Source: an uncultured Bacteroides sp. (GTDB lineage Bacteria > Bacteroidota > Bacteroidia > Bacteroidales > Bacteroidaceae). From it: a DNA stretch of 64,000 nucleotides. Position 1 is the first letter of the stretch; each line of letters opens with the position of its first letter. Positions 1 through 64,000 of this stretch are shown in pieces. Below the pieces are notes generated by a model. It was not told the DNA's origin. It made no database searches and worked only from the letters and a program-made list of their open reading frames with translations. The position numbers and the translations under genes were made by a program. Where the stretch lies: the NCBI GenBank assembly GCA_947074205.1, contig CAMTOQ010000013.1, positions 1 through 64,000 on the forward strand, given 5' to 3'.

Positions 1-538
1 GAAAGAGTATGTGGTGACGGTAAACAATCCCGTTACAGAGGAATTTCTTACCCGCATGTCGCAAGGGGTGCCTATCTTAGACCGTGTGACGCGCAAGTGC
101 CAGCTCAGAAAACTATCGAATAACTCCTTCGAGATTATTCTTACTCAAGGGTTGAATAGACAGATTAGACGAATGTGCGAATATTTTGGCTACGAGGTGG
201 TTCGACTGGAGCGCACTAAGATAATGAATATCAAGTTGGGCAACTTGAAGCAAGGCGATTGGCGCGACCTCACAGAGAGTGAATTAGAGGTGTTGTTTGA
301 TATGATTGAAGATTCGGAGAACGAGGAAAAGCCAAAGAAGAAGGCTACTGCAAAATCTCCATCTTCGAGCAAACCAAAAGCTAAGACTCAATCTAGTTCG
401 CCAGCTCCTGCTAGAGGAAAAGCGCGTACATCTTCTCGGCCATCTACTCACTCGGGCAATAGCCGAAGAGGGCAGAGCGGGGCTTCATCGGCTGGTCGTT
501 CTTCCTCATCTAGAGGTGCTTCTAAGAAGCGCAGATAG
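1..538 (+). CDS. rluF: 23S rRNA pseudouridine synthase RluF-type, C-terminal part (5' truncated by window), with Lys/Ser/Arg-rich C-terminal tail
   Basis: Reading frame is open to the window edge. Motif ILTQGLNRQIRRMCEYFGYEVVRLERTKIMNIKLGNL is typical of RluF/RsuA-family synthases. Confidence 0.85.
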   Translation, partial: KEYVVTVNNPVTEEFLTRMSQGVPILDRVTRKCQLRKLSNNSFEIILTQGLNRQIRRMCEYFGYEVVRLERTKIMNIKLGNLKQGDWRDLTESELEVLFDMIEDSENEEKPKKKATAKSPSSSKPKAKTQSSSPAPARGKARTSSRPSTHSGNSRRGQSGASSAGRSSSSRGASKKRR

Positions 539-540
539 GC

Positions 541-655
541 CTAGTTTAGGCTCTTTGGTGACCACGCCTACTCACCGTGCTGGCAAGGGCTTGCCTGCTT
601 GGTAGCAAGGGCTACTCACCGCGGTGACCACAGCTAGCCACCAAAAGAGGAATTA
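541..655. repeat. Copy A of the dispersed mosaic palindromic intergenic repeat
   Basis: GGTGACCACGCCTACTCACCGTGCTGGCAAGGGCTTGCC...TAGCAAGGGCTACTCACCGCGGTGACCAC; outer ends CTCTTTGGTG / CCACCAAAAGAG are inverted. Confidence 0.75.
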
Positions 656-673
656 TAGAGTATAAAATCCTTA

Positions 674-2632
674 TTATAAGGGGTGCGAAAATATAAATCG
701 TGCCCCTTTTTTATAGCTACCATCCACCCATATTTTTCCGCCCATCTTTTCGATTATTTCTCGGCATATAGGTAGTCCAAGTCCTGTTCCTTGTGCAAAC
801 TCGTTTAGCTTCTCGAAGCGCTCGAACACTAACTCTTGCTTTTCGGGTGATATGCCAATGCCGTTATCTGTTACCGAAAAGAGTATCTCTTTGTCTTTTT
901 CGACTTTCTCAAATGTGAGTGTGATGTTACCCGTTTTTGGTGTAAACTTTATGGAGTTGTTTAGTAGATTGGTGATGACTTGTTGAAGCTTTAGAGGATC
1001 GGTGTTGAGCTCCATGCTGCTATACTGATTTTTGAAAGATACCTGTGCCTCGTCGGGGTGCTGGTGATTAATAAGAAGCGTCATGGTGGAGCAAAGTGAC
1101 ACTAGATCGCATTTCTCGTAGACTAGCGGCGATTTATTTGATTCAAGTCTTGACAGATCGAGTACATCATTGATAAGCTGTAGAAGTAGATCGGAATTGG
1201 TCTGTATGATTTTAGCATACTCTTCTTGCTCTTCTTTGGTGTTTTGGTTGTCAACTAATAGACTGCTAAAACCAACAATAGCATTTAATGGAGTGCGCAC
1301 CTCATGGCTAATGTTCGAAACGAAAGCACTTTTCATTTGGCTGGCCTTCTCTGCATTATCTTTCGCTATACGAAGATCCCTTTCCGACTGCATCAACGAT
1401 ATTTTATCTTCCTGTAGCTGTGTGGCTAAAAATTGCAAGTCATTTTTAAGAGATCGCATTCTAAAATAATAATAGCTTGTGATGCAAAGTGCAAGTATAA
1501 GAAGTATAATTATGAATATAATAATCTCGAGCTGGGTTTGATAGGTTTTCCAGAAAGATGGTTTTTTGTTGATTACAATAGAATTCTCCGGTAATATCGT
1601 ATCTTGTAAATCAAACTCAATCAGCTTTTTATTGTCAAATTTGTAGAAGTGCGAAAGAGATGCCAGTTCTTGCTCTATTGGCTTAGAGGTATGAAGTATA
1701 TCGAATATCTTTTGCGCTACATGGGGTGTAATACCATCGTAGTCGGGCACCAAGCCGCCAATAGCCCAGTAGCCAATAGCTGTCGATGTAAGGCTAAATA
1801 CAGGTAGAGTGGGGTTGGATGTTCTAAATATATAGGAAGCATTGTCGTAGAAATACATCAAGTTCTTATCAATACGCCATATGCCCATGAATAATACAGA
1901 ATTCTCAGGTAAGGAAGAAGTTATTTTACTTGCCTCCTCGAGCAGAAACTTGCGTCCATCTATGATTGTTCCTGTTACTTCCGGATGCTTTTCCAGCCAA
2001 GTCGTAAATTGTGCTTGCTGTGCTAGACCGCTATAGGTGTTATCGGAGATTATTGCTATATGGTTTGAATTAGGGAAAAAACTTTTAGCTAATTCGAAAT
2101 TGCCATCTATGTCGTATTCGTAGGCGTAGCAAGCTTTCACATTGCTGTTCTTCATAAGTTCTAAGTAATCGACAGATGTGGGAGTGTAGGTAAGCATATC
2201 CTCTCCTTCGCCTGGAAATGAAAAACCAAACCTAGAAGCAGTTGTACAGATTGCAGGAATACTTTTAATCTGCTCGTTGTTGGAGTATAGGTAACCACTC
2301 CATGCCTCTCCGCCTAATAATAAAAGTAAGGCTATGTCGTCGTGTTTGTTTACTAGTTTCTCGAATGTCTCGACCCATTCGTCGGGGTGACTCAGGGCAA
2401 ATTCATTCATGTTTTCTACAATGATGTCGCAGGTGCCACCAAGATTTGAGTAAATATTGGCACAATTTCGAATGCTTTCATAATTGTATTTAGTGTCAGA
2501 AGAATAGGAAGATATAACTACAATTTTAGAATCATTTGAGGCCTGGAGGCTCTGTGCTAAACCTTTAGAAGTAAAGCAAAAAAAACATAGAGAGAGTAAG
2601 AGAAGAGAGAATATAGTATTATGACTTTTCAC
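674..2632 (-). CDS. Membrane-bound sensor histidine kinase with extracytoplasmic substrate-binding-like N-terminal region
   Basis: Signal peptide, TM segment (LEIIIFIIILLILALCITSYYYF), H-box SNISHEVRTPLNAIVGF, and N/G boxes (NLLNNSIKFT, DNGIGI, GTGLGL). Confidence 0.88.
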   Translation of the reverse strand: MKSHNTIFSLLLLSLCFFCFTSKGLAQSLQASNDSKIVVISSYSSDTKYNYESIRNCANIYSNLGGTCDIIVENMNEFALSHPDEWVETFEKLVNKHDDIALLLLLGGEAWSGYLYSNNEQIKSIPAICTTASRFGFSFPGEGEDMLTYTPTSVDYLELMKNSNVKACYAYEYDIDGNFELAKSFFPNSNHIAIISDNTYSGLAQQAQFTTWLEKHPEVTGTIIDGRKFLLEEASKITSSLPENSVLFMGIWRIDKNLMYFYDNASYIFRTSNPTLPVFSLTSTAIGYWAIGGLVPDYDGITPHVAQKIFDILHTSKPIEQELASLSHFYKFDNKKLIEFDLQDTILPENSIVINKKPSFWKTYQTQLEIIIFIIILLILALCITSYYYFRMRSLKNDLQFLATQLQEDKISLMQSERDLRIAKDNAEKASQMKSAFVSNISHEVRTPLNAIVGFSSLLVDNQNTKEEQEEYAKIIQTNSDLLLQLINDVLDLSRLESNKSPLVYEKCDLVSLCSTMTLLINHQHPDEAQVSFKNQYSSMELNTDPLKLQQVITNLLNNSIKFTPKTGNITLTFEKVEKDKEILFSVTDNGIGISPEKQELVFERFEKLNEFAQGTGLGLPICREIIEKMGGKIWVDGSYKKGARFIFSHPL

Positions 2633-2783
2633 GACGTTTTTCTTAATGTTTGTTACTGCAAATGTACTATTGCTTCTCCTAGCTTACAAACAAATAGCAA
2701 TAAAAAAATGTGTTAGATGCCTTAAACTGAACACATCGTCAGAAATACTAATCAATTGAAAGAATATTTTCTGGCATTATCTC

Positions 2784-2791
2784 TATCTTTG
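2784..2791 (+). promoter_or_regulatory. Bacteroidetes -7 promoter element TATCTTTG
   Basis: Exact TAnnTTTG match 37 nt upstream of the ATG at 2828. It lies inside the ORF-track 5' extension, so the 2756 start is probably too early. Confidence 0.6.
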
Positions 2792-2827
2792 CACAACTTT
2801 ATTATAAATAAGCTTTTAAAACTCAAT

Positions 2828-4783
2828 ATGATATCAGTTGAAAATCTGAAAGTGGAATTCAATGCTACTCCGCTTTTCGAAGATGTTTCCTATGTAATTA
2901 ATAAAAAAGATCGCATAGCACTTGTAGGTAAAAATGGTGCCGGCAAATCGACTATGCTTAAGATATTAGCTGGCGAGCAATCGCCTACCGGAGGCAATGT
3001 GTCAATGCCACGCGATGTGACCATAGGCTACTTACCACAGGTGATGAAGCTGGCCGACAATCGCACTGTGATGCAAGAAGCCGAGCTTGCTTTCGAGCAT
3101 ATCTTCCAGTTGCAAGCCGATTTGGATAGAATGAATCAGCAACTTGCCGACCGTACCGATTATGAATCGGAGGAATACCACAAACTGATAGATCGATTTA
3201 CCCACGAAAACGATCGTTTCTTGATGATGGGAGGTACCAACTTCCAGGCAGAGATAGAGCGCACACTGATGGGCTTAGGATTCAGCCGTGCCGATTTCGA
3301 TCGACCAACATCCGAGTTTTCGGGAGGATGGCGTATGCGTATTGAGTTGGCTAAACTATTGCTTCGCCGACCCGATGTGCTGCTGCTCGATGAGCCTACC
3401 AATCACCTTGATATTGAGAGTATTCAGTGGCTGGAAAACTTCTTGTCTACACGTGCCAATGCAGTGGTGTTGGTGAGCCACGACCGTGCTTTCTTAAACA
3501 ATGTCACTACGCGCACCATCGAAATCACTTGTGGGCAAATCTACGACTATCGTGTGAAATACGATGATTTTGTAGAGTTGCGTAAGGAGCGTCGCGAGCA
3601 ACAGCTTCGAGCTTTCGAGAATCAGCAAAAACAGATAGAAGATACTGAAGCATTTATCGAACGTTTCCGCTATCAAGCTACTAAAGCTGTGCAGGTGCAG
3701 AGCCGCATCAAGCAGTTAGAGAAGATCAACCGTATTGAGGTGGATGAAGAAGACAACTCGGCGCTGCGCCTTAAGTTTGTTTGCTCTAGTAGAAGCGGTA
3801 GCTATCCTGTTATTTGTGAAGATGTAAGGAAAGATTATGGTTCGCACACTGTTTTCGACAAGGTCAACCTAACGATTAATCGTGGAGAGAAAGTGGCCTT
3901 TGTAGGTAAGAATGGCGAAGGAAAGTCCACCTTGGTGAAATGTATCATGGACGAGATTGTGGACTATGCCGGCAAGTTAACGCTAGGCCACAATGTGCAG
4001 ATAGGTTATTTCGCACAAAATCAGGCACAGATGTTGGACGGAGAAATTACGGTGTTCGACACGATAGACCGCGTGGCTACAGGCGAAATTCGTTTGAAAA
4101 TTCGCGATATACTAGGAGCCTTTATGTTTGGTGGCGAAGCTTCCGATAAAAAAGTGAAGGTGCTTTCGGGTGGAGAGCGCACGCGTTTGGCTATGATTAA
4201 ACTCTTGCTCGAACCGGTGAACTTCCTGATTCTGGATGAGCCTACCAACCACCTTGATATGCGTTCTAAAGATATTCTGAAAGATGCAATCCGAGAATTT
4301 GATGGTACGGTGATAATTGTTAGTCACGACCGTGATTTTCTTGATGGACTAGCGACTAAAGTATATGAATTTGGCGGTGGTGTGGTAAAAGAGCACCTTT
4401 GCGGTGTGTACGAGTTTCTACAGAAAAAGCAGATTGATAGCCTCAATCAGTTGCAGAAACCCGACGGACTATCGATATCGCCGACGACTGCTAAAAATGA
4501 TGCCTCTCCCGAAAAGATACAATCGGAGGGCAAGCTCTCGTATGAAGCGCAGAAGGAACTGAACAAACGCATTAAGCGTTTGGAAAAGCAGGTGGCCGAA
4601 TGCGAAGCTGATATAGAGAAGATTGAGACCGAGGTGTCTGCAGTAGAAGAGAAAATGACTACCCCTGAAGGGGCTGCCGATATGTCGCTCTACGAGCAGC
4701 ATCAACAGTTGAAGAAGAAACTTGATGACACAGTAGAGCGTTGGGAAGAATGCTCTATGGAACTAGAAGAGATTAAAAACTGA
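2828..4783 (+). CDS. ABC-F family ATP-binding cassette protein (two ABC domains)
   Basis: Two Walker A (GKNGAGKST, GKNGEGKST), two signature motifs (FSGGWRMR, LSGGERTR), two Walker B (LLLDEPTNHLD, LILDEPTNHLD), no TM domain. Start moved to MISVENLKVEF. Confidence 0.92.
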   Translation: MISVENLKVEFNATPLFEDVSYVINKKDRIALVGKNGAGKSTMLKILAGEQSPTGGNVSMPRDVTIGYLPQVMKLADNRTVMQEAELAFEHIFQLQADLDRMNQQLADRTDYESEEYHKLIDRFTHENDRFLMMGGTNFQAEIERTLMGLGFSRADFDRPTSEFSGGWRMRIELAKLLLRRPDVLLLDEPTNHLDIESIQWLENFLSTRANAVVLVSHDRAFLNNVTTRTIEITCGQIYDYRVKYDDFVELRKERREQQLRAFENQQKQIEDTEAFIERFRYQATKAVQVQSRIKQLEKINRIEVDEEDNSALRLKFVCSSRSGSYPVICEDVRKDYGSHTVFDKVNLTINRGEKVAFVGKNGEGKSTLVKCIMDEIVDYAGKLTLGHNVQIGYFAQNQAQMLDGEITVFDTIDRVATGEIRLKIRDILGAFMFGGEASDKKVKVLSGGERTRLAMIKLLLEPVNFLILDEPTNHLDMRSKDILKDAIREFDGTVIIVSHDRDFLDGLATKVYEFGGGVVKEHLCGVYEFLQKKQIDSLNQLQKPDGLSISPTTAKNDASPEKIQSEGKLSYEAQKELNKRIKRLEKQVAECEADIEKIETEVSAVEEKMTTPEGAADMSLYEQHQQLKKKLDDTVERWEECSMELEEIKN

Positions 4784-4808
4784 GATATCTCAGAAAACTA
4801 CTAAGAAT

Positions 4809-6845
4809 ATGAAATTAACAAAGTATTTATCAATTATTGCCGTTTGTACAATGACAGCATCTTGCAACAGCAGCAAACAGCAGGCCGTACTGACATCGGG
4901 TATCGACCTAGCTAACCTCGATACTACCGTGGTAGTAGGTGACAACTTCTATAACTATGCCACAGGTGGATGGCAAGCACAACATCCGCTGACGGAGGAA
5001 TACTCTCGTTTTGGATCGTTCGATCTTTTACGTGAGAACAATCGTGAGCAACTGCGCCAAATGATTGAGCAGATTGCATCGGGTAGCCACAATCAAGGCA
5101 CTGTGCCCCAGAAGATTGGCGACTTGTACAACATCGCCATGAATGAAAATAAACTCAATAGCGAAGGTGTGGCACCTATACAGGCTGAACTAGATGCTAT
5201 CGCTCAACTAAAAAGCAATGATGAAATCTATGCTTTGTTGGCTCGCTTGCAACGCAAGGGCATCAACCCTTTCTTTGTGCTTTATGTGAGTGCCGACAAT
5301 ATGAATAGCGACATGAACATGGTGCATACTTATCAAGCCGGATTGGGACTAGGCGAACGCGACTACTACCTAAAAAATGATGAGGCTATGACCAAAATCA
5401 GAGACGCTTACAAAGTGCATATTGAAAAAATGTTCTTGTTGGCCGGTTACGATAAGGCTCAAGCTCGCCAGGGTATGGAAGCTGTGATGCGCATCGAAAC
5501 TCGTATCGCAGAGGCTTCACGCTCTAATACGGAGCTTCGCGATCCTCGCGCTAATTTCAACCGTCGTTCTGCCGAAGAGTTGGCAACTGAATATCCATCA
5601 TTCCAATGGGCTCCTTATTTTACTGAAATAGGCCTTGATGGACTTAACGAAATCAGTATCGGACAACCTGCACAGATGCAAGAGGTGGCTAATATCATTG
5701 CTACTGCACCTTTGGATGATCAGAAAGCTTATTTGCAGTGGAATGTTATCAACGAAGCTGCCGGCTATTTGAGTGACGACTTCGTGAATCAAAACTTCGA
5801 CTTCTACGGCAAGACCTTGTCGGGTAAGCAAGAGTTGCAACCTCGTTGGAAAAGAGCAGTAGCTACTGTCGATGGTGCACTAGGCGAAGCTGTTGGTCAA
5901 ATGTATGTTGAGGAGTATTTCCCACCTGCAGCTAAAACACGTATGGTAGAGCTGGTAGGCAATCTGCAAACAGCTCTTGGCGAACGTATTCAAGCCTTGG
6001 AATGGATGAGCGATGAGACAAAAACCAAAGCGATGGAGAAATTGGCTACATTCCATGTTAAAGTGGGCTATCCTGATAAATGGAAAGACTACAGCACTTT
6101 GCAAATCGAAAACGATAGCTATTGGGGCAACATAGAGCGCGCTTCTCTTTGGGCATTCCAAGAAATGATTGACAAAGCCGGAAAGCCTGTTGATAAAGAT
6201 GAGTGGCACATGAACCCTCAAACAGTAAATGCTTACTACAACCCTACAACTAACGAAATTTGCTTCCCTGCAGGTATTCTTCAATATCCATTCTTCGATA
6301 TGAATGCTGATGATGCTTTCAACTATGGTGCTATTGGGGTAGTAATTGGTCACGAAATGACACACGGCTTCGACGATATGGGTCGCCAATTCGATAAAGA
6401 TGGTAACCTTAACGATTGGTGGACAGAAGAAGACTCGAAGAAATTTGATGAACGCACTAAAGGTTTAGTGACTTACTTCGATGCGATAGAAGTACTTCCT
6501 GGAACAAACGCTAACGGTAAATTTACTTTGGGCGAAAACATTGCCGACCAAGGCGGATTGAATGTATCTTATCAAGCATTGCAAAACGCAATGGCTAAGA
6601 AGCCATTGGGCGATGCAGACGGTTTTACTCCGGCACAACGCTTCTACTTGGCTTATGCTAACCTATGGGCAGGTAATGTTCGCGATGAAGAAATATTGCG
6701 TTTGACACAAATGGACGAGCACTCGCTTGGCCGCTGGCGTGTGAATGGCGCATTGCCACATGTCACTGCTTGGTACGAAGCTTTTGGTATTGATGAAAAT
6801 GCACCAATGTACTTGCCAAAAGAAGAGCGAGTGACGATCTGGTAA
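4809..6845 (+). CDS. M13 family metallopeptidase (neprilysin/PepO-like), lipoprotein signal
   Basis: Zinc motif VIGHEMTHGFD and downstream GENIADQGG; N-terminal signal with MTASCN lipobox. Confidence 0.93.
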   Translation: MKLTKYLSIIAVCTMTASCNSSKQQAVLTSGIDLANLDTTVVVGDNFYNYATGGWQAQHPLTEEYSRFGSFDLLRENNREQLRQMIEQIASGSHNQGTVPQKIGDLYNIAMNENKLNSEGVAPIQAELDAIAQLKSNDEIYALLARLQRKGINPFFVLYVSADNMNSDMNMVHTYQAGLGLGERDYYLKNDEAMTKIRDAYKVHIEKMFLLAGYDKAQARQGMEAVMRIETRIAEASRSNTELRDPRANFNRRSAEELATEYPSFQWAPYFTEIGLDGLNEISIGQPAQMQEVANIIATAPLDDQKAYLQWNVINEAAGYLSDDFVNQNFDFYGKTLSGKQELQPRWKRAVATVDGALGEAVGQMYVEEYFPPAAKTRMVELVGNLQTALGERIQALEWMSDETKTKAMEKLATFHVKVGYPDKWKDYSTLQIENDSYWGNIERASLWAFQEMIDKAGKPVDKDEWHMNPQTVNAYYNPTTNEICFPAGILQYPFFDMNADDAFNYGAIGVVIGHEMTHGFDDMGRQFDKDGNLNDWWTEEDSKKFDERTKGLVTYFDAIEVLPGTNANGKFTLGENIADQGGLNVSYQALQNAMAKKPLGDADGFTPAQRFYLAYANLWAGNVRDEEILRLTQMDEHSLGRWRVNGALPHVTAWYEAFGIDENAPMYLPKEERVTIW

Positions 6846-6880
6846 ACAGCAAATTGTTAGCAAAACCGAATAAAACACAA

Positions 6881-6918
6881 AACACTGATTCAAAACTATC
6901 TGAATCAGTGTTTTTTTT
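6881..6918 (+). terminator. Intrinsic terminator downstream of the M13 peptidase
   Basis: AACACTGATTCA ... TGAATCAGTGTT perfect 12-bp stem followed by T8. Confidence 0.85.
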
Positions 6919-6965
6919 ATGTTATTTCACAGCAAAAATATAGGTAACCTAAGCTATTATTTTTG

Positions 6966-6973
6966 TAACTTTG
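6966..6973 (+). promoter_or_regulatory. Bacteroidetes -7 element TAACTTTG upstream of purH
   Basis: Exact TAnnTTTG 32 nt upstream of the purH ATG and just after a terminator. Confidence 0.6.
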
Positions 6974-7004
6974 CCCGCCTATAAACATATTTATTGCAAA
7001 ACTT

Positions 7005-8528
7005 ATGTCAGAGTTGAAGAAAATAAAGACCGCACTAGTATCAGTGTTTCATAAAGAAGGTTTGGATGAGATTATTACCAAGCTTCATGCAGATGGTGTA
7101 GAGTTCCTGTCTACAGGTGGAACTCGTCAGTTTATTGAATCCCTAGGCTACCCTTGTAAGGCTGTTGAAGATCTTACTTCATATCCATCAATTCTTGGTG
7201 GCCGTGTGAAAACGCTTCATCCAAAAGTATTTGGTGGTATCCTATGCCGTAGAGGTCTTGAACAAGACTTGGAGCAGATTGCAACTTATGAAATTCCTGA
7301 GATAGACCTAGTGATTGTCGATCTTTATCCTTTTGAAAACACAGTGGCTTCGGGTGCAGAAGAACCAGCTATTATCGAGAAGATCGATATCGGTGGTATC
7401 TCATTGATTCGTGCTGCTGCTAAAAACTTCAACGATGTGGTGATTGTGGCTTCTCAAGCTCAATACAAACCACTTTACGATATGTTGGTGGAACATGGTG
7501 CAGCTACTACACGCGAAGAGCGTCGTTGGTTTGCCAAAGAGGCTTTCTCTGTATCTTCTCACTATGACTCGGCTATCTTCAACTACTTCGATGCAGAAGA
7601 AGGTACTTCGTTCCGTTCAAGTGTAGGTACACCAAAAGCACTTCGCTATGGTGAAAACCCACACCAAAAGGGACAATTCTTTGGTGATCTTGAAGCAATG
7701 TTCGACCAAGTTCACGGCAAAGAAATCTCTTACAACAATCTTCTAGATATCAATGCAGCAGTAGACTTGATCGACGAGTTCGAAGAAGTGACTTTTGCAA
7801 TATTGAAACATAACAATGCTTGCGGTTTGGCATCTCGCCCTTCTGTGCTCGAAGCTTGGAAAGCAGCTCTTGCTGGTGACCCTGTTTCTGCATTTGGTGG
7901 TGTGTTGGTGACCAATGCAGTTATCGACAAAGAAACTGCAGAAGAAATCAACAACTTGTTCTTCGAAGTAATTATCGCTCCCGATTACGATGTGGAAGCG
8001 CTTCAAGTACTTGGTCAGAAGAAAAACCGTATCATCCTAGTTCGCAAGGATGTGAAATTGCCTAAAAAGCAATACCGCTCACTGCTAAACGGTGTGTTGG
8101 TACAAGATCGTGACTTGAATATCGAAACTACTGCCGACTTGAAGGTGGCTACAGACAAAGCCCCTACTCCTGAGGAAGTAGAAGATCTATTGTTCGCAAA
8201 CAAGATTGTGAAGAATAGCAAGTCTAACGCAATTGTGCTAGCTAAAAATAAACAGCTTCTTGCAAGTGGTGTGGGACAAACATCGCGTGTAGACGCTTTG
8301 AAACACGCTATCGAAAAAGCGCACTCGTTTGGCTTCTCTCTCGAAGATGCTGTAATGGCTTCTGATGCTTTCTTCCCTTTCCCCGACTGCGTTGAAATTG
8401 CAGGCAATGAGGGTGTGAAAGCTGTTATTCAACCTGGTGGATCTGTGAAAGATCAACTGACATTTGACTATTGCAACGAGCACGATATTGCCATGGTAAC
8501 TACTGGCATTCGTCACTTTAAACATTAA
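7005..8528 (+). CDS. purH: Bifunctional AICAR formyltransferase / IMP cyclohydrolase
   Basis: KTALVSVFHKEGLDEI, STGGT, RYGENPHQ and AFGGVLVTN motifs; full length. Confidence 0.97.
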   Translation: MSELKKIKTALVSVFHKEGLDEIITKLHADGVEFLSTGGTRQFIESLGYPCKAVEDLTSYPSILGGRVKTLHPKVFGGILCRRGLEQDLEQIATYEIPEIDLVIVDLYPFENTVASGAEEPAIIEKIDIGGISLIRAAAKNFNDVVIVASQAQYKPLYDMLVEHGAATTREERRWFAKEAFSVSSHYDSAIFNYFDAEEGTSFRSSVGTPKALRYGENPHQKGQFFGDLEAMFDQVHGKEISYNNLLDINAAVDLIDEFEEVTFAILKHNNACGLASRPSVLEAWKAALAGDPVSAFGGVLVTNAVIDKETAEEINNLFFEVIIAPDYDVEALQVLGQKKNRIILVRKDVKLPKKQYRSLLNGVLVQDRDLNIETTADLKVATDKAPTPEEVEDLLFANKIVKNSKSNAIVLAKNKQLLASGVGQTSRVDALKHAIEKAHSFGFSLEDAVMASDAFFPFPDCVEIAGNEGVKAVIQPGGSVKDQLTFDYCNEHDIAMVTTGIRHFKH

Positions 8529-8536
8529 TAATAAGA

Positions 8537-9559
8537 ATGGGATTATTTTCTTTTACGCAAGAAATTGCAATGGACTTGGGTACCGCCAATACCATTATCA
8601 TTACCAACGGAAAGATTGTGGTCGATGAACCATCGGTGGTTGCGCTAGACCGTCGTACAGACAAAATGATTGCTGTAGGCGAAAAAGCGAAGCTGATGTA
8701 CGAAAAGACCCACGATAATATACGTACTATCCGCCCTCTACGTGACGGCGTGATTGCTGACTTCTATGCTTGCGAGCAGATGATGCGCGGTTTGATTAAA
8801 CGCGTGAATACACGTAACCACCTTTTCTCACCTTCTTTGCGTATGGTGATTGGGGTTCCTTCGGGTAGTACCGAGGTGGAGCTTAGAGCTGTACGCGACT
8901 CGGCAGAACATGCTGGTGGACGCGACGTATATTTGATTTTCGAGCCTATGGCTGCTGCTATCGGTATCGGTATCGATGTGGAAGCTCCCGAAGGTAACAT
9001 GATTGTCGATATAGGTGGTGGATCTACCGAGATTGCTGTCATCTCCTTGGGTGGTATTGTGTCTAACAACTCTATCCGTATTGCGGGTGACGACTTGACA
9101 GCCGATATCCAAGAATACATGAGCCGCCAACACAATGTGAAGGTCAGCGAACGTATGGCAGAACGTATCAAAATTCACGTAGGTGCTGCATTGACAGAAC
9201 TTGGCGATGATGCTCCTGAAGATTATATCGTTCATGGCCCTAACCGTATCACCGCACTGCCTATGGAAGTACCCGTGTGCTACCAAGAAGTGGCTCACTG
9301 TCTTGACAAGTCTATCTCTAAGATTGAGACGGCTATACTTAGTGCATTGGAAAATACACCTCCCGAACTTTATGCCGATATCGTGAAAAACGGTATTTAT
9401 TTAGCTGGTGGTGGTGCATTGCTTCGTGGACTAGATAAGCGCTTGACCGACAAAATCAATATAACCTTCCACATTGCCGAAGATCCTTTGCACGCTGTAG
9501 CTTTGGGTACAGGAACAGCACTAAAAAATGTGGACCGTTTCTCATTCTTAATGCGATAA
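8537..9559 (+). CDS. mreB: Rod shape-determining protein MreB
   Basis: MGLFSFTQEIAMDLGTANTII, VDIGGGSTEIAVISLGG, YLAGGGALLRGLD. Confidence 0.97.
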   Translation: MGLFSFTQEIAMDLGTANTIIITNGKIVVDEPSVVALDRRTDKMIAVGEKAKLMYEKTHDNIRTIRPLRDGVIADFYACEQMMRGLIKRVNTRNHLFSPSLRMVIGVPSGSTEVELRAVRDSAEHAGGRDVYLIFEPMAAAIGIGIDVEAPEGNMIVDIGGGSTEIAVISLGGIVSNNSIRIAGDDLTADIQEYMSRQHNVKVSERMAERIKIHVGAALTELGDDAPEDYIVHGPNRITALPMEVPVCYQEVAHCLDKSISKIETAILSALENTPPELYADIVKNGIYLAGGGALLRGLDKRLTDKINITFHIAEDPLHAVALGTGTALKNVDRFSFLMR

Positions 9560-9581
9560 AAGTAAAAGAATAAGTAATATA

Positions 9582-9589
9582 TACTTTTG
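9582..9589 (+). promoter_or_regulatory. Candidate internal promoter (TACTTTTG) between mreB and mreC
   Basis: Exact TAnnTTTG in the intergenic region; no convincing -33 TTG seen. Confidence 0.35.
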
Positions 9590-9595
9590 TATTGA

Positions 9596-9657
9596 TAATG
9601 TGTCAATCGTTCTAGTCGTTCATCTCAAGGTGTTCGACAGCACGACTTGACACATTA
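9596..9657 (+). other. Long imperfect intergenic hairpin between mreB and mreC
   Basis: TAATGTGTCAATCGTTCTAGTCG (9596-9618) pairs with CGACAGCACGACTTGACACATTA (9635-9657) with a few mismatches/bulges. Confidence 0.75.
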
Positions 9658-9686
9658 TTAGTCTAAAAACAGGGCAATCGGGCAGT

Positions 9687-10517
9687 ATGCACAATCTACT
9701 ACAGTTCATCGTAAAATATAGTCACTGGTTCTTCTTCGTCTTTCTAGAAGTAATCTGCTTTATTCTATTGTTCAGCTTCAACCGTTATCAACAGAGTGTC
9801 TATCTAACTTCGGCAAACGTGGTTAGTGGCACAGTGTATGAAGCATCCAATGGTGTCACATCATATTTCCATCTTAAATCGGTCAATGAAGACCTTTTGG
9901 ATAGAAACATGGAGTTGGAATTGCAGCTAGCTAGTATGGAGAGCCGTCTTCAAGAATTAATCAGCGATACTGCGGAGATTACAAGTATCAAAAATATGAA
10001 AAGCAACGATTACACGCTCTTCAAAGCAAAGGTGGTGAACAATAGCTTGAATCACGCCGACAACTATATCACCATCAACAAAGGATCTTTGGATGGAATT
10101 CTGCCCGATATGGGTGTGGTCGATCGTAATGGGGTAGTGGGTATTGTTTATAAGACTTCTCCCACCTATTCGCTTGTTATTTCGCTGCTCAACTCAAAAT
10201 CAAACATTAGCTGTAAGATTGCCGGTAACGACTATTTCGGTCATTTGAAATGGAGTGGTGTCGATCCTCAATATGCCTATCTGCAAGACCTTCCTCGCCA
10301 TGCTGTGTTTCAGTTAGGCGATCAGATTGTGACCAGTGGCTATTCCTCCGTGTTTCCGGAGGGCATTATGGTGGGAACAATCGACGATATGTTTAACTCG
10401 GATGATGGTCTTTCCTATATCCTTAAGATTAAACTATCTACCGATTTTGCAAAACTGACAGATGTGCGCGTAATCGAACGAAACAATAGGCAAGAAAAAA
10501 AACAACTAGAACAATAG
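9687..10517 (+). CDS. mreC: Rod shape-determining protein MreC
   Basis: N-terminal TM plus coiled coil, MGVVDRNGVVGIVYKTSPTYSLVISLLN; position after mreB. Confidence 0.93.
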   Translation: MHNLLQFIVKYSHWFFFVFLEVICFILLFSFNRYQQSVYLTSANVVSGTVYEASNGVTSYFHLKSVNEDLLDRNMELELQLASMESRLQELISDTAEITSIKNMKSNDYTLFKAKVVNNSLNHADNYITINKGSLDGILPDMGVVDRNGVVGIVYKTSPTYSLVISLLNSKSNISCKIAGNDYFGHLKWSGVDPQYAYLQDLPRHAVFQLGDQIVTSGYSSVFPEGIMVGTIDDMFNSDDGLSYILKIKLSTDFAKLTDVRVIERNNRQEKKQLEQ

Positions 10518-10529
10518 ACTTTACAGCAG

Positions 10530-11030
10530 ATGATAATTAGCTATCTACAACAACTATACTGGTTCTTCGGATTGGTGCTGGTGCAAGTTCTTATCCTGAA
10601 CAAAATTCATATATTGGGGTTTATCACTCCATTTCTATACATCTACTTTCTGCTTAAATTGCCTACGGGGATATCTCGTAATCTGCTTCTGCTATTGGGC
10701 TTTATTCTAGGGATAACAATTGACGTATTCTCTAATACGCCTGGCATAAATGCAGCTGCGTGTGTGTTTCTAGCTTTTGTACGTCCCACCTTTTTGCGTC
10801 TATTTACCCCACGTGATATGTTAGACAGTATTGTACCGTCGTTTAAATCGATGGGGATAAGCTCTTATATCAAATATACCATCGTAAGCGTGTTTGCGTG
10901 TTTGATGGCTTTGCTTACACTAGAGTTTTTTACCTTTAGCACATTTGGTATGCTATTGTTGCGCGTTATCTCCTGTTCGGCATTGACGGTAGTGTGCATT
11001 CTCGCCATTGAAAGTACAAGAAGACGCTAA
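10530..11030 (+). CDS. mreD: Rod shape-determining protein MreD
   Basis: Small multi-TM protein between mreC and PBP2 with LGITIDVFSNTPGINAAACVFLAF. Confidence 0.88.
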   Translation: MIISYLQQLYWFFGLVLVQVLILNKIHILGFITPFLYIYFLLKLPTGISRNLLLLLGFILGITIDVFSNTPGINAAACVFLAFVRPTFLRLFTPRDMLDSIVPSFKSMGISSYIKYTIVSVFACLMALLTLEFFTFSTFGMLLLRVISCSALTVVCILAIESTRRR

Positions 11031-11042
11031 CTACGAGGAGAA

Positions 11043-12899
11043 ATGGTGAAGAACTATCTATTAGAAAAAAGAAAATATGTGATAGGAAGTGCGGCAGTTT
11101 TGATCGTGCTTCTCTATATATGTCGCCTGTTTGTACTGCAAATATCTACTGACGAGTACAAACAAAATGCCGACAATAATGCCTTTTTAAACAAGATTCA
11201 GTATCCATCTCGTGGAGCTATCTACGACCGTACCGGCGACTTGCTTGTTTTCAATCAACCGGCTTACGATATCTATCTGGTGCCTCGTGAGGTGACGAAC
11301 CTAGATACACTAGACCTTTGCCGCACACTTGATATCAGCAGAGAACAGTTCCAACGTATCATGGATGATATGCGCAATCGTCGTAAGAATCCCGGCTACT
11401 CGCGCTACACACAGCAACTCTTTATGAGTCAACTCTCAGCTGAAGAGTGCGGTGTGTTTCAAGAGAAACTGTTTAAGTTTCCTGGCTTCTCTATTCAGCG
11501 TCGCACTATCCGTCAGTACACTTACAACTCGGCTGCACATGCATTAGGGGATATTGGAGAAGTGTCTATGCGTGATATAGAGAATGATCCCTACTACATA
11601 AGAGGCGACTATATAGGCAAGCAAGGTGTAGAACGCTCGTACGAGAAATTTCTTCGTGGTGAGAAAGGGGTGGAAGTATTGCTTCGCGATGCTCATGGCC
11701 GTATTCAGGGAAGCTACATGAATGGTGAACACGACCGACCTTCTGTGCCGGGTAAGAATCTTACTCTTTCGCTTGATATACAGCTTCAAATGCTTGGTGA
11801 ACGCCTGTTGAAGAATAAAATCGGCAGTGTGGTAGCTATCGAACCTGAAACAGGTGAGATACTGTGTTTGGTATCGTCACCCGACTTCGATCCACACTTG
11901 ATGATTGGTCGCCAGCGTGGACGCAATCACAATATGTTGCAGCGCGACAATCGCAAGCCTTTGCTCAATCGCGCATTGATGGGTTCATATCCTCCAGGTT
12001 CTACCTTTAAGACGGCCCAGGCATTGGTTTTCCTCGAAGAAGATATTATACAAGAGCATACTCCTTCGTTCCCTTGCTACAATGGTTTTGTTCATGCCGG
12101 ACTGCGTGTAGGGTGTCACCCTCATGGCTCTCCGCTACCGTTGGTTCCATCGATAGCAACATCGTGCAATGCCTACTTCTGTTGGGGACTGTATCGTATG
12201 TTTGGTGATAAAAAGTACGGATCGTCGCAGAATGCATTGACGGTGTGGAAAGATCACATGGTGTCGCAAGGCTTTGGCTACCGTCTAGGTGTTGACCTTC
12301 CTGGCGAAGTACGTGGTTTCATCCCCAATGCAGCCTTCTATGACAAACCCTATAGAGGTCGTTGGAATGGCTTGACTGTAATCAGTATCTCAATCGGTCA
12401 AGGTGAAATCCTAACCACCCCACTTCAGATAGCCAACTTGGGTGCAACCATAGCCAATAGAGGTTACTTTGTCACTCCTCATATCGTGAAGCAAATCGAA
12501 GATAATTCTCTAGATAGTCTATACACAGAAAGACGTTACACCACCATAGATCGCAATCATTACGATCCGGTTGTAGATGGTATGCGTATGGCTGTAACTG
12601 GCGGAACGTGTCGCTTGGCTGAGGCTTGGTTTCCTGAAGGAAAGATCTGTGGTAAAACAGGGACGGCACAAAATAGGGGTAAAGACCACTCTATATTTAT
12701 GGGTTTCGCACCGATGGACAATCCCAAAATTGCTATCTCCGTGTATGTGGAGAACGGTGGGTTTGGTGCAACCTATGGTGTACCTATCGGCACACTGATG
12801 ATGGAACAGTATTTAAACGGTGAACTGTCAGATTTAAGTGAAAGTAGAGCACAAGAGATTAGTAACCGCGTAATTTATTATGGTGATGAGGAACGTTAG
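11043..12899 (+). CDS. mrdA: Penicillin-binding protein 2
   Basis: SRGAIYDRTG, SYPPGSTFKT (SxxK), SCN (SIATSCNAYF), KTGTAQN. Confidence 0.95.
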   Translation: MVKNYLLEKRKYVIGSAAVLIVLLYICRLFVLQISTDEYKQNADNNAFLNKIQYPSRGAIYDRTGDLLVFNQPAYDIYLVPREVTNLDTLDLCRTLDISREQFQRIMDDMRNRRKNPGYSRYTQQLFMSQLSAEECGVFQEKLFKFPGFSIQRRTIRQYTYNSAAHALGDIGEVSMRDIENDPYYIRGDYIGKQGVERSYEKFLRGEKGVEVLLRDAHGRIQGSYMNGEHDRPSVPGKNLTLSLDIQLQMLGERLLKNKIGSVVAIEPETGEILCLVSSPDFDPHLMIGRQRGRNHNMLQRDNRKPLLNRALMGSYPPGSTFKTAQALVFLEEDIIQEHTPSFPCYNGFVHAGLRVGCHPHGSPLPLVPSIATSCNAYFCWGLYRMFGDKKYGSSQNALTVWKDHMVSQGFGYRLGVDLPGEVRGFIPNAAFYDKPYRGRWNGLTVISISIGQGEILTTPLQIANLGATIANRGYFVTPHIVKQIEDNSLDSLYTERRYTTIDRNHYDPVVDGMRMAVTGGTCRLAEAWFPEGKICGKTGTAQNRGKDHSIFMGFAPMDNPKIAISVYVENGGFGATYGVPIGTLMMEQYLNGELSDLSESRAQEISNRVIYYGDEER

Positions 12900-14337
12900 T
12901 CTATGGAAGACCACCGATTGGTGGGTTATTAGCATATATGTAATATTGGTAATCGCCGGATGGTTCAGTATCTGTGGTGCTAGTTATGATTTTAGCGATC
13001 GCGATTTCTTCGATTTCTCCACACGTGCAGGCAAGCAATTTATGTGGATCATCTGTTCGTTTGGTCTTGGATTTATATTGATGATGCTCGAAGATCGTCT
13101 CTATAACCTGTTCTCCTATTTTATTTATGCAGGGATTATTATACTGCTTTTAGTCACCATCTTTATTGCTCCCGAGGTCAAAGGATCTCGTTCTTGGCTC
13201 CAATTAGGGCCTGTCAGTCTGCAGCCTGCCGAGTTTGCTAAGTTTGCTACGGCTCTTGCTTTAGCTAAATATATGGGGTCGTATGGCTTTAATATGCGTA
13301 GCGTGAAGTCTTCCATAATTATGGCAACCATTGTGTTGCTCCCTATGCTGATGATTATTTTGCAGCGTGAGACCGGATCAGCTCTAGTTTATCTTGCCTT
13401 CTTCTTAGTGTTCTATAGAGAAGGTATGCCCGGCGCTGTGCTGTTTTCAGGAGTATGTGCAGTGCTTTATTTCATCGTTAGTATTCGCTATGGAGAAGTC
13501 TTCATTGCCGATACACCTACGCCGGTAGGAGAGTTTGTGGTGCTTCTGCTCATTATTATATTCACCTGTCTGATGTTGTGGGCCTATGTGAAGAATATAG
13601 CATTATCCTTGCAACTCATAGGCATAAGCTTTGGAGTGGTTCTAATAGCCTACTTAGTTTCGGAATATCTTATCCACTTTAATCTAGTGTGGGTACTATG
13701 GGGGTTAAGTGCTCTTTTGGTTGGATATCTACTCTATTTAGCGTTCCGCAAATGGCAACATATCTATTGGTTGATGGCGCTTTTTGCAGTGAGTTCCATA
13801 GCATTTATGTACTCCAGCGACTATGTGTTCGATAATGTGTTGGAACCTCATCAACAAGTACGCATACAAGTAGTTCTTGGTATGAAGGATGACCCAACAG
13901 GCGCAGGGTATAACGTAAATCAGTCTAAGATAGCTATTGGCTCTGGTGGATTGACCGGTAAGGGATTCTTGAATGGGACGCAAACTAAACTTAAATACGT
14001 GCCCGAGCAGGATACAGATTTCATCTTTTGCACGATAGGTGAAGAGCAGGGCTTTTTAGGCTCTACAGCTGTATTGCTTCTCTTCCTTTTCCTAATACTT
14101 AGATTGATCTTCCTGGCAGAGCGTCAAAGCTCTACCTTTGGGCGTGTATATGGTTACTCTGTCGTGAGCATTTTCTTGTTTCACCTCTTTATCAACGTAG
14201 GTATGGTGCTTGGATTAACACCTGTAATTGGTATTCCGCTACCCTTCTTTAGTTATGGCGGTTCTTCGTTGTGGGGTTTTACAATCTTACTGTTTATTTT
14301 CCTTCGGATTGACGCTGGTCGCTCTCGTCGCCTTTAG
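12880..14337 (+). CDS. rodA: Rod shape-determining protein RodA (SEDS family); start may be the ATG at 12886
   Basis: Multi-TM SEDS protein, GSRSWLQLGPVSLQPAEFAK, TDFIFCTIGEEQGFLGS, PFFSYGGSSL. Confidence 0.94.
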   Translation: MVMRNVSLWKTTDWWVISIYVILVIAGWFSICGASYDFSDRDFFDFSTRAGKQFMWIICSFGLGFILMMLEDRLYNLFSYFIYAGIIILLLVTIFIAPEVKGSRSWLQLGPVSLQPAEFAKFATALALAKYMGSYGFNMRSVKSSIIMATIVLLPMLMIILQRETGSALVYLAFFLVFYREGMPGAVLFSGVCAVLYFIVSIRYGEVFIADTPTPVGEFVVLLLIIIFTCLMLWAYVKNIALSLQLIGISFGVVLIAYLVSEYLIHFNLVWVLWGLSALLVGYLLYLAFRKWQHIYWLMALFAVSSIAFMYSSDYVFDNVLEPHQQVRIQVVLGMKDDPTGAGYNVNQSKIAIGSGGLTGKGFLNGTQTKLKYVPEQDTDFIFCTIGEEQGFLGSTAVLLLFLFLILRLIFLAERQSSTFGRVYGYSVVSIFLFHLFINVGMVLGLTPVIGIPLPFFSYGGSSLWGFTILLFIFLRIDAGRSRRL

Positions 14338-14860
14338 CTGGTTGACGAGCTACCTTAATACCGATGTCGCTAATACCTCTAAGACTATCGGTCTCCATGA
14401 TATGCCACAACTTCAATAGTTGAGGGCCAAAGTACTGTGGACGCAATACGGGTAAGGTTTGTGAAGCACTAAACAAGCTACTCCAGTTATAGTCGGTATG
14501 TTGGCCAAGATTATTTCTTAATTCATAATGGAGGGTATCAGTGCGTAGCACTATGCTATCCTCTACAATATGCGCTACAGCAAGACTAATGTTTTGATAG
14601 GGATATTCAGACGTAAATCTAATCTCGGGTGTGATATACACTTTAGTTTGAGTGCTATCAATGGGGAAGGTAAATGCTAGTGTATCTGTTTTAGACCAGC
14701 CCGTCTTTGTAACGGGCTGGTAGCTATAATAGATGATTTGTTCTTTGTTGCAGGCAACAAGTAATAGCAGAACAGCTATTGCTATGCTACTCCTGAGGAG
14801 CTGGCTTTGGGCCTTGCGTGCCTTTCTCTGGGCGTTCGCTTTTCTGTTTAGGTCTATCAC
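14294..14860 (-). CDS. gldH: Gliding motility-type lipoprotein GldH; probable GTG start at 14860
   Basis: Lipobox AVLLLLVACNKEQIIYYSYQPV; body matches the GldH pattern. The in-frame ATG at 15127 would give an implausible N-terminus, and GTG at 14860 is the nearest usable start seen. Confidence 0.75.
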   Translation of the reverse strand: MIDLNRKANAQRKARKAQSQLLRSSIAIAVLLLLVACNKEQIIYYSYQPVTKTGWSKTDTLAFTFPIDSTQTKVYITPEIRFTSEYPYQNISLAVAHIVEDSIVLRTDTLHYELRNNLGQHTDYNWSSLFSASQTLPVLRPQYFGPQLLKLWHIMETDSLRGISDIGIKVARQPAKGDESDQRQSEGK

Positions 14861-16196
14861 CGCGTTTCTTATTTTTGTTAGGAGCAGACTGACCTTGTTG
14901 AGGTCTATTATTGTTATTGCTATTAGGGTTTGCACCGTTTCTCTCTCCTCTAGGCTTTTGTTGCTGATTGTTGTTGCCCTTTGGATTCTCGCCGTTGCGT
15001 TGTTGAGGACGCTGTTGAGGGCGTTGTGGTGATTCATTACCAGTTGCCTCACCTCTTTCAGCACCTTGTTGAGGGCGTCCGTTTGGATTAGGTTTCCTCT
15101 TTTTCTTGTTGCGAGAGTTGTTGCCACCTTCGCCTCTGCCTTTTCTGTCGAAACGGGTCAAACTTTCTTGTTCTACCAAGTCCACAGGTTTCTCTTGTCC
15201 TTTCTTTTGGCCTTCTTCGAGAAGCGATTCTGGTTTTCCTCCCTTCTTATTGATACCGATAATTTCGAAAGCTCTTCTACCCGAAATGGTAACAAGGTTG
15301 GCAGGAATATTCTTATCAGTTGAATAAGTTATCTGGTTGGCCATAATGTCAGCCTTGAAGAAATAGTAGGTGCAATCTGCTGTTTCGAGTGCAATCTCCT
15401 TAGAAGGCATTCTCTTTTGTGCCTCTACATAGCAGTCTACTTCGTAGTTGAGACAGCATTTTAGTTTGGCACATTGTCCGGCAAGCTTCTGCGGATTGAG
15501 TGATATATCTTGGAAACGAGCTGCACTAGTAGATACAGATATAAAGCTTGTCATCCAAGTTGCACAGCAAAGTTCGCGACCGCAGGGGCCAATACCACCA
15601 ATGCGACCAGCTTCTTGGCGAGCACCAATCTGCTTCATCTCAATGCGAACGCGGAAAGCCTCTGCTAGTACTTTGATTAGCTGTCTGAAGTCAACACGTT
15701 CGTCTGCTATATAATAGAAGATAGCCTTATTACCATCGCCTTGATACTCCACATCACCAATCTTCATGTTTAGATTGAGGTTAGTGGCAATTTGGCGTGA
15801 GCGAATCATTGTAGCATGCTCTTTTTCCTTGGCCTCTTCATATTTCTCAATGTCCACAGGCTTCGCCTTACGGTAGACACGTTTGATTTCGGCATCGTGC
15901 TTGAAATTGGCCTTCTTCATCTGAAGAGCTACAAGCCGACCAGTTAGTGTCACTACACCGATGTCGTGGCCGGGTGTTGCTTCTACTGCAACAACATCTC
16001 CTTTTTCAAGTTTTATTTTGTTACTATTCAAGTAATAGCCTTTACGGGTATTCTTGAATTGAACTTCCACCATATCGCACTCCTCAGCATTGCCAGGGAC
16101 ATCTGCCAACCAGTCGTAGGTGTTTAGTTTATTTATATGTCGAGAGCATCCTTTGCGGCAAAGTCCGCCACTCCCTTTATGAAGTATAAAATCCAT
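14787..16196 (-). CDS. PSP1/RicT-family protein with long Asn/Gln/Pro/Arg-rich C-terminal tail
   Basis: DIGVVTLTGRLVALQMKK, GRIGGIGPCGRELCCATWM, AGQCAKLKCCLNYE are signature PSP1/RicT Cys motifs. Confidence 0.92.
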   Translation of the reverse strand: MDFILHKGSGGLCRKGCSRHINKLNTYDWLADVPGNAEECDMVEVQFKNTRKGYYLNSNKIKLEKGDVVAVEATPGHDIGVVTLTGRLVALQMKKANFKHDAEIKRVYRKAKPVDIEKYEEAKEKEHATMIRSRQIATNLNLNMKIGDVEYQGDGNKAIFYYIADERVDFRQLIKVLAEAFRVRIEMKQIGARQEAGRIGGIGPCGRELCCATWMTSFISVSTSAARFQDISLNPQKLAGQCAKLKCCLNYEVDCYVEAQKRMPSKEIALETADCTYYFFKADIMANQITYSTDKNIPANLVTISGRRAFEIIGINKKGGKPESLLEEGQKKGQEKPVDLVEQESLTRFDRKGRGEGGNNSRNKKKRKPNPNGRPQQGAERGEATGNESPQRPQQRPQQRNGENPKGNNNQQQKPRGERNGANPNSNNNNRPQQGQSAPNKNKKRGDRPKQKSERPEKGTQGPKPAPQE

Positions 16197-16210
16197 ATTT
16201 GTTGTTTGTT

Positions 16211-17320
16211 TTATTGCTTTAATAGTACAATCATCTTCAAGCTGAAGTCGAAGAATACCATTTTAGCGTTAACATTTTGTTCTATATGTTGTTGCGCCTC
16301 ACTTAGTTCATCCATGATACCCATTACATTTCGCTCGTTTACAAAAGGTGCAAATCTTGATGCGAAATGTTTTTCATCTTGATTCATGTAAGAAAGCTCG
16401 TTGCAGTGTAGATTATATATAAAGTTTTCGCGTATCAATCGTTGGCAATAGATCAAGAGCCTTTTTTGTCTTTCTCTTCCTAGAGCTGCTACTTGCTCGC
16501 TCCAAAGTTTCATCTCGCGTATTTTTCTTTGATAGGAGAGGCGCATAAGGTTGACGAATAACTCGAAAAACTTACGATTCTCTTCGTCCAAACTGATAGC
16601 TTGCAAGGCTTTTGTGTAGCTACCGTTGGCTAGGTGAGCTATCTGTTGGCTTTGATTGGGCTCAATGTTGAAGTTGCTTTGCAAAGCTTTGTCGATACAC
16701 TCCTTATCAATAGGACGGAAGTTTACTCTTTGGCTTCTACTTAGGATAGTTGCCAGCAAATCTTCTGGTTTCTCTGTGATCAATATGAAGAGTGTTTTGG
16801 CAGGAGGTTCTTCCAACATTTTCAATAGTTTGTTGGCCACCTCTAGTCGCATCTTCTCAGCTTGCCAAATGATAGCGATCTTATAGCCCCCTTCATTCGA
16901 TTTTAGGCTAAGCTTTTTGGTGATGATATCTGCTTCGGCCGTATATATTGTGGCTTGTGCATTCTCTGCATCAATAGCGTCGAGCCATTGGTCATAGGTA
17001 AAGTAGGCAGATGCCGTTACCAAACTTCTCCATTTGCTAAGTACAGCATCTGAAGTGGCCTTCTTAACAGTAGGTAATACGAAGTGCAAGTCGGGATGTA
17101 CTAGCTTATGAAACTTCACACAAGAAGGGCATACCCCACATGAGTCGTCTTCTTTCTTATTCTGGCAGCAGATGTATTGTGCGTAGGCTAGAGCCATAGG
17201 AAGTTTGCCCACCCCTTGAGTGCCACTAAATAAGAGGGCATGTGCAATGCGCCCTTCATTAGCATCGTTAATGAGGCGTCGTTTTATATCGCTTTGGCCT
17301 ATGACTTCTTTGAATAGCAC
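16211..17320 (-). CDS. holB: DNA polymerase III delta-prime-like subunit
   Basis: HALLFSGTQGVGKLPMALAYAQYICC, zinc ribbon CQNKKEDDSCGVCPSC, LLKMLEEPP. Confidence 0.88.
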   Translation of the reverse strand: MLFKEVIGQSDIKRRLINDANEGRIAHALLFSGTQGVGKLPMALAYAQYICCQNKKEDDSCGVCPSCVKFHKLVHPDLHFVLPTVKKATSDAVLSKWRSLVTASAYFTYDQWLDAIDAENAQATIYTAEADIITKKLSLKSNEGGYKIAIIWQAEKMRLEVANKLLKMLEEPPAKTLFILITEKPEDLLATILSRSQRVNFRPIDKECIDKALQSNFNIEPNQSQQIAHLANGSYTKALQAISLDEENRKFFELFVNLMRLSYQRKIREMKLWSEQVAALGRERQKRLLIYCQRLIRENFIYNLHCNELSYMNQDEKHFASRFAPFVNERNVMGIMDELSEAQQHIEQNVNAKMVFFDFSLKMIVLLKQ

Positions 17321-17340
17321 TTTATCTTATGATTTGTATA

Positions 17341-18294
17341 TTAATATATCGCTTTGGCAACCTCTTTTATACTATCGATTGCACCGATAGAGTAGAAATG
17401 TATGCTAGGAACTCCATGTGCCATGAGTTCTTGGCATTGTGCTGTACACCATTCAGTACCAACTTGCTGAGCATCGGCATCGTTCTTACAACGCAACAGC
17501 TCTTTGGTAAGATCTTCGGGCAGGTCAACCTTGAATGTTTTAGGTATAACGCTAAGTTGTGGAAGTCTTTTGAATGGCTTGATGCCCGGTATGATAGGAA
17601 CATTGATGCCAGCAGCTTTTGCCTTTTCTACAAACTCAAAATATTTCTTGTTGTCGAAGAACAGTTGAGTCACAGCATATTCTGCACCCATCTCTATCTT
17701 CTTCTTTAGCCAATATATATCCGTTTCAATATTTGGAGCCTCTTCGTGCTTCTCGGGGTAGCAAGCTACACCATACGAAAATGGTTTTGCAGCCACTTTC
17801 ATTTCCGAACCGTCTACAAATATACCTTTGTTGAAGTTGTTGATCTGCTCTTCTAGCTCTAAAGCATGAAGGTAACCGTTTTCATCCGCTTTAAATGATG
17901 TTTCGTGTTTAGCTTTGTCTCCACGAAGAACCAATAGATCGGTAATGCCCAAGAACTGCAAATCGAGTAGCACATACTCTGTCTCTTCTCGGCTGAAACC
18001 GCTACAAAGAATGTGTGGAACAACAGTTACATTGTACTTGTTTTGAATAGCTGCGGCAACAGCAACTGTACCGGGTCTACGGCGCAATCTGTTACGTTGA
18101 AACATCCCATTACCCAAATCCAGATATACATATTCACTACGATGAGTGGTGATATTGATATATTTAGGATCAAATTCGAGTAGTTCGTCAATGTCACGAT
18201 ATAGTTTGTCTATACCTGTGCCCTTAAGCGGTGGAAGTATTTCAAACGAGAAGGCAGTTTTCTCGCTGCTATGTATCAAGTCTATAACTCTCAT
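17341..18294 (-). CDS. metF: 5,10-methylenetetrahydrofolate reductase
   Basis: FSFEILPPLKGTG, YINITTHRSEY, HILCSGFSREETEYVLLDL, TQLFFDN, IPGIKP. Confidence 0.95.
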   Translation of the reverse strand: MRVIDLIHSSEKTAFSFEILPPLKGTGIDKLYRDIDELLEFDPKYINITTHRSEYVYLDLGNGMFQRNRLRRRPGTVAVAAAIQNKYNVTVVPHILCSGFSREETEYVLLDLQFLGITDLLVLRGDKAKHETSFKADENGYLHALELEEQINNFNKGIFVDGSEMKVAAKPFSYGVACYPEKHEEAPNIETDIYWLKKKIEMGAEYAVTQLFFDNKKYFEFVEKAKAAGINVPIIPGIKPFKRLPQLSVIPKTFKVDLPEDLTKELLRCKNDADAQQVGTEWCTAQCQELMAHGVPSIHFYSIGAIDSIKEVAKAIY

Positions 18295-18365
18295 TTTTAT
18301 TTATTTATTCTTGGCATATTCTGCAAAAATACGAAAAAGATAGTTCAATTTACAGCAAATAGTGT

Positions 18366-18406
18366 AATAAAAAAAGCTCTGCCAAGCATTAAAGCAGGGC
18401 AGAGCT
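18366..18406 (-). terminator. Intrinsic terminator for the DUF4270 gene (minus strand)
   Basis: AGCTCTGCC ... GGCAGAGCT stem; minus-strand T-run after the stem. Confidence 0.75.
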
Positions 18407-18448
18407 GTATGTTTTTGTTAGATGGTATTAAGATATATCGTACTATTC

Positions 18449-19981
18449 TTATTTTGTAAATGATGTGTAAATCACATTCAAGTCAAGTTTGTTGCCATTT
18501 AGGCCACCTTTTAGTTTGGCGTAACCTGGTCTCAAATCGTTTGTGATACCCACAATGTTGCTATTACTATCAAACACAAGACTCACTGGAATTACGGCTA
18601 CTTTATCCCACTGGGTAGCTTCCATCCATTGTTCGATGTTGGTAACAGGCTGTCCGTCTGCTCCTAATACGTTGCTGATCTTGCCAAAAGTATTTAGCTC
18701 GATTTCTGCTGCTTTCTTCTCTTCAAGACAAGTGCTCACAAGACGAGAAATATTCGAGAAAACATACTGATTGGTGTAAATCAGGTTTTGCTCCGTGATG
18801 TACGAAGTAACATTATCATTGATTTCGTTATTGATAAAGAAGTTCTCTCTATCTTTTTCTCTAACTAGCAATAGATAACTAGGCGCTGTCATTGGGAACG
18901 CATACTTGTTAACATCATTCGTTTGGTTGTAGTTTGTAAATGTTAGTTCTACAACGTTCAACGTATCTTGGCTCAATTCTTGTTCGAACTTCTCGAGAGG
19001 AATTGTAGCTTGAGTATAAATACCGGCAGGAGTCTTTAGATAAGTCCAATCAGTCTCTTCTACCTTTTGTTTGATCAAATCTTCGTCGCTTCTAAACGAG
19101 TTTGCTTGAATGATTTCTTTAGTAGCTACAAAAGAGCTCCACGAGTAAGCAGTAGAGTCGGTCACTTCGTCATGCTTTTTGTAGATTTCGCCACTGTCAC
19201 TATCACGTACATATACCTCGTAGATTACGTTAAGTTCAATCTCGGTGATATATAATACTGTACCGTCTCCATAATCGTTCTTTACGTAGATACCTTTGAA
19301 AAGATCCATAAAGTAAGGAGCAAAATCTTCGTTGTTAGCCTGACATTCGCGGCTTTTGTCGTAGATTCTTTGACCTAACGATTGAGGTAGGTTTACAATG
19401 ATCCAATCTCTTCCCCAAGCTTCGCGCAAAGAGTCGCTAACCGAAGGATCTTTAGCAGTATATGCTTTTCTTCCTAGTAGGTCGGCCGAATTGTAATAAT
19501 CTTTAGGATTGATGCTTGTATAGTAAGCTTCTTCTTTGTTAAGCTTTGTGTCTAGTTCGTAAACACTAAGACGAGAAGGAGCCAAAGAGTCGCCAAAATA
19601 GCTAGTATACCACAAACGAAGTTCTGTGCGATAGATCTCATTCGACGTCATCAGCGCCTTTGGGTTCGCTAGATCTGCTTCATTATTAGTGTCGCAGTAG
19701 GCTGGAAATTCAAAACCCTCATAGCAGTGCATTTGTGCTAGAAAGCCAGCTTCAAAGAAACCGAAATTAGGATCGGTGAATTTACCTAAATAACCTACGC
19801 TGGTTTTTGCGAATACGTCTTCGGCCAGTTTTGATTGAGTTGTGACCTCGAAAGTGGTAGACTTACCATTTATATTCTGATCGCTACCTGGAAACATATC
19901 CAGACCTAATGCTCCTGTGTTGTCATCGCATCCGATGAAGGCAAGAGTTACGAGAGCTAACAACAGATATTTTACTTTCAT
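18449..19981 (-). CDS. DUF4270-like lipoprotein
   Basis: Lipobox LVTLAFIGCDDNTGALGLDMFPG and overall pattern recalled from DUF4270 proteins. Confidence 0.75.
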   Translation of the reverse strand: MKVKYLLLALVTLAFIGCDDNTGALGLDMFPGSDQNINGKSTTFEVTTQSKLAEDVFAKTSVGYLGKFTDPNFGFFEAGFLAQMHCYEGFEFPAYCDTNNEADLANPKALMTSNEIYRTELRLWYTSYFGDSLAPSRLSVYELDTKLNKEEAYYTSINPKDYYNSADLLGRKAYTAKDPSVSDSLREAWGRDWIIVNLPQSLGQRIYDKSRECQANNEDFAPYFMDLFKGIYVKNDYGDGTVLYITEIELNVIYEVYVRDSDSGEIYKKHDEVTDSTAYSWSSFVATKEIIQANSFRSDEDLIKQKVEETDWTYLKTPAGIYTQATIPLEKFEQELSQDTLNVVELTFTNYNQTNDVNKYAFPMTAPSYLLLVREKDRENFFINNEINDNVTSYITEQNLIYTNQYVFSNISRLVSTCLEEKKAAEIELNTFGKISNVLGADGQPVTNIEQWMEATQWDKVAVIPVSLVFDSNSNIVGITNDLRPGYAKLKGGLNGNKLDLNVIYTSFTK

Positions 19982-20002
19982 GATTGTGGTTCTATGAGTT
20001 TA

Positions 20003-20824
20003 TTATTTAGCGTTAGCCCATACTTCGTCGTAGAAGTTGTTGCAGGCGTTTGCATAATCGTCAGTAGCTGGATAGTCCAAAACTAGTTTGCCCGATTCGC
20101 GAGCGTAATCCATAATTTCAGCATTTACAGTAGGGCTGTTTTGAATTACACCGTCAGAGTATTGGATAGCCAATTTGCAAAGTTCTTTATAATCAACCGG
20201 GTTGTTAACCGATTCTACATCTTTCTTTGTAATTCCTTTTAGCATCAATTTCGAAGTGAAATCTTCGCTGAATGGAGTTTGAAACTCATCGTCATATACC
20301 GAGAATACTACTTTAGCATCACGGAAAGATGGTTCGTCTTTATACGCTTGTTTGATGTATAGAGGTGCAAGAGCAGTCATCCAGCCGTGGCAGTGGATTA
20401 CATCTGGGCACCAACGAAGTTTTTTTACAGTTTCTAGTACGCCGCGAGCATAGAAAATGGCACGCGCATCATTGTCTGCGTAGTCAATGCCATTCTCGTC
20501 GCATTTTTGCAGACGGTTTTGGAAGTAATCGTCATTGTCGATGAAGTACACCTGCATGCGAGCAGCTTGAATAGAAGCAACTTTGATGATGAGTGGGTGG
20601 TCTGTGTCGTCAATGATGAGGTTCATTCCCGAAAGTCGAATCACTTCATGGAGCTGATTTCTGCGTTCGTTGATGTTACCCCACTTGGGTGTGAAAGTTC
20701 TGATTTCTCTTCCTTTTTCCTGGATGGCCTGAGGTAGGTTTCTACCGATAAGGGACATTTCGTTTTCAGGTACGTATGGAGTAATCTCTTGTGTGATAAA
20801 TAAAACCTTATTCGCTTTTGTCAT
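20003..20824 (-). CDS. Glycogen/starch synthase-like protein, N-terminal GT5-type domain only
   Basis: KVLFITQEITPYVPENEMSLIGRNLPQAIQEKGREIRTFTPKWGNINERRNQLHEVIRLSG, DVIHCHGWMTALAPLYIK. CAAAGATA (20855-20862, minus-strand TATCTTTG) supports the start at 20824. Confidence 0.85.
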   Translation of the reverse strand: MTKANKVLFITQEITPYVPENEMSLIGRNLPQAIQEKGREIRTFTPKWGNINERRNQLHEVIRLSGMNLIIDDTDHPLIIKVASIQAARMQVYFIDNDDYFQNRLQKCDENGIDYADNDARAIFYARGVLETVKKLRWCPDVIHCHGWMTALAPLYIKQAYKDEPSFRDAKVVFSVYDDEFQTPFSEDFTSKLMLKGITKKDVESVNNPVDYKELCKLAIQYSDGVIQNSPTVNAEIMDYARESGKLVLDYPATDDYANACNNFYDEVWANAK

Positions 20825-21024
20825 AATAGCAATTCTTCTCGAGTAAATACCATGCAAAGATATAAAAAAAAGATGCCATATAAGCAATGAAACGGCTTTA
20901 ATAAAATCTTATGAATTGTTAACCGCTTGAAAATCAGCGCTGCCCTTGAAATCTTGTTTTAATTGGCTTAACGATTAAGAGTTATAATTAATTGAAATCT
21001 CTTCGTTATCTGATAATTATACTT

Positions 21025-21032
21025 TAATTTTG
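21025..21032 (+). promoter_or_regulatory. Bacteroidetes -7 element TAATTTTG upstream of panC
   Basis: Exact TAnnTTTG 39 nt upstream of the panC ATG. Confidence 0.55.
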
Positions 21033-21070
21033 CGCCGTTTCTACTATCCGCAGAATTAATTTAAAACAGA

Positions 21071-21919
21071 ATGAAAGTAGTATTTACGGTAAAAGATTTG
21101 CAGGATGCACTTGCCGAACAACGAGCTCTAAACAAAACTATTGGTTTTGTGCCTACTATGGGAGCTTTGCACAAAGGACACGCTTCGCTTGTTAAGCGTA
21201 GTGTTGATGAAAATGATGTAACTGTGGTTTCAGTTTTTGTCAACCCAACACAATTCAATGATTCAACCGATTTGGATAAATATCCACGAACACTAGAGGC
21301 CGATTGTGAACTTCTTGGCGATTGTGGAGCTTCTATAGTTTTTGCACCTTCTGTAGGTGAGGTTTACCCAGAGCCTGATACTCGCGAATTTAGCTATGCA
21401 CCTATCGATACAGTGATGGAGGGTAAGTTTCGCCCGGGACACTTCAATGGTGTATGCCAGGTGGTGAGCAAACTTTTTAACATGGTGCAACCTACCAGAG
21501 CTTATTTTGGGGAGAAAGATTTTCAACAATTGGCGGTGATTCGTGCCATGAATGCCGATCAAAAGTTTGGCATTGATATTGTAGGTTGTCCTATTGTTCG
21601 CGAAGACGATGGCTTAGCTATGAGTAGTCGCAACACACGTTTGTCAGTGGAGGAGCGCAAAAATGCATTAAATATATCTAGAACCTTATTTAAAAGTCGT
21701 ACTTTTGCAGCAGATAATACTGTGGCAGAGACAATTGCTAAGGTCGCAGAGTGGATTAATGCTACCCCTGGACTAGAACTGGAATACTTTGAAATAGTAG
21801 ATGGCGACACATTGCAGCCTGTTGAAGATTGGAACGAAAGTCCCTATATCGTAGGTTGTATTACAGTGTTTTGCGGCCCCGTTCGCTTGATAGATAATAT
21901 TGTATATAAAGAACTATAA
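21071..21919 (+). CDS. panC: Pantoate-beta-alanine ligase
   Basis: [60 protein letters not shown]. Confidence 0.97.
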
Positions 21920-21946
21920 TAACATTACCCCTAAGACCAAATCCTT

Positions 21947-22297
21947 ATGATGATTGAAGTGTTGAAATCAAAAATTCATTGTGCCCGTGTGACAGAAGCT
22001 AACTTGAACTATATGGGTAGCATAACTGTTGATGAAGATTTGCTGGATGCGGCCAACATGATTGCAGGCGAGAAAGTTCACATTGTTGACAACAACAATG
22101 GCGAGCGCTTCGAAACTTACATTATTAAAGGTGAACGTGGCTCAGGCAAAATCTGCCTAAATGGAGCTGCTGCCCGTAAAGTGCAACCCGGCGATATTGT
22201 AATTATCATGTCTTATGCAATGATGGACTTTGAAGATGCGAAGAGTTTTAAACCCTCTCTCGTATTCCCCGATCCGCAAACCAATTCTTTGGTATAA
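21947..22297 (+). CDS. panD: Aspartate 1-decarboxylase
   Basis: MLKSKIH-like N-terminus, [12 protein letters not shown] (GS processing site), [29 protein letters not shown]. Confidence 0.96.
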
Positions 22298-22323
22298 GCA
22301 ACATACCAAATGAGATATAAAAA

Positions 22324-22367
22324 AGAAGCCTTGGCGATTGAGATAAATCACCAAGGCTTCTTTTTTT
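22324..22367. terminator. Bidirectional intrinsic terminator between panD and the convergent Nfn-like gene
   Basis: AGAAGCCTTGG (22324-22334) / CCAAGGCTTCT (22351-22361) followed by T-run; A-run on the other side. Confidence 0.85.
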
Positions 22368-22388
22368 GCTTTTAGCTGAAGGGGAGTT

Positions 22389-24680
22389 TTATTCCCCTTT
22401 CAGTTGTTTGTGCATAGCTGCGGCAGCATTGCGTCCGTCGCCCATTGCAAGAATCACTGTAGCTCCACCGCGAACGATGTCACCCCCTGCATAGATGGTA
22501 GGGATGCTGGTTTGCATGTGCTCGTCTACATTTACAGTGCCTCTGCGACCTGTTTCAAGACCGGGGATAGACTGTGGCACAATAGGGTTGGGCGATACTC
22601 CCACGCTGACGATGGCCATATCGATGTCGATAGTCTCTGTAGCGCCTTCGATAGCGATAGGCGAACGACGTCCCGACGCATCGGGTTCACCCAATTCCAT
22701 CTTTTGCAACACCATCTGTTTCACATGTCCTTTTTCGTTGGCTATGTATTCGATAGGGTTGTGTAGTGTCATAAACTCTACGCCCTCTTCTTTAGCGTGT
22801 TTGATCTCTTCGAGACGCGCAGGCATCTCTTCTTCCGAGCGGCGATAGATAATCATGGCACGTTCGGCGCCAAGGCGACGAGCAGTACGCACGGCATCCA
22901 TAGCAGTGTTACCACCACCGATGATAGCTACGTGTTTGCCGAAGAACACAGGAGTGTCTGATTCGGGGTTCGAAGCATCCATCAAGTTAACGCGTGTCAG
23001 GTATTCATTAGCCGATAGCACGTTGATAGAGTTTTCTCCGGGAATATTCATAAAGTTGGGTAGACCTGCGCCCGATGCGATGAAGATGCCTTTGTAGCCC
23101 TCTTCTTTTAGCTGTTCAGTAGTGATCGTCTTGCCTACGATGCAGTCTTTCACGAAGTGAACACCCATCTTCGATAGGTTTTCGATCTCCACGTCAACAA
23201 TCTTGTTGGGTAGACGGAATTCTGGAATACCATATTTCAATACACCACCAATCTCGTGAAGAGCTTCGAATACAGTGACATCATAGCCATACTTTACCAT
23301 ATCTCCGGCAAATGCCAATCCGGCAGGACCTGAACCTACAACAGCTACCTTTACCCCATTTCTATGTTTGATCTCGGGCACGCTGATCTGGTTAGTTTCA
23401 CGTTCGTAGTCGGCAGCAAAGCGTTCTAGGTAACCGATAGCTACCGATTCCTCTTTCATTTTGAGGTGGATACATTTCGATTCGCACTGCTTTTCTTGCG
23501 GACAAACACGGCCACATACTGCAGGAAGTGCACTCGTTTGTTTCAACACACGAGCCGCTTCTATGATCTCGCCACGTTCGATGTTCTTAACAAAAGCAGG
23601 GATATTGATGCTCACGGGGCAACCGGTGATACAAGTAGGGTTGGCACAGTCCAAGCAGCGTTTTGCTTCGGTCATGGCCTGTTCTAGTGTAAGACCTTGG
23701 TTTACCTCTTCTTTTAGTTGGTGCGAGCGATACTCGGCATCAAGTTCGGGCATCTTTGCACGTGGAATAGAGGTGCGCTCTTTTGGCTTCATCGCTTTGC
23801 GAAGCTCTACACGCCATTCTGCATCGCGGCCTTTGCCAGGAGTTTCAGTTGTAACGTGACTTAGTTGATCGAGCTTTTGCATCTCCTCTTTTTCCTCATC
23901 TTTGAATGCACCCATGCGTTTCAACATTTCGTCAAAATCCACTAGGTGGCCGTCAAACTCAGGACCATCTACGCATACAAACTTGGTCTTACCGCCAATT
24001 GAGATACGGCAAGCGCCACACATACCTGTGCCGTCTACCATTATCGTATTGAGCGAAACCTCAGTTGGTACCTCATATTTCTTAGTTAGTAAGCAAACAA
24101 ACTTCATCATAATGGCAGGGCCAATAGCGAAACATTTGTTCACTGTTTCGCGGTTGATCACCATTTCCACACCTTCGGTGACTAGACCTTTATTGCCATA
24201 CGAGCCATCATCTGTCATTACGATTACTTCGTCAGAGGCTGCACGTATTTCGTCTTCTAGGATCACCAACTCTTTTGTGCGTCCGGCCAATACCGAAACT
24301 ACTTTGTTGCCCGCAGCTTTTAGAGCTTGTACGATGGGCAACATAGGTGCAATACCTACACCACCGGCTGCACAGACCACGGTGCCGAAGTTTTCGATAT
24401 GTGTAGCTTGTCCCAATGGGCCTACAACATCATTGATATATTCGCCTTCGTTGAGTTGACACAAACGGGCAGATGATAGACCTACCGCTTGCACCACAAG
24501 AGTGATGGTACCTTTTTTAAAATTAGATTCGGCAATGGTAAGAGGCACACGTTCGCCTTTTTCTCCAACACGAACGATTACGAAATGGCCGGCTTTGCGC
24601 GCTTTGGCAATGAGTGGTGCCTCTACTTCTAGTTTAAACACCTTTTCAGAGAGTTGTTCTTTGCTTACAATCTTGTTCAT
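22389..24680 (-). CDS. Fused NfnA-like ferredoxin-NADP reductase subunit / NADPH-dependent glutamate synthase small-subunit-like (NfnB-like) protein
   Basis: N-terminal FAD/NAD domain with CGACRISIGGKTKFVCVDGPEF; C-terminal CLDCANPTCITGCP, CGRVCPQEKQCESKC, VVGSGPAGLAFAGDM, GGGNTAMDAVRTA. Confidence 0.9.
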   Translation of the reverse strand: MNKIVSKEQLSEKVFKLEVEAPLIAKARKAGHFVIVRVGEKGERVPLTIAESNFKKGTITLVVQAVGLSSARLCQLNEGEYINDVVGPLGQATHIENFGTVVCAAGGVGIAPMLPIVQALKAAGNKVVSVLAGRTKELVILEDEIRAASDEVIVMTDDGSYGNKGLVTEGVEMVINRETVNKCFAIGPAIMMKFVCLLTKKYEVPTEVSLNTIMVDGTGMCGACRISIGGKTKFVCVDGPEFDGHLVDFDEMLKRMGAFKDEEKEEMQKLDQLSHVTTETPGKGRDAEWRVELRKAMKPKERTSIPRAKMPELDAEYRSHQLKEEVNQGLTLEQAMTEAKRCLDCANPTCITGCPVSINIPAFVKNIERGEIIEAARVLKQTSALPAVCGRVCPQEKQCESKCIHLKMKEESVAIGYLERFAADYERETNQISVPEIKHRNGVKVAVVGSGPAGLAFAGDMVKYGYDVTVFEALHEIGGVLKYGIPEFRLPNKIVDVEIENLSKMGVHFVKDCIVGKTITTEQLKEEGYKGIFIASGAGLPNFMNIPGENSINVLSANEYLTRVNLMDASNPESDTPVFFGKHVAIIGGGNTAMDAVRTARRLGAERAMIIYRRSEEEMPARLEEIKHAKEEGVEFMTLHNPIEYIANEKGHVKQMVLQKMELGEPDASGRRSPIAIEGATETIDIDMAIVSVGVSPNPIVPQSIPGLETGRRGTVNVDEHMQTSIPTIYAGGDIVRGGATVILAMGDGRNAAAAMHKQLKGE

Positions 24681-24707
24681 TTTTCTCTTTCTCTTTTTTT
24701 GTAGCAA

Positions 24708-24759
24708 ACAGCCGGATAAGCCACGCAGTAGGTTGACTGGTTGTGGCTTGCCCGGCTGT
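24708..24759 (-). other. Long intergenic hairpin between serS and the Nfn-like gene
   Basis: ACAGCCGGATAAGCCAC (24708-24724) versus GTGGCTTGCCCGGCTGT (24743-24759); 15/17 complementary positions. Confidence 0.7.
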
Positions 24760-24788
24760 ATAGTATTTATAGGTTGTTATTCTAATGT

Positions 24789-26063
24789 TTAGTCGATCAT
24801 CTCAAATCCACAGAAAGGCACAAGCGCCTTTGGTATACGAATACCTTCGGGAGTTTGATTGTTTTCGAGCAATGCAGCAACTATACGTGGCAAGGCCAAG
24901 GCTGAACCGTTGAGTGTGTGACACAATTCGGTTTTCTTTTCGGCCGAACGGTAACGGCACTTCAAGCGGTTGGCTTGGTAAGAGTCGAAGTTTGATACCG
25001 AGCTTACCTCTAACCAGCGTTTTTGAGCTTCTGAATATACTTCGAAGTCATAGCAAAGTGCAGCAGTAAAGCTCATGTCGCCACCGCAAAGTTGCAAGAT
25101 GCGATAAGGAAGTTCTAGTTTGATGAGTAGATTTTCTACATGGTCCAACATCTCTTTGTGCGACTCTTTAGAGTGCTCTGGTTTGTCGATACGTACAATT
25201 TCTACTTTCGAGAATTCGTGAAGACGGTTCAAACCACGTACATCTTTGCCGTACGAACCTGCTTCGCGACGGAAGCATTGTGTATAAGCACAGTTCATGA
25301 TAGGCAATTGCTTCTCGTCAAGAATCACATCACGGTAGATGTTTGTCACAGGCACCTCAGCAGTTGGAATCAAGTATAGATCATCCAATTGGCAGTGGTA
25401 CATCTGACCCTCTTTGTCAGGGAGCTGACCTGTACCGTAGCCCGAAGCTGCATTAACCACTGTTGGAGGCATGATTTCGGTATAGCCAGCTTTGCTTGCT
25501 TCCGAAAGGAAGAAGTTAATCAAAGCGCGTTGCAATTGAGCACCTTTGCCTTTGTAAACGGGGAAACCTGCACCAGTGATTTTCACACCTAGGTCGAAGT
25601 CGATCAAGTCATATTTCTTAGCCAAATCCCAGTGAGGAAGCGCGTCAGTAGGTAGTTCGGTTTGGTTGCCACCGGTTTTCACTACCACATTATCATCGGC
25701 ACCAAAGCCTTCGGGTACATCGCTGTAAGGAAGGTTAGGGATGGTATAGAGCACATTTTGCAAATCTTCCGAAGCAGCATCCATTTCGGCTTGAAGAGCC
25801 TTGTTGGTTTCTTTCAATTCGGCTACGCGGTTGCGAGCAGCTTCGGCTTCTTCTTTCTTACCTTCTTTCATCAACATACCGATTGTCTTCGACAACGAGT
25901 TGACTTCAGCCAGATTTTTATCTAATACGTTTTGTGTAGAGCGACGTTTGTCGTTGAATGCAATCACTTGGTCGATTGCCTCTTTAGCGCCTTTGAAATG
26001 TTTCTTTTCCAAAGCCTGAATCACCTGATCGGTGTTTTCAGTAATCTGTTTTATGGTAAGCAT
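24789..26063 (-). CDS. serS: Serine-tRNA ligase
   Basis: Coiled-coil N-terminus; TAEVPVTNIYRD, CFRREAGSYGKDVRGLNRLHEFSKVE, LNGSALALPRIVAALLEN. Confidence 0.97.
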   Translation of the reverse strand: MLTIKQITENTDQVIQALEKKHFKGAKEAIDQVIAFNDKRRSTQNVLDKNLAEVNSLSKTIGMLMKEGKKEEAEAARNRVAELKETNKALQAEMDAASEDLQNVLYTIPNLPYSDVPEGFGADDNVVVKTGGNQTELPTDALPHWDLAKKYDLIDFDLGVKITGAGFPVYKGKGAQLQRALINFFLSEASKAGYTEIMPPTVVNAASGYGTGQLPDKEGQMYHCQLDDLYLIPTAEVPVTNIYRDVILDEKQLPIMNCAYTQCFRREAGSYGKDVRGLNRLHEFSKVEIVRIDKPEHSKESHKEMLDHVENLLIKLELPYRILQLCGGDMSFTAALCYDFEVYSEAQKRWLEVSSVSNFDSYQANRLKCRYRSAEKKTELCHTLNGSALALPRIVAALLENNQTPEGIRIPKALVPFCGFEMID

Positions 26064-26194
26064 ATCTTAATGAGTTATATAATTCCTTGAAATTTAAGTA
26101 TGCAAAGATAAGGACTTCATTTACAAATTACTACTTATATGCTACAATTTGTCTGCTAAAAACGTGTTTACTATGGGTTTGGGGGTACTTTTTG

Positions 26195-26240
26195 GTACAA
26201 AAAAACGGGTTGAAAACCTAGTTTGGTTCTCAACCCGTTT
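26195..26240 (-). terminator. Intrinsic terminator downstream of rpmA (minus strand)
   Basis: AAACGGGTTGAAAACC (26203-26218) / GGTTCTCAACCCGTTT (26225-26240), minus-strand T-run. Confidence 0.8.
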
Positions 26241-26264
26241 ATACTATCGTTTAGGAGTGTATCC

Positions 26265-26522
26265 TTATGCGTTAGGAAGGATAGAAACAATACGTTTGTC
26301 TGCCTTACCTACTTTGAATGATACAGTACCATCTACTAGTGCGAAAAGAGTGTGGTCTTTACCCATACCCATGTTTTCACCTGGGTGGAATTCAGTACCT
26401 CTTTGGCGAATGATGATGTTTCCTGCTTTGCAAACTTCGCCACCAAATATCTTAACGCCTAATCTTTTACTTGCTGATTCGCGGCCGTTCTTAGAACTAC
26501 CGACACCTTTTTTATGTGCCAT
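26265..26522 (-). CDS. rpmA: 50S ribosomal protein L27
   Basis: [24 protein letters not shown]...[25 protein letters not shown]. Confidence 0.98.
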
Positions 26523-26543
26523 TTCGTTTTACTTTTTAAATGA

Positions 26544-26861
26544 TTAAGCTACTACTTCCTTGATTGTTAACTCAGTAAATTGTTGACGGTGACCGTTCAA
26601 TTTGCGGTGACCTTTTCTTCTTTTCTTGTGGAAGATAAGAACTTTGTCGCCTTTTACAAGGTGTGATACTACTTCGCAAACCACTTTAGCACCTTCTACT
26701 GTAGGAGCACCAACAGTGATTGCACCGTTGTTGTCTACCAAAAGAACTTTGTCGAATTCTACAGTTGCACCATTCTCAGAGTTTTGGATGTGGTGAACGA
26801 ATAGTTTTTTGCCAGCTTCAGCTTTGAATTGCTGACCATTGATTTCTACAATTGCGTACAT
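26544..26861 (-). CDS. rplU: 50S ribosomal protein L21
   Basis: [22 protein letters not shown]...[22 protein letters not shown]; start corrected to 26861. Confidence 0.97.
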
Positions 26862-26951
26862 CTTATATATGTATCTATAAGTTAGCTCCGGCGGGTGGTT
26901 TCTAATCACTTAGAAAGCTCTTTATCGAACCCGTTGCGGAATAATCGGGCA

Positions 26952-26983
26952 CAAAATTACTGTTTTCTTTATAATCAAACAAA
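26952..26983 (-). promoter_or_regulatory. Promoter of rplU-rpmA (minus strand: TTTG - 20 bp - TAATTTTG)
   Basis: Minus-strand TAATTTTG (plus CAAAATTA 26952-26959) with TTTG (plus CAAA 26980-26983). Confidence 0.65.
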
Positions 26984-27115
26984 TTTTTGGCTATTTATTG
27001 TACTGATAATTAGCATTTGAAGTCGATTTTAACGTAACGAAGCAAAATGAAATGCACCGTAGCTATTCTAACCCAATATTGTGGTTGTTTCTCCTTCGGA
27101 AATACACTCTTTCTT

Positions 27116-27208
27116 ACCCGCTTGGTGGCAAGGGCTACTCAGCTTGGTGGCAAGGGCTTGCCACCACGGTAGGCATGGGAGGTCACCACGGTGACAAGCC
27201 CTTGCTAT
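27116..27208. repeat. Copy B of the dispersed mosaic palindromic intergenic repeat
   Basis: Contains CTTGGTGGCAAGGGCTACTCA, CTTGGTGGCAAGGGCTTGCCACCACGG and GGTCACCACGGTGACAAGCCCTTG. Perfect 9-bp-arm palindrome GGTGGCAAG-GG-CTTGCCACC at 27146-27165. Confidence 0.75.
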
Positions 27209-27215
27209 GTTTTCG

Positions 27216-28124
27216 CTATTTTTTAACTGCAATATCGGCCCGCGATTTACTTTGCGTCACGATGTATACCCCTATGAAAACCAGAGCGATAGCTAGACCT
27301 TTGGGCCAGTCGAATACACCTACCCCGATGGCCACAGCTGCAATGGAGGCCACTATAGGTTGCATGTAGTTGTACATGCTCACTACGGTTGGGCGCATCA
27401 GCCTTTGTGCAGTCATTATGCAGATGTAAGCCAAGAAACTACCGCAGAGCACCACATAAAGCACTTCGCCTATTGCGGTAAAGGGGACATTGCTCCACTG
27501 CAAAGTCACAATATCGCCCATCGAGAAGGGTAGGTATACTATAGAGGCATAGAGAAACATCCACTTGTTGAGTGTCACCGGCGAATAGCGCTGAGTGAGA
27601 CTTTTGAACACAGTGAGATAGATTGAGAAACTGAATTGTGCAACGAGCACTAGCAAGTCGCCAAGGATGTGGCCGGATGCTCCCGAACTGCCCCCAGTGC
27701 TATTCAGAATCAGAATCAATGCTCCACTGGCTCCTACTATGATACCGATAATCTTTTTGCCCGATATCGGTTCTTTAAGATAGAATGCAGCTACTATCAT
27801 GGTGATGATAGGCAGGGTAGTAGTGATGATCGATGCATTGATGGGTGAAGTCAAAGAAAGCCCGAAGATAAAAGTTCCTTGATTGAAAATCAGTGCAAAA
27901 AACGAAGCTACGAAGATGCGGATACGATCTTTTCGCTCAATCTGCTCATGTTTGGTGAAAATGGAAAGTACCCAAAATGCCACACAAGCACCCACCATAC
28001 GAAACGAAGTGAGCATAATGGGGGTGAAAAACACTAGTGCCGATTTTCCGATGGGAGACATCAATCCCCACATCATATTGGCAGAAAGGGCGCAAAGATG
28101 CCCACGTATATTCTTATCGGCCAT
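27216..28124 (-). CDS. EamA/DMT-family transporter
   Basis: Ten hydrophobic segments in two repeats; LCALSANMMWGLMSPIGK, YLKEPISGKKIIGIIVGASGALILI. Confidence 0.9.
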   Translation of the reverse strand: MADKNIRGHLCALSANMMWGLMSPIGKSALVFFTPIMLTSFRMVGACVAFWVLSIFTKHEQIERKDRIRIFVASFFALIFNQGTFIFGLSLTSPINASIITTTLPIITMIVAAFYLKEPISGKKIIGIIVGASGALILILNSTGGSSGASGHILGDLLVLVAQFSFSIYLTVFKSLTQRYSPVTLNKWMFLYASIVYLPFSMGDIVTLQWSNVPFTAIGEVLYVVLCGSFLAYICIMTAQRLMRPTVVSMYNYMQPIVASIAAVAIGVGVFDWPKGLAIALVFIGVYIVTQSKSRADIAVKK

Positions 28125-28184
28125 AGTCGATGGTCTTTTTATTAATTCGTGAGCAAAGGTAGGAAATAATCATATAGAAGAGTA

Positions 28185-28215
28185 CGAAAAAGCCATGACT
28201 TGTTGGCCATGGCTT
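28185..28215 (-). terminator. Intrinsic terminator at the end of the galactan locus (minus strand)
   Basis: AAGCCATG (28190-28197) / CATGGCTT (28208-28215) with minus-strand T-run. Confidence 0.7.
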
Positions 28216-28242
28216 CTCTAAGAAATATTATTGTGGATAGAC

Positions 28243-30669
28243 TTATTGAGTAGCAACGTTTATGTAAGCCGTCTCTAGACCTTTGCCAGAGACTTTAAGT
28301 TGCATGTCCCCAGGTGTTTCATCGCTTTGAAGCACCACCACCAGTTGGCCGTTGAAGACTTTCATAGTAGGTTTTACAAACGATTCCAGCGAACTAGCAT
28401 CGCCATTGCAGGCTGCGCGATAGTTGCCTTTGCCTTTTACACTAAACTTCAAAGAGTGTTGTGCGTTCGGGCATAAGTTACCCTCTTTATCAAGAATGCT
28501 CACAGTGACAAATGATAAATCTTTACCGTCAGCAGAGATAGTGTTCCGGTCGGCTTCCAATTTTATCTGATAGGGTTTGCCGGCAGTTTTAACCTTGCTT
28601 TCTGCTACCGCTTCACCCTGTTCATTGTAGGCCACCACCTTTACTTCACCGGGCTGATAAACCACGTCGTTCCAGCGCAGGCGATAACGATCTAGGCGTT
28701 CTGCAGGATTCTTGCTGCGGCGACCTTGGCTAATGCCATTGATGAATAGTTCTGCCTCGGGATAGTTGGTGTAGACATAAACGGGCGTTATTTCACCTTC
28801 ACGTCCCTTCCAATTCCAATGGGGTAAAATATGGAGGGTCTCTTCGTTCTTATTCCAACGGCTGCGATATAGATAATAGCGATCTTTGGGTAATCCTGCT
28901 AAATCGACAATACCGAAATAAGAGCTACGAGCGGGCCACATATTATCATAAGGAGTGGGCTCGCCTAGGTAGTCAAAGCCTGTCCATACAAATTCGCCTA
29001 CCACCCAGTCATTGTCATCTTGCAACATAAAGTCCTCTTCGGGGATATTGCTCCACGAACAAGCTTCCAAGTCGTAAGATGAACATTGGCGATCATCATA
29101 CTTCATTCCCTTTTCTTCTACGACAGGGAATTTGTAGACCCCACGCGAACTAACAGTAGAGGCAGTTTCTGCACCGAGGATAAAACCTTGTGGCAGGTTG
29201 TCATAGGCCATTTGGTAAAGATGTGTGCGGTAGTTCAGGCCGGGGATATCCATCACAGCTGCAAATCCACTTTTTACGGCAGCCTCAACTCTGTCCAAAC
29301 CTTGAGTGACGGGGCGCGATGGATCCTCGCGATGCACTATGTCCTGAAGTTGCTTAGCAAGACGTGCACCTTGGTTGCTCCACTGTTCCGGAATCTCGTT
29401 GCCTATGCTCCACATGATAATGGAGGGATGGTTCTTGTGACACTGCACAAGGTTGACTAAATCTTTCTCTGCCCACTCGTCGAAGAAACGGTTGTACCCG
29501 TTTTTGCATTTAGGATAGAGCCACATATCAAACGATTCGGCCATTACCATAAAGCCCATCTCGTCGCAAAGTTCCATCTGCCAAGTAGATGGCATATTGT
29601 GTGCAGTGCGAACGGCATCACACCCCATATCTTTAAGAATACGAAGTTGACGACGCAAGGCTGCCTTGTTAAGTGCGCTGCCCAATGGGCCTAAATCGTG
29701 GTGAAGGCATACTCCTTGTATCTTGCGAGTCTGTCCGTTGAGCTGAAATCCATTGTCAGCAGAAAAGGCAATAGAACGGATACCGAAGCGAGTGTACACC
29801 TCATCGCAAAGCTTGCCATCTTTCAATACCTGTGTGCGTAGTAAATAAAGGTTTGGGCTCTCTGGCGACCATAAATTGGGTTGCGCTACCTCCATCTGGC
29901 AAAGCGAGGCACCGGTACTAAATGGTTTCTCTTGCTTTGAAATCCCTAAGGGTAAGGAGTCTGTGTTAAGAATCTCATGTACTATTACTACACCATCATT
30001 CGTTAAAGGTTGGCGAAGCTGAGTCTTTACCTCTACTGTAGCATGGCTGTCGGATACATGAGGAGTTGTAACAGTGATACCCCAATTCTCAACAGCGATG
30101 GGTTGTGTTCTTACAAGATGTACCGGGCGGTAAAGACCTGCTCCGGAGTACCAACGCGAACTTTGCTCTAGATTTTGCAATCGAACTGCAATAGTATTTT
30201 TTCCTTCCACTAAATATGGAGTAATATCTATGTTGAACGCATTGTATCCATTGGCCCATCGGCCCGCTTCCTTGCCATTGACATAAACTATAGGTTCTGC
30301 CATAGCTCCATCGAAAAGAAGCTCGGTGTGCGCGTAGTTTTGTGGAAGATCTAACTCTAGTCTGTACCAACCCACACCGATGTAGGGCAATGCTCCTGTG
30401 CGACCGGTGTGCTCAGTAGGCTGCAAATCACCATTTTGTTCAATGGCTACCACCTGTAGATCTATGTTTCGCTCGAACTCTCCTGTGATAGCCCAGTCGT
30501 GGGGCACCACTACAGACTGCCATGAGCTGTCGTCGTAGTCAGGTGCCATAGCATCTACTATATCACTTTGTATGAACTTCCATCCTTTGTCCAACTCGGT
30601 CACCTCACGGGTATTGGCGCGAAGTACAGAAAAGAATAATATGAATAAGCAAATAAAGAAATATCTCAT
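28243..30669 (-). CDS. Glycoside hydrolase family 2 beta-galactosidase
   Basis: GWKFIQSD, VVPHDWAI, IQGVCLHHDLGPLGSALN, CDAVRTAHNMPS, IIMWSIGNEIPEQ, GEFVWTGFDYLGEPTPY. Confidence 0.93.
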   Translation of the reverse strand: MRYFFICLFILFFSVLRANTREVTELDKGWKFIQSDIVDAMAPDYDDSSWQSVVVPHDWAITGEFERNIDLQVVAIEQNGDLQPTEHTGRTGALPYIGVGWYRLELDLPQNYAHTELLFDGAMAEPIVYVNGKEAGRWANGYNAFNIDITPYLVEGKNTIAVRLQNLEQSSRWYSGAGLYRPVHLVRTQPIAVENWGITVTTPHVSDSHATVEVKTQLRQPLTNDGVVIVHEILNTDSLPLGISKQEKPFSTGASLCQMEVAQPNLWSPESPNLYLLRTQVLKDGKLCDEVYTRFGIRSIAFSADNGFQLNGQTRKIQGVCLHHDLGPLGSALNKAALRRQLRILKDMGCDAVRTAHNMPSTWQMELCDEMGFMVMAESFDMWLYPKCKNGYNRFFDEWAEKDLVNLVQCHKNHPSIIMWSIGNEIPEQWSNQGARLAKQLQDIVHREDPSRPVTQGLDRVEAAVKSGFAAVMDIPGLNYRTHLYQMAYDNLPQGFILGAETASTVSSRGVYKFPVVEEKGMKYDDRQCSSYDLEACSWSNIPEEDFMLQDDNDWVVGEFVWTGFDYLGEPTPYDNMWPARSSYFGIVDLAGLPKDRYYLYRSRWNKNEETLHILPHWNWKGREGEITPVYVYTNYPEAELFINGISQGRRSKNPAERLDRYRLRWNDVVYQPGEVKVVAYNEQGEAVAESKVKTAGKPYQIKLEADRNTISADGKDLSFVTVSILDKEGNLCPNAQHSLKFSVKGKGNYRAACNGDASSLESFVKPTMKVFNGQLVVVLQSDETPGDMQLKVSGKGLETAYINVATQ

Positions 30670-30681
30670 GTGTTGTGTCTC

Positions 30682-31740
30682 TTAATAAGTTGTATACTCG
30701 CCAAACGGAATTAAAGCTTCCGAAGGGCAGCCATCGTTAGTAAATGCCCCTTTGTCATACGTTTCATAAGTATAGCATTCGGGTTCCCAATACAAGATTC
30801 CTAAGCAGCGTTTATCGGTGTTGTTGATAGACTGTTTGAACAGGTCGGTGAGGAAATTGCGTGTTGTTGCAGCTTCACTGCGACTCATACCCACCTCTAC
30901 AATCATACAATCTGTGCCATAGCGTTCGAATAGGGTTTTAATATTAGCAATGATGTCGTCATTGGCTGTTTGCCAGTTGTTGCTCTCGGGGTAGAGAGAC
31001 ATTCCTATCACATCCCACTTTGCGTTATTGCGTCGTAGCCCGTCAAATAGCCATGTAAAGCGAGATAGTTCATTTCCTCTGTCTACATGTATAATGACTT
31101 TCGCTTCGGGGTAAACACTCTTAACTGCATCATAACCGGCATTCGAAAGTTCTGCATAGTTGGACATACTACTCTTTGCATCGCCCATGGGCCATAACAT
31201 TCCGGTAGTAGTCTCGTTGCCCACTTGTACCCATTCTACATCAATTCCACTGCTCTTTAATGTTTGCAAAACCTCCGTAGTATGTTTGCCCACTGCCGCA
31301 ATCATTTCATCTAAATCATAGTTTTCCCACGCTTTAGGAATATATTGCTTACCTGGATCGGCCCATGTGTCGCTATAGTGGAAGTTAATCATGATACGCA
31401 TACCCAAATCTTTTGCACGAAGAGCTTTTACAAGCACATCGTCTATGTTGCACCATCCATCAGTTGGGTCAACCCAAACACGTAGGCGTATGGTATTCAT
31501 ACCAATCTCCTTCATCAACTGCGTGCATTCACGTTCTTGACCTTGTTCGTTGTAAAACTTAATACCTACATCCTCAAACTTAGTTATCCAGCTAATATCA
31601 GCACCGCTGGCAAAGCTGCTTGTCGAAGGTTCGGGTTGCTCTATAACTTTAAACGCGGGTTGCTCTTCGGCACATGCCATACACAGCGTTAGCATTGCCC
31701 CAAAGGTGGCTCCCAATATCATTTTAAAAGTACTCTTCAT
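30682..31740 (-). CDS. Glycoside hydrolase family 53 arabinogalactan endo-beta-1,4-galactanase, lipoprotein
   Basis: GADISWITKFEDVGIKFYNEQG, MNTIRLRVWVDP, FHYSDTWADPGKQ, WVQVGNETTTGMLWP, DVIGMSLYPESNNW, VEVGMSRSEA. Confidence 0.94.
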   Translation of the reverse strand: MKSTFKMILGATFGAMLTLCMACAEEQPAFKVIEQPEPSTSSFASGADISWITKFEDVGIKFYNEQGQERECTQLMKEIGMNTIRLRVWVDPTDGWCNIDDVLVKALRAKDLGMRIMINFHYSDTWADPGKQYIPKAWENYDLDEMIAAVGKHTTEVLQTLKSSGIDVEWVQVGNETTTGMLWPMGDAKSSMSNYAELSNAGYDAVKSVYPEAKVIIHVDRGNELSRFTWLFDGLRRNNAKWDVIGMSLYPESNNWQTANDDIIANIKTLFERYGTDCMIVEVGMSRSEAATTRNFLTDLFKQSINNTDKRCLGILYWEPECYTYETYDKGAFTNDGCPSEALIPFGEYTTY

Positions 31741-31814
31741 GTCAATCATGTTTTTAAATGGATGCGTCACTGCTAACCTTTATGGTGCAACAACGCATCG
31801 CATAGTAGTTAATT

Positions 31815-33464
31815 CTATTGTTTCTCTAGGGTATAAGTGATATTGTTCATATCCCACATATTGATGGTGAGTAGGTATAGTCCTGTTTCGGTGGGTACGA
31901 TATTATTGCCTTTTCCGTAGTGCAGCACACCGTCATTCTTCTTGGTGAGCATCATCTCCCAATCTTCGTTGATTACGATATTCATACCCCATTCGATATA
32001 GCTGATATCGAGTGTCGCTTTCCATACTTTCTGTTCCACATCGTACTCCATTAGATCGCTTGTGATAGACCAACCGTTGAAGTCGCCCGATACCGCCATA
32101 CTTGTAATCTCTTGGTAACTCCAGATTCCATCAGAAAGGTTGGCTGTATATAGGTAAAAGCCATTATCGCTAGTATCCATCCATATGTTCCAAGCAGCAC
32201 CAGTAGAGTCTAATTGGTAAAGCGATTCGGCTATCGACCCATAAATAGTTTCACGGTCTTCGGTAGCAAACTTGAAGTTTTCCCATCCTGTAGCATAGTA
32301 GAATCCTTGATAGATGTAATTTTCTTCGGGAGAATAGAGTCTGCATTTTACATCATCCCAGTTGTCGGGATTCACCATGTCAAGATAGTTTTGGTAGTTA
32401 CTTTCTTCTATCTCGCCCTCTTCGAGGGTTGCTACAACTTCCTCTCCGCCCATCTCTAGTGTAAGAATATAACTACCGGCTTTGCTCACCGAGGCCGAGA
32501 AGGCTACATCCAATAGACCAGCCACAGCATTGTCGTCGTTAGTGTCAGTCGCTATACTGTACGACTTAGTTTCTGCCTTGCCTGTTGTTAGGCTAGCGGC
32601 ACCTTTAGTTTGAAAGCTTCCTGTCCAAGTGTTGCGTGGCACAGAATATTTCATCTCTATTTGTTCGCCTTCCACAGTGACTACTAGGTTGGTGAGAAGG
32701 GTAGCACTCCATTGTTGTGTATGAGTGTCTACCGTAGTTAAGTAGCAGCCTGCCACTCCGGGGTACCATATATTCCAGTGAGTAGCCACATCATTGCTTA
32801 GTTTGAATGGTGTACCTACGATACCGTCATTGCCCCAAGTTGTGCCATCATTCTCTCTGAAATAGGCATTCATCCAACCAGATGCCCCTATGAAACCTTG
32901 GTATATGCCATTCTCGGTAGGCGAATATAGATTGGCTGTGACACGTTCTTGATCCGCAGATAATACATCCATAGAGTTCATGCGAATGCCATAAGGTGTG
33001 ATGCTAACCGAAGCTACATTGCTATATTGCGGAGCAATGTTATTGCCCAATACATATTTGATGCGGATATAAAGTGGTGCATCTTTCCATGCCTCCATGC
33101 CGAGCTTCTTAGTTAGATTGTTTAGCTCTACATGCGTATAGCTTCGAGTATTTACAGTACTTAAAGAAGATTCTGCACCCTCGAAGGAGCTTTGTGTCGC
33201 TAGTTCTATGTACTTATCAATCATTCCATCGGGGAGTTGATATGCATCACTGCTCAACGATAAGTCATAGTCGCCCCATGTCAGTGTGAGTGCCGATACA
33301 GTAGGTGTTTCCCCACTTAATGTGATAGCGCTTTGCGAGGCGACTAGTGTTGCCGCATCCCCGTTTTGGAAACCACTCACGGTAAGCATCTCCTTATCAT
33401 CGTTGCAAGAAATCATTCCCAACAGGAATAGGAAGAAAGGTATATAGTTATATAATCGTTTCAT
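31815..33464 (-). CDS. SusE/SusF-like outer-membrane glycan-binding lipoprotein
   Basis: Lipobox GMISCND, SusE-type N-terminus (LTLTWGDYDLSLSSDAYQL), tandem beta domains; position after SusD. Confidence 0.88.
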   Translation of the reverse strand: MKRLYNYIPFFLFLLGMISCNDDKEMLTVSGFQNGDAATLVASQSAITLSGETPTVSALTLTWGDYDLSLSSDAYQLPDGMIDKYIELATQSSFEGAESSLSTVNTRSYTHVELNNLTKKLGMEAWKDAPLYIRIKYVLGNNIAPQYSNVASVSITPYGIRMNSMDVLSADQERVTANLYSPTENGIYQGFIGASGWMNAYFRENDGTTWGNDGIVGTPFKLSNDVATHWNIWYPGVAGCYLTTVDTHTQQWSATLLTNLVVTVEGEQIEMKYSVPRNTWTGSFQTKGAASLTTGKAETKSYSIATDTNDDNAVAGLLDVAFSASVSKAGSYILTLEMGGEEVVATLEEGEIEESNYQNYLDMVNPDNWDDVKCRLYSPEENYIYQGFYYATGWENFKFATEDRETIYGSIAESLYQLDSTGAAWNIWMDTSDNGFYLYTANLSDGIWSYQEITSMAVSGDFNGWSITSDLMEYDVEQKVWKATLDISYIEWGMNIVINEDWEMMLTKKNDGVLHYGKGNNIVPTETGLYLLTINMWDMNNITYTLEKQ

Positions 33465-33483
33465 GGTAGTCTATTTTATGGTT

Positions 33484-35043
33484 TTAATAGTTTTCATTAT
33501 ATAAGTTAGGATTAGCCGTGAGTTCAGCGTAGGGAATAGGGTAGATGTTATATTTGCCATCCACTGCTCGTCCATCCATAGTGCCGCCTTTCCATTCCCA
33601 TATATATTTGTCTGTGGTGAAATAGTCGTAGCGAATCAAATCTGTTCTTCTCACCATCTCCAACGATAGCTCACGTGCACGCTCGTTAAGCACAAAGTCC
33701 AAAGTAAGCGCTGCAGGGTCTATGTTGCCGGCATCGCTACCAAAGGCGCGGGCACGAAGCAGATTTACATAATATACTGCCGATGTGCGATCGGTTCCTT
33801 GTCCTTCGCGAAGGAAGCTTTCTGCCAACATCAGATAGACATCTGCTAGGCGGAATAGAGGGAGGTCGGTATCTACACCATCCACCTCGTTGGACATGCT
33901 ACCACCATCGGTAAGATTGCTCCACTTCATATAGAAGTAGCCCACATTAGGATCGTCCAGTGAAGTAACTTCTTGAGGGCGGTCGGTCTTGTAGAATAGA
34001 TTGCGGCCATCCTTCTCATCATATAGATTTGCAATAGGGCTACGAGCGCGGAACATCTCCCATGAGCTTTTTACTCCTAGGTCTAAGCCAAATGAACCAC
34101 TGCATTGTCCGCAAACGATATAGGTGCTTGCTCCCCACGACACAGCGTTTCTGCTGTCTACACTAAAACCTAAGATGATTTCATTGGTGCGTAGATGATT
34201 GTCTGCATTGAATAGCTTTGTGTATTCCGGTTCAAGCGAATAGCCTTCATCAATCACTTTCTTGCAATAGGTGATACATTCGGTGTAGTGCTTGTCACAG
34301 CCATAGGTTTCAGCATTTAGATACACTTTGGCTAGCAATGTATAGGCTGCACCTCTACCCACACGTGGATAAACAGTATTGAGTCTATTAGGTAATTCGT
34401 TCTCAATATCTTTTAGTTCGTTTACTATATATTCGAAGATTTGCTGAGCAGTATAGCGTGGAGGAATATATGTGCCTATTGGGTCGTTTTCGTCTACGAA
34501 AGGTACGTTGCGAAACATATCCAATGCGTGCGAATAGGCCAATGCTCTCAAGAAACGAGCTTCGTAAGACATTTGCATAATCTGTTGCTGATCACTCTCA
34601 CTAAAACCTCCTATTGCACCAACATTGGCATAGCGTAAGAATTCGTTGCATAGAGCAATGGTGTAATAGATGCGGTAATACATATCGAACACCCAAGGGT
34701 CGGTAGAATCCCATGAAAGATAGGAGAGGGCAGTTTGTCCATCCGATGCATGCCATATCATGGCTACTTCGTCCGTACCCACCTCTTGCATATTGAAGTA
34801 GCAACGCATATAGTCGAAACCACGGCTACCTAGAATATCCTCGTTGCCGCCTCCTTTATCTTGGCCGGCTAGCACAAAAGAACCATAGAGTTTGGCCAGT
34901 ACCATTTCATAGTTTTCAACCGAGGTGTAGACATCTACCGGTGTCTTTTCGATATGTGGATATTGATCTAGCTGATTGATACAAGAACTTAATAATGCTC
35001 CGGTTGCAATTAGTATTATTGTGATATAATGATTCAGTTTCAT
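33484..35043 (-). CDS. SusD/RagB family nutrient-binding lipoprotein
   Basis: LLSSCINQLDQYPH, EARFLRALAYSHALDMFRNVPFV, YTLLAKVYLNAETYG, LNERARELSLEMVRRTDLIRYDYF. Confidence 0.96.
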   Translation of the reverse strand: MKLNHYITIILIATGALLSSCINQLDQYPHIEKTPVDVYTSVENYEMVLAKLYGSFVLAGQDKGGGNEDILGSRGFDYMRCYFNMQEVGTDEVAMIWHASDGQTALSYLSWDSTDPWVFDMYYRIYYTIALCNEFLRYANVGAIGGFSESDQQQIMQMSYEARFLRALAYSHALDMFRNVPFVDENDPIGTYIPPRYTAQQIFEYIVNELKDIENELPNRLNTVYPRVGRGAAYTLLAKVYLNAETYGCDKHYTECITYCKKVIDEGYSLEPEYTKLFNADNHLRTNEIILGFSVDSRNAVSWGASTYIVCGQCSGSFGLDLGVKSSWEMFRARSPIANLYDEKDGRNLFYKTDRPQEVTSLDDPNVGYFYMKWSNLTDGGSMSNEVDGVDTDLPLFRLADVYLMLAESFLREGQGTDRTSAVYYVNLLRARAFGSDAGNIDPAALTLDFVLNERARELSLEMVRRTDLIRYDYFTTDKYIWEWKGGTMDGRAVDGKYNIYPIPYAELTANPNLYNENY

Positions 35044-35060
35044 GATGTAAATAGATTAGA

Positions 35061-38000
35061 TTAAAACTCAATGCCGAGTGAGAATGAATAGATGCGTGGA
35101 CGTGGATAGAATGAGTTATCCATACCGTTGGGCACTTCGGGATCAACTCCTGAATACTTAGTAATGGTAAACACGTTTTGCATCATTACACTTAAGTTGA
35201 GGTTGCTACACCAGTTGCCCACTTTACCAAAGTTATAGCCCAGTGTGATGTTGTCCATCTTCAAGAATGAAGCATTCTCCAAATAATAATCGGACAAACG
35301 TTGTCGCTCTTTGAAACCGGTATCAAGATAGCTTCTATTAAGGTTGTTGATCTGATATTTGAAATAGCTCACCGTTTCCCAAGCACCGGTATTCATGGCA
35401 TTAGCATTGTACACATAGTTGCCAATGTTGCCACGAAGGCTGAAACCTAGTGTAAACTTCTTATAGCGAAGGTTTGATGTAAAGCCCAATATGAAGTCGG
35501 GTGCAGGCGAATTGCAGCGGTAACGGTCTTTCTCATTGATGATGCCATCATTGTTGAGGTCGGCATATTTTCCTTCTATGGGTTTGCCTTTTTCATCGTA
35601 TAGTTGATGATAGAGGTAGAACATATAAGGTTCGTATCCCTCGGTCAAAACCTGGAAGTTATAAGTGTCAAGCGTAGGACCCACCAAAGTGTTGATTTGC
35701 TCTACACCTTTTACTAGCGATAGATTCTTTACCTTCATCTTTTGCCATGTGCCGTTGAAACTGATATTCCAAGTCACATCTTTAGTTTGAATGGGTGTAG
35801 CGTTTAATGTCAACTCCACCCCTTTGCTGTCTACATTACCCACATTGGATGTGACGCGTGTATTAAAGTTAGAACCTGCTGCTACAGGAACCTCCGCCAA
35901 CAAATCTTTTGTTTTGCGAGTATAGTAGTCGAAGCTACCCGAGAAGCGGTTGTCGAAGAAAGTGAAATCGAAACCATAGTTGAATGAGCTTGTGCTTTCC
36001 CACTTGATATCGCCGATATACGATTCAGGTCTGTACATGGGTACCCACTTGTTGCCCATCCAGTAGTAGGCTCCCGGTTGGCTTATTGAATAAATAGGCA
36101 TGTATCCATAGTTTCCTATACCCTCTTGTTGCCCTGTCTTACCATAGCTGACGCGGAGCTTTATGTTATCAATAAACTCTACATCTTTGAGCCAAGCTTC
36201 TTCGTTGATTCGCCAACCTAATCCTACTGATGGGAAAGTACCCCAACGATTGGCTTTTGAAAAACGCGATGTAGCATCGCCGCGAACGGTGGCTGTTAGA
36301 AGATAGCGTTCGGTGAGCGATAGATTAACACGTCCATAGAATGATACAAGTGAATGTCTGTAATCGCTAGCTGCTACAGAGTTGCGCGACTCGCCATATA
36401 CATTGGTTTCCTCATAGGCCTCGGTCTGTGCTATCCACATTTGATAGTCATAACCCGCCGTTACATCCAAGTTGCTTTCAATCTTCTCAAAGAACTTATT
36501 GTAGTTCAGATAAGCTGTAAACATCTTGTTGGTGTTCTTTTGTGGACCATATTTATAGTTGCGACCGTCTGTTTCGTACTCCAATGCCACGCCGTCAGGT
36601 ATATAGATTAAACCATGTCCTTTACCATAGTCGTAACCCACAGCAGCGTGTAGTTTCAATTCGGGCAGCCAGTGAAACTTATAATCCATATCAATGTTAC
36701 CGATAAATCTTTTGATGTGGCTAGTCGATTTGTAGTTTTCAAGAGCACCTACCGGATTTAAGTTGGCCGATGGTATTCCGTTTTCGTCGAGCGACTCAGT
36801 ATATCCACCAAATGCATCTCTGCCAGAGAATATAGGAAGAGTGGGGTTGAATGTAGCTGCCGTGTAAATGGTTTGATTGGCAAATCTGTTATTGGTGATA
36901 GCCCCTTTAGCATTCAAGGTAAACTTTAGGTGATTGTCGAAGAAAGAAGGGCTTAGAGATATGCTTGCGGTATAGCGATCTACCTTGTCTGTTTTGAGGA
37001 TACCATTTTGGTGTAGATATCCCAACGAAGCACGATACATCCAGTTGCCGGCTTGGCCCAACAAGCTTACATTGTTGTCTGTGCCATATGCTTTATGAAA
37101 AATCTCTTCGTTCCAGTTGGTAGTAGCATCTCCCAACAATGATTTCTGGATATCGGTGCCTTGTTCGTTTATCACAGTTCTGAATTCATCGGCCGAAAGC
37201 ATATCTGCAAGCTTCGTCTTTACTTGCATAGACTGGGTTGTGTTGAAGGTTACCTTTACTCGGTCTTGACTTCCTTTCTTTGTCTGAATCAAGATGACGC
37301 CATTGGAGCCACGAGAACCATAGATGGCAGTCGATGAGGCGTCTTTCAATACAGTCATACTCTCAATGTCGTTGGGGTTAATCATGCTAAGGAAGTTTCC
37401 ACTGCCGCTGATGCCTCCATTTTCTAGGGGCACGCCGTCGAGTACAATTAGTGGGTCATTAGAAGCGTTGAGTGATGCGCCTCCACGGATACGGATAGAA
37501 CTACCTCCTGTAGGCGAACCGCCATCGCTTAATATCTGTACTCCCGATACTTTACCGTTAATCAATTGCTCGGGCGAACTAACCAACCCGCCGTTGAAGT
37601 CTTCGCTTGTCACATTGCTTATGGAGCCTGTAAGATCACTCTTGCGTTGTGTTCCGTAGCCGATTACTACAATGCCTTCCAGCATTTGTGTGTCTTCTTT
37701 CATCACCACGCGTATTGGCGAAGGGCTAGTTTTGACAAGTTGTGTCACATATCCTATATAAGATACCTGCAGCTCTTCTGTGGCTTTATCTACTTGAAGC
37801 ACAAAATTACCATCTAGGTCGGTCACTGTACCTACCGATGAATTGGGCACTTTGATGGTGACCCCCATTATAGGGTCGTTCATCTCATCCACAACACTTC
37901 CTCTAACTACTTTAGTCGACTGTGCAACGCTTGTTTGTACACCGATAAGTAGAAGTGCAATGAATAAAATAGGGCGAAAACATGTAATAATGTTTCTCAT
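35061..38000 (-). CDS. SusC/RagA family TonB-linked outer membrane protein
   Basis: Carboxypeptidase-like repeat, VVIGYGTQRKSDLTGSI, SIRIRGGASLNASNDPLIVLDGVPL, STAIYGSRGSNGVILIQTKKG. Confidence 0.97.
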   Translation of the reverse strand: MRNIITCFRPILFIALLLIGVQTSVAQSTKVVRGSVVDEMNDPIMGVTIKVPNSSVGTVTDLDGNFVLQVDKATEELQVSYIGYVTQLVKTSPSPIRVVMKEDTQMLEGIVVIGYGTQRKSDLTGSISNVTSEDFNGGLVSSPEQLINGKVSGVQILSDGGSPTGGSSIRIRGGASLNASNDPLIVLDGVPLENGGISGSGNFLSMINPNDIESMTVLKDASSTAIYGSRGSNGVILIQTKKGSQDRVKVTFNTTQSMQVKTKLADMLSADEFRTVINEQGTDIQKSLLGDATTNWNEEIFHKAYGTDNNVSLLGQAGNWMYRASLGYLHQNGILKTDKVDRYTASISLSPSFFDNHLKFTLNAKGAITNNRFANQTIYTAATFNPTLPIFSGRDAFGGYTESLDENGIPSANLNPVGALENYKSTSHIKRFIGNIDMDYKFHWLPELKLHAAVGYDYGKGHGLIYIPDGVALEYETDGRNYKYGPQKNTNKMFTAYLNYNKFFEKIESNLDVTAGYDYQMWIAQTEAYEETNVYGESRNSVAASDYRHSLVSFYGRVNLSLTERYLLTATVRGDATSRFSKANRWGTFPSVGLGWRINEEAWLKDVEFIDNIKLRVSYGKTGQQEGIGNYGYMPIYSISQPGAYYWMGNKWVPMYRPESYIGDIKWESTSSFNYGFDFTFFDNRFSGSFDYYTRKTKDLLAEVPVAAGSNFNTRVTSNVGNVDSKGVELTLNATPIQTKDVTWNISFNGTWQKMKVKNLSLVKGVEQINTLVGPTLDTYNFQVLTEGYEPYMFYLYHQLYDEKGKPIEGKYADLNNDGIINEKDRYRCNSPAPDFILGFTSNLRYKKFTLGFSLRGNIGNYVYNANAMNTGAWETVSYFKYQINNLNRSYLDTGFKERQRLSDYYLENASFLKMDNITLGYNFGKVGNWCSNLNLSVMMQNVFTITKYSGVDPEVPNGMDNSFYPRPRIYSFSLGIEF

Positions 38001-38185
38001 TGTTGTAATAGATTTAATTGTATAATAGGTTTTTTCTTTCAGGCTAATCTATCCTTGCTGTTTTAAGAGCATTACATCCTGTTCGTAATGTCTTTTTCTG
38101 TTTTCCTTAAAAACAATCCATTTATCCTTTAAAAACTAATAGCCTCTAGTCGTTTGAGTGATGTCACCTGTTTTATTTTGTACAG

Positions 38186-38193
38186 CAAAGATA
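38186..38193 (-). promoter_or_regulatory. Bacteroidetes -7 element (minus TATCTTTG) upstream of susC-like gene
   Basis: Plus-strand CAAAGATA; implies a ~180 nt 5' leader before the susC-like ATG at 38000. Confidence 0.5.
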
Positions 38194-38315
38194 AATAGCC
38201 TTCTATAAACCGTTAAACATAAATAAGACGAATAATAGCACAAATCGGACAACCAAACAATTTGTGCTAAAAAGATGGGTATAGAGCGTTTGTATGGCGA
38301 TTATTGCTCAAGTAA

Positions 38316-41300
38316 CTACTTGTGTTCTCTTTCCAAATATTCCTTGGGCGATATGCCGAACTCCTCCGTAAAGCTACGGGTGAAATAAGAAGGATGCGAG
38401 AAACCAATCATATACATAACCTCTGTTACTGTAAATTTCTTTTGTTGCAAAAGCAAGGCTGCTTTCTTTAAACGTATCTGACGGATGAAGTTTACAGGGG
38501 TCTGGCCGGTTTGCTTTTTTAGCATACGTAGCAATCGCTTGGAACCAATGCCCGTATCTTCGCAAAGTTGTGATACGTTGAATGCCGAATCGCTCATCCT
38601 ATCTTCTATCACTTGCAATACGTGCTTCATCAATCTCTCATCATCATTGAGCAACTCCTCTTTTATATCTACTGTTGTGTCAATCATCTGCTCAAGATGA
38701 ATCTTTTCTTGTAACTGCTTGCGCGATTCTAATAATTGCACAATGCGAAGTGTCAGTCGATTCAGGTCAAACGGTTTGGGAACAAATACATCGACTCCGG
38801 CCTTCATACTGTTTAGCTCTGTGTCACTATCATCTTTTGCAGTGAGCATTATTACGGGTGTCGAGGCTATTTGTTTCGCCTTGCGCAGTTGGGTGCAAAA
38901 CTCCATCCCCGTCATCACAGGCATCATCTCATCGACAATAATCACATCGGGGTGCATCTTTAGCGCCATATCTAGTCCCTCTTTGCCATTGCAGGCCTGC
39001 ATACATTGATAGTTTGCCGAGAAGGCAGACATCAAGAACGATAGAATTTCTTCGTTATCGTCTATAATCAAGAGCGAAGGGCGCGAATCTATCTTTTTGA
39101 TTACGCTTTGTTCTGTACTCTCTCCCTTGTTTATTGCGCTATTTACAATCAAGTTCTCTCCTTTGAGGGGCAGCATTATATGGATGGTGGTGCCGATATT
39201 GGCTTGACTTTCTATCTCTACACTTCCATCGTGAAGGTTGACGAATCGTTTTACCAAGTAAAGTCCAATACCCGTGCCGTGAGAGTTGAGTTGCTTGTTG
39301 CCACCTTGATACATGCGTAGCCATATTAGCTTGAGTTCATCTTCGGGAATACCCACACCATTATCTTTCACGGTGATGCAAACTCTTTCTTTCTCCTCCT
39401 CTAGTTTCACGCCTATAGTGATGTGCCCGGTGTCATCAGATACAAATTTCACCGCATTCGATAGTACATTATATAGAATAGATTCTATCTTGAACACATC
39501 TACATTCATCCATATAGGCACAGCGGGGATATCTGTTTCTATTGTGATGTTGCGTGTGTCGGCTACCTGCTTAAACGACCCCGATACGATGGTTAGCAGT
39601 CTATTTATATCGGTGCGCGACCTAACCAATGTTTCATCCTTTTTATACTCCATGCGCTTGAAGTCCAGAATCTGCTGTATCAGCGTGTTTAGACGTTGCG
39701 CATTTTGATGGACCACTTGCAGCTGATTGCCGATGGTAGAGTGCGATGTCTCATTGATGATCTTGCTCAGTGGAGCTATAATCAAGCTTAAAGGAGTCTT
39801 TAACTCGTGTGATATATTAGTGAAAAAATCAATCTTCATATTGGAGAGTTCTAAAGACCTCTCTCGCTCTAAACGCTCATACTTTTGTCTATTCTTATCG
39901 AACAAATACTTGAGTATCACAGATAGAACTAACAATACCATTATAATATATATGATATAGGCCCAAGTAGTCATGTACCAGGGTGGGCGTATCTCAAAAT
40001 GGTAGGAAGAAGTGGTTGCCTCGTCGACTCCATTGCGTGTATTAAGTGTGTAGCGCCCCGGACTAAGATTGAGGAACACTATTCGGTTATTGCCGGGCGA
40101 TAGTGAAGTCCATTTATTGTCATACCCTTCGAGTTGGTACTGGTAGCTCAGTGTACTGGGCTCGGCATACGAGTAGTCGGATATTTCGAAAGTGAGCTGT
40201 AGCACCGATGGTGCAAAGCTATCATAAGTTTTGTTGTCATAGCTTTTTCGTTGATAGTCCACCAATGGGCGTAGACGTTCGTTGTTGCTCAATATAGACA
40301 CTACATGTACTCCATGGGGCATATCGCTGATGCTACATATTTCGGGCTGTACATACAGTAGCCCATCGTTCCCCCCAAAGATAAAAACAGACTCCTCTTT
40401 GTCGTAATAGAGAGCTTGATAGCTATAATCGGGTAGTCGAAGCTCTTTGCATATCAATGAGCGTGTATCAAACAAGATTGTTTTATTGACCAATGCCATC
40501 CAGAGAGAACCATCTCGATAAGTCATGGTTTGGATAATCTCATTTTCCAAACCGGGCACCTGCAACACATCTACCTCGCGTGTGGTCATGTTGATTTTGC
40601 AAAGCACATCTTTTACAGTATACCACAGGTTACCATCCTCTCCCATAGTAAGGTTGTTGATATAGATTGGCGCTGCATCGCCCTTTTCATTGAGCAGGGT
40701 TATAGGCTCTACCCTCATCGTCTCCATATCGGCAAATGCAAGTCCCTCTTTATGCCCAATCCATAGGTTGCCGCGTTTATCTTCCAATAGGTAATAGACA
40801 TGGTTGGGTATTTGTTTGCCACTCTGTGCAATCTCCCCAATGGTAGGGCTCACAAATACTTGTCCCTTACTAGCTATCAGTGCTTTTTTGTCCATCACAA
40901 ACAGTCCACCGCCATAGGTGGCTACCCATAGTCGGCCCTTAGTGTCTTCGTAAATATCGTAGACCCATTGCGCACTAAGGTTGCCATTGGTGTCGGCAAT
41001 GGTGTAAGAGATGAACTGTCGGCGCGCTTTGTCGTAGCGCAGAATGCCTTCGTCAGTGGCTAGCCAAATCTCCTTCTCTTTATCTTCATAAATACGTCGA
41101 ATGCGGTTGTGGGGTAGCGGATACTTTGAGCTACCATTTCTAAACCAGATTTTCTCGCCCACTTTGGGGTCGAAGATGACTCCATTGGTGCCGCCATACC
41201 AGTAGTTTCCATCACTGTCCTTGGTGATACAAGTAAAATGATTGCCTTCGTTGGTAGGTAAAGAGGCCGAAGCTGTGAGGTAAAGAATAGGAACATACTG

Positions 41301-42233
41301 GTGGTAGGGCGAGTAGTGTAGCAAGGATACACCATGATCGGTACCCATCCATATATTATTGCCCTTATCTCGGTAAATACCCCAAATGATGTTGCTGCTG
41401 AGGCTGTGCTGGTAGCGCACATCGTGTTCATGATAACTGATTATATCTGTTTCGGGTTGATATTCGATAAGACCATTATCCGTTCCAATCATCAATCTTC
41501 CCTCCACATCAAAGGCCATGCACTTATAGCTGGTAGGCTTTACATTTACTTTGCTGAACTCTTCCTTATCGGGGTGATAACTGTATAGTGTACCAATTGT
41601 CCCAATCCAAAGAGAGTTGCGCTTGGCATCCCAAAGCAGTGAGTTTACAAGGTCTGAAGTCCTGTAGATTGGCAGTTCTATGGGCACATACCTCTTTTGC
41701 TGCAAATCATAATAGGCTAGCCCTTTTTCGCCACCAATATATATACGGTCCGAAGCATACTCAAGAGAGTAGCATTCACCAATGTTTCTTTGAATGATTT
41801 CGTACGTATCGTCTATCAAGTTATAGCGCACAAGTCCTTGCCTCTCTGAACCTATCCAAAGATTATCACCCTGCGAATAGCAAGCTCTTACTTGCCCTAG
41901 GTCTATGGAAGATAGTGCTGTAGAAAGAATTTGCTCGGATGATAACTGTATGAGGTGTGCCCCCTTCTCATCGGTAAAGCATAATCGATCATTATCTGTT
42001 TGGACTATTGAGTATACATAGGTTCCCAATTGGAAGGGATGAGCCTCATAGCCATCATAGAAAAACAAACCTCGGTTGCTGCCAAGCCATATAAGGCCAT
42101 TTTTATCTTGTAAAATAGAGGTGTACTGATTGGCCCCATAGCCGAAATTGAAGGTCTCCATTTTGAAGGCAAAACAAGATATAGATTGGCAAAACCAGAA
42201 TAGGAGGAATAGCAATGTTTTGACGCCTCGCAT
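38316..42233 (-). CDS. Hybrid two-component system regulator (two-propeller sensor, Y_Y_Y, HisKA/HATPase, REC, AraC HTH)
   Basis: Repeated GLIWLGSNRGLF-type propeller blades, FFTNISHELKTPLSLI, LLIIDDNEEILSFL...VDEMMPVMTGMEFC...VPKPFD, C-terminal AraC HTH. Minus-strand TACTTTTG (42260-42267) supports the start at 42233. Confidence 0.95.
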   Translation of the reverse strand: MRGVKTLLFLLFWFCQSISCFAFKMETFNFGYGANQYTSILQDKNGLIWLGSNRGLFFYDGYEAHPFQLGTYVYSIVQTDNDRLCFTDEKGAHLIQLSSEQILSTALSSIDLGQVRACYSQGDNLWIGSERQGLVRYNLIDDTYEIIQRNIGECYSLEYASDRIYIGGEKGLAYYDLQQKRYVPIELPIYRTSDLVNSLLWDAKRNSLWIGTIGTLYSYHPDKEEFSKVNVKPTSYKCMAFDVEGRLMIGTDNGLIEYQPETDIISYHEHDVRYQHSLSSNIIWGIYRDKGNNIWMGTDHGVSLLHYSPYHQYVPILYLTASASLPTNEGNHFTCITKDSDGNYWYGGTNGVIFDPKVGEKIWFRNGSSKYPLPHNRIRRIYEDKEKEIWLATDEGILRYDKARRQFISYTIADTNGNLSAQWVYDIYEDTKGRLWVATYGGGLFVMDKKALIASKGQVFVSPTIGEIAQSGKQIPNHVYYLLEDKRGNLWIGHKEGLAFADMETMRVEPITLLNEKGDAAPIYINNLTMGEDGNLWYTVKDVLCKINMTTREVDVLQVPGLENEIIQTMTYRDGSLWMALVNKTILFDTRSLICKELRLPDYSYQALYYDKEESVFIFGGNDGLLYVQPEICSISDMPHGVHVVSILSNNERLRPLVDYQRKSYDNKTYDSFAPSVLQLTFEISDYSYAEPSTLSYQYQLEGYDNKWTSLSPGNNRIVFLNLSPGRYTLNTRNGVDEATTSSYHFEIRPPWYMTTWAYIIYIIMVLLVLSVILKYLFDKNRQKYERLERERSLELSNMKIDFFTNISHELKTPLSLIIAPLSKIINETSHSTIGNQLQVVHQNAQRLNTLIQQILDFKRMEYKKDETLVRSRTDINRLLTIVSGSFKQVADTRNITIETDIPAVPIWMNVDVFKIESILYNVLSNAVKFVSDDTGHITIGVKLEEEKERVCITVKDNGVGIPEDELKLIWLRMYQGGNKQLNSHGTGIGLYLVKRFVNLHDGSVEIESQANIGTTIHIMLPLKGENLIVNSAINKGESTEQSVIKKIDSRPSLLIIDDNEEILSFLMSAFSANYQCMQACNGKEGLDMALKMHPDVIIVDEMMPVMTGMEFCTQLRKAKQIASTPVIMLTAKDDSDTELNSMKAGVDVFVPKPFDLNRLTLRIVQLLESRKQLQEKIHLEQMIDTTVDIKEELLNDDERLMKHVLQVIEDRMSDSAFNVSQLCEDTGIGSKRLLRMLKKQTGQTPVNFIRQIRLKKAALLLQQKKFTVTEVMYMIGFSHPSYFTRSFTEEFGISPKEYLEREHK

Positions 42234-42354
42234 GTATTTGTGATTTTGGTTATAGTATGCAAAAGTAATGATTCTAGTTGAGATTTGCTTGTTTGCTCCG
42301 TTTTCTTCACATAGGTGCATCTATTAGCAGATAGGGCGTGTTGGTATAGTACAC

Positions 42355-42404
42355 AGGGCTATGTACTGTAGTGGCTAAGGCTGCGTACCACAGTACATAG
42401 CCCT
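42355..42404. repeat. Large intergenic inverted repeat (copy C, divergent member of the palindromic family?)
   Basis: AGGGCTATGTACTGTAGTGG (42355-42374) versus TACCACAGTACATAGCCCT (42386-42404); a second palindrome CCTCAC-C-GTGAGG lies at 42455-42467. Confidence 0.75.
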
Positions 42405-42511
42405 ATGTACTAGCCTGAGTAGCTGTAGTCAGCAAATAGAAAAGTACTAGTAAGCCTCACCGTGAGGGCAAAGCAAAAATGCATCTCCCAAAATATACCT
42501 ATCGAAAACGA

Positions 42512-42540
42512 TTGGTGTACTAATATTTTTTGTAAGTTTG
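42512..42540 (+). promoter_or_regulatory. Promoter of ATPase-DUF4435-MscS operon (TTGG ... TAAGTTTG)
   Basis: TTGG at 42512-42515 and exact TAnnTTTG at 42533-42540, about 19 nt apart; ATG at 42622. Confidence 0.65.
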
Positions 42541-42621
42541 TCTTGATGGGTTAAGAAGATGGGATTGTTCCTTTAGGTAATCACCTCTTTCTTAGCAGTT
42601 GTAACCTCAATTATTCTATAT

Positions 42622-43476
42622 ATGGAAAAGCAGGCAAACTATATTCGTCGTATTGAAATATCAGCCTTGTGGGGCCGATTTGATATTGCATGGGACCTTC
42701 GTCCTGATGTCAATGTGTTGTCGGGTATCAATGGAGTAGGCAAGAGCACTATATTAAATCGTTCGGTGAACTATCTCGAAGAAACTCCCCTTACTGGTGA
42801 AATGAAGCAAGAAATGCGCAATGGTGTGCGTATCTACTTCGATAATCCTGAAGCCACTTTTATAGCCTACGATGTTATTCGTAGCTACGACCGTCCGCTG
42901 GTGATGGGCGACTTTACGGCTCGTATGGCCGACAAGAATGTGAAGTCGGAGCTCGATTGGCAACTCTACTTGCTACAGCGACGCTATTTAGACTATCAAG
43001 TCAATGTAGCCAACCGTATGATAGAGATGATGGCTAGCAATGATGAGGTTGTGCGCCAAATGGCTGCACAAATATCGCAAGGCAAGCTCATGTTTCAAGA
43101 TATGATAGACGAGTTGTTTGCTTATACTCATAAGACGATAGACCGAAAACGCAATGATATTGCATTCTACCAAGATGACGAGTTGCTATTGCCCTACAAA
43201 CTGTCATCGGGCGAGAAACAGATGCTGTTGATTCTGCTTACAGCACTGGTGCAAGATCACAATCATTGTGTGTTCTTTCTAGATGAGCCTGAGGCCTCTT
43301 TGCATATCGATTGGCAACAGAAGCTTATAGGTATGATAAGGCGTTTGAACCCCAATGCGCAAATCATTCTTAGCACTCATTCGCCGGCAGTCATCATGGA
43401 AGGTTGGCTCGACAAGGTGACAGAAGTTAGCCAGATTGCTACACCCACTGTGTGCCTCCATAAAAACGCAAAATAG
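42622..43476 (+). CDS. ABC/AAA ATPase (AAA_15/AAA_21, SMC/OLD-like)
   Basis: Walker A GINGVGKST, signature LSSGEKQMLLI, Walker B CVFFLDEPEASLH, H-loop LSTHSPA. Confidence 0.9.
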   Translation: MEKQANYIRRIEISALWGRFDIAWDLRPDVNVLSGINGVGKSTILNRSVNYLEETPLTGEMKQEMRNGVRIYFDNPEATFIAYDVIRSYDRPLVMGDFTARMADKNVKSELDWQLYLLQRRYLDYQVNVANRMIEMMASNDEVVRQMAAQISQGKLMFQDMIDELFAYTHKTIDRKRNDIAFYQDDELLLPYKLSSGEKQMLLILLTALVQDHNHCVFFLDEPEASLHIDWQQKLIGMIRRLNPNAQIILSTHSPAVIMEGWLDKVTEVSQIATPTVCLHKNAK

Positions 43477-43500
43477 ATGTCTCACCAAACACACTAGTCT

Positions 43501-44499
43501 ATGCCTAGTTCGCTACGCGATAATATAACTTCGGCTTATATAAGTGCAGGCGATAAGCTTCGCCCACAAACAGGACGCCGACGCATTGTGGCCTATGTGG
43601 AGAGCTACGATGATGTCTCCTTTTGGCGCTCGCTGTTCGAAGGACTCGAGAACGATAAATGCTATTTTCAGGTGATGTTACCATCGAACACCTCTTTGGC
43701 TAAAGGCAAAAAGATGGTGTTGCTCAATACGCTCAATACCGATGAGTTGGGTAAGAGCTTGATTGCTTGTGTGGATAGCGATTACGACTTTCTGCTTCAA
43801 GATGCTACATCTACTTCACGGAAGATTAATGGTAGTAAGTTTATCTTTCAAACCTATGCCTATGCCATAGAGAATCATCACTGCTTTGCGGGAAGCCTAC
43901 ACGAGATTTGTGTACAAGCCACTCTCAATGATAGGGCGATTTTTGATTTCGAGAAGTTTCTCACTGCCTACTCTCAAATAGCCTATCCACTGTTTTTGTG
44001 GAACATCTGGTTTTACCGTCAACACGATACGCATGCTTTTCCTATGAACGAATTCAACTCTTGTACACGCATTCGCTACTTTAGTTTGAACAATCCTACT
44101 AGCTGTCTCAAAGAGATGGAGAAAAATGTGAATCATAAACTTCGTTTACTAGAGCGTCACTATCCTGCACTTGTTGATAAGGTAAAAGATTTGGGAGATG
44201 TGTTTCATCCTCTTGGCCTTACTCCGCAAACCACCTATCTCTATATGCAAGGGCATCACATCATGGATAATGTGGTGATGAAACTATTGATACCCGTGTG
44301 CACTGTGTTGCGACGCGAGCGGGAAGAGGATATCAAACGACTTGCGGCACACGATCAGCAGTACCGCAACGAACTCACCGCCTATCAAAATAGTCTTTCG
44401 GCTGTAGAACAGATGTTGAAAAAGAGTGTACCTTCGCGGACTCTTTTCCTCAATCAATGGGTAAGAGAGGATATTAAAGAATTTGTCGAAAATATATAA
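43501..44499 (+). CDS. DUF4435 (TOPRIM-like) domain protein
   Basis: RRIVAYVESYDDVSFWRSLFE (acidic motif), ACVDSDYDFL (DxD motif), FQTYAYAIENHHC; follows the ATPase gene. Confidence 0.8.
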   Translation: MPSSLRDNITSAYISAGDKLRPQTGRRRIVAYVESYDDVSFWRSLFEGLENDKCYFQVMLPSNTSLAKGKKMVLLNTLNTDELGKSLIACVDSDYDFLLQDATSTSRKINGSKFIFQTYAYAIENHHCFAGSLHEICVQATLNDRAIFDFEKFLTAYSQIAYPLFLWNIWFYRQHDTHAFPMNEFNSCTRIRYFSLNNPTSCLKEMEKNVNHKLRLLERHYPALVDKVKDLGDVFHPLGLTPQTTYLYMQGHHIMDNVVMKLLIPVCTVLRREREEDIKRLAAHDQQYRNELTAYQNSLSAVEQMLKKSVPSRTLFLNQWVREDIKEFVENI

Positions 44500-44506
44500 A
44501 TACACT

Positions 44507-45757
44507 ATGGATAGCTTTGTATTGCGCATCAAAGAGTTTCTCGAGATGATAGGTTTAAACGATGTATGGATAACTAAAGTTACTCCCTTCATTGTGCTGC
44601 TCTTCATCGTATTGGTAGCTTGGATAGCCGATTATATCAGTCGCACACTCTTGGCCTCGGTCATATTGAAGATTGTGAGAAAGACTAAAGTGGAGTGGGA
44701 TGATATCCTTTTCACCCCTCGCACTGTGTCGAGCATGTGTAGAATAGTAGCTCCGGTACTGATCTATCTTCTACTGCCTTGGGCTATTCCTGAAAGTCGC
44801 TATCTGGGAGTTCTCAATCGAGCTTTAATCATCTATATGATTGTTGTCTTCTTGACATTTCTCAATCATTTCCTCTCCGGTATTTATACCATCTATAGTG
44901 AAAAGGAGAAGCTAAAGAATCGACCTTTAAAAGGATTACTACAAACGATACAGGGCATCGTTATATTTATTGGTATCATATTTATTATAGCCATACTTAT
45001 CAACAAGGAGCCTTGGGCACTACTTACCGGTCTAGGTGCCTCGGCTGCCATCTTGATGTTGGTATTCAAAGATAGTATTATGGGCTTTGTGTCGGGCATA
45101 CAGCTCACGGCTAATAATATGTTGAAGGTGGGCGACTGGATTTCGATGCCCAAATACAATGCCGATGGTACGGTGATCGAAGTAACCCTCAACACTGTGA
45201 AAGTGCGCAACTGGGATAAGACGATAACCACTATACCTCCCTACGCTCTAGTCAGCGATTCGTTTCAGAACTGGCGCGGAATGGAAGAGTCGGCAGGTCG
45301 TCGTGTCAAGCGCTCGATAAATATCGATATGAACAGTGTGAGGTTTTGCACTCCACAGATGTTGGAGAAGTTTAGCCGTGTCAATCTCTTAAAAGAGTAT
45401 GTGACGCATACCGAAAAAGTGCTCGAGGAGTACAACGAGGAGCATCAAATAGATGATAGCGTGATGGTGAATGGTCGCCGTCAAACCAACTTGGGGGTAT
45501 TTCGTGCCTATCTCACAAACTATCTCAATAGCCACCCTATGGTGAATCAGCACATGACCTGTATGGTGCGTCAACTACAACCCACCGAGAGGGGTATTCC
45601 TATCGAACTCTACTTCTTCTCTAGCGAAAAGATGTGGGTGCCCTACGAAAACCTGCAGTCGGATGTGTTCGATCATGTGCTAGCCATCATCCCTGAGTTC
45701 GATCTACGCGTATTCCAAAACCCATCGGGCGACGATTTCAGACAGCTATCGCTTTAA
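44507..45757 (+). CDS. MscS-family mechanosensitive channel
   Basis: N-terminal TM segments, GASAAILMLVFKDSIMGFVSGIQLTANNMLKVGDWISMP, GTVIEVTLNTVKVRNWDKTITTIPPYALV. Confidence 0.92.
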   Translation: MDSFVLRIKEFLEMIGLNDVWITKVTPFIVLLFIVLVAWIADYISRTLLASVILKIVRKTKVEWDDILFTPRTVSSMCRIVAPVLIYLLLPWAIPESRYLGVLNRALIIYMIVVFLTFLNHFLSGIYTIYSEKEKLKNRPLKGLLQTIQGIVIFIGIIFIIAILINKEPWALLTGLGASAAILMLVFKDSIMGFVSGIQLTANNMLKVGDWISMPKYNADGTVIEVTLNTVKVRNWDKTITTIPPYALVSDSFQNWRGMEESAGRRVKRSINIDMNSVRFCTPQMLEKFSRVNLLKEYVTHTEKVLEEYNEEHQIDDSVMVNGRRQTNLGVFRAYLTNYLNSHPMVNQHMTCMVRQLQPTERGIPIELYFFSSEKMWVPYENLQSDVFDHVLAIIPEFDLRVFQNPSGDDFRQLSL

Positions 45758-45782
45758 AATCTCGCATACTATATAAATAAAA

Positions 45783-45814
45783 AAGTGGGAGCGCTGCCTA
45801 CAACGCTTCCACTT
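45783..45814. terminator. Bidirectional intrinsic terminator between convergent mscS-like gene and lipoprotein gene
   Basis: AAGTGGGAGCG (45783-45793) / CGCTTCCACTT (45804-45814), A-run on the left flank. Confidence 0.65.
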
Positions 45815-45868
45815 CATGTGTTTCATACAGTATTCAGTCTATTGATTACAAAGATCGGATGTGAGCTT

Positions 45869-47446
45869 TTAGTATACTGCATTTTGTGGATCAAAGTTGG
45901 TCCAATCATCTAACCAATTATCGCTTGTACCACCTACGGCACCTACATAAGTCACCGATTTATCAATAAACGAGCTATTCAAACCGGCAAAGTTAGCTGC
46001 ACCAAGAAGTGGGCTTCCGGGAGATGGGCAGTATACCTGCCCCACATTCTTAGGATCGGATAGATTCAAGTCGCCTTCTGTAATATCGAAACGACAGCCA
46101 TTTTGAGTTCTCAAGAATGCTGTAGAGAATGATTCTTGTGACGCATCGTAAGAGATCACCTTCTTGCCATTGGCATCCACACTCCATGTGCCATACTCAT
46201 CTTCGTATTTCTTGTTGTAGTCTGTTCCGGTTACGCCCATACCTGCAAAGAATACATTCTGAAGTTTGATGTCGCCATTTGTCGCCCATTCGCGGCAGTT
46301 GCCTCTCTCGCCATCGATGATAAGTCCAATAGGCCACCCTAATGCTACTGAGTTGTAGCAATTCAGCTTACTGCTACGACGTATTTGCATGGCTGCTTGG
46401 AAACGACCAAGACCAGCGGCATTGTTTGGTTTCATATCGCCTGCATTGATATACGAAGTGCTGTTCTCGAAGCCTGCAGCTAGGTTCTTTTGCGTCATAG
46501 GGCCGATAAAGGTGATGTTACTGAATACAGCAGTTGTATATGGATCTACTAGACTACCTTCTGCATTGTTGTCCGACTCGAAACCATTTGATTGTGAGAT
46601 ATCCGCGATGCGTGGATCACGAATAGACAATCCAAACTGTACGTGTCCGTCGAAGCCGTTATCGGTATCAAACTCATCATCCCAGCCATTATATACTACT
46701 AGGTATTTGCAGTTTACAGAACCACCGAACCATTCGAAAGAGTCGTCGTTGCTGTAAGACACCATCATGTGAGACACTGTTGTGCCGCTACCCACTGAGC
46801 CAAATGTAACGCCATTAATCTCCTTGTCTGTTTGGAAAGGATAGCCGGCAAACTCTACGCGGATATACTTCAATACACCCGAATTGTCGTTCTTGATATT
46901 GCCACCATGTTTTGTTTTCGGACCACCTTCGATTTGTTGACCATTCTTGTTGTTGTTAGTACCGTTGCCACAAACAATCAATCCTCCCCAATCACCTGGG
47001 CGACGGCTACCGGCAGGCTGATTAGAAGTCATTACGATAGGTTGTTTAGCCGTACCTTCCGCATAGATTTTAGCGCCCGGTTCCACAATCAATGCAGCCA
47101 TAGTTTCTTTGTCGCCTTTGATGATGGCACCCGGCTCTATAGTAAGCTCGGCACCCGGGCGAACATACACCCAACCTTTTAATACATACGTACCGGCCGG
47201 AATGGTCTGCTTACCAGTGAAGCAAAACTCCTGTTCGCCATTACCAATTTCTGTACCATTATTGAAAAGGATACCGTCACTTGTGGCTAAACCGGCATAT
47301 TCTCCAGTGTTGCTTGGGCGAGACACTACAGGATCTGTAGCCTCAACCACAACTTTAGAGTCGTTATCACTACAACTCATCATAAAGGTAGACATCGCTG
47401 CAGTCATAATAAAAAGACTGCTCCATTTCATTAAACTGATTTTCAT
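45869..47446 (-). CDS. Secreted lipoprotein with predicted beta-helix-like repeats, partner of TonB receptor
   Basis: Lipobox STFMMSCSDND; VLKGWVYVRPGAELTIEPGAIIKGDKETMAALIVEPGAKIYAEGTAKQPIVMTS. Immediately downstream of the TonB receptor on the same strand. Confidence 0.75.
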   Translation of the reverse strand: MKISLMKWSSLFIMTAAMSTFMMSCSDNDSKVVVEATDPVVSRPSNTGEYAGLATSDGILFNNGTEIGNGEQEFCFTGKQTIPAGTYVLKGWVYVRPGAELTIEPGAIIKGDKETMAALIVEPGAKIYAEGTAKQPIVMTSNQPAGSRRPGDWGGLIVCGNGTNNNKNGQQIEGGPKTKHGGNIKNDNSGVLKYIRVEFAGYPFQTDKEINGVTFGSVGSGTTVSHMMVSYSNDDSFEWFGGSVNCKYLVVYNGWDDEFDTDNGFDGHVQFGLSIRDPRIADISQSNGFESDNNAEGSLVDPYTTAVFSNITFIGPMTQKNLAAGFENSTSYINAGDMKPNNAAGLGRFQAAMQIRRSSKLNCYNSVALGWPIGLIIDGERGNCREWATNGDIKLQNVFFAGMGVTGTDYNKKYEDEYGTWSVDANGKKVISYDASQESFSTAFLRTQNGCRFDITEGDLNLSDPKNVGQVYCPSPGSPLLGAANFAGLNSSFIDKSVTYVGAVGGTSDNWLDDWTNFDPQNAVY

Positions 47447-47508
47447 ATTTTCTGATTTTAATTTGGGGTAAAGATTCCCCAGTTAGTTTTTCTAATAAAT
47501 TAAAGTTG

Positions 47509-50310
47509 TTAGAATATATAGGATAAAGAGAGTTGATAGTTCCTACCCGGACGGAAGTTCTTGGTCACCTCCTCGTATTCAATCTTCTCGCCCGATTTAA
47601 CGACGCTCCCAAACTGTTTGAATTTTACATTCTCGGCTAGTATGTCTCGTACTCCTGCTTTGATTTCAAGTGATCCAAACTTCTTGCTCAGCGATAAGTC
47701 TAATGTGTTTCTAGGCATCTCATAAGAGTTAGGAATCTTCGTGGTCTGCTCGCCATTCGAGCCAACTGTGCGTCCCACACCAATGATACGTTTACCTATC
47801 CTGTTGTAGAGCACCGCTACATTTAGTCCCCATTGAGGTTGGTTATAGAAAATACCCGTATTAATAAGGTAGGGCGATTGTCCCTGCATAGCTCTATCCT
47901 CTTCTTGGCTATCCTTGTCGAAGAGCACTTTACTGCTAATCAAAGCACCATTGAAAGACCAGCTAAAGTTGCGAAGACCAATAAAATCCAATGTTTTGCG
48001 GAAGTCCACTTCGATACCAAAATTATTAGCCGCCTTTGCATTCTTGTTCGAGTAAGTCAAGTCTGTACCACCGTTTACAGTGTAGGTCCATTCAATCGGT
48101 GAATCAAAGCGTTTGTAGAATAAGGCCACAGAGAAAGACTCACCTCCCGAGGGGTACCACTCATAGCGCAGATCTAGGTTATGAATGTAAGCAGGTTTAA
48201 GCGAAGGGTTACCTTCAACGTTGGCAGCAAGATCAAAGTCATAATACACCGATGTAGACAACTCTCTGAACTCAGGTCTGTTTACCGACTTTCCATAAGA
48301 CAATCGTAACTGCTGTTTATCATTGATCTTATACATCGCATTGGCCGATGGAAAAATATCGTTGTACTTATAAAACATGCTGCTGTGACTCTCTTCATGA
48401 TTCTTGGTGTTACGCACCAGCTCTAGGTTGTTGTACTCATAGCGCACCCCTGCATAGACATTAAAGCGATCGGTTATAGGCAGATTGGTAGCTAAGTAAG
48501 CCGACCCTATCCAGTTGTGCCCCATGTAGTCGTTTGTCTTACGAACTTGTTCGTATAAGAAGAGCTTATCTTCACCATAGTTTTCTTCTCTCATCAATTG
48601 GGAAGCGATGTCGAAGAGTTTAAAGCCTTCGGGCATATCGTTGCCCCAAGAATAAGCAAACTGGCGGGTGTTATAGTTGCGTGTGCGGTACTCGGCATAA
48701 GCCCCTGCACGAACTTCGGGTTCAAACTTTCCAAACTGTAGGTTTTGAATATAGTTTACATTGATGGAACCTATATGTTCGTTGAGCTTGGTAAACTCAC
48801 GTGATATGTCATTGCCCGTAGCAAGAGCTATTACACCAGTCTCTTCCGAATCGTTCAGAATAATTCTGCGTCTGTCTGGTTGATTCTTGTTGGCGTACGA
48901 GTAGCTGGCACTCCAGTTCAGCTTTGCATCTGTTAGTGTGTATTTTCCGGTGAATTGCCCATTATATGTGCTACGGCTAGAGTAGTAATACTCCATGCGT
49001 CTTTCGTCATTGCTTTGTGCATCAAAACCATAACGTTCTGTGTAGCGATTCTTTCCTATTTGGTTGAAGATATTCTTAAAATCGTAAATCTGGCTGCGTT
49101 TCTTTGGCTGGAATGTCAAGTTGACCATCGCTCCAAATCTTACATCATTGCTATATTGATTGTCTGTGCTTTTGCGTAGATAAACAGAGTTGTTGTTGAT
49201 AACATCATAAGAACCAAACAAAGAGTTCTCCATATCTGTATAGGTCTTAAAGGAGTAGGTGTAATTGGCCGCAGCAAGCAGTCCTACTTCTCGGCCACTT
49301 TCAGTCTCCCACCGATGCGCGTAGGCGGCATTAAAACGTACGTCGCCCATGGGCTTGCGGTTCTTAATCAACCAATTGTTGTTGAACCCATTGTTCATCA
49401 AATCAACGCGGTTGCTATTGTTGCCAAACGTGTTCATGGGGCCTTTCATGCCTGCATTGTGCATACGCAATCCATTTTCGAATCCCAATATGTCGGTAGA
49501 GCTCCCGGGGTTGTATAGAAAGTTGTTGAAGTGCGTGCGATCGTTGATGCTTGTGCCTAAAGAGAGTAGAAATGAGTTCTCAGACGGCATCTCTTTTGTG
49601 TTGACCATGATGAATCCGCCTGTAAAGTCGGCAGGGTATTCGGGTGAGGGGCTTTTTACAATCACCATATTGTCTATCTGCGAACTGGGAATGATGTCGA
49701 AAGAGAAGGCGCGGGCATCGGCTTCGGAACTTGGAACAGCTCCGCCATTGATCCATACATTGTTGTAGCGTTGAGATAGTCCACGTACCATGACAAACTT
49801 CTCGTCGATAATCGACACACCAGGTACGCGTTTAATAACTTCGGATGCATCGCGGTCTTGATTTCTTGATATCTGTTGAGCCGATACCCCCGTTTGTACC
49901 ACTAAGCTGCGACGTTGGTCGGTCATCATTGAAACATCAGTGTTGCGTTTCAACTGTGCCACTACTGCTACTTCGCCCAACGCCTGTGCATCACTATCGA
50001 GGGCAAAGTTAATGATCAGCTCATCACCTTTAAGGTTGATACCCTTTGCCTCTTGGTCTTTATAACCAATGTATTTTACCAATAGGGTATAGACACCGTT
50101 TGGAATGTTACTTAGTGTGTAGTTTCCATCCATATCGGCAACTGTGCCAAAAGAAGTGCCGATGATTTGTATCGTGGCACCTGTCATTGGTTCGCCGGTT
50201 TGCTTGTCAGCAACGTTTCCTTTAATATTGCTTGCCTGAACTAGCAGAGTGCAGAGCAGGAGCGAGAGAATAGAAAAAGTTTTTCTTTTAAATGTGTAAC
50301 TTGTAACCAT
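47509..50310 (-). CDS. TonB-dependent receptor with carboxypeptidase-like regulatory domain
   Basis: NIKGNVADKQTGEPMTGATIQIIGTSFGTVADMDGNYTL, plug ASEVIKRVPGVSIIDEKFVMVRGLSQRYNNVWINGGAVPSSEADARAFSFDIIPSSQID, beta-barrel C-terminus ending in F. Confidence 0.93.
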   Translation of the reverse strand: MVTSYTFKRKTFSILSLLLCTLLVQASNIKGNVADKQTGEPMTGATIQIIGTSFGTVADMDGNYTLSNIPNGVYTLLVKYIGYKDQEAKGINLKGDELIINFALDSDAQALGEVAVVAQLKRNTDVSMMTDQRRSLVVQTGVSAQQISRNQDRDASEVIKRVPGVSIIDEKFVMVRGLSQRYNNVWINGGAVPSSEADARAFSFDIIPSSQIDNMVIVKSPSPEYPADFTGGFIMVNTKEMPSENSFLLSLGTSINDRTHFNNFLYNPGSSTDILGFENGLRMHNAGMKGPMNTFGNNSNRVDLMNNGFNNNWLIKNRKPMGDVRFNAAYAHRWETESGREVGLLAAANYTYSFKTYTDMENSLFGSYDVINNNSVYLRKSTDNQYSNDVRFGAMVNLTFQPKKRSQIYDFKNIFNQIGKNRYTERYGFDAQSNDERRMEYYYSSRSTYNGQFTGKYTLTDAKLNWSASYSYANKNQPDRRRIILNDSEETGVIALATGNDISREFTKLNEHIGSINVNYIQNLQFGKFEPEVRAGAYAEYRTRNYNTRQFAYSWGNDMPEGFKLFDIASQLMREENYGEDKLFLYEQVRKTNDYMGHNWIGSAYLATNLPITDRFNVYAGVRYEYNNLELVRNTKNHEESHSSMFYKYNDIFPSANAMYKINDKQQLRLSYGKSVNRPEFRELSTSVYYDFDLAANVEGNPSLKPAYIHNLDLRYEWYPSGGESFSVALFYKRFDSPIEWTYTVNGGTDLTYSNKNAKAANNFGIEVDFRKTLDFIGLRNFSWSFNGALISSKVLFDKDSQEEDRAMQGQSPYLINTGIFYNQPQWGLNVAVLYNRIGKRIIGVGRTVGSNGEQTTKIPNSYEMPRNTLDLSLSKKFGSLEIKAGVRDILAENVKFKQFGSVVKSGEKIEYEEVTKNFRPGRNYQLSLSYIF

Positions 50311-50465
50311 TAGTTAACTTTCGTAATTGATTTCGATGCAAAGTACGGTCATACAAGTTACGAGGGTGGTACATACCTTGTACAATTGTTTTGCAAATCA
50401 ATTACGTAAGTGTTACTAATGTCTACAGTCTATTCTTCTCCCCAAATGAGGTGACAATAGTGTGA

Positions 50466-51917
50466 CTAGATTCTCTTCCAGAAGTTGCTAGTAAATAGAA
50501 GAAGTACGGTGAAAATTTCTAGGCGGCCTAGAAGCATAAGGAAGGAGAGCAGCCATTTGCCGGCATCGGGAATGGAACTCCAAGAGCTATCTGGCCCATA
50601 TTTCCCTAAGCTAGGTCCCATGTTGCCAAGGCTAGAGATACAACAGCCTAGCGACTCTGTAAGCTCCATGCCAAGCCCCATTAGTATAAGAGTGCTCACA
50701 ATGATTACTATGCCATAAAGAAATAGAAACGCAAGAATCGTTGATCTAAGCGGTTGAGGGATAACTTGATTGTTTACGCGTACAGGCAGAACGGCATTAG
50801 GGTGGGTGATGTGCTTAAACTCGTTGCGCGTCAATTTACTGATGATAAGCAAGCGTATGCACTTGATACCACCGGTAGTACTACCCGCACAAGCCCCCAT
50901 TAGCATGATAACTACAATTATTCCCCATAGCATAGAAGGCCACGTCATATAGTTGGCTGTGGCATATCCTGTAGAAGTATGCAAGGATACCACTTGAAAC
51001 ACCGATTTACGGAAAGCTTCCTCAGCTCCCATTGAACGGGTTAAGTAAAGTCCAACAGCTATGACTAGAGTCAATGATACTACTGAAATAAAGAACCATT
51101 TGAGCTCACCGTTTTTAAGAAGCTTCTTGAACCTCCCGGTAACGGCAAAAAGCAATAGGGCAAAGTTTATCCCCGATATAAACATAAAGACAGTAATAAC
51201 ATACTCTATGTATGGAGAGTTGAAATAAGCAATACTGTCTTGTTTTGTCGAGAATCCTCCTGTACTTGTTGTGGTAAATGCGTGACACACACTGTCGAAT
51301 AGATTCATTCCACCCAGCATTAATAGCAGTGCCAATGTTCCGGTCATACCCACATAAATACTCCAAATCCATTTTGCGGTGATGCCGATACGTGGATACA
51401 CTTTATCGTGAGCCATGCCACTAGCCTCGGCTGCGAACACTTGCACACCACTGACACCGAATATAGGCAATACGGCAATAGTAAAGAATACAATCCCCAG
51501 TCCACCAATCCACTGCGTCATGCTTCGCCAAAATAGCAAGCCATGGGGGAGGCTTTCAATATCGTCTAATATCGTGGCCCCTGTACTGGAGAACCCAGAC
51601 ATTGTTTCGAAGAAAGCATTGGTCACCGATGGGATGTAGCCGCTAATGATGAAGGGTAGCATCCCAAATAGGGAGAACACCAGCCACGATACAGTTACAA
51701 TCACATAACCATCGCGTCGGCTCATGTGTTTGGGTGCATCTTTGCCTAAGAGCCATAATAGGCCACCAACGCCAATGCAGACACCGGCAGAATAGAGAAA
51801 GCTCAATAAATCATCGCCGGCATAGATCAGCGATACTAATGAACAAAATAGTAGCATTGCGGCTTCAATGAGCAGCAAGAAACTTAGAATGCGAAGTATA
51901 ATCTTAGAGTTAACCAT
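50466..51917 (-). CDS. trkH: Potassium uptake protein TrkH family
   Basis: FFETMSGFSSTGATILDDIESLPHGLLFWRSMTQWIGGLGI, TTSTGGFSTKQDS, TSTGYATANY, GACAGSTTGGIK. Confidence 0.94.
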   Translation of the reverse strand: MVNSKIILRILSFLLLIEAAMLLFCSLVSLIYAGDDLLSFLYSAGVCIGVGGLLWLLGKDAPKHMSRRDGYVIVTVSWLVFSLFGMLPFIISGYIPSVTNAFFETMSGFSSTGATILDDIESLPHGLLFWRSMTQWIGGLGIVFFTIAVLPIFGVSGVQVFAAEASGMAHDKVYPRIGITAKWIWSIYVGMTGTLALLLMLGGMNLFDSVCHAFTTTSTGGFSTKQDSIAYFNSPYIEYVITVFMFISGINFALLLFAVTGRFKKLLKNGELKWFFISVVSLTLVIAVGLYLTRSMGAEEAFRKSVFQVVSLHTSTGYATANYMTWPSMLWGIIVVIMLMGACAGSTTGGIKCIRLLIISKLTRNEFKHITHPNAVLPVRVNNQVIPQPLRSTILAFLFLYGIVIIVSTLILMGLGMELTESLGCCISSLGNMGPSLGKYGPDSSWSSIPDAGKWLLSFLMLLGRLEIFTVLLLFTSNFWKRI

Positions 51918-51920
51918 CTC

Positions 51921-53258
51921 TTAGTTGAAATACTTTTCAGCTTTTTTAATCATCATATTTAGGCAGAACACCACTACATGGTCGCCTGCTAGAACTTGTG
52001 TATCCCCGGTAACCAACATTCCTTCGCCTCCTCTAATTAATCCACCGATAGTGATTTCATCGGGAAGCTTGGCATCCTTTATTAATCGTTTGGTGATTTT
52101 AGAACCCTCTTTAACGGTGAATTCAGCTACCTCGGCATTGGCAAAGGTCAAGCTCTTAACGTTGTTTACATCAGCGTCGAGCATCATTTGATAGATGTGG
52201 CTAGCGGCAATCATTTTTTTGTTGATCACTGTGCCGATGTCAAGACTCTCGGCCATGCTGATATAGTCGATGTTCTCGACCTCGGCCACGGTTTTCTCTA
52301 CCCCTTTGCGCTTAGCTGCAAGGCAGGCCAGAATATTTGTTTCAGAGTTATCTGTCAAGGCCACGAAAGCATCCATCTTCTTGAGGCCTTCTTCCATCAA
52401 TAAGTCCATGTCTCGACCATCGCCATTGATCACCATCACATTGTCGCTAAGTACCTCTGTTAGTCGGTTGCAACGCTGTAGATCGCTATCAATGATTTTA
52501 ATCTCCATATAGTCGGGAGCATATTGCGCTGTACGTATAGCTATGCGGCTTCCACCCATAATCATTACACGTTTCACATCAGGATAAGTCTCCTTACCTG
52601 CTATCTTACGGATGTGAGCGATATATTTGCGCGTTGTCATGAAGTAGACAATATCATTCAGCTTAATGCTATCTGTTCCGTGAGGGATTATGGTATCTTG
52701 TCCGCGTTTGATGGCCACAACATGATAGGCCCCTTTCTTGTCTAACTCGGAAAGTTGCTTGTCGAGAATGGTAGCCGTTTCGCGCATTTTTGCACCCAGC
52801 ATAATCAGTGCACCGCCACAGAAGTCCCATGATTGGCGCACCCAGCTCATCTTTATAGAAGACACAATCTCTTTGGCTGCCAACATCTCGGGGTAAATCA
52901 ACGAATTGATACCAAGATTCTTAAAGAACTCTTTATTGGCCGGTAATAGATATTCATAGTTATCTACACGTGCTACTGTTTTTTGCGCTCCCAGCTTTCG
53001 AGCAAGGATACATGCCGTAATGTTGCGACTCTCGTCGGGGGTTACTGCTATGAAGAGGGCTGCCTCTTTTGCACCTGCCTCTGTCAATCCCTTGATAGAG
53101 GTAGGTGATGCAGTGACAGTCATCAAGTCGTAACTGTTACTGATCATTGTAAGATTGTCTTCGTCCTCATCCATGAGGATGATATCCTGTTTCTCTAACG
53201 AAAGTAGTTTCGCTAAGTGGGTGCCTACATTGCCGGCACCGGCAATAATAATTTTCAT
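51921..53258 (-). CDS. trkA: Trk system potassium transporter TrkA
   Basis: [20 protein letters not shown] and second Rossmann [15 protein letters not shown]; two RCK modules. Confidence 0.95.
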
Positions 53259-55162
53259 TGCTTTTTCTTCAAAATCGTATTACAGATATGCTCTTTATCC
53301 ATGCCACATATGGCTTGTAACTGTGCCACAGTGCCATGCTCGACAAATGTATCGGGAATGCCAATGCGTTCTATCTCCGGCTTATAGCCATGTTCCATCA
53401 TAAACTCCGTTACAGCGGAGCCCATTCCACCAATGATACTACCATCTTCAACAGTGATTACGCGTTTGAAGTTCTTGCCCACCTCATGAAGCAAAGCTTC
53501 GTCTAGTGGCTTCAAGAAGCGTAAATCATAGTGTGCCACCTCAAGTCCGGGCTCACTGCCCTCGGCTAGTTCTATGGCGCGAGCAGCATTTTTGCCTATC
53601 GGCCCTAGTGAGATGATAGCTATATCTTTTCCATCTTTTAGTTTTCTTCCTTTTCCTACCTCTATCTCTTCCAATGGGCAGTGCCAGTCTACCAGCTCGC
53701 CACGTCCACGTGGATAGCGAATGACAAATGGCCCCTTATCGGGTAGTTGAGCCGTGTACATCAAACGACGCAGTTCGCATTCATCATAAGGCGAAGCAAT
53801 CGTTAAGTTGGGTATAGGACGCATAAATGCCAAATCGTAAGCTCCATGGTGGGTAGGTCCATCTTCGCCAACAAGTCCTGCTCGGTCGATGCAGAGAACC
53901 ACGGGTAGATTCTGAATGGCTACGTCGTGAACCACATTGTCGAACGCACGTTGCATAAACGAGGAGTAGATGTTGCAGAAGGGTTGCAACCCATCTTTTG
54001 CCATACCACCCGAGAAAGTCACAGCATGTCCTTCGGCTATACCCACGTCAAAAGTGCGTTGTGGCATCTCTTCCATCATGTAAATCATGGAACAACCGGT
54101 AGGCATAGCCGGAGTCACACCCACGATGTTAGGGTTGAGACGTGCTAGTTCTACCAAGGTGTGTCCAAACACATCTTGAAACAAGGGAGGCAAGCCTTCG
54201 GTTGAGGCAACCTTTCTCTCGCCCGTTTTGGGGTTGAATAGACCCGGTGCATGCCACACACCCGGATTTTTCTCGGCGGGTTCAAATCCCTTACCTTTGG
54301 TGGTGTGGAGATGCAATACCTTAGGACCTTTCAGATCCTTAATATCATTGAGTATGCGTGTGATATTTTTTACATCATGCCCATCTACAGGTCCGAAATA
54401 TCGAATATTCATCCCTTCGAAGATGTTCTGTTGTTGAGCAACGAGCGATTTTAGGCTATTGCCAAATCTAATCAATGCTTTGCGTCTATCTTCGTTTAGA
54501 ATCTTCATCTTAAACAGAAGGCGCGACATCTTGAAGCGGAACTGGTTATATCGGTTGGACGTGGTGAGGTTGAAAAGATACTCTTTCATGCCACCCACGC
54601 TTCTATCAATTGACATGTCGTTGTCGTTGACAATAATCAGCAAATCGTTTGGACTTGCCGAAACATTGTTCAGACCTTCGAAAGCTAGACCACCACTCAT
54701 TGCACCATCTCCAATAACGGCTACTACATGGCGATCTTTCTCTCCTTTAGTATGCGCAGCTACCGCCATTCCGAGCGCAGCCGAAATAGACGTTGAAGCA
54801 TGGCCGCAGGTGAAGCTATCATAGGGGCTCTCTTCGGGAGAAGGGAAAGGGCGTATGCCGCCTAACTTACGGTTGGTACCGAAAGCTTCTCGACGACCTG
54901 TAAGAATTTTATGGCCATAAGCCTGATGGCCTACGTCCCATACAAGGCGGTCGTATGGAGTATCAAATACATAGTGTAAGGCAACAGTAAGCTCCACTAC
55001 ACCTAGACTGGCTGCAAAGTGTCCGGGGTTGGTCGAAAGTTCGTCAATTATTTTTTGTCTTAATTCACTACAAACCTGTGGCAACTGCTCAGGCTTCAGC
55101 TCTCGTAGCTGATCGGGTGTATTGAGTGAGTTGAGCAAATTATATGTGGAGTCTTTTTCCAT
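53255..55162 (-). CDS. dxs: 1-deoxy-D-xylulose-5-phosphate synthase
   Basis: [76 protein letters not shown]. Minus-strand TAGTTTTG (55186-55193) upstream supports the start at 55162. Confidence 0.97.
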
Positions 55163-55332
55163 TATATCAAAAGGCAATTAGATTGCAAAACTACTAATTT
55201 ATATGTAATACCTTGCTCAGTTGCACTAAAAAACTCTTTTGAGTTCTGTTGTTTTAGTGCTACTCAACAGCTTATTTACTGATAAATATACGCTTTTTTG
55301 GGGTTTAATTTTTGTTTTGTTCATCTATTTTT

Positions 55333-55340
55333 TACTTTTG
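55333..55340 (+). promoter_or_regulatory. Bacteroidetes -7 element TACTTTTG upstream of lipocalin-like lipoprotein
   Basis: Exact TAnnTTTG with TTTG/TTTTG (55311-55319) upstream; lies in the spurious ORF extension. Confidence 0.6.
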
Positions 55341-55363
55341 TGACAATCACTAATTTAAATGAT

Positions 55364-55984
55364 ATGAAAAAAATCTTTTTCCTAGCACTAGCTGCCGGAC
55401 TTTTGATGTCTAGCTGTGGTGGCAAGACTACAAAAAAAGAATCTAGTAACGATGAAACTAAGCCTTGCTCAACTAAGTTGGAGCAACTTATTGGTACTGT
55501 AGGACCAGGTACGGCTATGCATTCACTTCAGTTATGCCAAATGGGCTTAAAGACAGACACCGTGTGGATTGCTATTGGCGATTCTACTGATGTGAAAAAC
55601 GCCAATTTGGTAATTGGAAATCTTGTGGAAGTACTGTGTAAGCCATGTGCTGATGGCGAACTCGTAGCTTTATCTATTGAAGGAAATCAAACTTACGCCG
55701 AAGCTATTGGCGACTGGACAACTCCAGATCCAGGTAACTCTAAACAACAGATGGGTGTTCAGCTTGATATAGAAGGTGTAGCATCATCTATTAATATGCA
55801 CACTTTGGTTTACAAATCATGGCAACTTACTCAAAATCCGGGTGAAGTAATCTTGATTGGCGAAAGCATTGGCAGTGGTCAAACATTTGAGTTTGCCGAT
55901 ACAGCAAGAATCTACAAGAAAGACGGTCAGTTGATGATGGGCTTTAAAGGTAACGACCTATCTTATACAAAACAGGCTAATTAA
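55364..55984 (+). CDS. Small lipoprotein, possibly lipocalin-like
   Basis: MKKIFFLALAAGLLMSSCGG lipobox; repeated beta-rich segments ending in TARIYKKDGQLMMGFKGNDL. Confidence 0.7.
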   Translation: MKKIFFLALAAGLLMSSCGGKTTKKESSNDETKPCSTKLEQLIGTVGPGTAMHSLQLCQMGLKTDTVWIAIGDSTDVKNANLVIGNLVEVLCKPCADGELVALSIEGNQTYAEAIGDWTTPDPGNSKQQMGVQLDIEGVASSINMHTLVYKSWQLTQNPGEVILIGESIGSGQTFEFADTARIYKKDGQLMMGFKGNDLSYTKQAN

Positions 55985-56096
55985 TACACTGAGAAACAGA
56001 AGACTAACCTTGTGTTAGCCAATAGATGCCCAGAAGGATATATTGTCTTTCTGGGCATTTTCTGTTATGTGTGTTTATTGCCCTGATTATGAGGAC

Positions 56097-56210
56097 TTAG
56101 TGACCACGCCTTGCTAGCTCGGTGAGTACAGCTATCCACCGTGGTAGGTAGCTGTGCTCACCAAGCTGGCAAGGGCTACTCACCAAACTGACTAGCTATA
56201 GGGCATAAAA
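56097..56210. repeat. Copy D of the dispersed mosaic palindromic intergenic repeat
   Basis: AGTGACCACGCC...CTGGCAAGGGCTACTCACC shared with copy A; internal 14-bp inverted repeat GGTGAGTACAGCTA (56121-56134) / TAGCTGTGCTCACC (56149-56162), one mismatch. Confidence 0.75.
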
Positions 56211-56341
56211 CTACTACATATTGCTTCTGTTTTGAGGCCATCTGCAATAGGTGAAAACTAGCTAAAAGTATTCAAAATTCTAAGTGCTAGATACCCTTTC
56301 TCGCTGTTTTTCTCTTTTTTTGCAGCTCAAAAAATAAGTGT

Positions 56342-56749
56342 ATGGAGATTAGAGAGAAGATAAAGAGTACAGGGTTGAAAGCCACACCGCAACGCCGCGC
56401 CATTTATGGTGTGATGAAAGAGCTTTGCCACTGTTCTATTGATGAGGTGATAACACGTATACGTGGTGAACACCCCGATGTAACTATCTCTACCGTGTAT
56501 CGTGTGATGGACTCGTTTTGCGAGGCAGGGCTGCTGGCTAAGTTTACTAATGGCACAGGTAAAACAATTTATGATGTCACGCCCCAAGCACATCACCATA
56601 TACAAACCAGTAATGACGAATACCTTGACATTTCCGACCGTCAACTTTCCGACTTGGTGCGTAGAAGAGTACTGCCTCAGATACCCGATGGCGAAGTGAT
56701 AGACAAGATTTTGATTCAAGTCACAACAAAGCAGAAGGCTGAAGCTTAA
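56342..56749 (+). CDS. Fur-family transcriptional regulator lacking the usual C-terminal CxxC cysteines
   Basis: LKATPQRRAIYGVMKE, HPDVTISTVYRVMDSFCEAGLLAKF, YDVTPQAHHHIQTSNDEYLDI. Confidence 0.88.
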   Translation: MEIREKIKSTGLKATPQRRAIYGVMKELCHCSIDEVITRIRGEHPDVTISTVYRVMDSFCEAGLLAKFTNGTGKTIYDVTPQAHHHIQTSNDEYLDISDRQLSDLVRRRVLPQIPDGEVIDKILIQVTTKQKAEA

Positions 56750-56782
56750 ACTCTTCCTACTTGCTATAAATACCTGCAAAAT

Positions 56783-56815
56783 GCCCAACCACTGAAAAGA
56801 GTGGTTGGGCATTTT
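56783..56815. terminator. Bidirectional intrinsic terminator between fur-like and CDGSH genes
   Basis: GCCCAACCACT (56783-56793) / AGTGGTTGGGC (56800-56810), followed by ATTTT; AAAAT on the left. Confidence 0.75.
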
Positions 56816-56836
56816 GGCTTTAGGTAATGGGCGTGC

Positions 56837-57049
56837 CTATTTATCGGCAGTATCATCGAACCCAATCTTTACATGAGTACCATCGCAAAATGGTTTGTTG
56901 TGCGAATGTCCGCATCTGCAGAGAAATACCTTCCCTTTTTGATCGGTCATCTTACCATCTTTGTCTTTTAATAGGAAGTCGCCCTCCACCACATAAGGAC
57001 CATTGTGCATCACGGTTACCATTACTTTTTCTTCTTCTTTATTGTCCAT
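56837..57049 (-). CDS. CDGSH-type iron-sulfur protein
   Basis: FLCRCGHSHNKPFCDGTH motif in a 70-aa protein. Confidence 0.9.
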   Translation of the reverse strand: MDNKEEEKVMVTVMHNGPYVVEGDFLLKDKDGKMTDQKGKVFLCRCGHSHNKPFCDGTHVKIGFDDTADK

Positions 57050-57203
57050 AACAAAAGCTTATTAATCAATAATCACTCACTACAACAAACCGTCAATGTG
57101 GAATGTTTTTTAAATAGAATAATACCTTTGAACTAACTTGTTCATTGTGTGTTTTTTCCTATAAATAAGAAGAGTGTCTCACCAACGAAAAAGAATAGTC
57201 ACA

Positions 57204-58442
57204 ATGTATAGCCTACTACGTTTTCTCTTTATAGGTATTTATCTGTGTTGCGCATCCATGCTGATGGGACAAACCTATAAATACAGCGGCACCGATATGC
57301 CCTATGACACTGCGAATATAACAGTTACTCCACCTCCTTACGGTTATCAAATTAAAATGATCAACCACGTGGGTAGACATGGTTCAAGTTACCCTATTAG
57401 TGGCGAAGATGCTAAATATGTATTGGAACTTATCGAGCGCGCACAGCAAGATGAAGGGCTGACGCTGCATGGGCAGATGCTGCTTAATCAGATGCAAAAC
57501 TATGCGTCGGTTTGTGCCGATAATTGGGGGTTCTTGAGCAGCTTAGGCCGCCAACAACAGCAAGGCATAGCCCGTAGATTGGTAGAGGCTTATGGAGAAG
57601 AGGTGTTCAGATCCATAAAAGTGTGGTATGACGTTAAAGAGAGATGTTTCCAGAGTGGTGTCTATTTCCTCAACGAAGTAAAGGGGCTGTGTGGCGAAAA
57701 GGTCAATATCATAGCCGATATATTGCCGGTGCAAAACTCACTTCTCAACTTCTTTAATGTGAATCCGGAATATCGGGATTTTGTGGATAATGGATCGTGG
57801 AAGCTGACGATGGTCGACTATATAGCTCAAGAACTGTACGACAATAAGTTGCTAGAGCGCTATGTGAAGCCGGGTGTGACGCTGACACAAAAGGAACTTA
57901 TCAAGTTTTTTATAGCCCTATACAACTGTGTGGCTATAGCTCCCAACATCCCTATCGAACCTCAAAATGTGCCTAACCTGGGCGAGACCGTGATGCAACT
58001 GGGCTGGCGCATACAAAACGTACGTCAGTATCTGGAAAAAGGCCCTGCAAGGGGCAATGGCGATATACAAGTAGAAATAAGTAAACCATTGTTAGAAAAC
58101 TTTTTGCTGGTGGTAGACAGTGCCCTGACCGATAAAAACTTCTCTGCCTATCTTCGTTTTGCGCATGCCGAAACTATAATACCCTTTGCAGCCCTTCTTG
58201 GCATTCCCGAAGCCTCGGCAAGCACATCGGTAGTAGATAATATATGTGAGTTGTGGAAAGACTATGTGGTTTCTCCAATGGCCGCCAACATCATTTGGAC
58301 CATCTACGAAAACCAGTCGGGACATCGACTAGTAAAGATGACGCTCAACGAGCATGAAGTTCCTTTCCCGGTAGAGCCTTATAACTACCCCTATTACGAC
58401 TGGGTAAGGGTAAAACAGTTTTACGAAAACATCCTGAAGTGA
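57204..58442 (+). CDS. Histidine acid phosphatase family (MINPP-like), secreted
   Basis: NHVGRHGSSYPISGED near the N-terminus and FAHAETIIPFAALLG near the C-terminus; signal peptide. Confidence 0.82.
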   Translation: MYSLLRFLFIGIYLCCASMLMGQTYKYSGTDMPYDTANITVTPPPYGYQIKMINHVGRHGSSYPISGEDAKYVLELIERAQQDEGLTLHGQMLLNQMQNYASVCADNWGFLSSLGRQQQQGIARRLVEAYGEEVFRSIKVWYDVKERCFQSGVYFLNEVKGLCGEKVNIIADILPVQNSLLNFFNVNPEYRDFVDNGSWKLTMVDYIAQELYDNKLLERYVKPGVTLTQKELIKFFIALYNCVAIAPNIPIEPQNVPNLGETVMQLGWRIQNVRQYLEKGPARGNGDIQVEISKPLLENFLLVVDSALTDKNFSAYLRFAHAETIIPFAALLGIPEASASTSVVDNICELWKDYVVSPMAANIIWTIYENQSGHRLVKMTLNEHEVPFPVEPYNYPYYDWVRVKQFYENILK

Positions 58443-58505
58443 TCTAGCATCACGTCATGATGCATAAAGAGGATGAATGTAGGATAAAAAAAGTGTTACT
58501 ATTTT

Positions 58506-58534
58506 TTGTAATAGCGTGCGAACATCTATCTTTG
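58506..58534 (+). promoter_or_regulatory. Promoter upstream of GSCFA gene (TTG ... TATCTTTG)
   Basis: TTG at 58506-58508, TATCTTTG at 58527-58534, ATG at 58567. Confidence 0.6.
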
Positions 58535-58566
58535 AGAATCTAAAGTAATAATGTAGCACTGCAAAG

Positions 58567-59544
58567 ATGAATATCGACTTGATGACACCCGTAGCTATAG
58601 CAGCTGACACTAAAATAAATCACACCCACCGGATGATGATTTTAGGCTCCTGCTTTGCCGAGAATATTGGTAATTGCCTCATCGAAAGTGGTTTTAATTT
58701 AGATTTAAATCCCTTTGGTATTCTTTACAACCCACTCTCTGTTGCCGAGGCCCTCAACGAGGTAATCAGCAATAAGCAATATGTCGAGGCCGATCTTTTC
58801 GAATATCGTGGCTTGTGGCATAGCCTTTTGCATCATGGTTCCTTCTCTGCGGCTTCGAACAATGAGGCGTTGCACAATATCAATTCACGTTTGTCACACT
58901 CTTCGTCTGCCTTCCATCAAGGGCTAGATCTGCTTTTTATTACTTTTGGCACAGCTTATGTTTATGTAGATATGGCAAAAGAACGTGTAGTGGGCAATTG
59001 TCACAAACGTCCGGAGAGAGAGTTTATTCGCCGAAGAATTTCTGTTGAAGAGATTGTTACGGTATATTCCTCTTTAATTCAAAGACTACTAGCATCTACT
59101 CCCAATCTTAAGATCGTTTTCACGGTGAGCCCCATACGCCATCTGCGCGATGGGCTAGTAGAAAATCAGCGTAGCAAGGCTACACTGCACTTAGCAGTAG
59201 CCCAACTAGAGGAGAGATACCCGGAAAATGTGTCTTATTTCCCCTCTTACGAGATTGTGCAAGACGAACTACGTGACTATCGTTTCTACGCCGACGACCT
59301 AACCCATCCTTCAACATTGGCTATAAGTTATCTACAAGAACGTTTTGCGCAGACCTACTTCAATGAGGAAACTAGGTTGGTGATGAAGCAATTCCAGAAT
59401 TTGTCAAAGTCGCTAAATCATAGACCACTTCATCCGGACTCAGAGGATTACAAATCGTTTTTGGAGAAATTAACATTAAAGATAAATCAACTTATTGAAA
59501 AATATCCTTACTTAGAGAATCGTTTCAAGGATGTAAAATCTTGA
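58567..59544 (+). CDS. GSCFA domain protein
   Basis: MILGSCFAENIGNCLIESGFNLDLNPFGILYNP, FITFGTAYVY, VFTVSPIRHLRDG, DDLTHPS. Confidence 0.93.
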   Translation: MNIDLMTPVAIAADTKINHTHRMMILGSCFAENIGNCLIESGFNLDLNPFGILYNPLSVAEALNEVISNKQYVEADLFEYRGLWHSLLHHGSFSAASNNEALHNINSRLSHSSSAFHQGLDLLFITFGTAYVYVDMAKERVVGNCHKRPEREFIRRRISVEEIVTVYSSLIQRLLASTPNLKIVFTVSPIRHLRDGLVENQRSKATLHLAVAQLEERYPENVSYFPSYEIVQDELRDYRFYADDLTHPSTLAISYLQERFAQTYFNEETRLVMKQFQNLSKSLNHRPLHPDSEDYKSFLEKLTLKINQLIEKYPYLENRFKDVKS

Positions 59545-59600
59545 ATATGTATAATCTGCAGGGAATAACCGTAGAAACTAACAATTTTACTCGTTGATGT

Positions 59601-62081
59601 ATGTCCTATTCTATTGATGAAATAGCGCAAATTATTGGTGCACGAAGAGTGGGCCAACACGATATGCTTATTGATTGGTTGTTGACCGACAGCAGATCGT
59701 TGAACTTTCCCGAAGAGACTCTTTTCTTTGCTATTGCTACACCTCGCACCACTGGTGCCCAGTATATACAGGAACTCTACGACCGCGGCGTGCGCAATTT
59801 TGTGCTCTCCGAGGAAGATTTTGCTACGCTTGAGGCAGAAAATAAAATAAAAGAAGACTGCAATTGGCTGATAGTGCCTCAATCTATTAAAGCCTTGCAG
59901 CGATTGGCCGAAGAACATCGTCGCCAAGTGAATATACCCATTGTAAGTGTAACGGGTAGTAATGGTAAGACTATCGTAAAAGAGTGGCTTCACCAACTTC
60001 TTGCTCCCGACTACAATGTTGTGCGCTCGCCTCGCTCTTACAACTCTCAAATAGGGGTGCCACTCTCTGTGTGGCAGATACAGCCGGAGACAGAGCTGGC
60101 TATTATAGAGGCAGGTATATCACAGTCCGACGAGATGCGAGCCTTACAAATGATTATTCGTCCCACAATAGGGATACTTACCAATATCCGAGGTGCTCAT
60201 CAAGAAAACTTTGCCTCTCTTCAGGACAAGTGCATGGAGAAACTAGCGCTTTTTAAAGATTGCGATGTTTTGATATACGATGGCGACAACGAACTAATTA
60301 CCACCTGTGTGGCTAAGTCGATGCTTACCGCCCGCGAAATAGCTTGGAGCCGCAAAAACGATGAACACCCCTTGTTTATTAGCCGCATACAGAAGAAAAA
60401 TCTGCATACCATAATATCTTATCGCTATTTGGGATTAGACAACTCATTTACTATCCCATTTATTGATGATGCCTCTATAGAGAATGCACTCCATTGCTTG
60501 GCGGCTTGTCTCTACCTTATGGTGCCTTCCGACCAGATCTCTGCACGGATGGCAAAACTAGAACCTGTGGCTATGCGTCTAGAGGTGAAAGAGGGGAAAG
60601 CGAATTGTACATTGATTAATGATAGCTATAACAGTGATATTGCATCGCTCGATATAGCACTCGACTTTATGTCGCGACGCTCCGACTATAAAGAACGCAA
60701 GCACACATTAATACTATCGGATATATTGGAGAGTGGACAAACGCTTAACTCTCTCTACCGAAAGGTTGCCCAGCTGATAGATCGTAAAGGTATCAGTAGG
60801 CTGATAGGTGTTGGCCCTAATATTTCTTCTTTTGAATCTCGTTTCAATGTGGAGAAGCACTTCTTCGAAACTACAGAAGATTTATTGCGTTCCGGTCTTT
60901 TGAATCAGCTCCACAATGAGGTGGTATTAATCAAGGGCTGCCGTTCGTTTGGATTCGATCGCATCACCGAAGCACTTGTACTGAAGGTACACAAAACGAC
61001 GCTTGAGGTGAACCTCAGTGCGATGGTAGATAATCTGAACTTCTATCGCTCTAAGCTCGAACCCGCCACCAAGGTGGTTTGTATGGTGAAAGCATCTGCC
61101 TATGGTGCCGGAGCTCACGAGGTAGCCAAAACGCTACAAGAACATCGGGTAGACTACTTAGCTGTAGCAGTTGCCGATGAGGGTGCCGAACTGCGTCGCG
61201 CTGGTATCACAGCATCTATTATTATTATGGATCCTGAGCAATCGGCATTTAAAACAATGTTCGACAATGAGCTGGAACCGGAAGTTTATAACTTCCAACT
61301 GCTGGAAGAATTGATAAAAGCAGCCGAAAGAGAAGGTATAACCAACTATCCCGTGCACATCAAACTCGATACAGGGATGCACCGTCTAGGTTTCTCAGAA
61401 CACGATTTGCCTCAGCTCATTGAACGCTTGAAGAGCCAGAAAGCGTTAATTCCGCGTTCGGTTTTCTCGCATTTTGTGGGAAGCGATTCATCCGAATTCG
61501 ATAGCTTCACACGCAATCAAATTGATAGATTTGAACAACAATCTTCTCGTATACAAGAAGAATTTCCACATCGTATACTGAGACACATTTGCAATACTGC
61601 CGGAGTGCTTCGCTTTCCCGAAGCTCAATACGACATGGTACGTCTTGGTATCGGCCTATATGGAGTCAATCCTGTAGATAATTCTATTATTCATAATGTG
61701 AATAGCCTGCGAAGCACAATTCTTCAGTTGCGTGATGTTCCGGAAGACGAAACTGTGGGCTACAGCCGTTTGGGACACCTTTATCGCCCATCGCGAATAG
61801 CAGTAATCCCCATCGGGTATGCTGATGGTCTCAATAGACATTTAGGACGCGGAAAAGGCTATTGCATTGTCAATGGCAGTAAGGCCCCCTATGTGGGCAA
61901 TATCTGTATGGATGTGTGTATGGTAGATGTGACTGATATTCCTTGCAAGGAGGGGGATAGTGTGCTGATATTTGGCAACGAACTACCCATTACAGTGCTT
62001 TCAGACCTACTCGAAACCATACCTTACGAGATTCTGACTGGAGTTTCATCGAGAGTGAAACGTATCTATTATCAGGATTGA
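59601..62081 (+). CDS. Bifunctional MurF (UDP-N-acetylmuramoyl-tripeptide:D-Ala-D-Ala ligase) / alanine racemase
   Basis: VTGSNGKTIVKEWL, INDSYNSDIASLDIALDF (MurF) followed by VVCMVKASAYGAGAHEVAKTL, HIKLDTGMHRLGF, YVGNICMDVCMVDVTDI (Alr). Confidence 0.95.
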   Translation: MSYSIDEIAQIIGARRVGQHDMLIDWLLTDSRSLNFPEETLFFAIATPRTTGAQYIQELYDRGVRNFVLSEEDFATLEAENKIKEDCNWLIVPQSIKALQRLAEEHRRQVNIPIVSVTGSNGKTIVKEWLHQLLAPDYNVVRSPRSYNSQIGVPLSVWQIQPETELAIIEAGISQSDEMRALQMIIRPTIGILTNIRGAHQENFASLQDKCMEKLALFKDCDVLIYDGDNELITTCVAKSMLTAREIAWSRKNDEHPLFISRIQKKNLHTIISYRYLGLDNSFTIPFIDDASIENALHCLAACLYLMVPSDQISARMAKLEPVAMRLEVKEGKANCTLINDSYNSDIASLDIALDFMSRRSDYKERKHTLILSDILESGQTLNSLYRKVAQLIDRKGISRLIGVGPNISSFESRFNVEKHFFETTEDLLRSGLLNQLHNEVVLIKGCRSFGFDRITEALVLKVHKTTLEVNLSAMVDNLNFYRSKLEPATKVVCMVKASAYGAGAHEVAKTLQEHRVDYLAVAVADEGAELRRAGITASIIIMDPEQSAFKTMFDNELEPEVYNFQLLEELIKAAEREGITNYPVHIKLDTGMHRLGFSEHDLPQLIERLKSQKALIPRSVFSHFVGSDSSEFDSFTRNQIDRFEQQSSRIQEEFPHRILRHICNTAGVLRFPEAQYDMVRLGIGLYGVNPVDNSIIHNVNSLRSTILQLRDVPEDETVGYSRLGHLYRPSRIAVIPIGYADGLNRHLGRGKGYCIVNGSKAPYVGNICMDVCMVDVTDIPCKEGDSVLIFGNELPITVLSDLLETIPYEILTGVSSRVKRIYYQD

Positions 62082-62123
62082 TTTAATGAAACAGAAATAA
62101 CAAACTATTTAATATAACTACTT

Positions 62124-62342
62124 ATGAACATGCTATTATTATTGGGCTTTTTGCCAAGTGGCTCTGAATGGATTATCATCGCATTGGTTATTTTACTACT
62201 TTTTGGTGGTAAGAAAATTCCAGAATTGATGCGAGGCTTGGGCAAAGGTGTGAAGAGTTTCAAAGAAGGCGTTAACGAAGCGAAGGAGGAAATAGAAAAA
62301 GCCAAAGACGAAGTAGACTCAGATTCTAGCGATAAGAAATAG
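62124..62342 (+). CDS. tatA: Twin-arginine translocase TatA/TatE family subunit
   Basis: [35 protein letters not shown]. Confidence 0.93.
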
Positions 62343-62348
62343 TTAGAT

Positions 62349-63140
62349 ATGGCGGATATGAGTTTTTGGGATCATCTTGACGTGTTGCGTCGGGTGATTT
62401 TTCGTGTCGTAGGGGTATGGATCGGGATAGCTATAATCTACTTTATTGCAATGCCTTTTTTGTTTGATAACGTCATTTTGGCTCCTTGTCAGAATGACTT
62501 TATATTCTATGAGCTTTTGCGAAAGGTGGGACTATATTTTAATCTTAACGATGATTTCTTCACGCAAGAGTTTAAACTATCGTTGATCAATATCAATCTG
62601 GCTGCTCCCTTTATGATTCACATTTCAACGGCATTCTGGATGTCGGTGGTTACGGCTGTGCCTTATCTTTTCTACGAATTATGGCTCTTCATTAAGCCGG
62701 CCCTCTATCCTAAAGAACGTAGTGGAGTGCGAAAGGCTATACTTGTTGGTACGGTGATGTTCTATATAGGGGTTCTGCTAGGCTATTTCATGGTTTATCC
62801 ATTGACACTTCGCTTTCTTTCCACATATCAGCTGAGTCCCGAAATCAATAATGTAATTTCGCTCAATTCATATATAGACAACTTTATGATGTTGATTCTT
62901 TGTATGGGGCTTGCATTTGAACTGCCATTGCTCACTTGGTTGTTGTCTCTTCTTGGCTTAGTCACCCGATCGACATTACGCACGTATAGAAGGCACGCTT
63001 TCGTGGCAATCGTTATAGTAGCGGCTATAATAACACCAACGGGCGATCCATTTACATTGGCTATTGTGGCGCTGCCATTATATATGCTGTACGAGTTGAG
63101 TATACCGATGATAAAAGAGGTAGAAAGAGAGAAGAGCTGA
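62349..63140 (+). CDS. tatC: Twin-arginine translocase subunit TatC
   Basis: MSFWDHLDVLRRVIFR, FYELWLFIKPALYPKERSG, FELPLLTWLLSLLGLVT, AAIITPTGDPFTLAIVALPLYMLYE. Confidence 0.96.
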   Translation: MADMSFWDHLDVLRRVIFRVVGVWIGIAIIYFIAMPFLFDNVILAPCQNDFIFYELLRKVGLYFNLNDDFFTQEFKLSLININLAAPFMIHISTAFWMSVVTAVPYLFYELWLFIKPALYPKERSGVRKAILVGTVMFYIGVLLGYFMVYPLTLRFLSTYQLSPEINNVISLNSYIDNFMMLILCMGLAFELPLLTWLLSLLGLVTRSTLRTYRRHAFVAIVIVAAIITPTGDPFTLAIVALPLYMLYELSIPMIKEVEREKS

Positions 63141-63198
63141 AAGGCTCTTTTTTTATGTCTACAAATGGGAGGTGTTGAAAATGAGGGGGGTATAAAAT

Positions 63199-63280
63199 AA
63201 AAAAGGGAAGTCTCACGACTTCCACATTTTTTCTAACCTTAAATCTAAATCTCTATGAAAAAAACGTAGTGCAAATATAG
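63199..63280 (-). ncRNA. Candidate small RNA unit 1 (promoter + leader + terminator, minus strand)
   Basis: Minus strand: TATATTTG (plus 63272-63279), then CACTACGTTTTTTTCATAGAGATTTAGATTTAAGGTTAGAAAAAATGT, then GGAAGTCGTGAGACTTCC hairpin + T6. Near-identical to unit 2. Confidence 0.5.
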
Positions 63281-63378
63281 GGGATTTTATATTACGTAGT
63301 TGTTAATAGAATGAATAAAAGAAAGAATAAATACTAAAATGTGGAGGTGGAGAGGGGTAATAGGTGACATATAGATAA

Positions 63379-63460
63379 AAAAAAGGGAAGTCTCACGACT
63401 TCCACAATTTTTCTAACCTTAAATCTAAATCTCTATGAAAAAAACGTAGTGCAAATATAG
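63379..63460 (-). ncRNA. Candidate small RNA unit 2 (promoter + leader + terminator, minus strand)
   Basis: Same as unit 1, offset exactly 180 bp with one mismatch seen by eye (CCACATTTT versus CCACAATTT); T8 after the hairpin. Confidence 0.5.
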
Positions 63461-63537
63461 AGCTTTCTTTCATATCTCCATGTTAACGAATCACATAAAA
63501 GAAAGAATAAAAATTAATGACTGTAAAGGTTAGTAAA

Positions 63538-64000
63538 TCATATATTCTTTTCTACTCGATTTATCAAATTTTGGTAAATTGGGTTTTCGCGTAATACCTC
63601 CTTTACCCCTAATATTAATAGCTGTTTTCGTGCTCTGGTAAGTGCCACGTTGAGTTTTCGGTCTATTATCACCCCCTCATCCATTGTCAAATTGGGCAAA
63701 TATTTTAGCTGATATGGTGCATTCACGCAAAACGAATAAATGATAACATCACGTTCACTACCCTGAAACCTTTCCACCGTGTCAATGGCTATCTCATTGA
63801 GTGCCTCTATGCCCAGTTTCGCTATCTCCTTTCTGATTAAAGCTATTTGACTGCGGTAGGGTGTGATGATTCCTAATGTATGCACCGGATCGAAGCTACC
63901 CCGCTCATTTTCGTGTTGATAGATCTGGGCAGCCAAGCGGGCTGCCATAGCTGCTTCATCATGGTTGATCTTGATCTGTCCGCTCACAGCTTCTGCCTTT
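63538..64000 (-). CDS. C-terminal part of a UvrD/Upf1-like superfamily 1 helicase (truncated by window)
   Basis: GIITPYRSQIALIRKEI, DTVERFQGSERDVIIYSFC, LNVALTRARKQLLILG; frame open to the window edge. Confidence 0.88.
   Translation of the reverse strand, partial: KAEAVSGQIKINHDEAAMAARLAAQIYQHENERGSFDPVHTLGIITPYRSQIALIRKEIAKLGIEALNEIAIDTVERFQGSERDVIIYSFCVNAPYQLKYLPNLTMDEGVIIDRKLNVALTRARKQLLILGVKEVLRENPIYQNLINRVEKNI

What the first reader, a model, noticed from the sequence alone, without database searches (positions are those of the whole stretch)
63150..63480. Exact 180-bp tandem duplication of a promoter-leader-terminator unit: candidate twin sRNA genes after tatC
Seen: two ~82 bp blocks (63199-63280 and 63379-63460), almost identical, exactly 180 bp apart. 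On the minus strand each has TATATTTG (a TAnnTTTG -7 element), about 65-70 nt of leader, and a GGAAGTC-GTGA-GACTTCC hairpin followed by T6-T8. The intervening DNA is clearly more diverged, although traces of the same 180-bp period remain (ATAAAAGAAAGAATAAA). Inference: selection has kept only the transcribed unit, as expected for paralogous sRNAs or a recurring attenuator-like module. Paralogous sRNA families are reported in Bacteroides, but I cannot tell whether this is one of them.
Basis: partly seen in the sequence, partly recalled or inferred. Interest (0 to 1): 0.7.

Follow-up and report, generated by a model that had tools for sequence, protein, structure and literature searches.

The report
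Tandem pair of known Bacteroides sRNAs
The two near-identical blocks are a duplicated copy of a small regulatory RNA gene (BTnc231) that nearly all Bacteroides carry once at this chromosomal spot, and its conserved pairing stretch resembles that of RNAs that switch off sugar-uptake genes in gut bacteria.

Summary
In detail: 81 of 82 bases match at an offset of exactly 180 bp, and this is the only same-strand 30-mer repeat in the window. Each copy is a complete minus-strand sRNA gene: a TATATTTG -7 box, a ~70-nt RNA and a GNRA-loop terminator hairpin with compensatory changes in 7 of 8 pairs. Rfam identifies it: both copies match RF04180 (BTnc231, E 5e-16 and 1e-14), a northern-validated B. thetaiotaomicron sRNA, and more weakly RF04319 (FopS). 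Both scores fall just under the curated cut-offs, BTnc231 apparently because its model runs ~80 nt past the terminator. The gene is a core feature: 83 of 94 good genomes of the genus have it, normally once, usually 60-180 nt downstream of the same helicase gene. The duplication is confined to one small clade (100/98 support). The first 33 nt, with the FopS/GibS R1-like stretch, are almost invariant. Most likely it represses translation by pairing at start codons of nutrient-uptake mRNAs with an RRM protein, as FopS does. That step is inferred; computed support for susC targets is modest and no specific target was found. New are the tandem arrangement, the core-locus map and the contrast with FopS.

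The parts
63378..63447 (-). BTnc231-type sRNA, copy A (helicase-proximal), ~70 nt; 5' end predicted at 63447 (BTnc231 model) or 63445 (FopS model)
   Evidence: Rfam RF04180 76.9 bits E 5.3e-16, RF04319 54.6 bits; fold
63199..63267 (-). BTnc231-type sRNA, copy B (tatC-proximal), ~69 nt; 5' end predicted at 63267 or 63265
   Evidence: Rfam RF04180 71.5 bits E 1.2e-14, RF04319 51.9 bits; fold
63452..63459 (-). -7 promoter box TATATTTG, copy A
   Evidence: sequence; TAnnTTTG pattern kept in 33 distinct sequences of the genus (those rows were located by a TAnnTTTG pattern allowing one mismatch)
63272..63279 (-). -7 promoter box TATATTTG, copy B
   Evidence: sequence; conserved
63481..63487 (-). upstream element GTTAACA, copy A, 21 nt before the -7 box
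   Evidence: position and most bases kept in relatives
63301..63307 (-). upstream element ATTAACA, copy B, 21 nt before the -7 box
63495..63511 (-). AT-rich upstream element TTTATTCTTTCTTTTAT, copy A
   Evidence: shared with copy B and with G004 and L103
63315..63331 (-). AT-rich upstream element TTTATTCTTTCTTTTAT, copy B
63386..63403 (-). terminator hairpin, copy A, GNRA loop GTGA, followed by T run
   Evidence: covariation 7 of 8 pairs, 0/500 shuffles
63206..63223 (-). terminator hairpin, copy B, GNRA loop GTGA, followed by T run
63538..63999 (-). 3' end of an AAA_12 helicase gene, same strand, directly upstream of copy A; the syntenic neighbour in relatives
   Evidence: Pfam PF13087; synteny
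62349..63140 (+). tatC, convergent with the sRNAs
   Evidence: Pfam PF00902

Best explanation
Two tandem genes for the ortholog of Bacteroides sRNA BTnc231, a core RNA sharing an R1-type pairing stretch with the FopS and GibS sRNAs. Each copy is transcribed on the minus strand from its own sigma-ABfr-type promoter as a ~70-nt RNA with an AU-rich, mostly single-stranded 5' region and a terminator. The RNA most likely base-pairs through its first ~20-40 nt (5' ACGUUUUUUUCAUAGAGAUUUAGAUUUAAGGUUAG) with the start-codon region of mRNAs for outer-membrane nutrient-uptake proteins (susC-like and relatives) and lowers their translation, with an RRM-domain protein as partner. Duplication raises RNA dose, or lets two copies respond to different signals through their diverged upstream regions. 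Shown here: sequence, identity, conservation, synteny, hairpin covariation, single-clade duplication. Shown in B. thetaiotaomicron by others: BTnc231 is expressed; FopS represses susC. Inferred: expression in this species, targets, direction of regulation, RRM partner, benefit of two copies.
For: Rfam RF04180/RF04319 matches to both copies and 177 bits for the B. fragilis ortholog L098. BTnc231 has a TSS and intrinsic terminator and was northern-validated (PMC7366714). R1' consensus of FopS and its susC repression: PMC11697453. Core gene: 83 of 94 good genus genomes; 92 GTDB stretches with the 27-nt core; usually just downstream of the helicase gene. RNA positions 6-33 are invariant in 52 distinct sequences except one base in one row (rows were selected for 27 nt of this, but the rows found by whole-block similarity show the same). 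Hairpin covariation 7 of 8 pairs, 0/500. Tandem copies form one clade, 100/98; copy-specific upstream bases are shared between species while the spacer is 52% identical. Seed pairing at susC starts is stronger than at other starts (p 0.0008) and than at shuffled starts (p 0.0001). The genome has FopS, GibS and two RRM_1 proteins.
Against: Both copies score below the gathering cut-offs of RF04180 (80.4) and RF04319 (56). The susC preference is modest for this seed (-14.3 vs -12.1 kcal/mol) and clearly weaker than for the FopS seed (-18.1 vs -13.1). The best single target predicted (P0001, -29.3 kcal/mol) failed: the pairing falls on its own TAACTTTG promoter box and is not kept in most of 19 relatives. 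No RNA data exist for this organism. Copy B also folds with its 5' end paired to the linker, which would partly hide the seed.
Confidence: 0.72

Rival explanations
1. BTnc231 is an expressed RNA of the R1 class whose main role is to bind the RRM protein (a sponge that frees or competes with FopS), rather than to repress its own mRNA set. Two copies raise sponge dose.
For: The 5' region is invariant over more length than one target needs; FopS and GibS bind RbpB through R1-containing 5' parts (PMC11697453); susC preference of this seed is weak.
Against: No binding data for BTnc231; long conserved seeds are also typical of multi-target sRNAs, and its complement has a start-codon-like form (CUAUGAAAAAAACG).
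Confidence: 0.13
2. The tandem pair is a neutral, recent duplication; the copies stay identical through recombination between them and one copy would suffice.
For: Confined to one clade; both copies within G004 share the GGATGTC/GACATCC stem variant while both in the window share GGAAGTC/GACTTCC, as gene conversion would give.
Against: Both promoters look intact in three assemblies, while the spacer has diverged to 52% identity. This rival concerns why there are two copies, not what each is.
Confidence: 0.1
3. A repeated terminator or attenuator module without an independent RNA.
For: Each block ends in a strong intrinsic terminator.
Against: Promoter and unpaired 5' region are conserved as strictly as the hairpin, nothing is encoded downstream on that strand, and the ortholog was detected as an RNA.
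Confidence: 0.03
4. The pair is an assembly artefact of this MAG.
For: Contig C93 and L103 end inside the block, as assemblers do at repeats, and L103 may be chimeric.
Against: G004 carries the same two copies, with the same copy-specific upstream bases, at a different spacing (213 bp) between the same genes.
Confidence: 0.02

Closest known systems
BTnc231 (Rfam RF04180), B. thetaiotaomicron sRNA
   Same: RNA positions 1-72 match almost base for base, including the GTGA hairpin; B. fragilis ortholog at the same kind of locus scores 177 bits.
   Different: Here two tandem copies instead of one; no good match to the model's 3' ~80 nt (a second hairpin), so scores are 76.9 and 71.5 against a cut-off of 80.4.
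FopS, family of paralogous sRNAs (Rfam RF04319)
   Same: ~70-nt RNA, R1-type stretch UUUUUCAUAG..UUAGAUUUAAGGUUA, single terminator hairpin, sigma-ABfr-like -7 box, paralogous copies.
   Different: Two extra bases inside the seed (AGAGAUUUAGA vs AGUAUUAGA), AGAA instead of ACAAA after it, and upstream sequence unlike that of the FopS copies of this genome; normally single-copy and syntenic; core absent from IMG/VR where the FopS core occurs in 19 contigs.
GibS (Rfam RF04182)
   Same: Shares the R1-like 5' seed.
   Different: ~145 nt with a second seed R2; the window copies score 27.7 and 21.2 against a cut-off of 115; a separate true GibS is at C49.

Membership tests
BTnc231 (RF04180) | score at or above Rfam gathering cut-off 80.4 bits | tested here: not met
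   76.9 and 71.5 bits. The model's first ~72 positions align almost fully; its last ~80, past the terminator, do not. L077 passes at 90.2; L043, L110 and L134 do not.
BTnc231 (RF04180) | orthologous position in the chromosome | tested here: met
   Same side and strand, usually 60-180 nt after the AAA_12 helicase gene, in B. fragilis, B. faecis, B. finegoldii and others. The B. thetaiotaomicron genome itself was not read.
BTnc231 (RF04180) | conserved 5' region and GTGA-loop terminator hairpin | tested here: met
BTnc231 (RF04180) | expressed as a discrete RNA | not testable with these tools
   shown for B. thetaiotaomicron only
FopS (RF04319) | score at or above gathering cut-off 56 bits | tested here: not met
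   54.6 and 51.9 bits
FopS (RF04319) | R1' seed matching GTGTTTTTCATAGTATTAGATTTAAGGTTAACAAA | tested here: not met
   core shared, with a 2-nt insertion and a changed 3' end
FopS (RF04319) | binds RbpB and represses susC translation | tested here: inconclusive
   no binding test possible; computed susC preference modest
GibS (RF04182) | ~145-nt RNA with R1 and R2, cut-off 115 bits | tested here: not met
   27.7 and 21.2 bits

The most novel reading that the evidence does not exclude
BTnc231 is the vertically inherited founder of the whole R1-seed sRNA class (BTnc231, GibS, FopS). It is fixed beside a helicase gene across Bacteroides and found beyond the genus, while FopS copies spread from such an ancestor, partly by phage. 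Its longer seed defines a separate regulon that one lineage boosts by tandem duplication.
Probability: 0.25. Interest if true: 0.55.

Novelty: new member of a known kind. Interest (0 to 1): 0.36.

Why it matters
Among 5.39 million open papers, BTnc231 is named in one and has no reported function there. It is nevertheless among the most strictly conserved RNA genes seen here: 28 nt invariant but for one base across Bacteroides and some relatives. Its R1-like seed and its fixed single-copy locus make it a better genetic entry than the 14 redundant FopS copies for asking how Bacteroides control nutrient uptake after transcription. The tandem clade is a natural dosage experiment. A model cut at ~75 nt would let annotation pipelines find orthologs now missed.

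Tried and rejected
Rfam at gathering cut-offs finds nothing; only the E-value search shows the family. A near-perfect antisense target (24-mer complement, up to 3 mismatches) gives only the sRNA copies themselves. The strongest predicted pairing, with the start region of P0001, was rejected because it is that gene's promoter box and is not conserved. A first target test with a small background was inconclusive (p 0.08). The third own-genome copy on C93 is not counted as a paralog: it lies beside a diverged helicase ortholog on a contig that ends inside the block, so it may come from another strain in the bin. The L103 contig is 100% identical to the window up to the sRNA and then differs, so it may be chimeric and was not used to date the hairpin change. 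A 2026 preprint on a Bacteroides regulatory RNA locus (SnoA, BTnc284) is a different locus.

Full report
Observation. The two blocks are real. Over 63199-63280 and 63379-63460 there is one mismatch (63227) at a lag of 180. The repeat finder extends the family to 139 nt at 84%. Chance cannot give this (expected ~1e-37 pairs), and it is the only same-strand 30-mer repeat in the window. The unit is a duplicated gene with its upstream region: reading the minus strand, an AT-rich element (TTTATTCTTTCTTTTAT), RTTAACA, exactly 21 nt, TATATTTG, ~70 nt of transcript, and a GGAAGTC-GTGA-GACTTCC hairpin with a T run. The rest of the 180-bp period is unrelated.

Setting. The window lies in a 3.3-Mb, 97-contig draft genome (G000) that shares a genus-level group with many Bacteroides genomes. 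On the same strand just upstream is the 3' end of an AAA_12 helicase gene; on the other side tatC is convergent. Nothing on the minus strand follows the blocks that they could control in cis.

Identity. Rfam at its gathering cut-offs reports nothing. With an E-value threshold both copies match RF04180, Bacteroides sRNA BTnc231 (76.9 bits, E 5.3e-16; 71.5 bits, E 1.2e-14; cut-off 80.4), and RF04319, FopS (54.6 and 51.9; cut-off 56). The alignment shows why BTnc231 falls short: the first ~72 positions match almost perfectly, but the 154-nt model continues through a second hairpin that is not matched well here. The B. fragilis ortholog L098 scores 177 and B. luti L077 scores 90. BTnc231 is a published intergenic sRNA of B. 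[quoted passage not shown] no function is given in the one paper found. I therefore call the window genes BTnc231 orthologs by sequence and by locus shared with named Bacteroides, while noting that the formal Rfam cut-off is not met. They are not FopS by Rfam's criterion.

Distribution and locus. A block search found the gene in 83 of 94 good-quality genomes of the genus, nearly always once. The 27-nt core occurs in 92 stretches of GTDB genomes, mostly Bacteroides, also Mediterranea, Caecibacteroides and a few Bacteroidales outside. In most loci the helicase gene ends 60-180 nt upstream on the same strand; in a few the helicase is not within the fetched stretch or lies farther away. Copies in tandem were seen in the window genome (180 bp apart), G004 (213 bp) and L103/G162 (194 bp, contig end). 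A tree of the helicase C-terminus puts the window, its C93 relative and G004 in one clade with 100/98 support (143 columns only, so other forks are weak; L103 has the same helicase protein as the window). The helicase-side copy has GTTAACA and the tatC-side copy ATTAACA in all three, which points to one duplication before the species split. Between window and G004 the spacer is 52% identical while the 42 nt around the 5' end of copy A are 100% identical. Within each species the two hairpins share the same stem variant, which hints at conversion between copies.

Conservation and structure. In 52 distinct sequences, RNA positions 6-33 are invariant except for one base in one sequence. Part of this set was selected with the 27-nt core, but the rows found by whole-block similarity show the same. 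The hairpin keeps pairing through compensatory changes in 7 of 8 pairs (0 of 500 shuffles reach this; slid controls fall to 1-2), with a GNRA loop in nearly all rows. The 5' region is largely unpaired in the copy A centroid; copy B has an alternative fold pairing its 5' end with the linker.

Function. In B. thetaiotaomicron, FopS RNAs share the R1 seed with GibS, bind the RRM protein RbpB and repress susC translation by pairing at the start region (PMC11697453). This genome has five FopS copies over cut-off and one just below, one GibS, two RRM_1 proteins and dozens of susC-like genes. The BTnc231 seed reads, in reverse complement, like a start region...CUAACCUUAAAUCUAAAUCUCUAUGAAAAAAACG. Duplex energies against 384 start regions of this genome are lower for 28 susC genes than for 356 others (-14.3 vs -12.1 kcal/mol, p 0.0008) and lower than for shuffled sequences; the FopS seed shows a larger effect (-18.1 vs -13.1, p 1e-7). 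These are plain duplex energies without accessibility, start codons were assigned mechanically, and the sample of other genes is partial, so they support a class of targets, not any one gene. The best single hit was tested across 20 genomes and discarded, since its complementarity is a promoter box that is not conserved as a target.

Contrast with FopS. The canonical FopS core occurs in 19 IMG/VR contigs, the BTnc231 core in none (exact patterns). BTnc231 thus looks like a fixed chromosomal member and FopS like the mobile, multiplied one. That BTnc231 is the founder of the class is possible but untested: no tree of such short RNAs would resolve it.

Verdict. The RNA family is catalogued; the tandem arrangement, the core-locus map, the near-invariant seed and the reason automatic annotation misses it are what this adds.

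Noticed in passing
L003 (G000 C15:46461 and 46882) and L012 (G000 C38:4335 and 4748): FopS copies of this genome also come in same-strand pairs, 421 and 413 bp apart, with units of a dispersed repeat (GGCAARGGCTACTCACC) between them.
   Followed up: partly
window 604-620, 27127-27143, 56168-56184: The same dispersed GGCAAGGGCTACTCACC-type repeat occurs three times in the window (0.02 expected) and in several other stretches of the genome.
   Followed up: no
L002 (G000 C93:1-55) and L103: Contigs end inside the sRNA block with a 55-bp near-exact overlap, next to a diverged helicase ortholog (C93) or after a stretch identical to the window (L103): signs of mixed strains or chimeric joins in these bins.
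   Followed up: partly
upstream of L003, L004 and L013 FopS copies: Several FopS promoters share a TGTTATAAAACA-like near-palindrome ~60-75 nt before the transcript, absent from the BTnc231 copies: a candidate site for the unknown FopS regulator.
   Followed up: no
Rfam RF04180 model: The BTnc231 model runs ~80 nt past the first terminator, so orthologs such as L043, L110, L134 and the window copies fall under its cut-off.
   Followed up: yes
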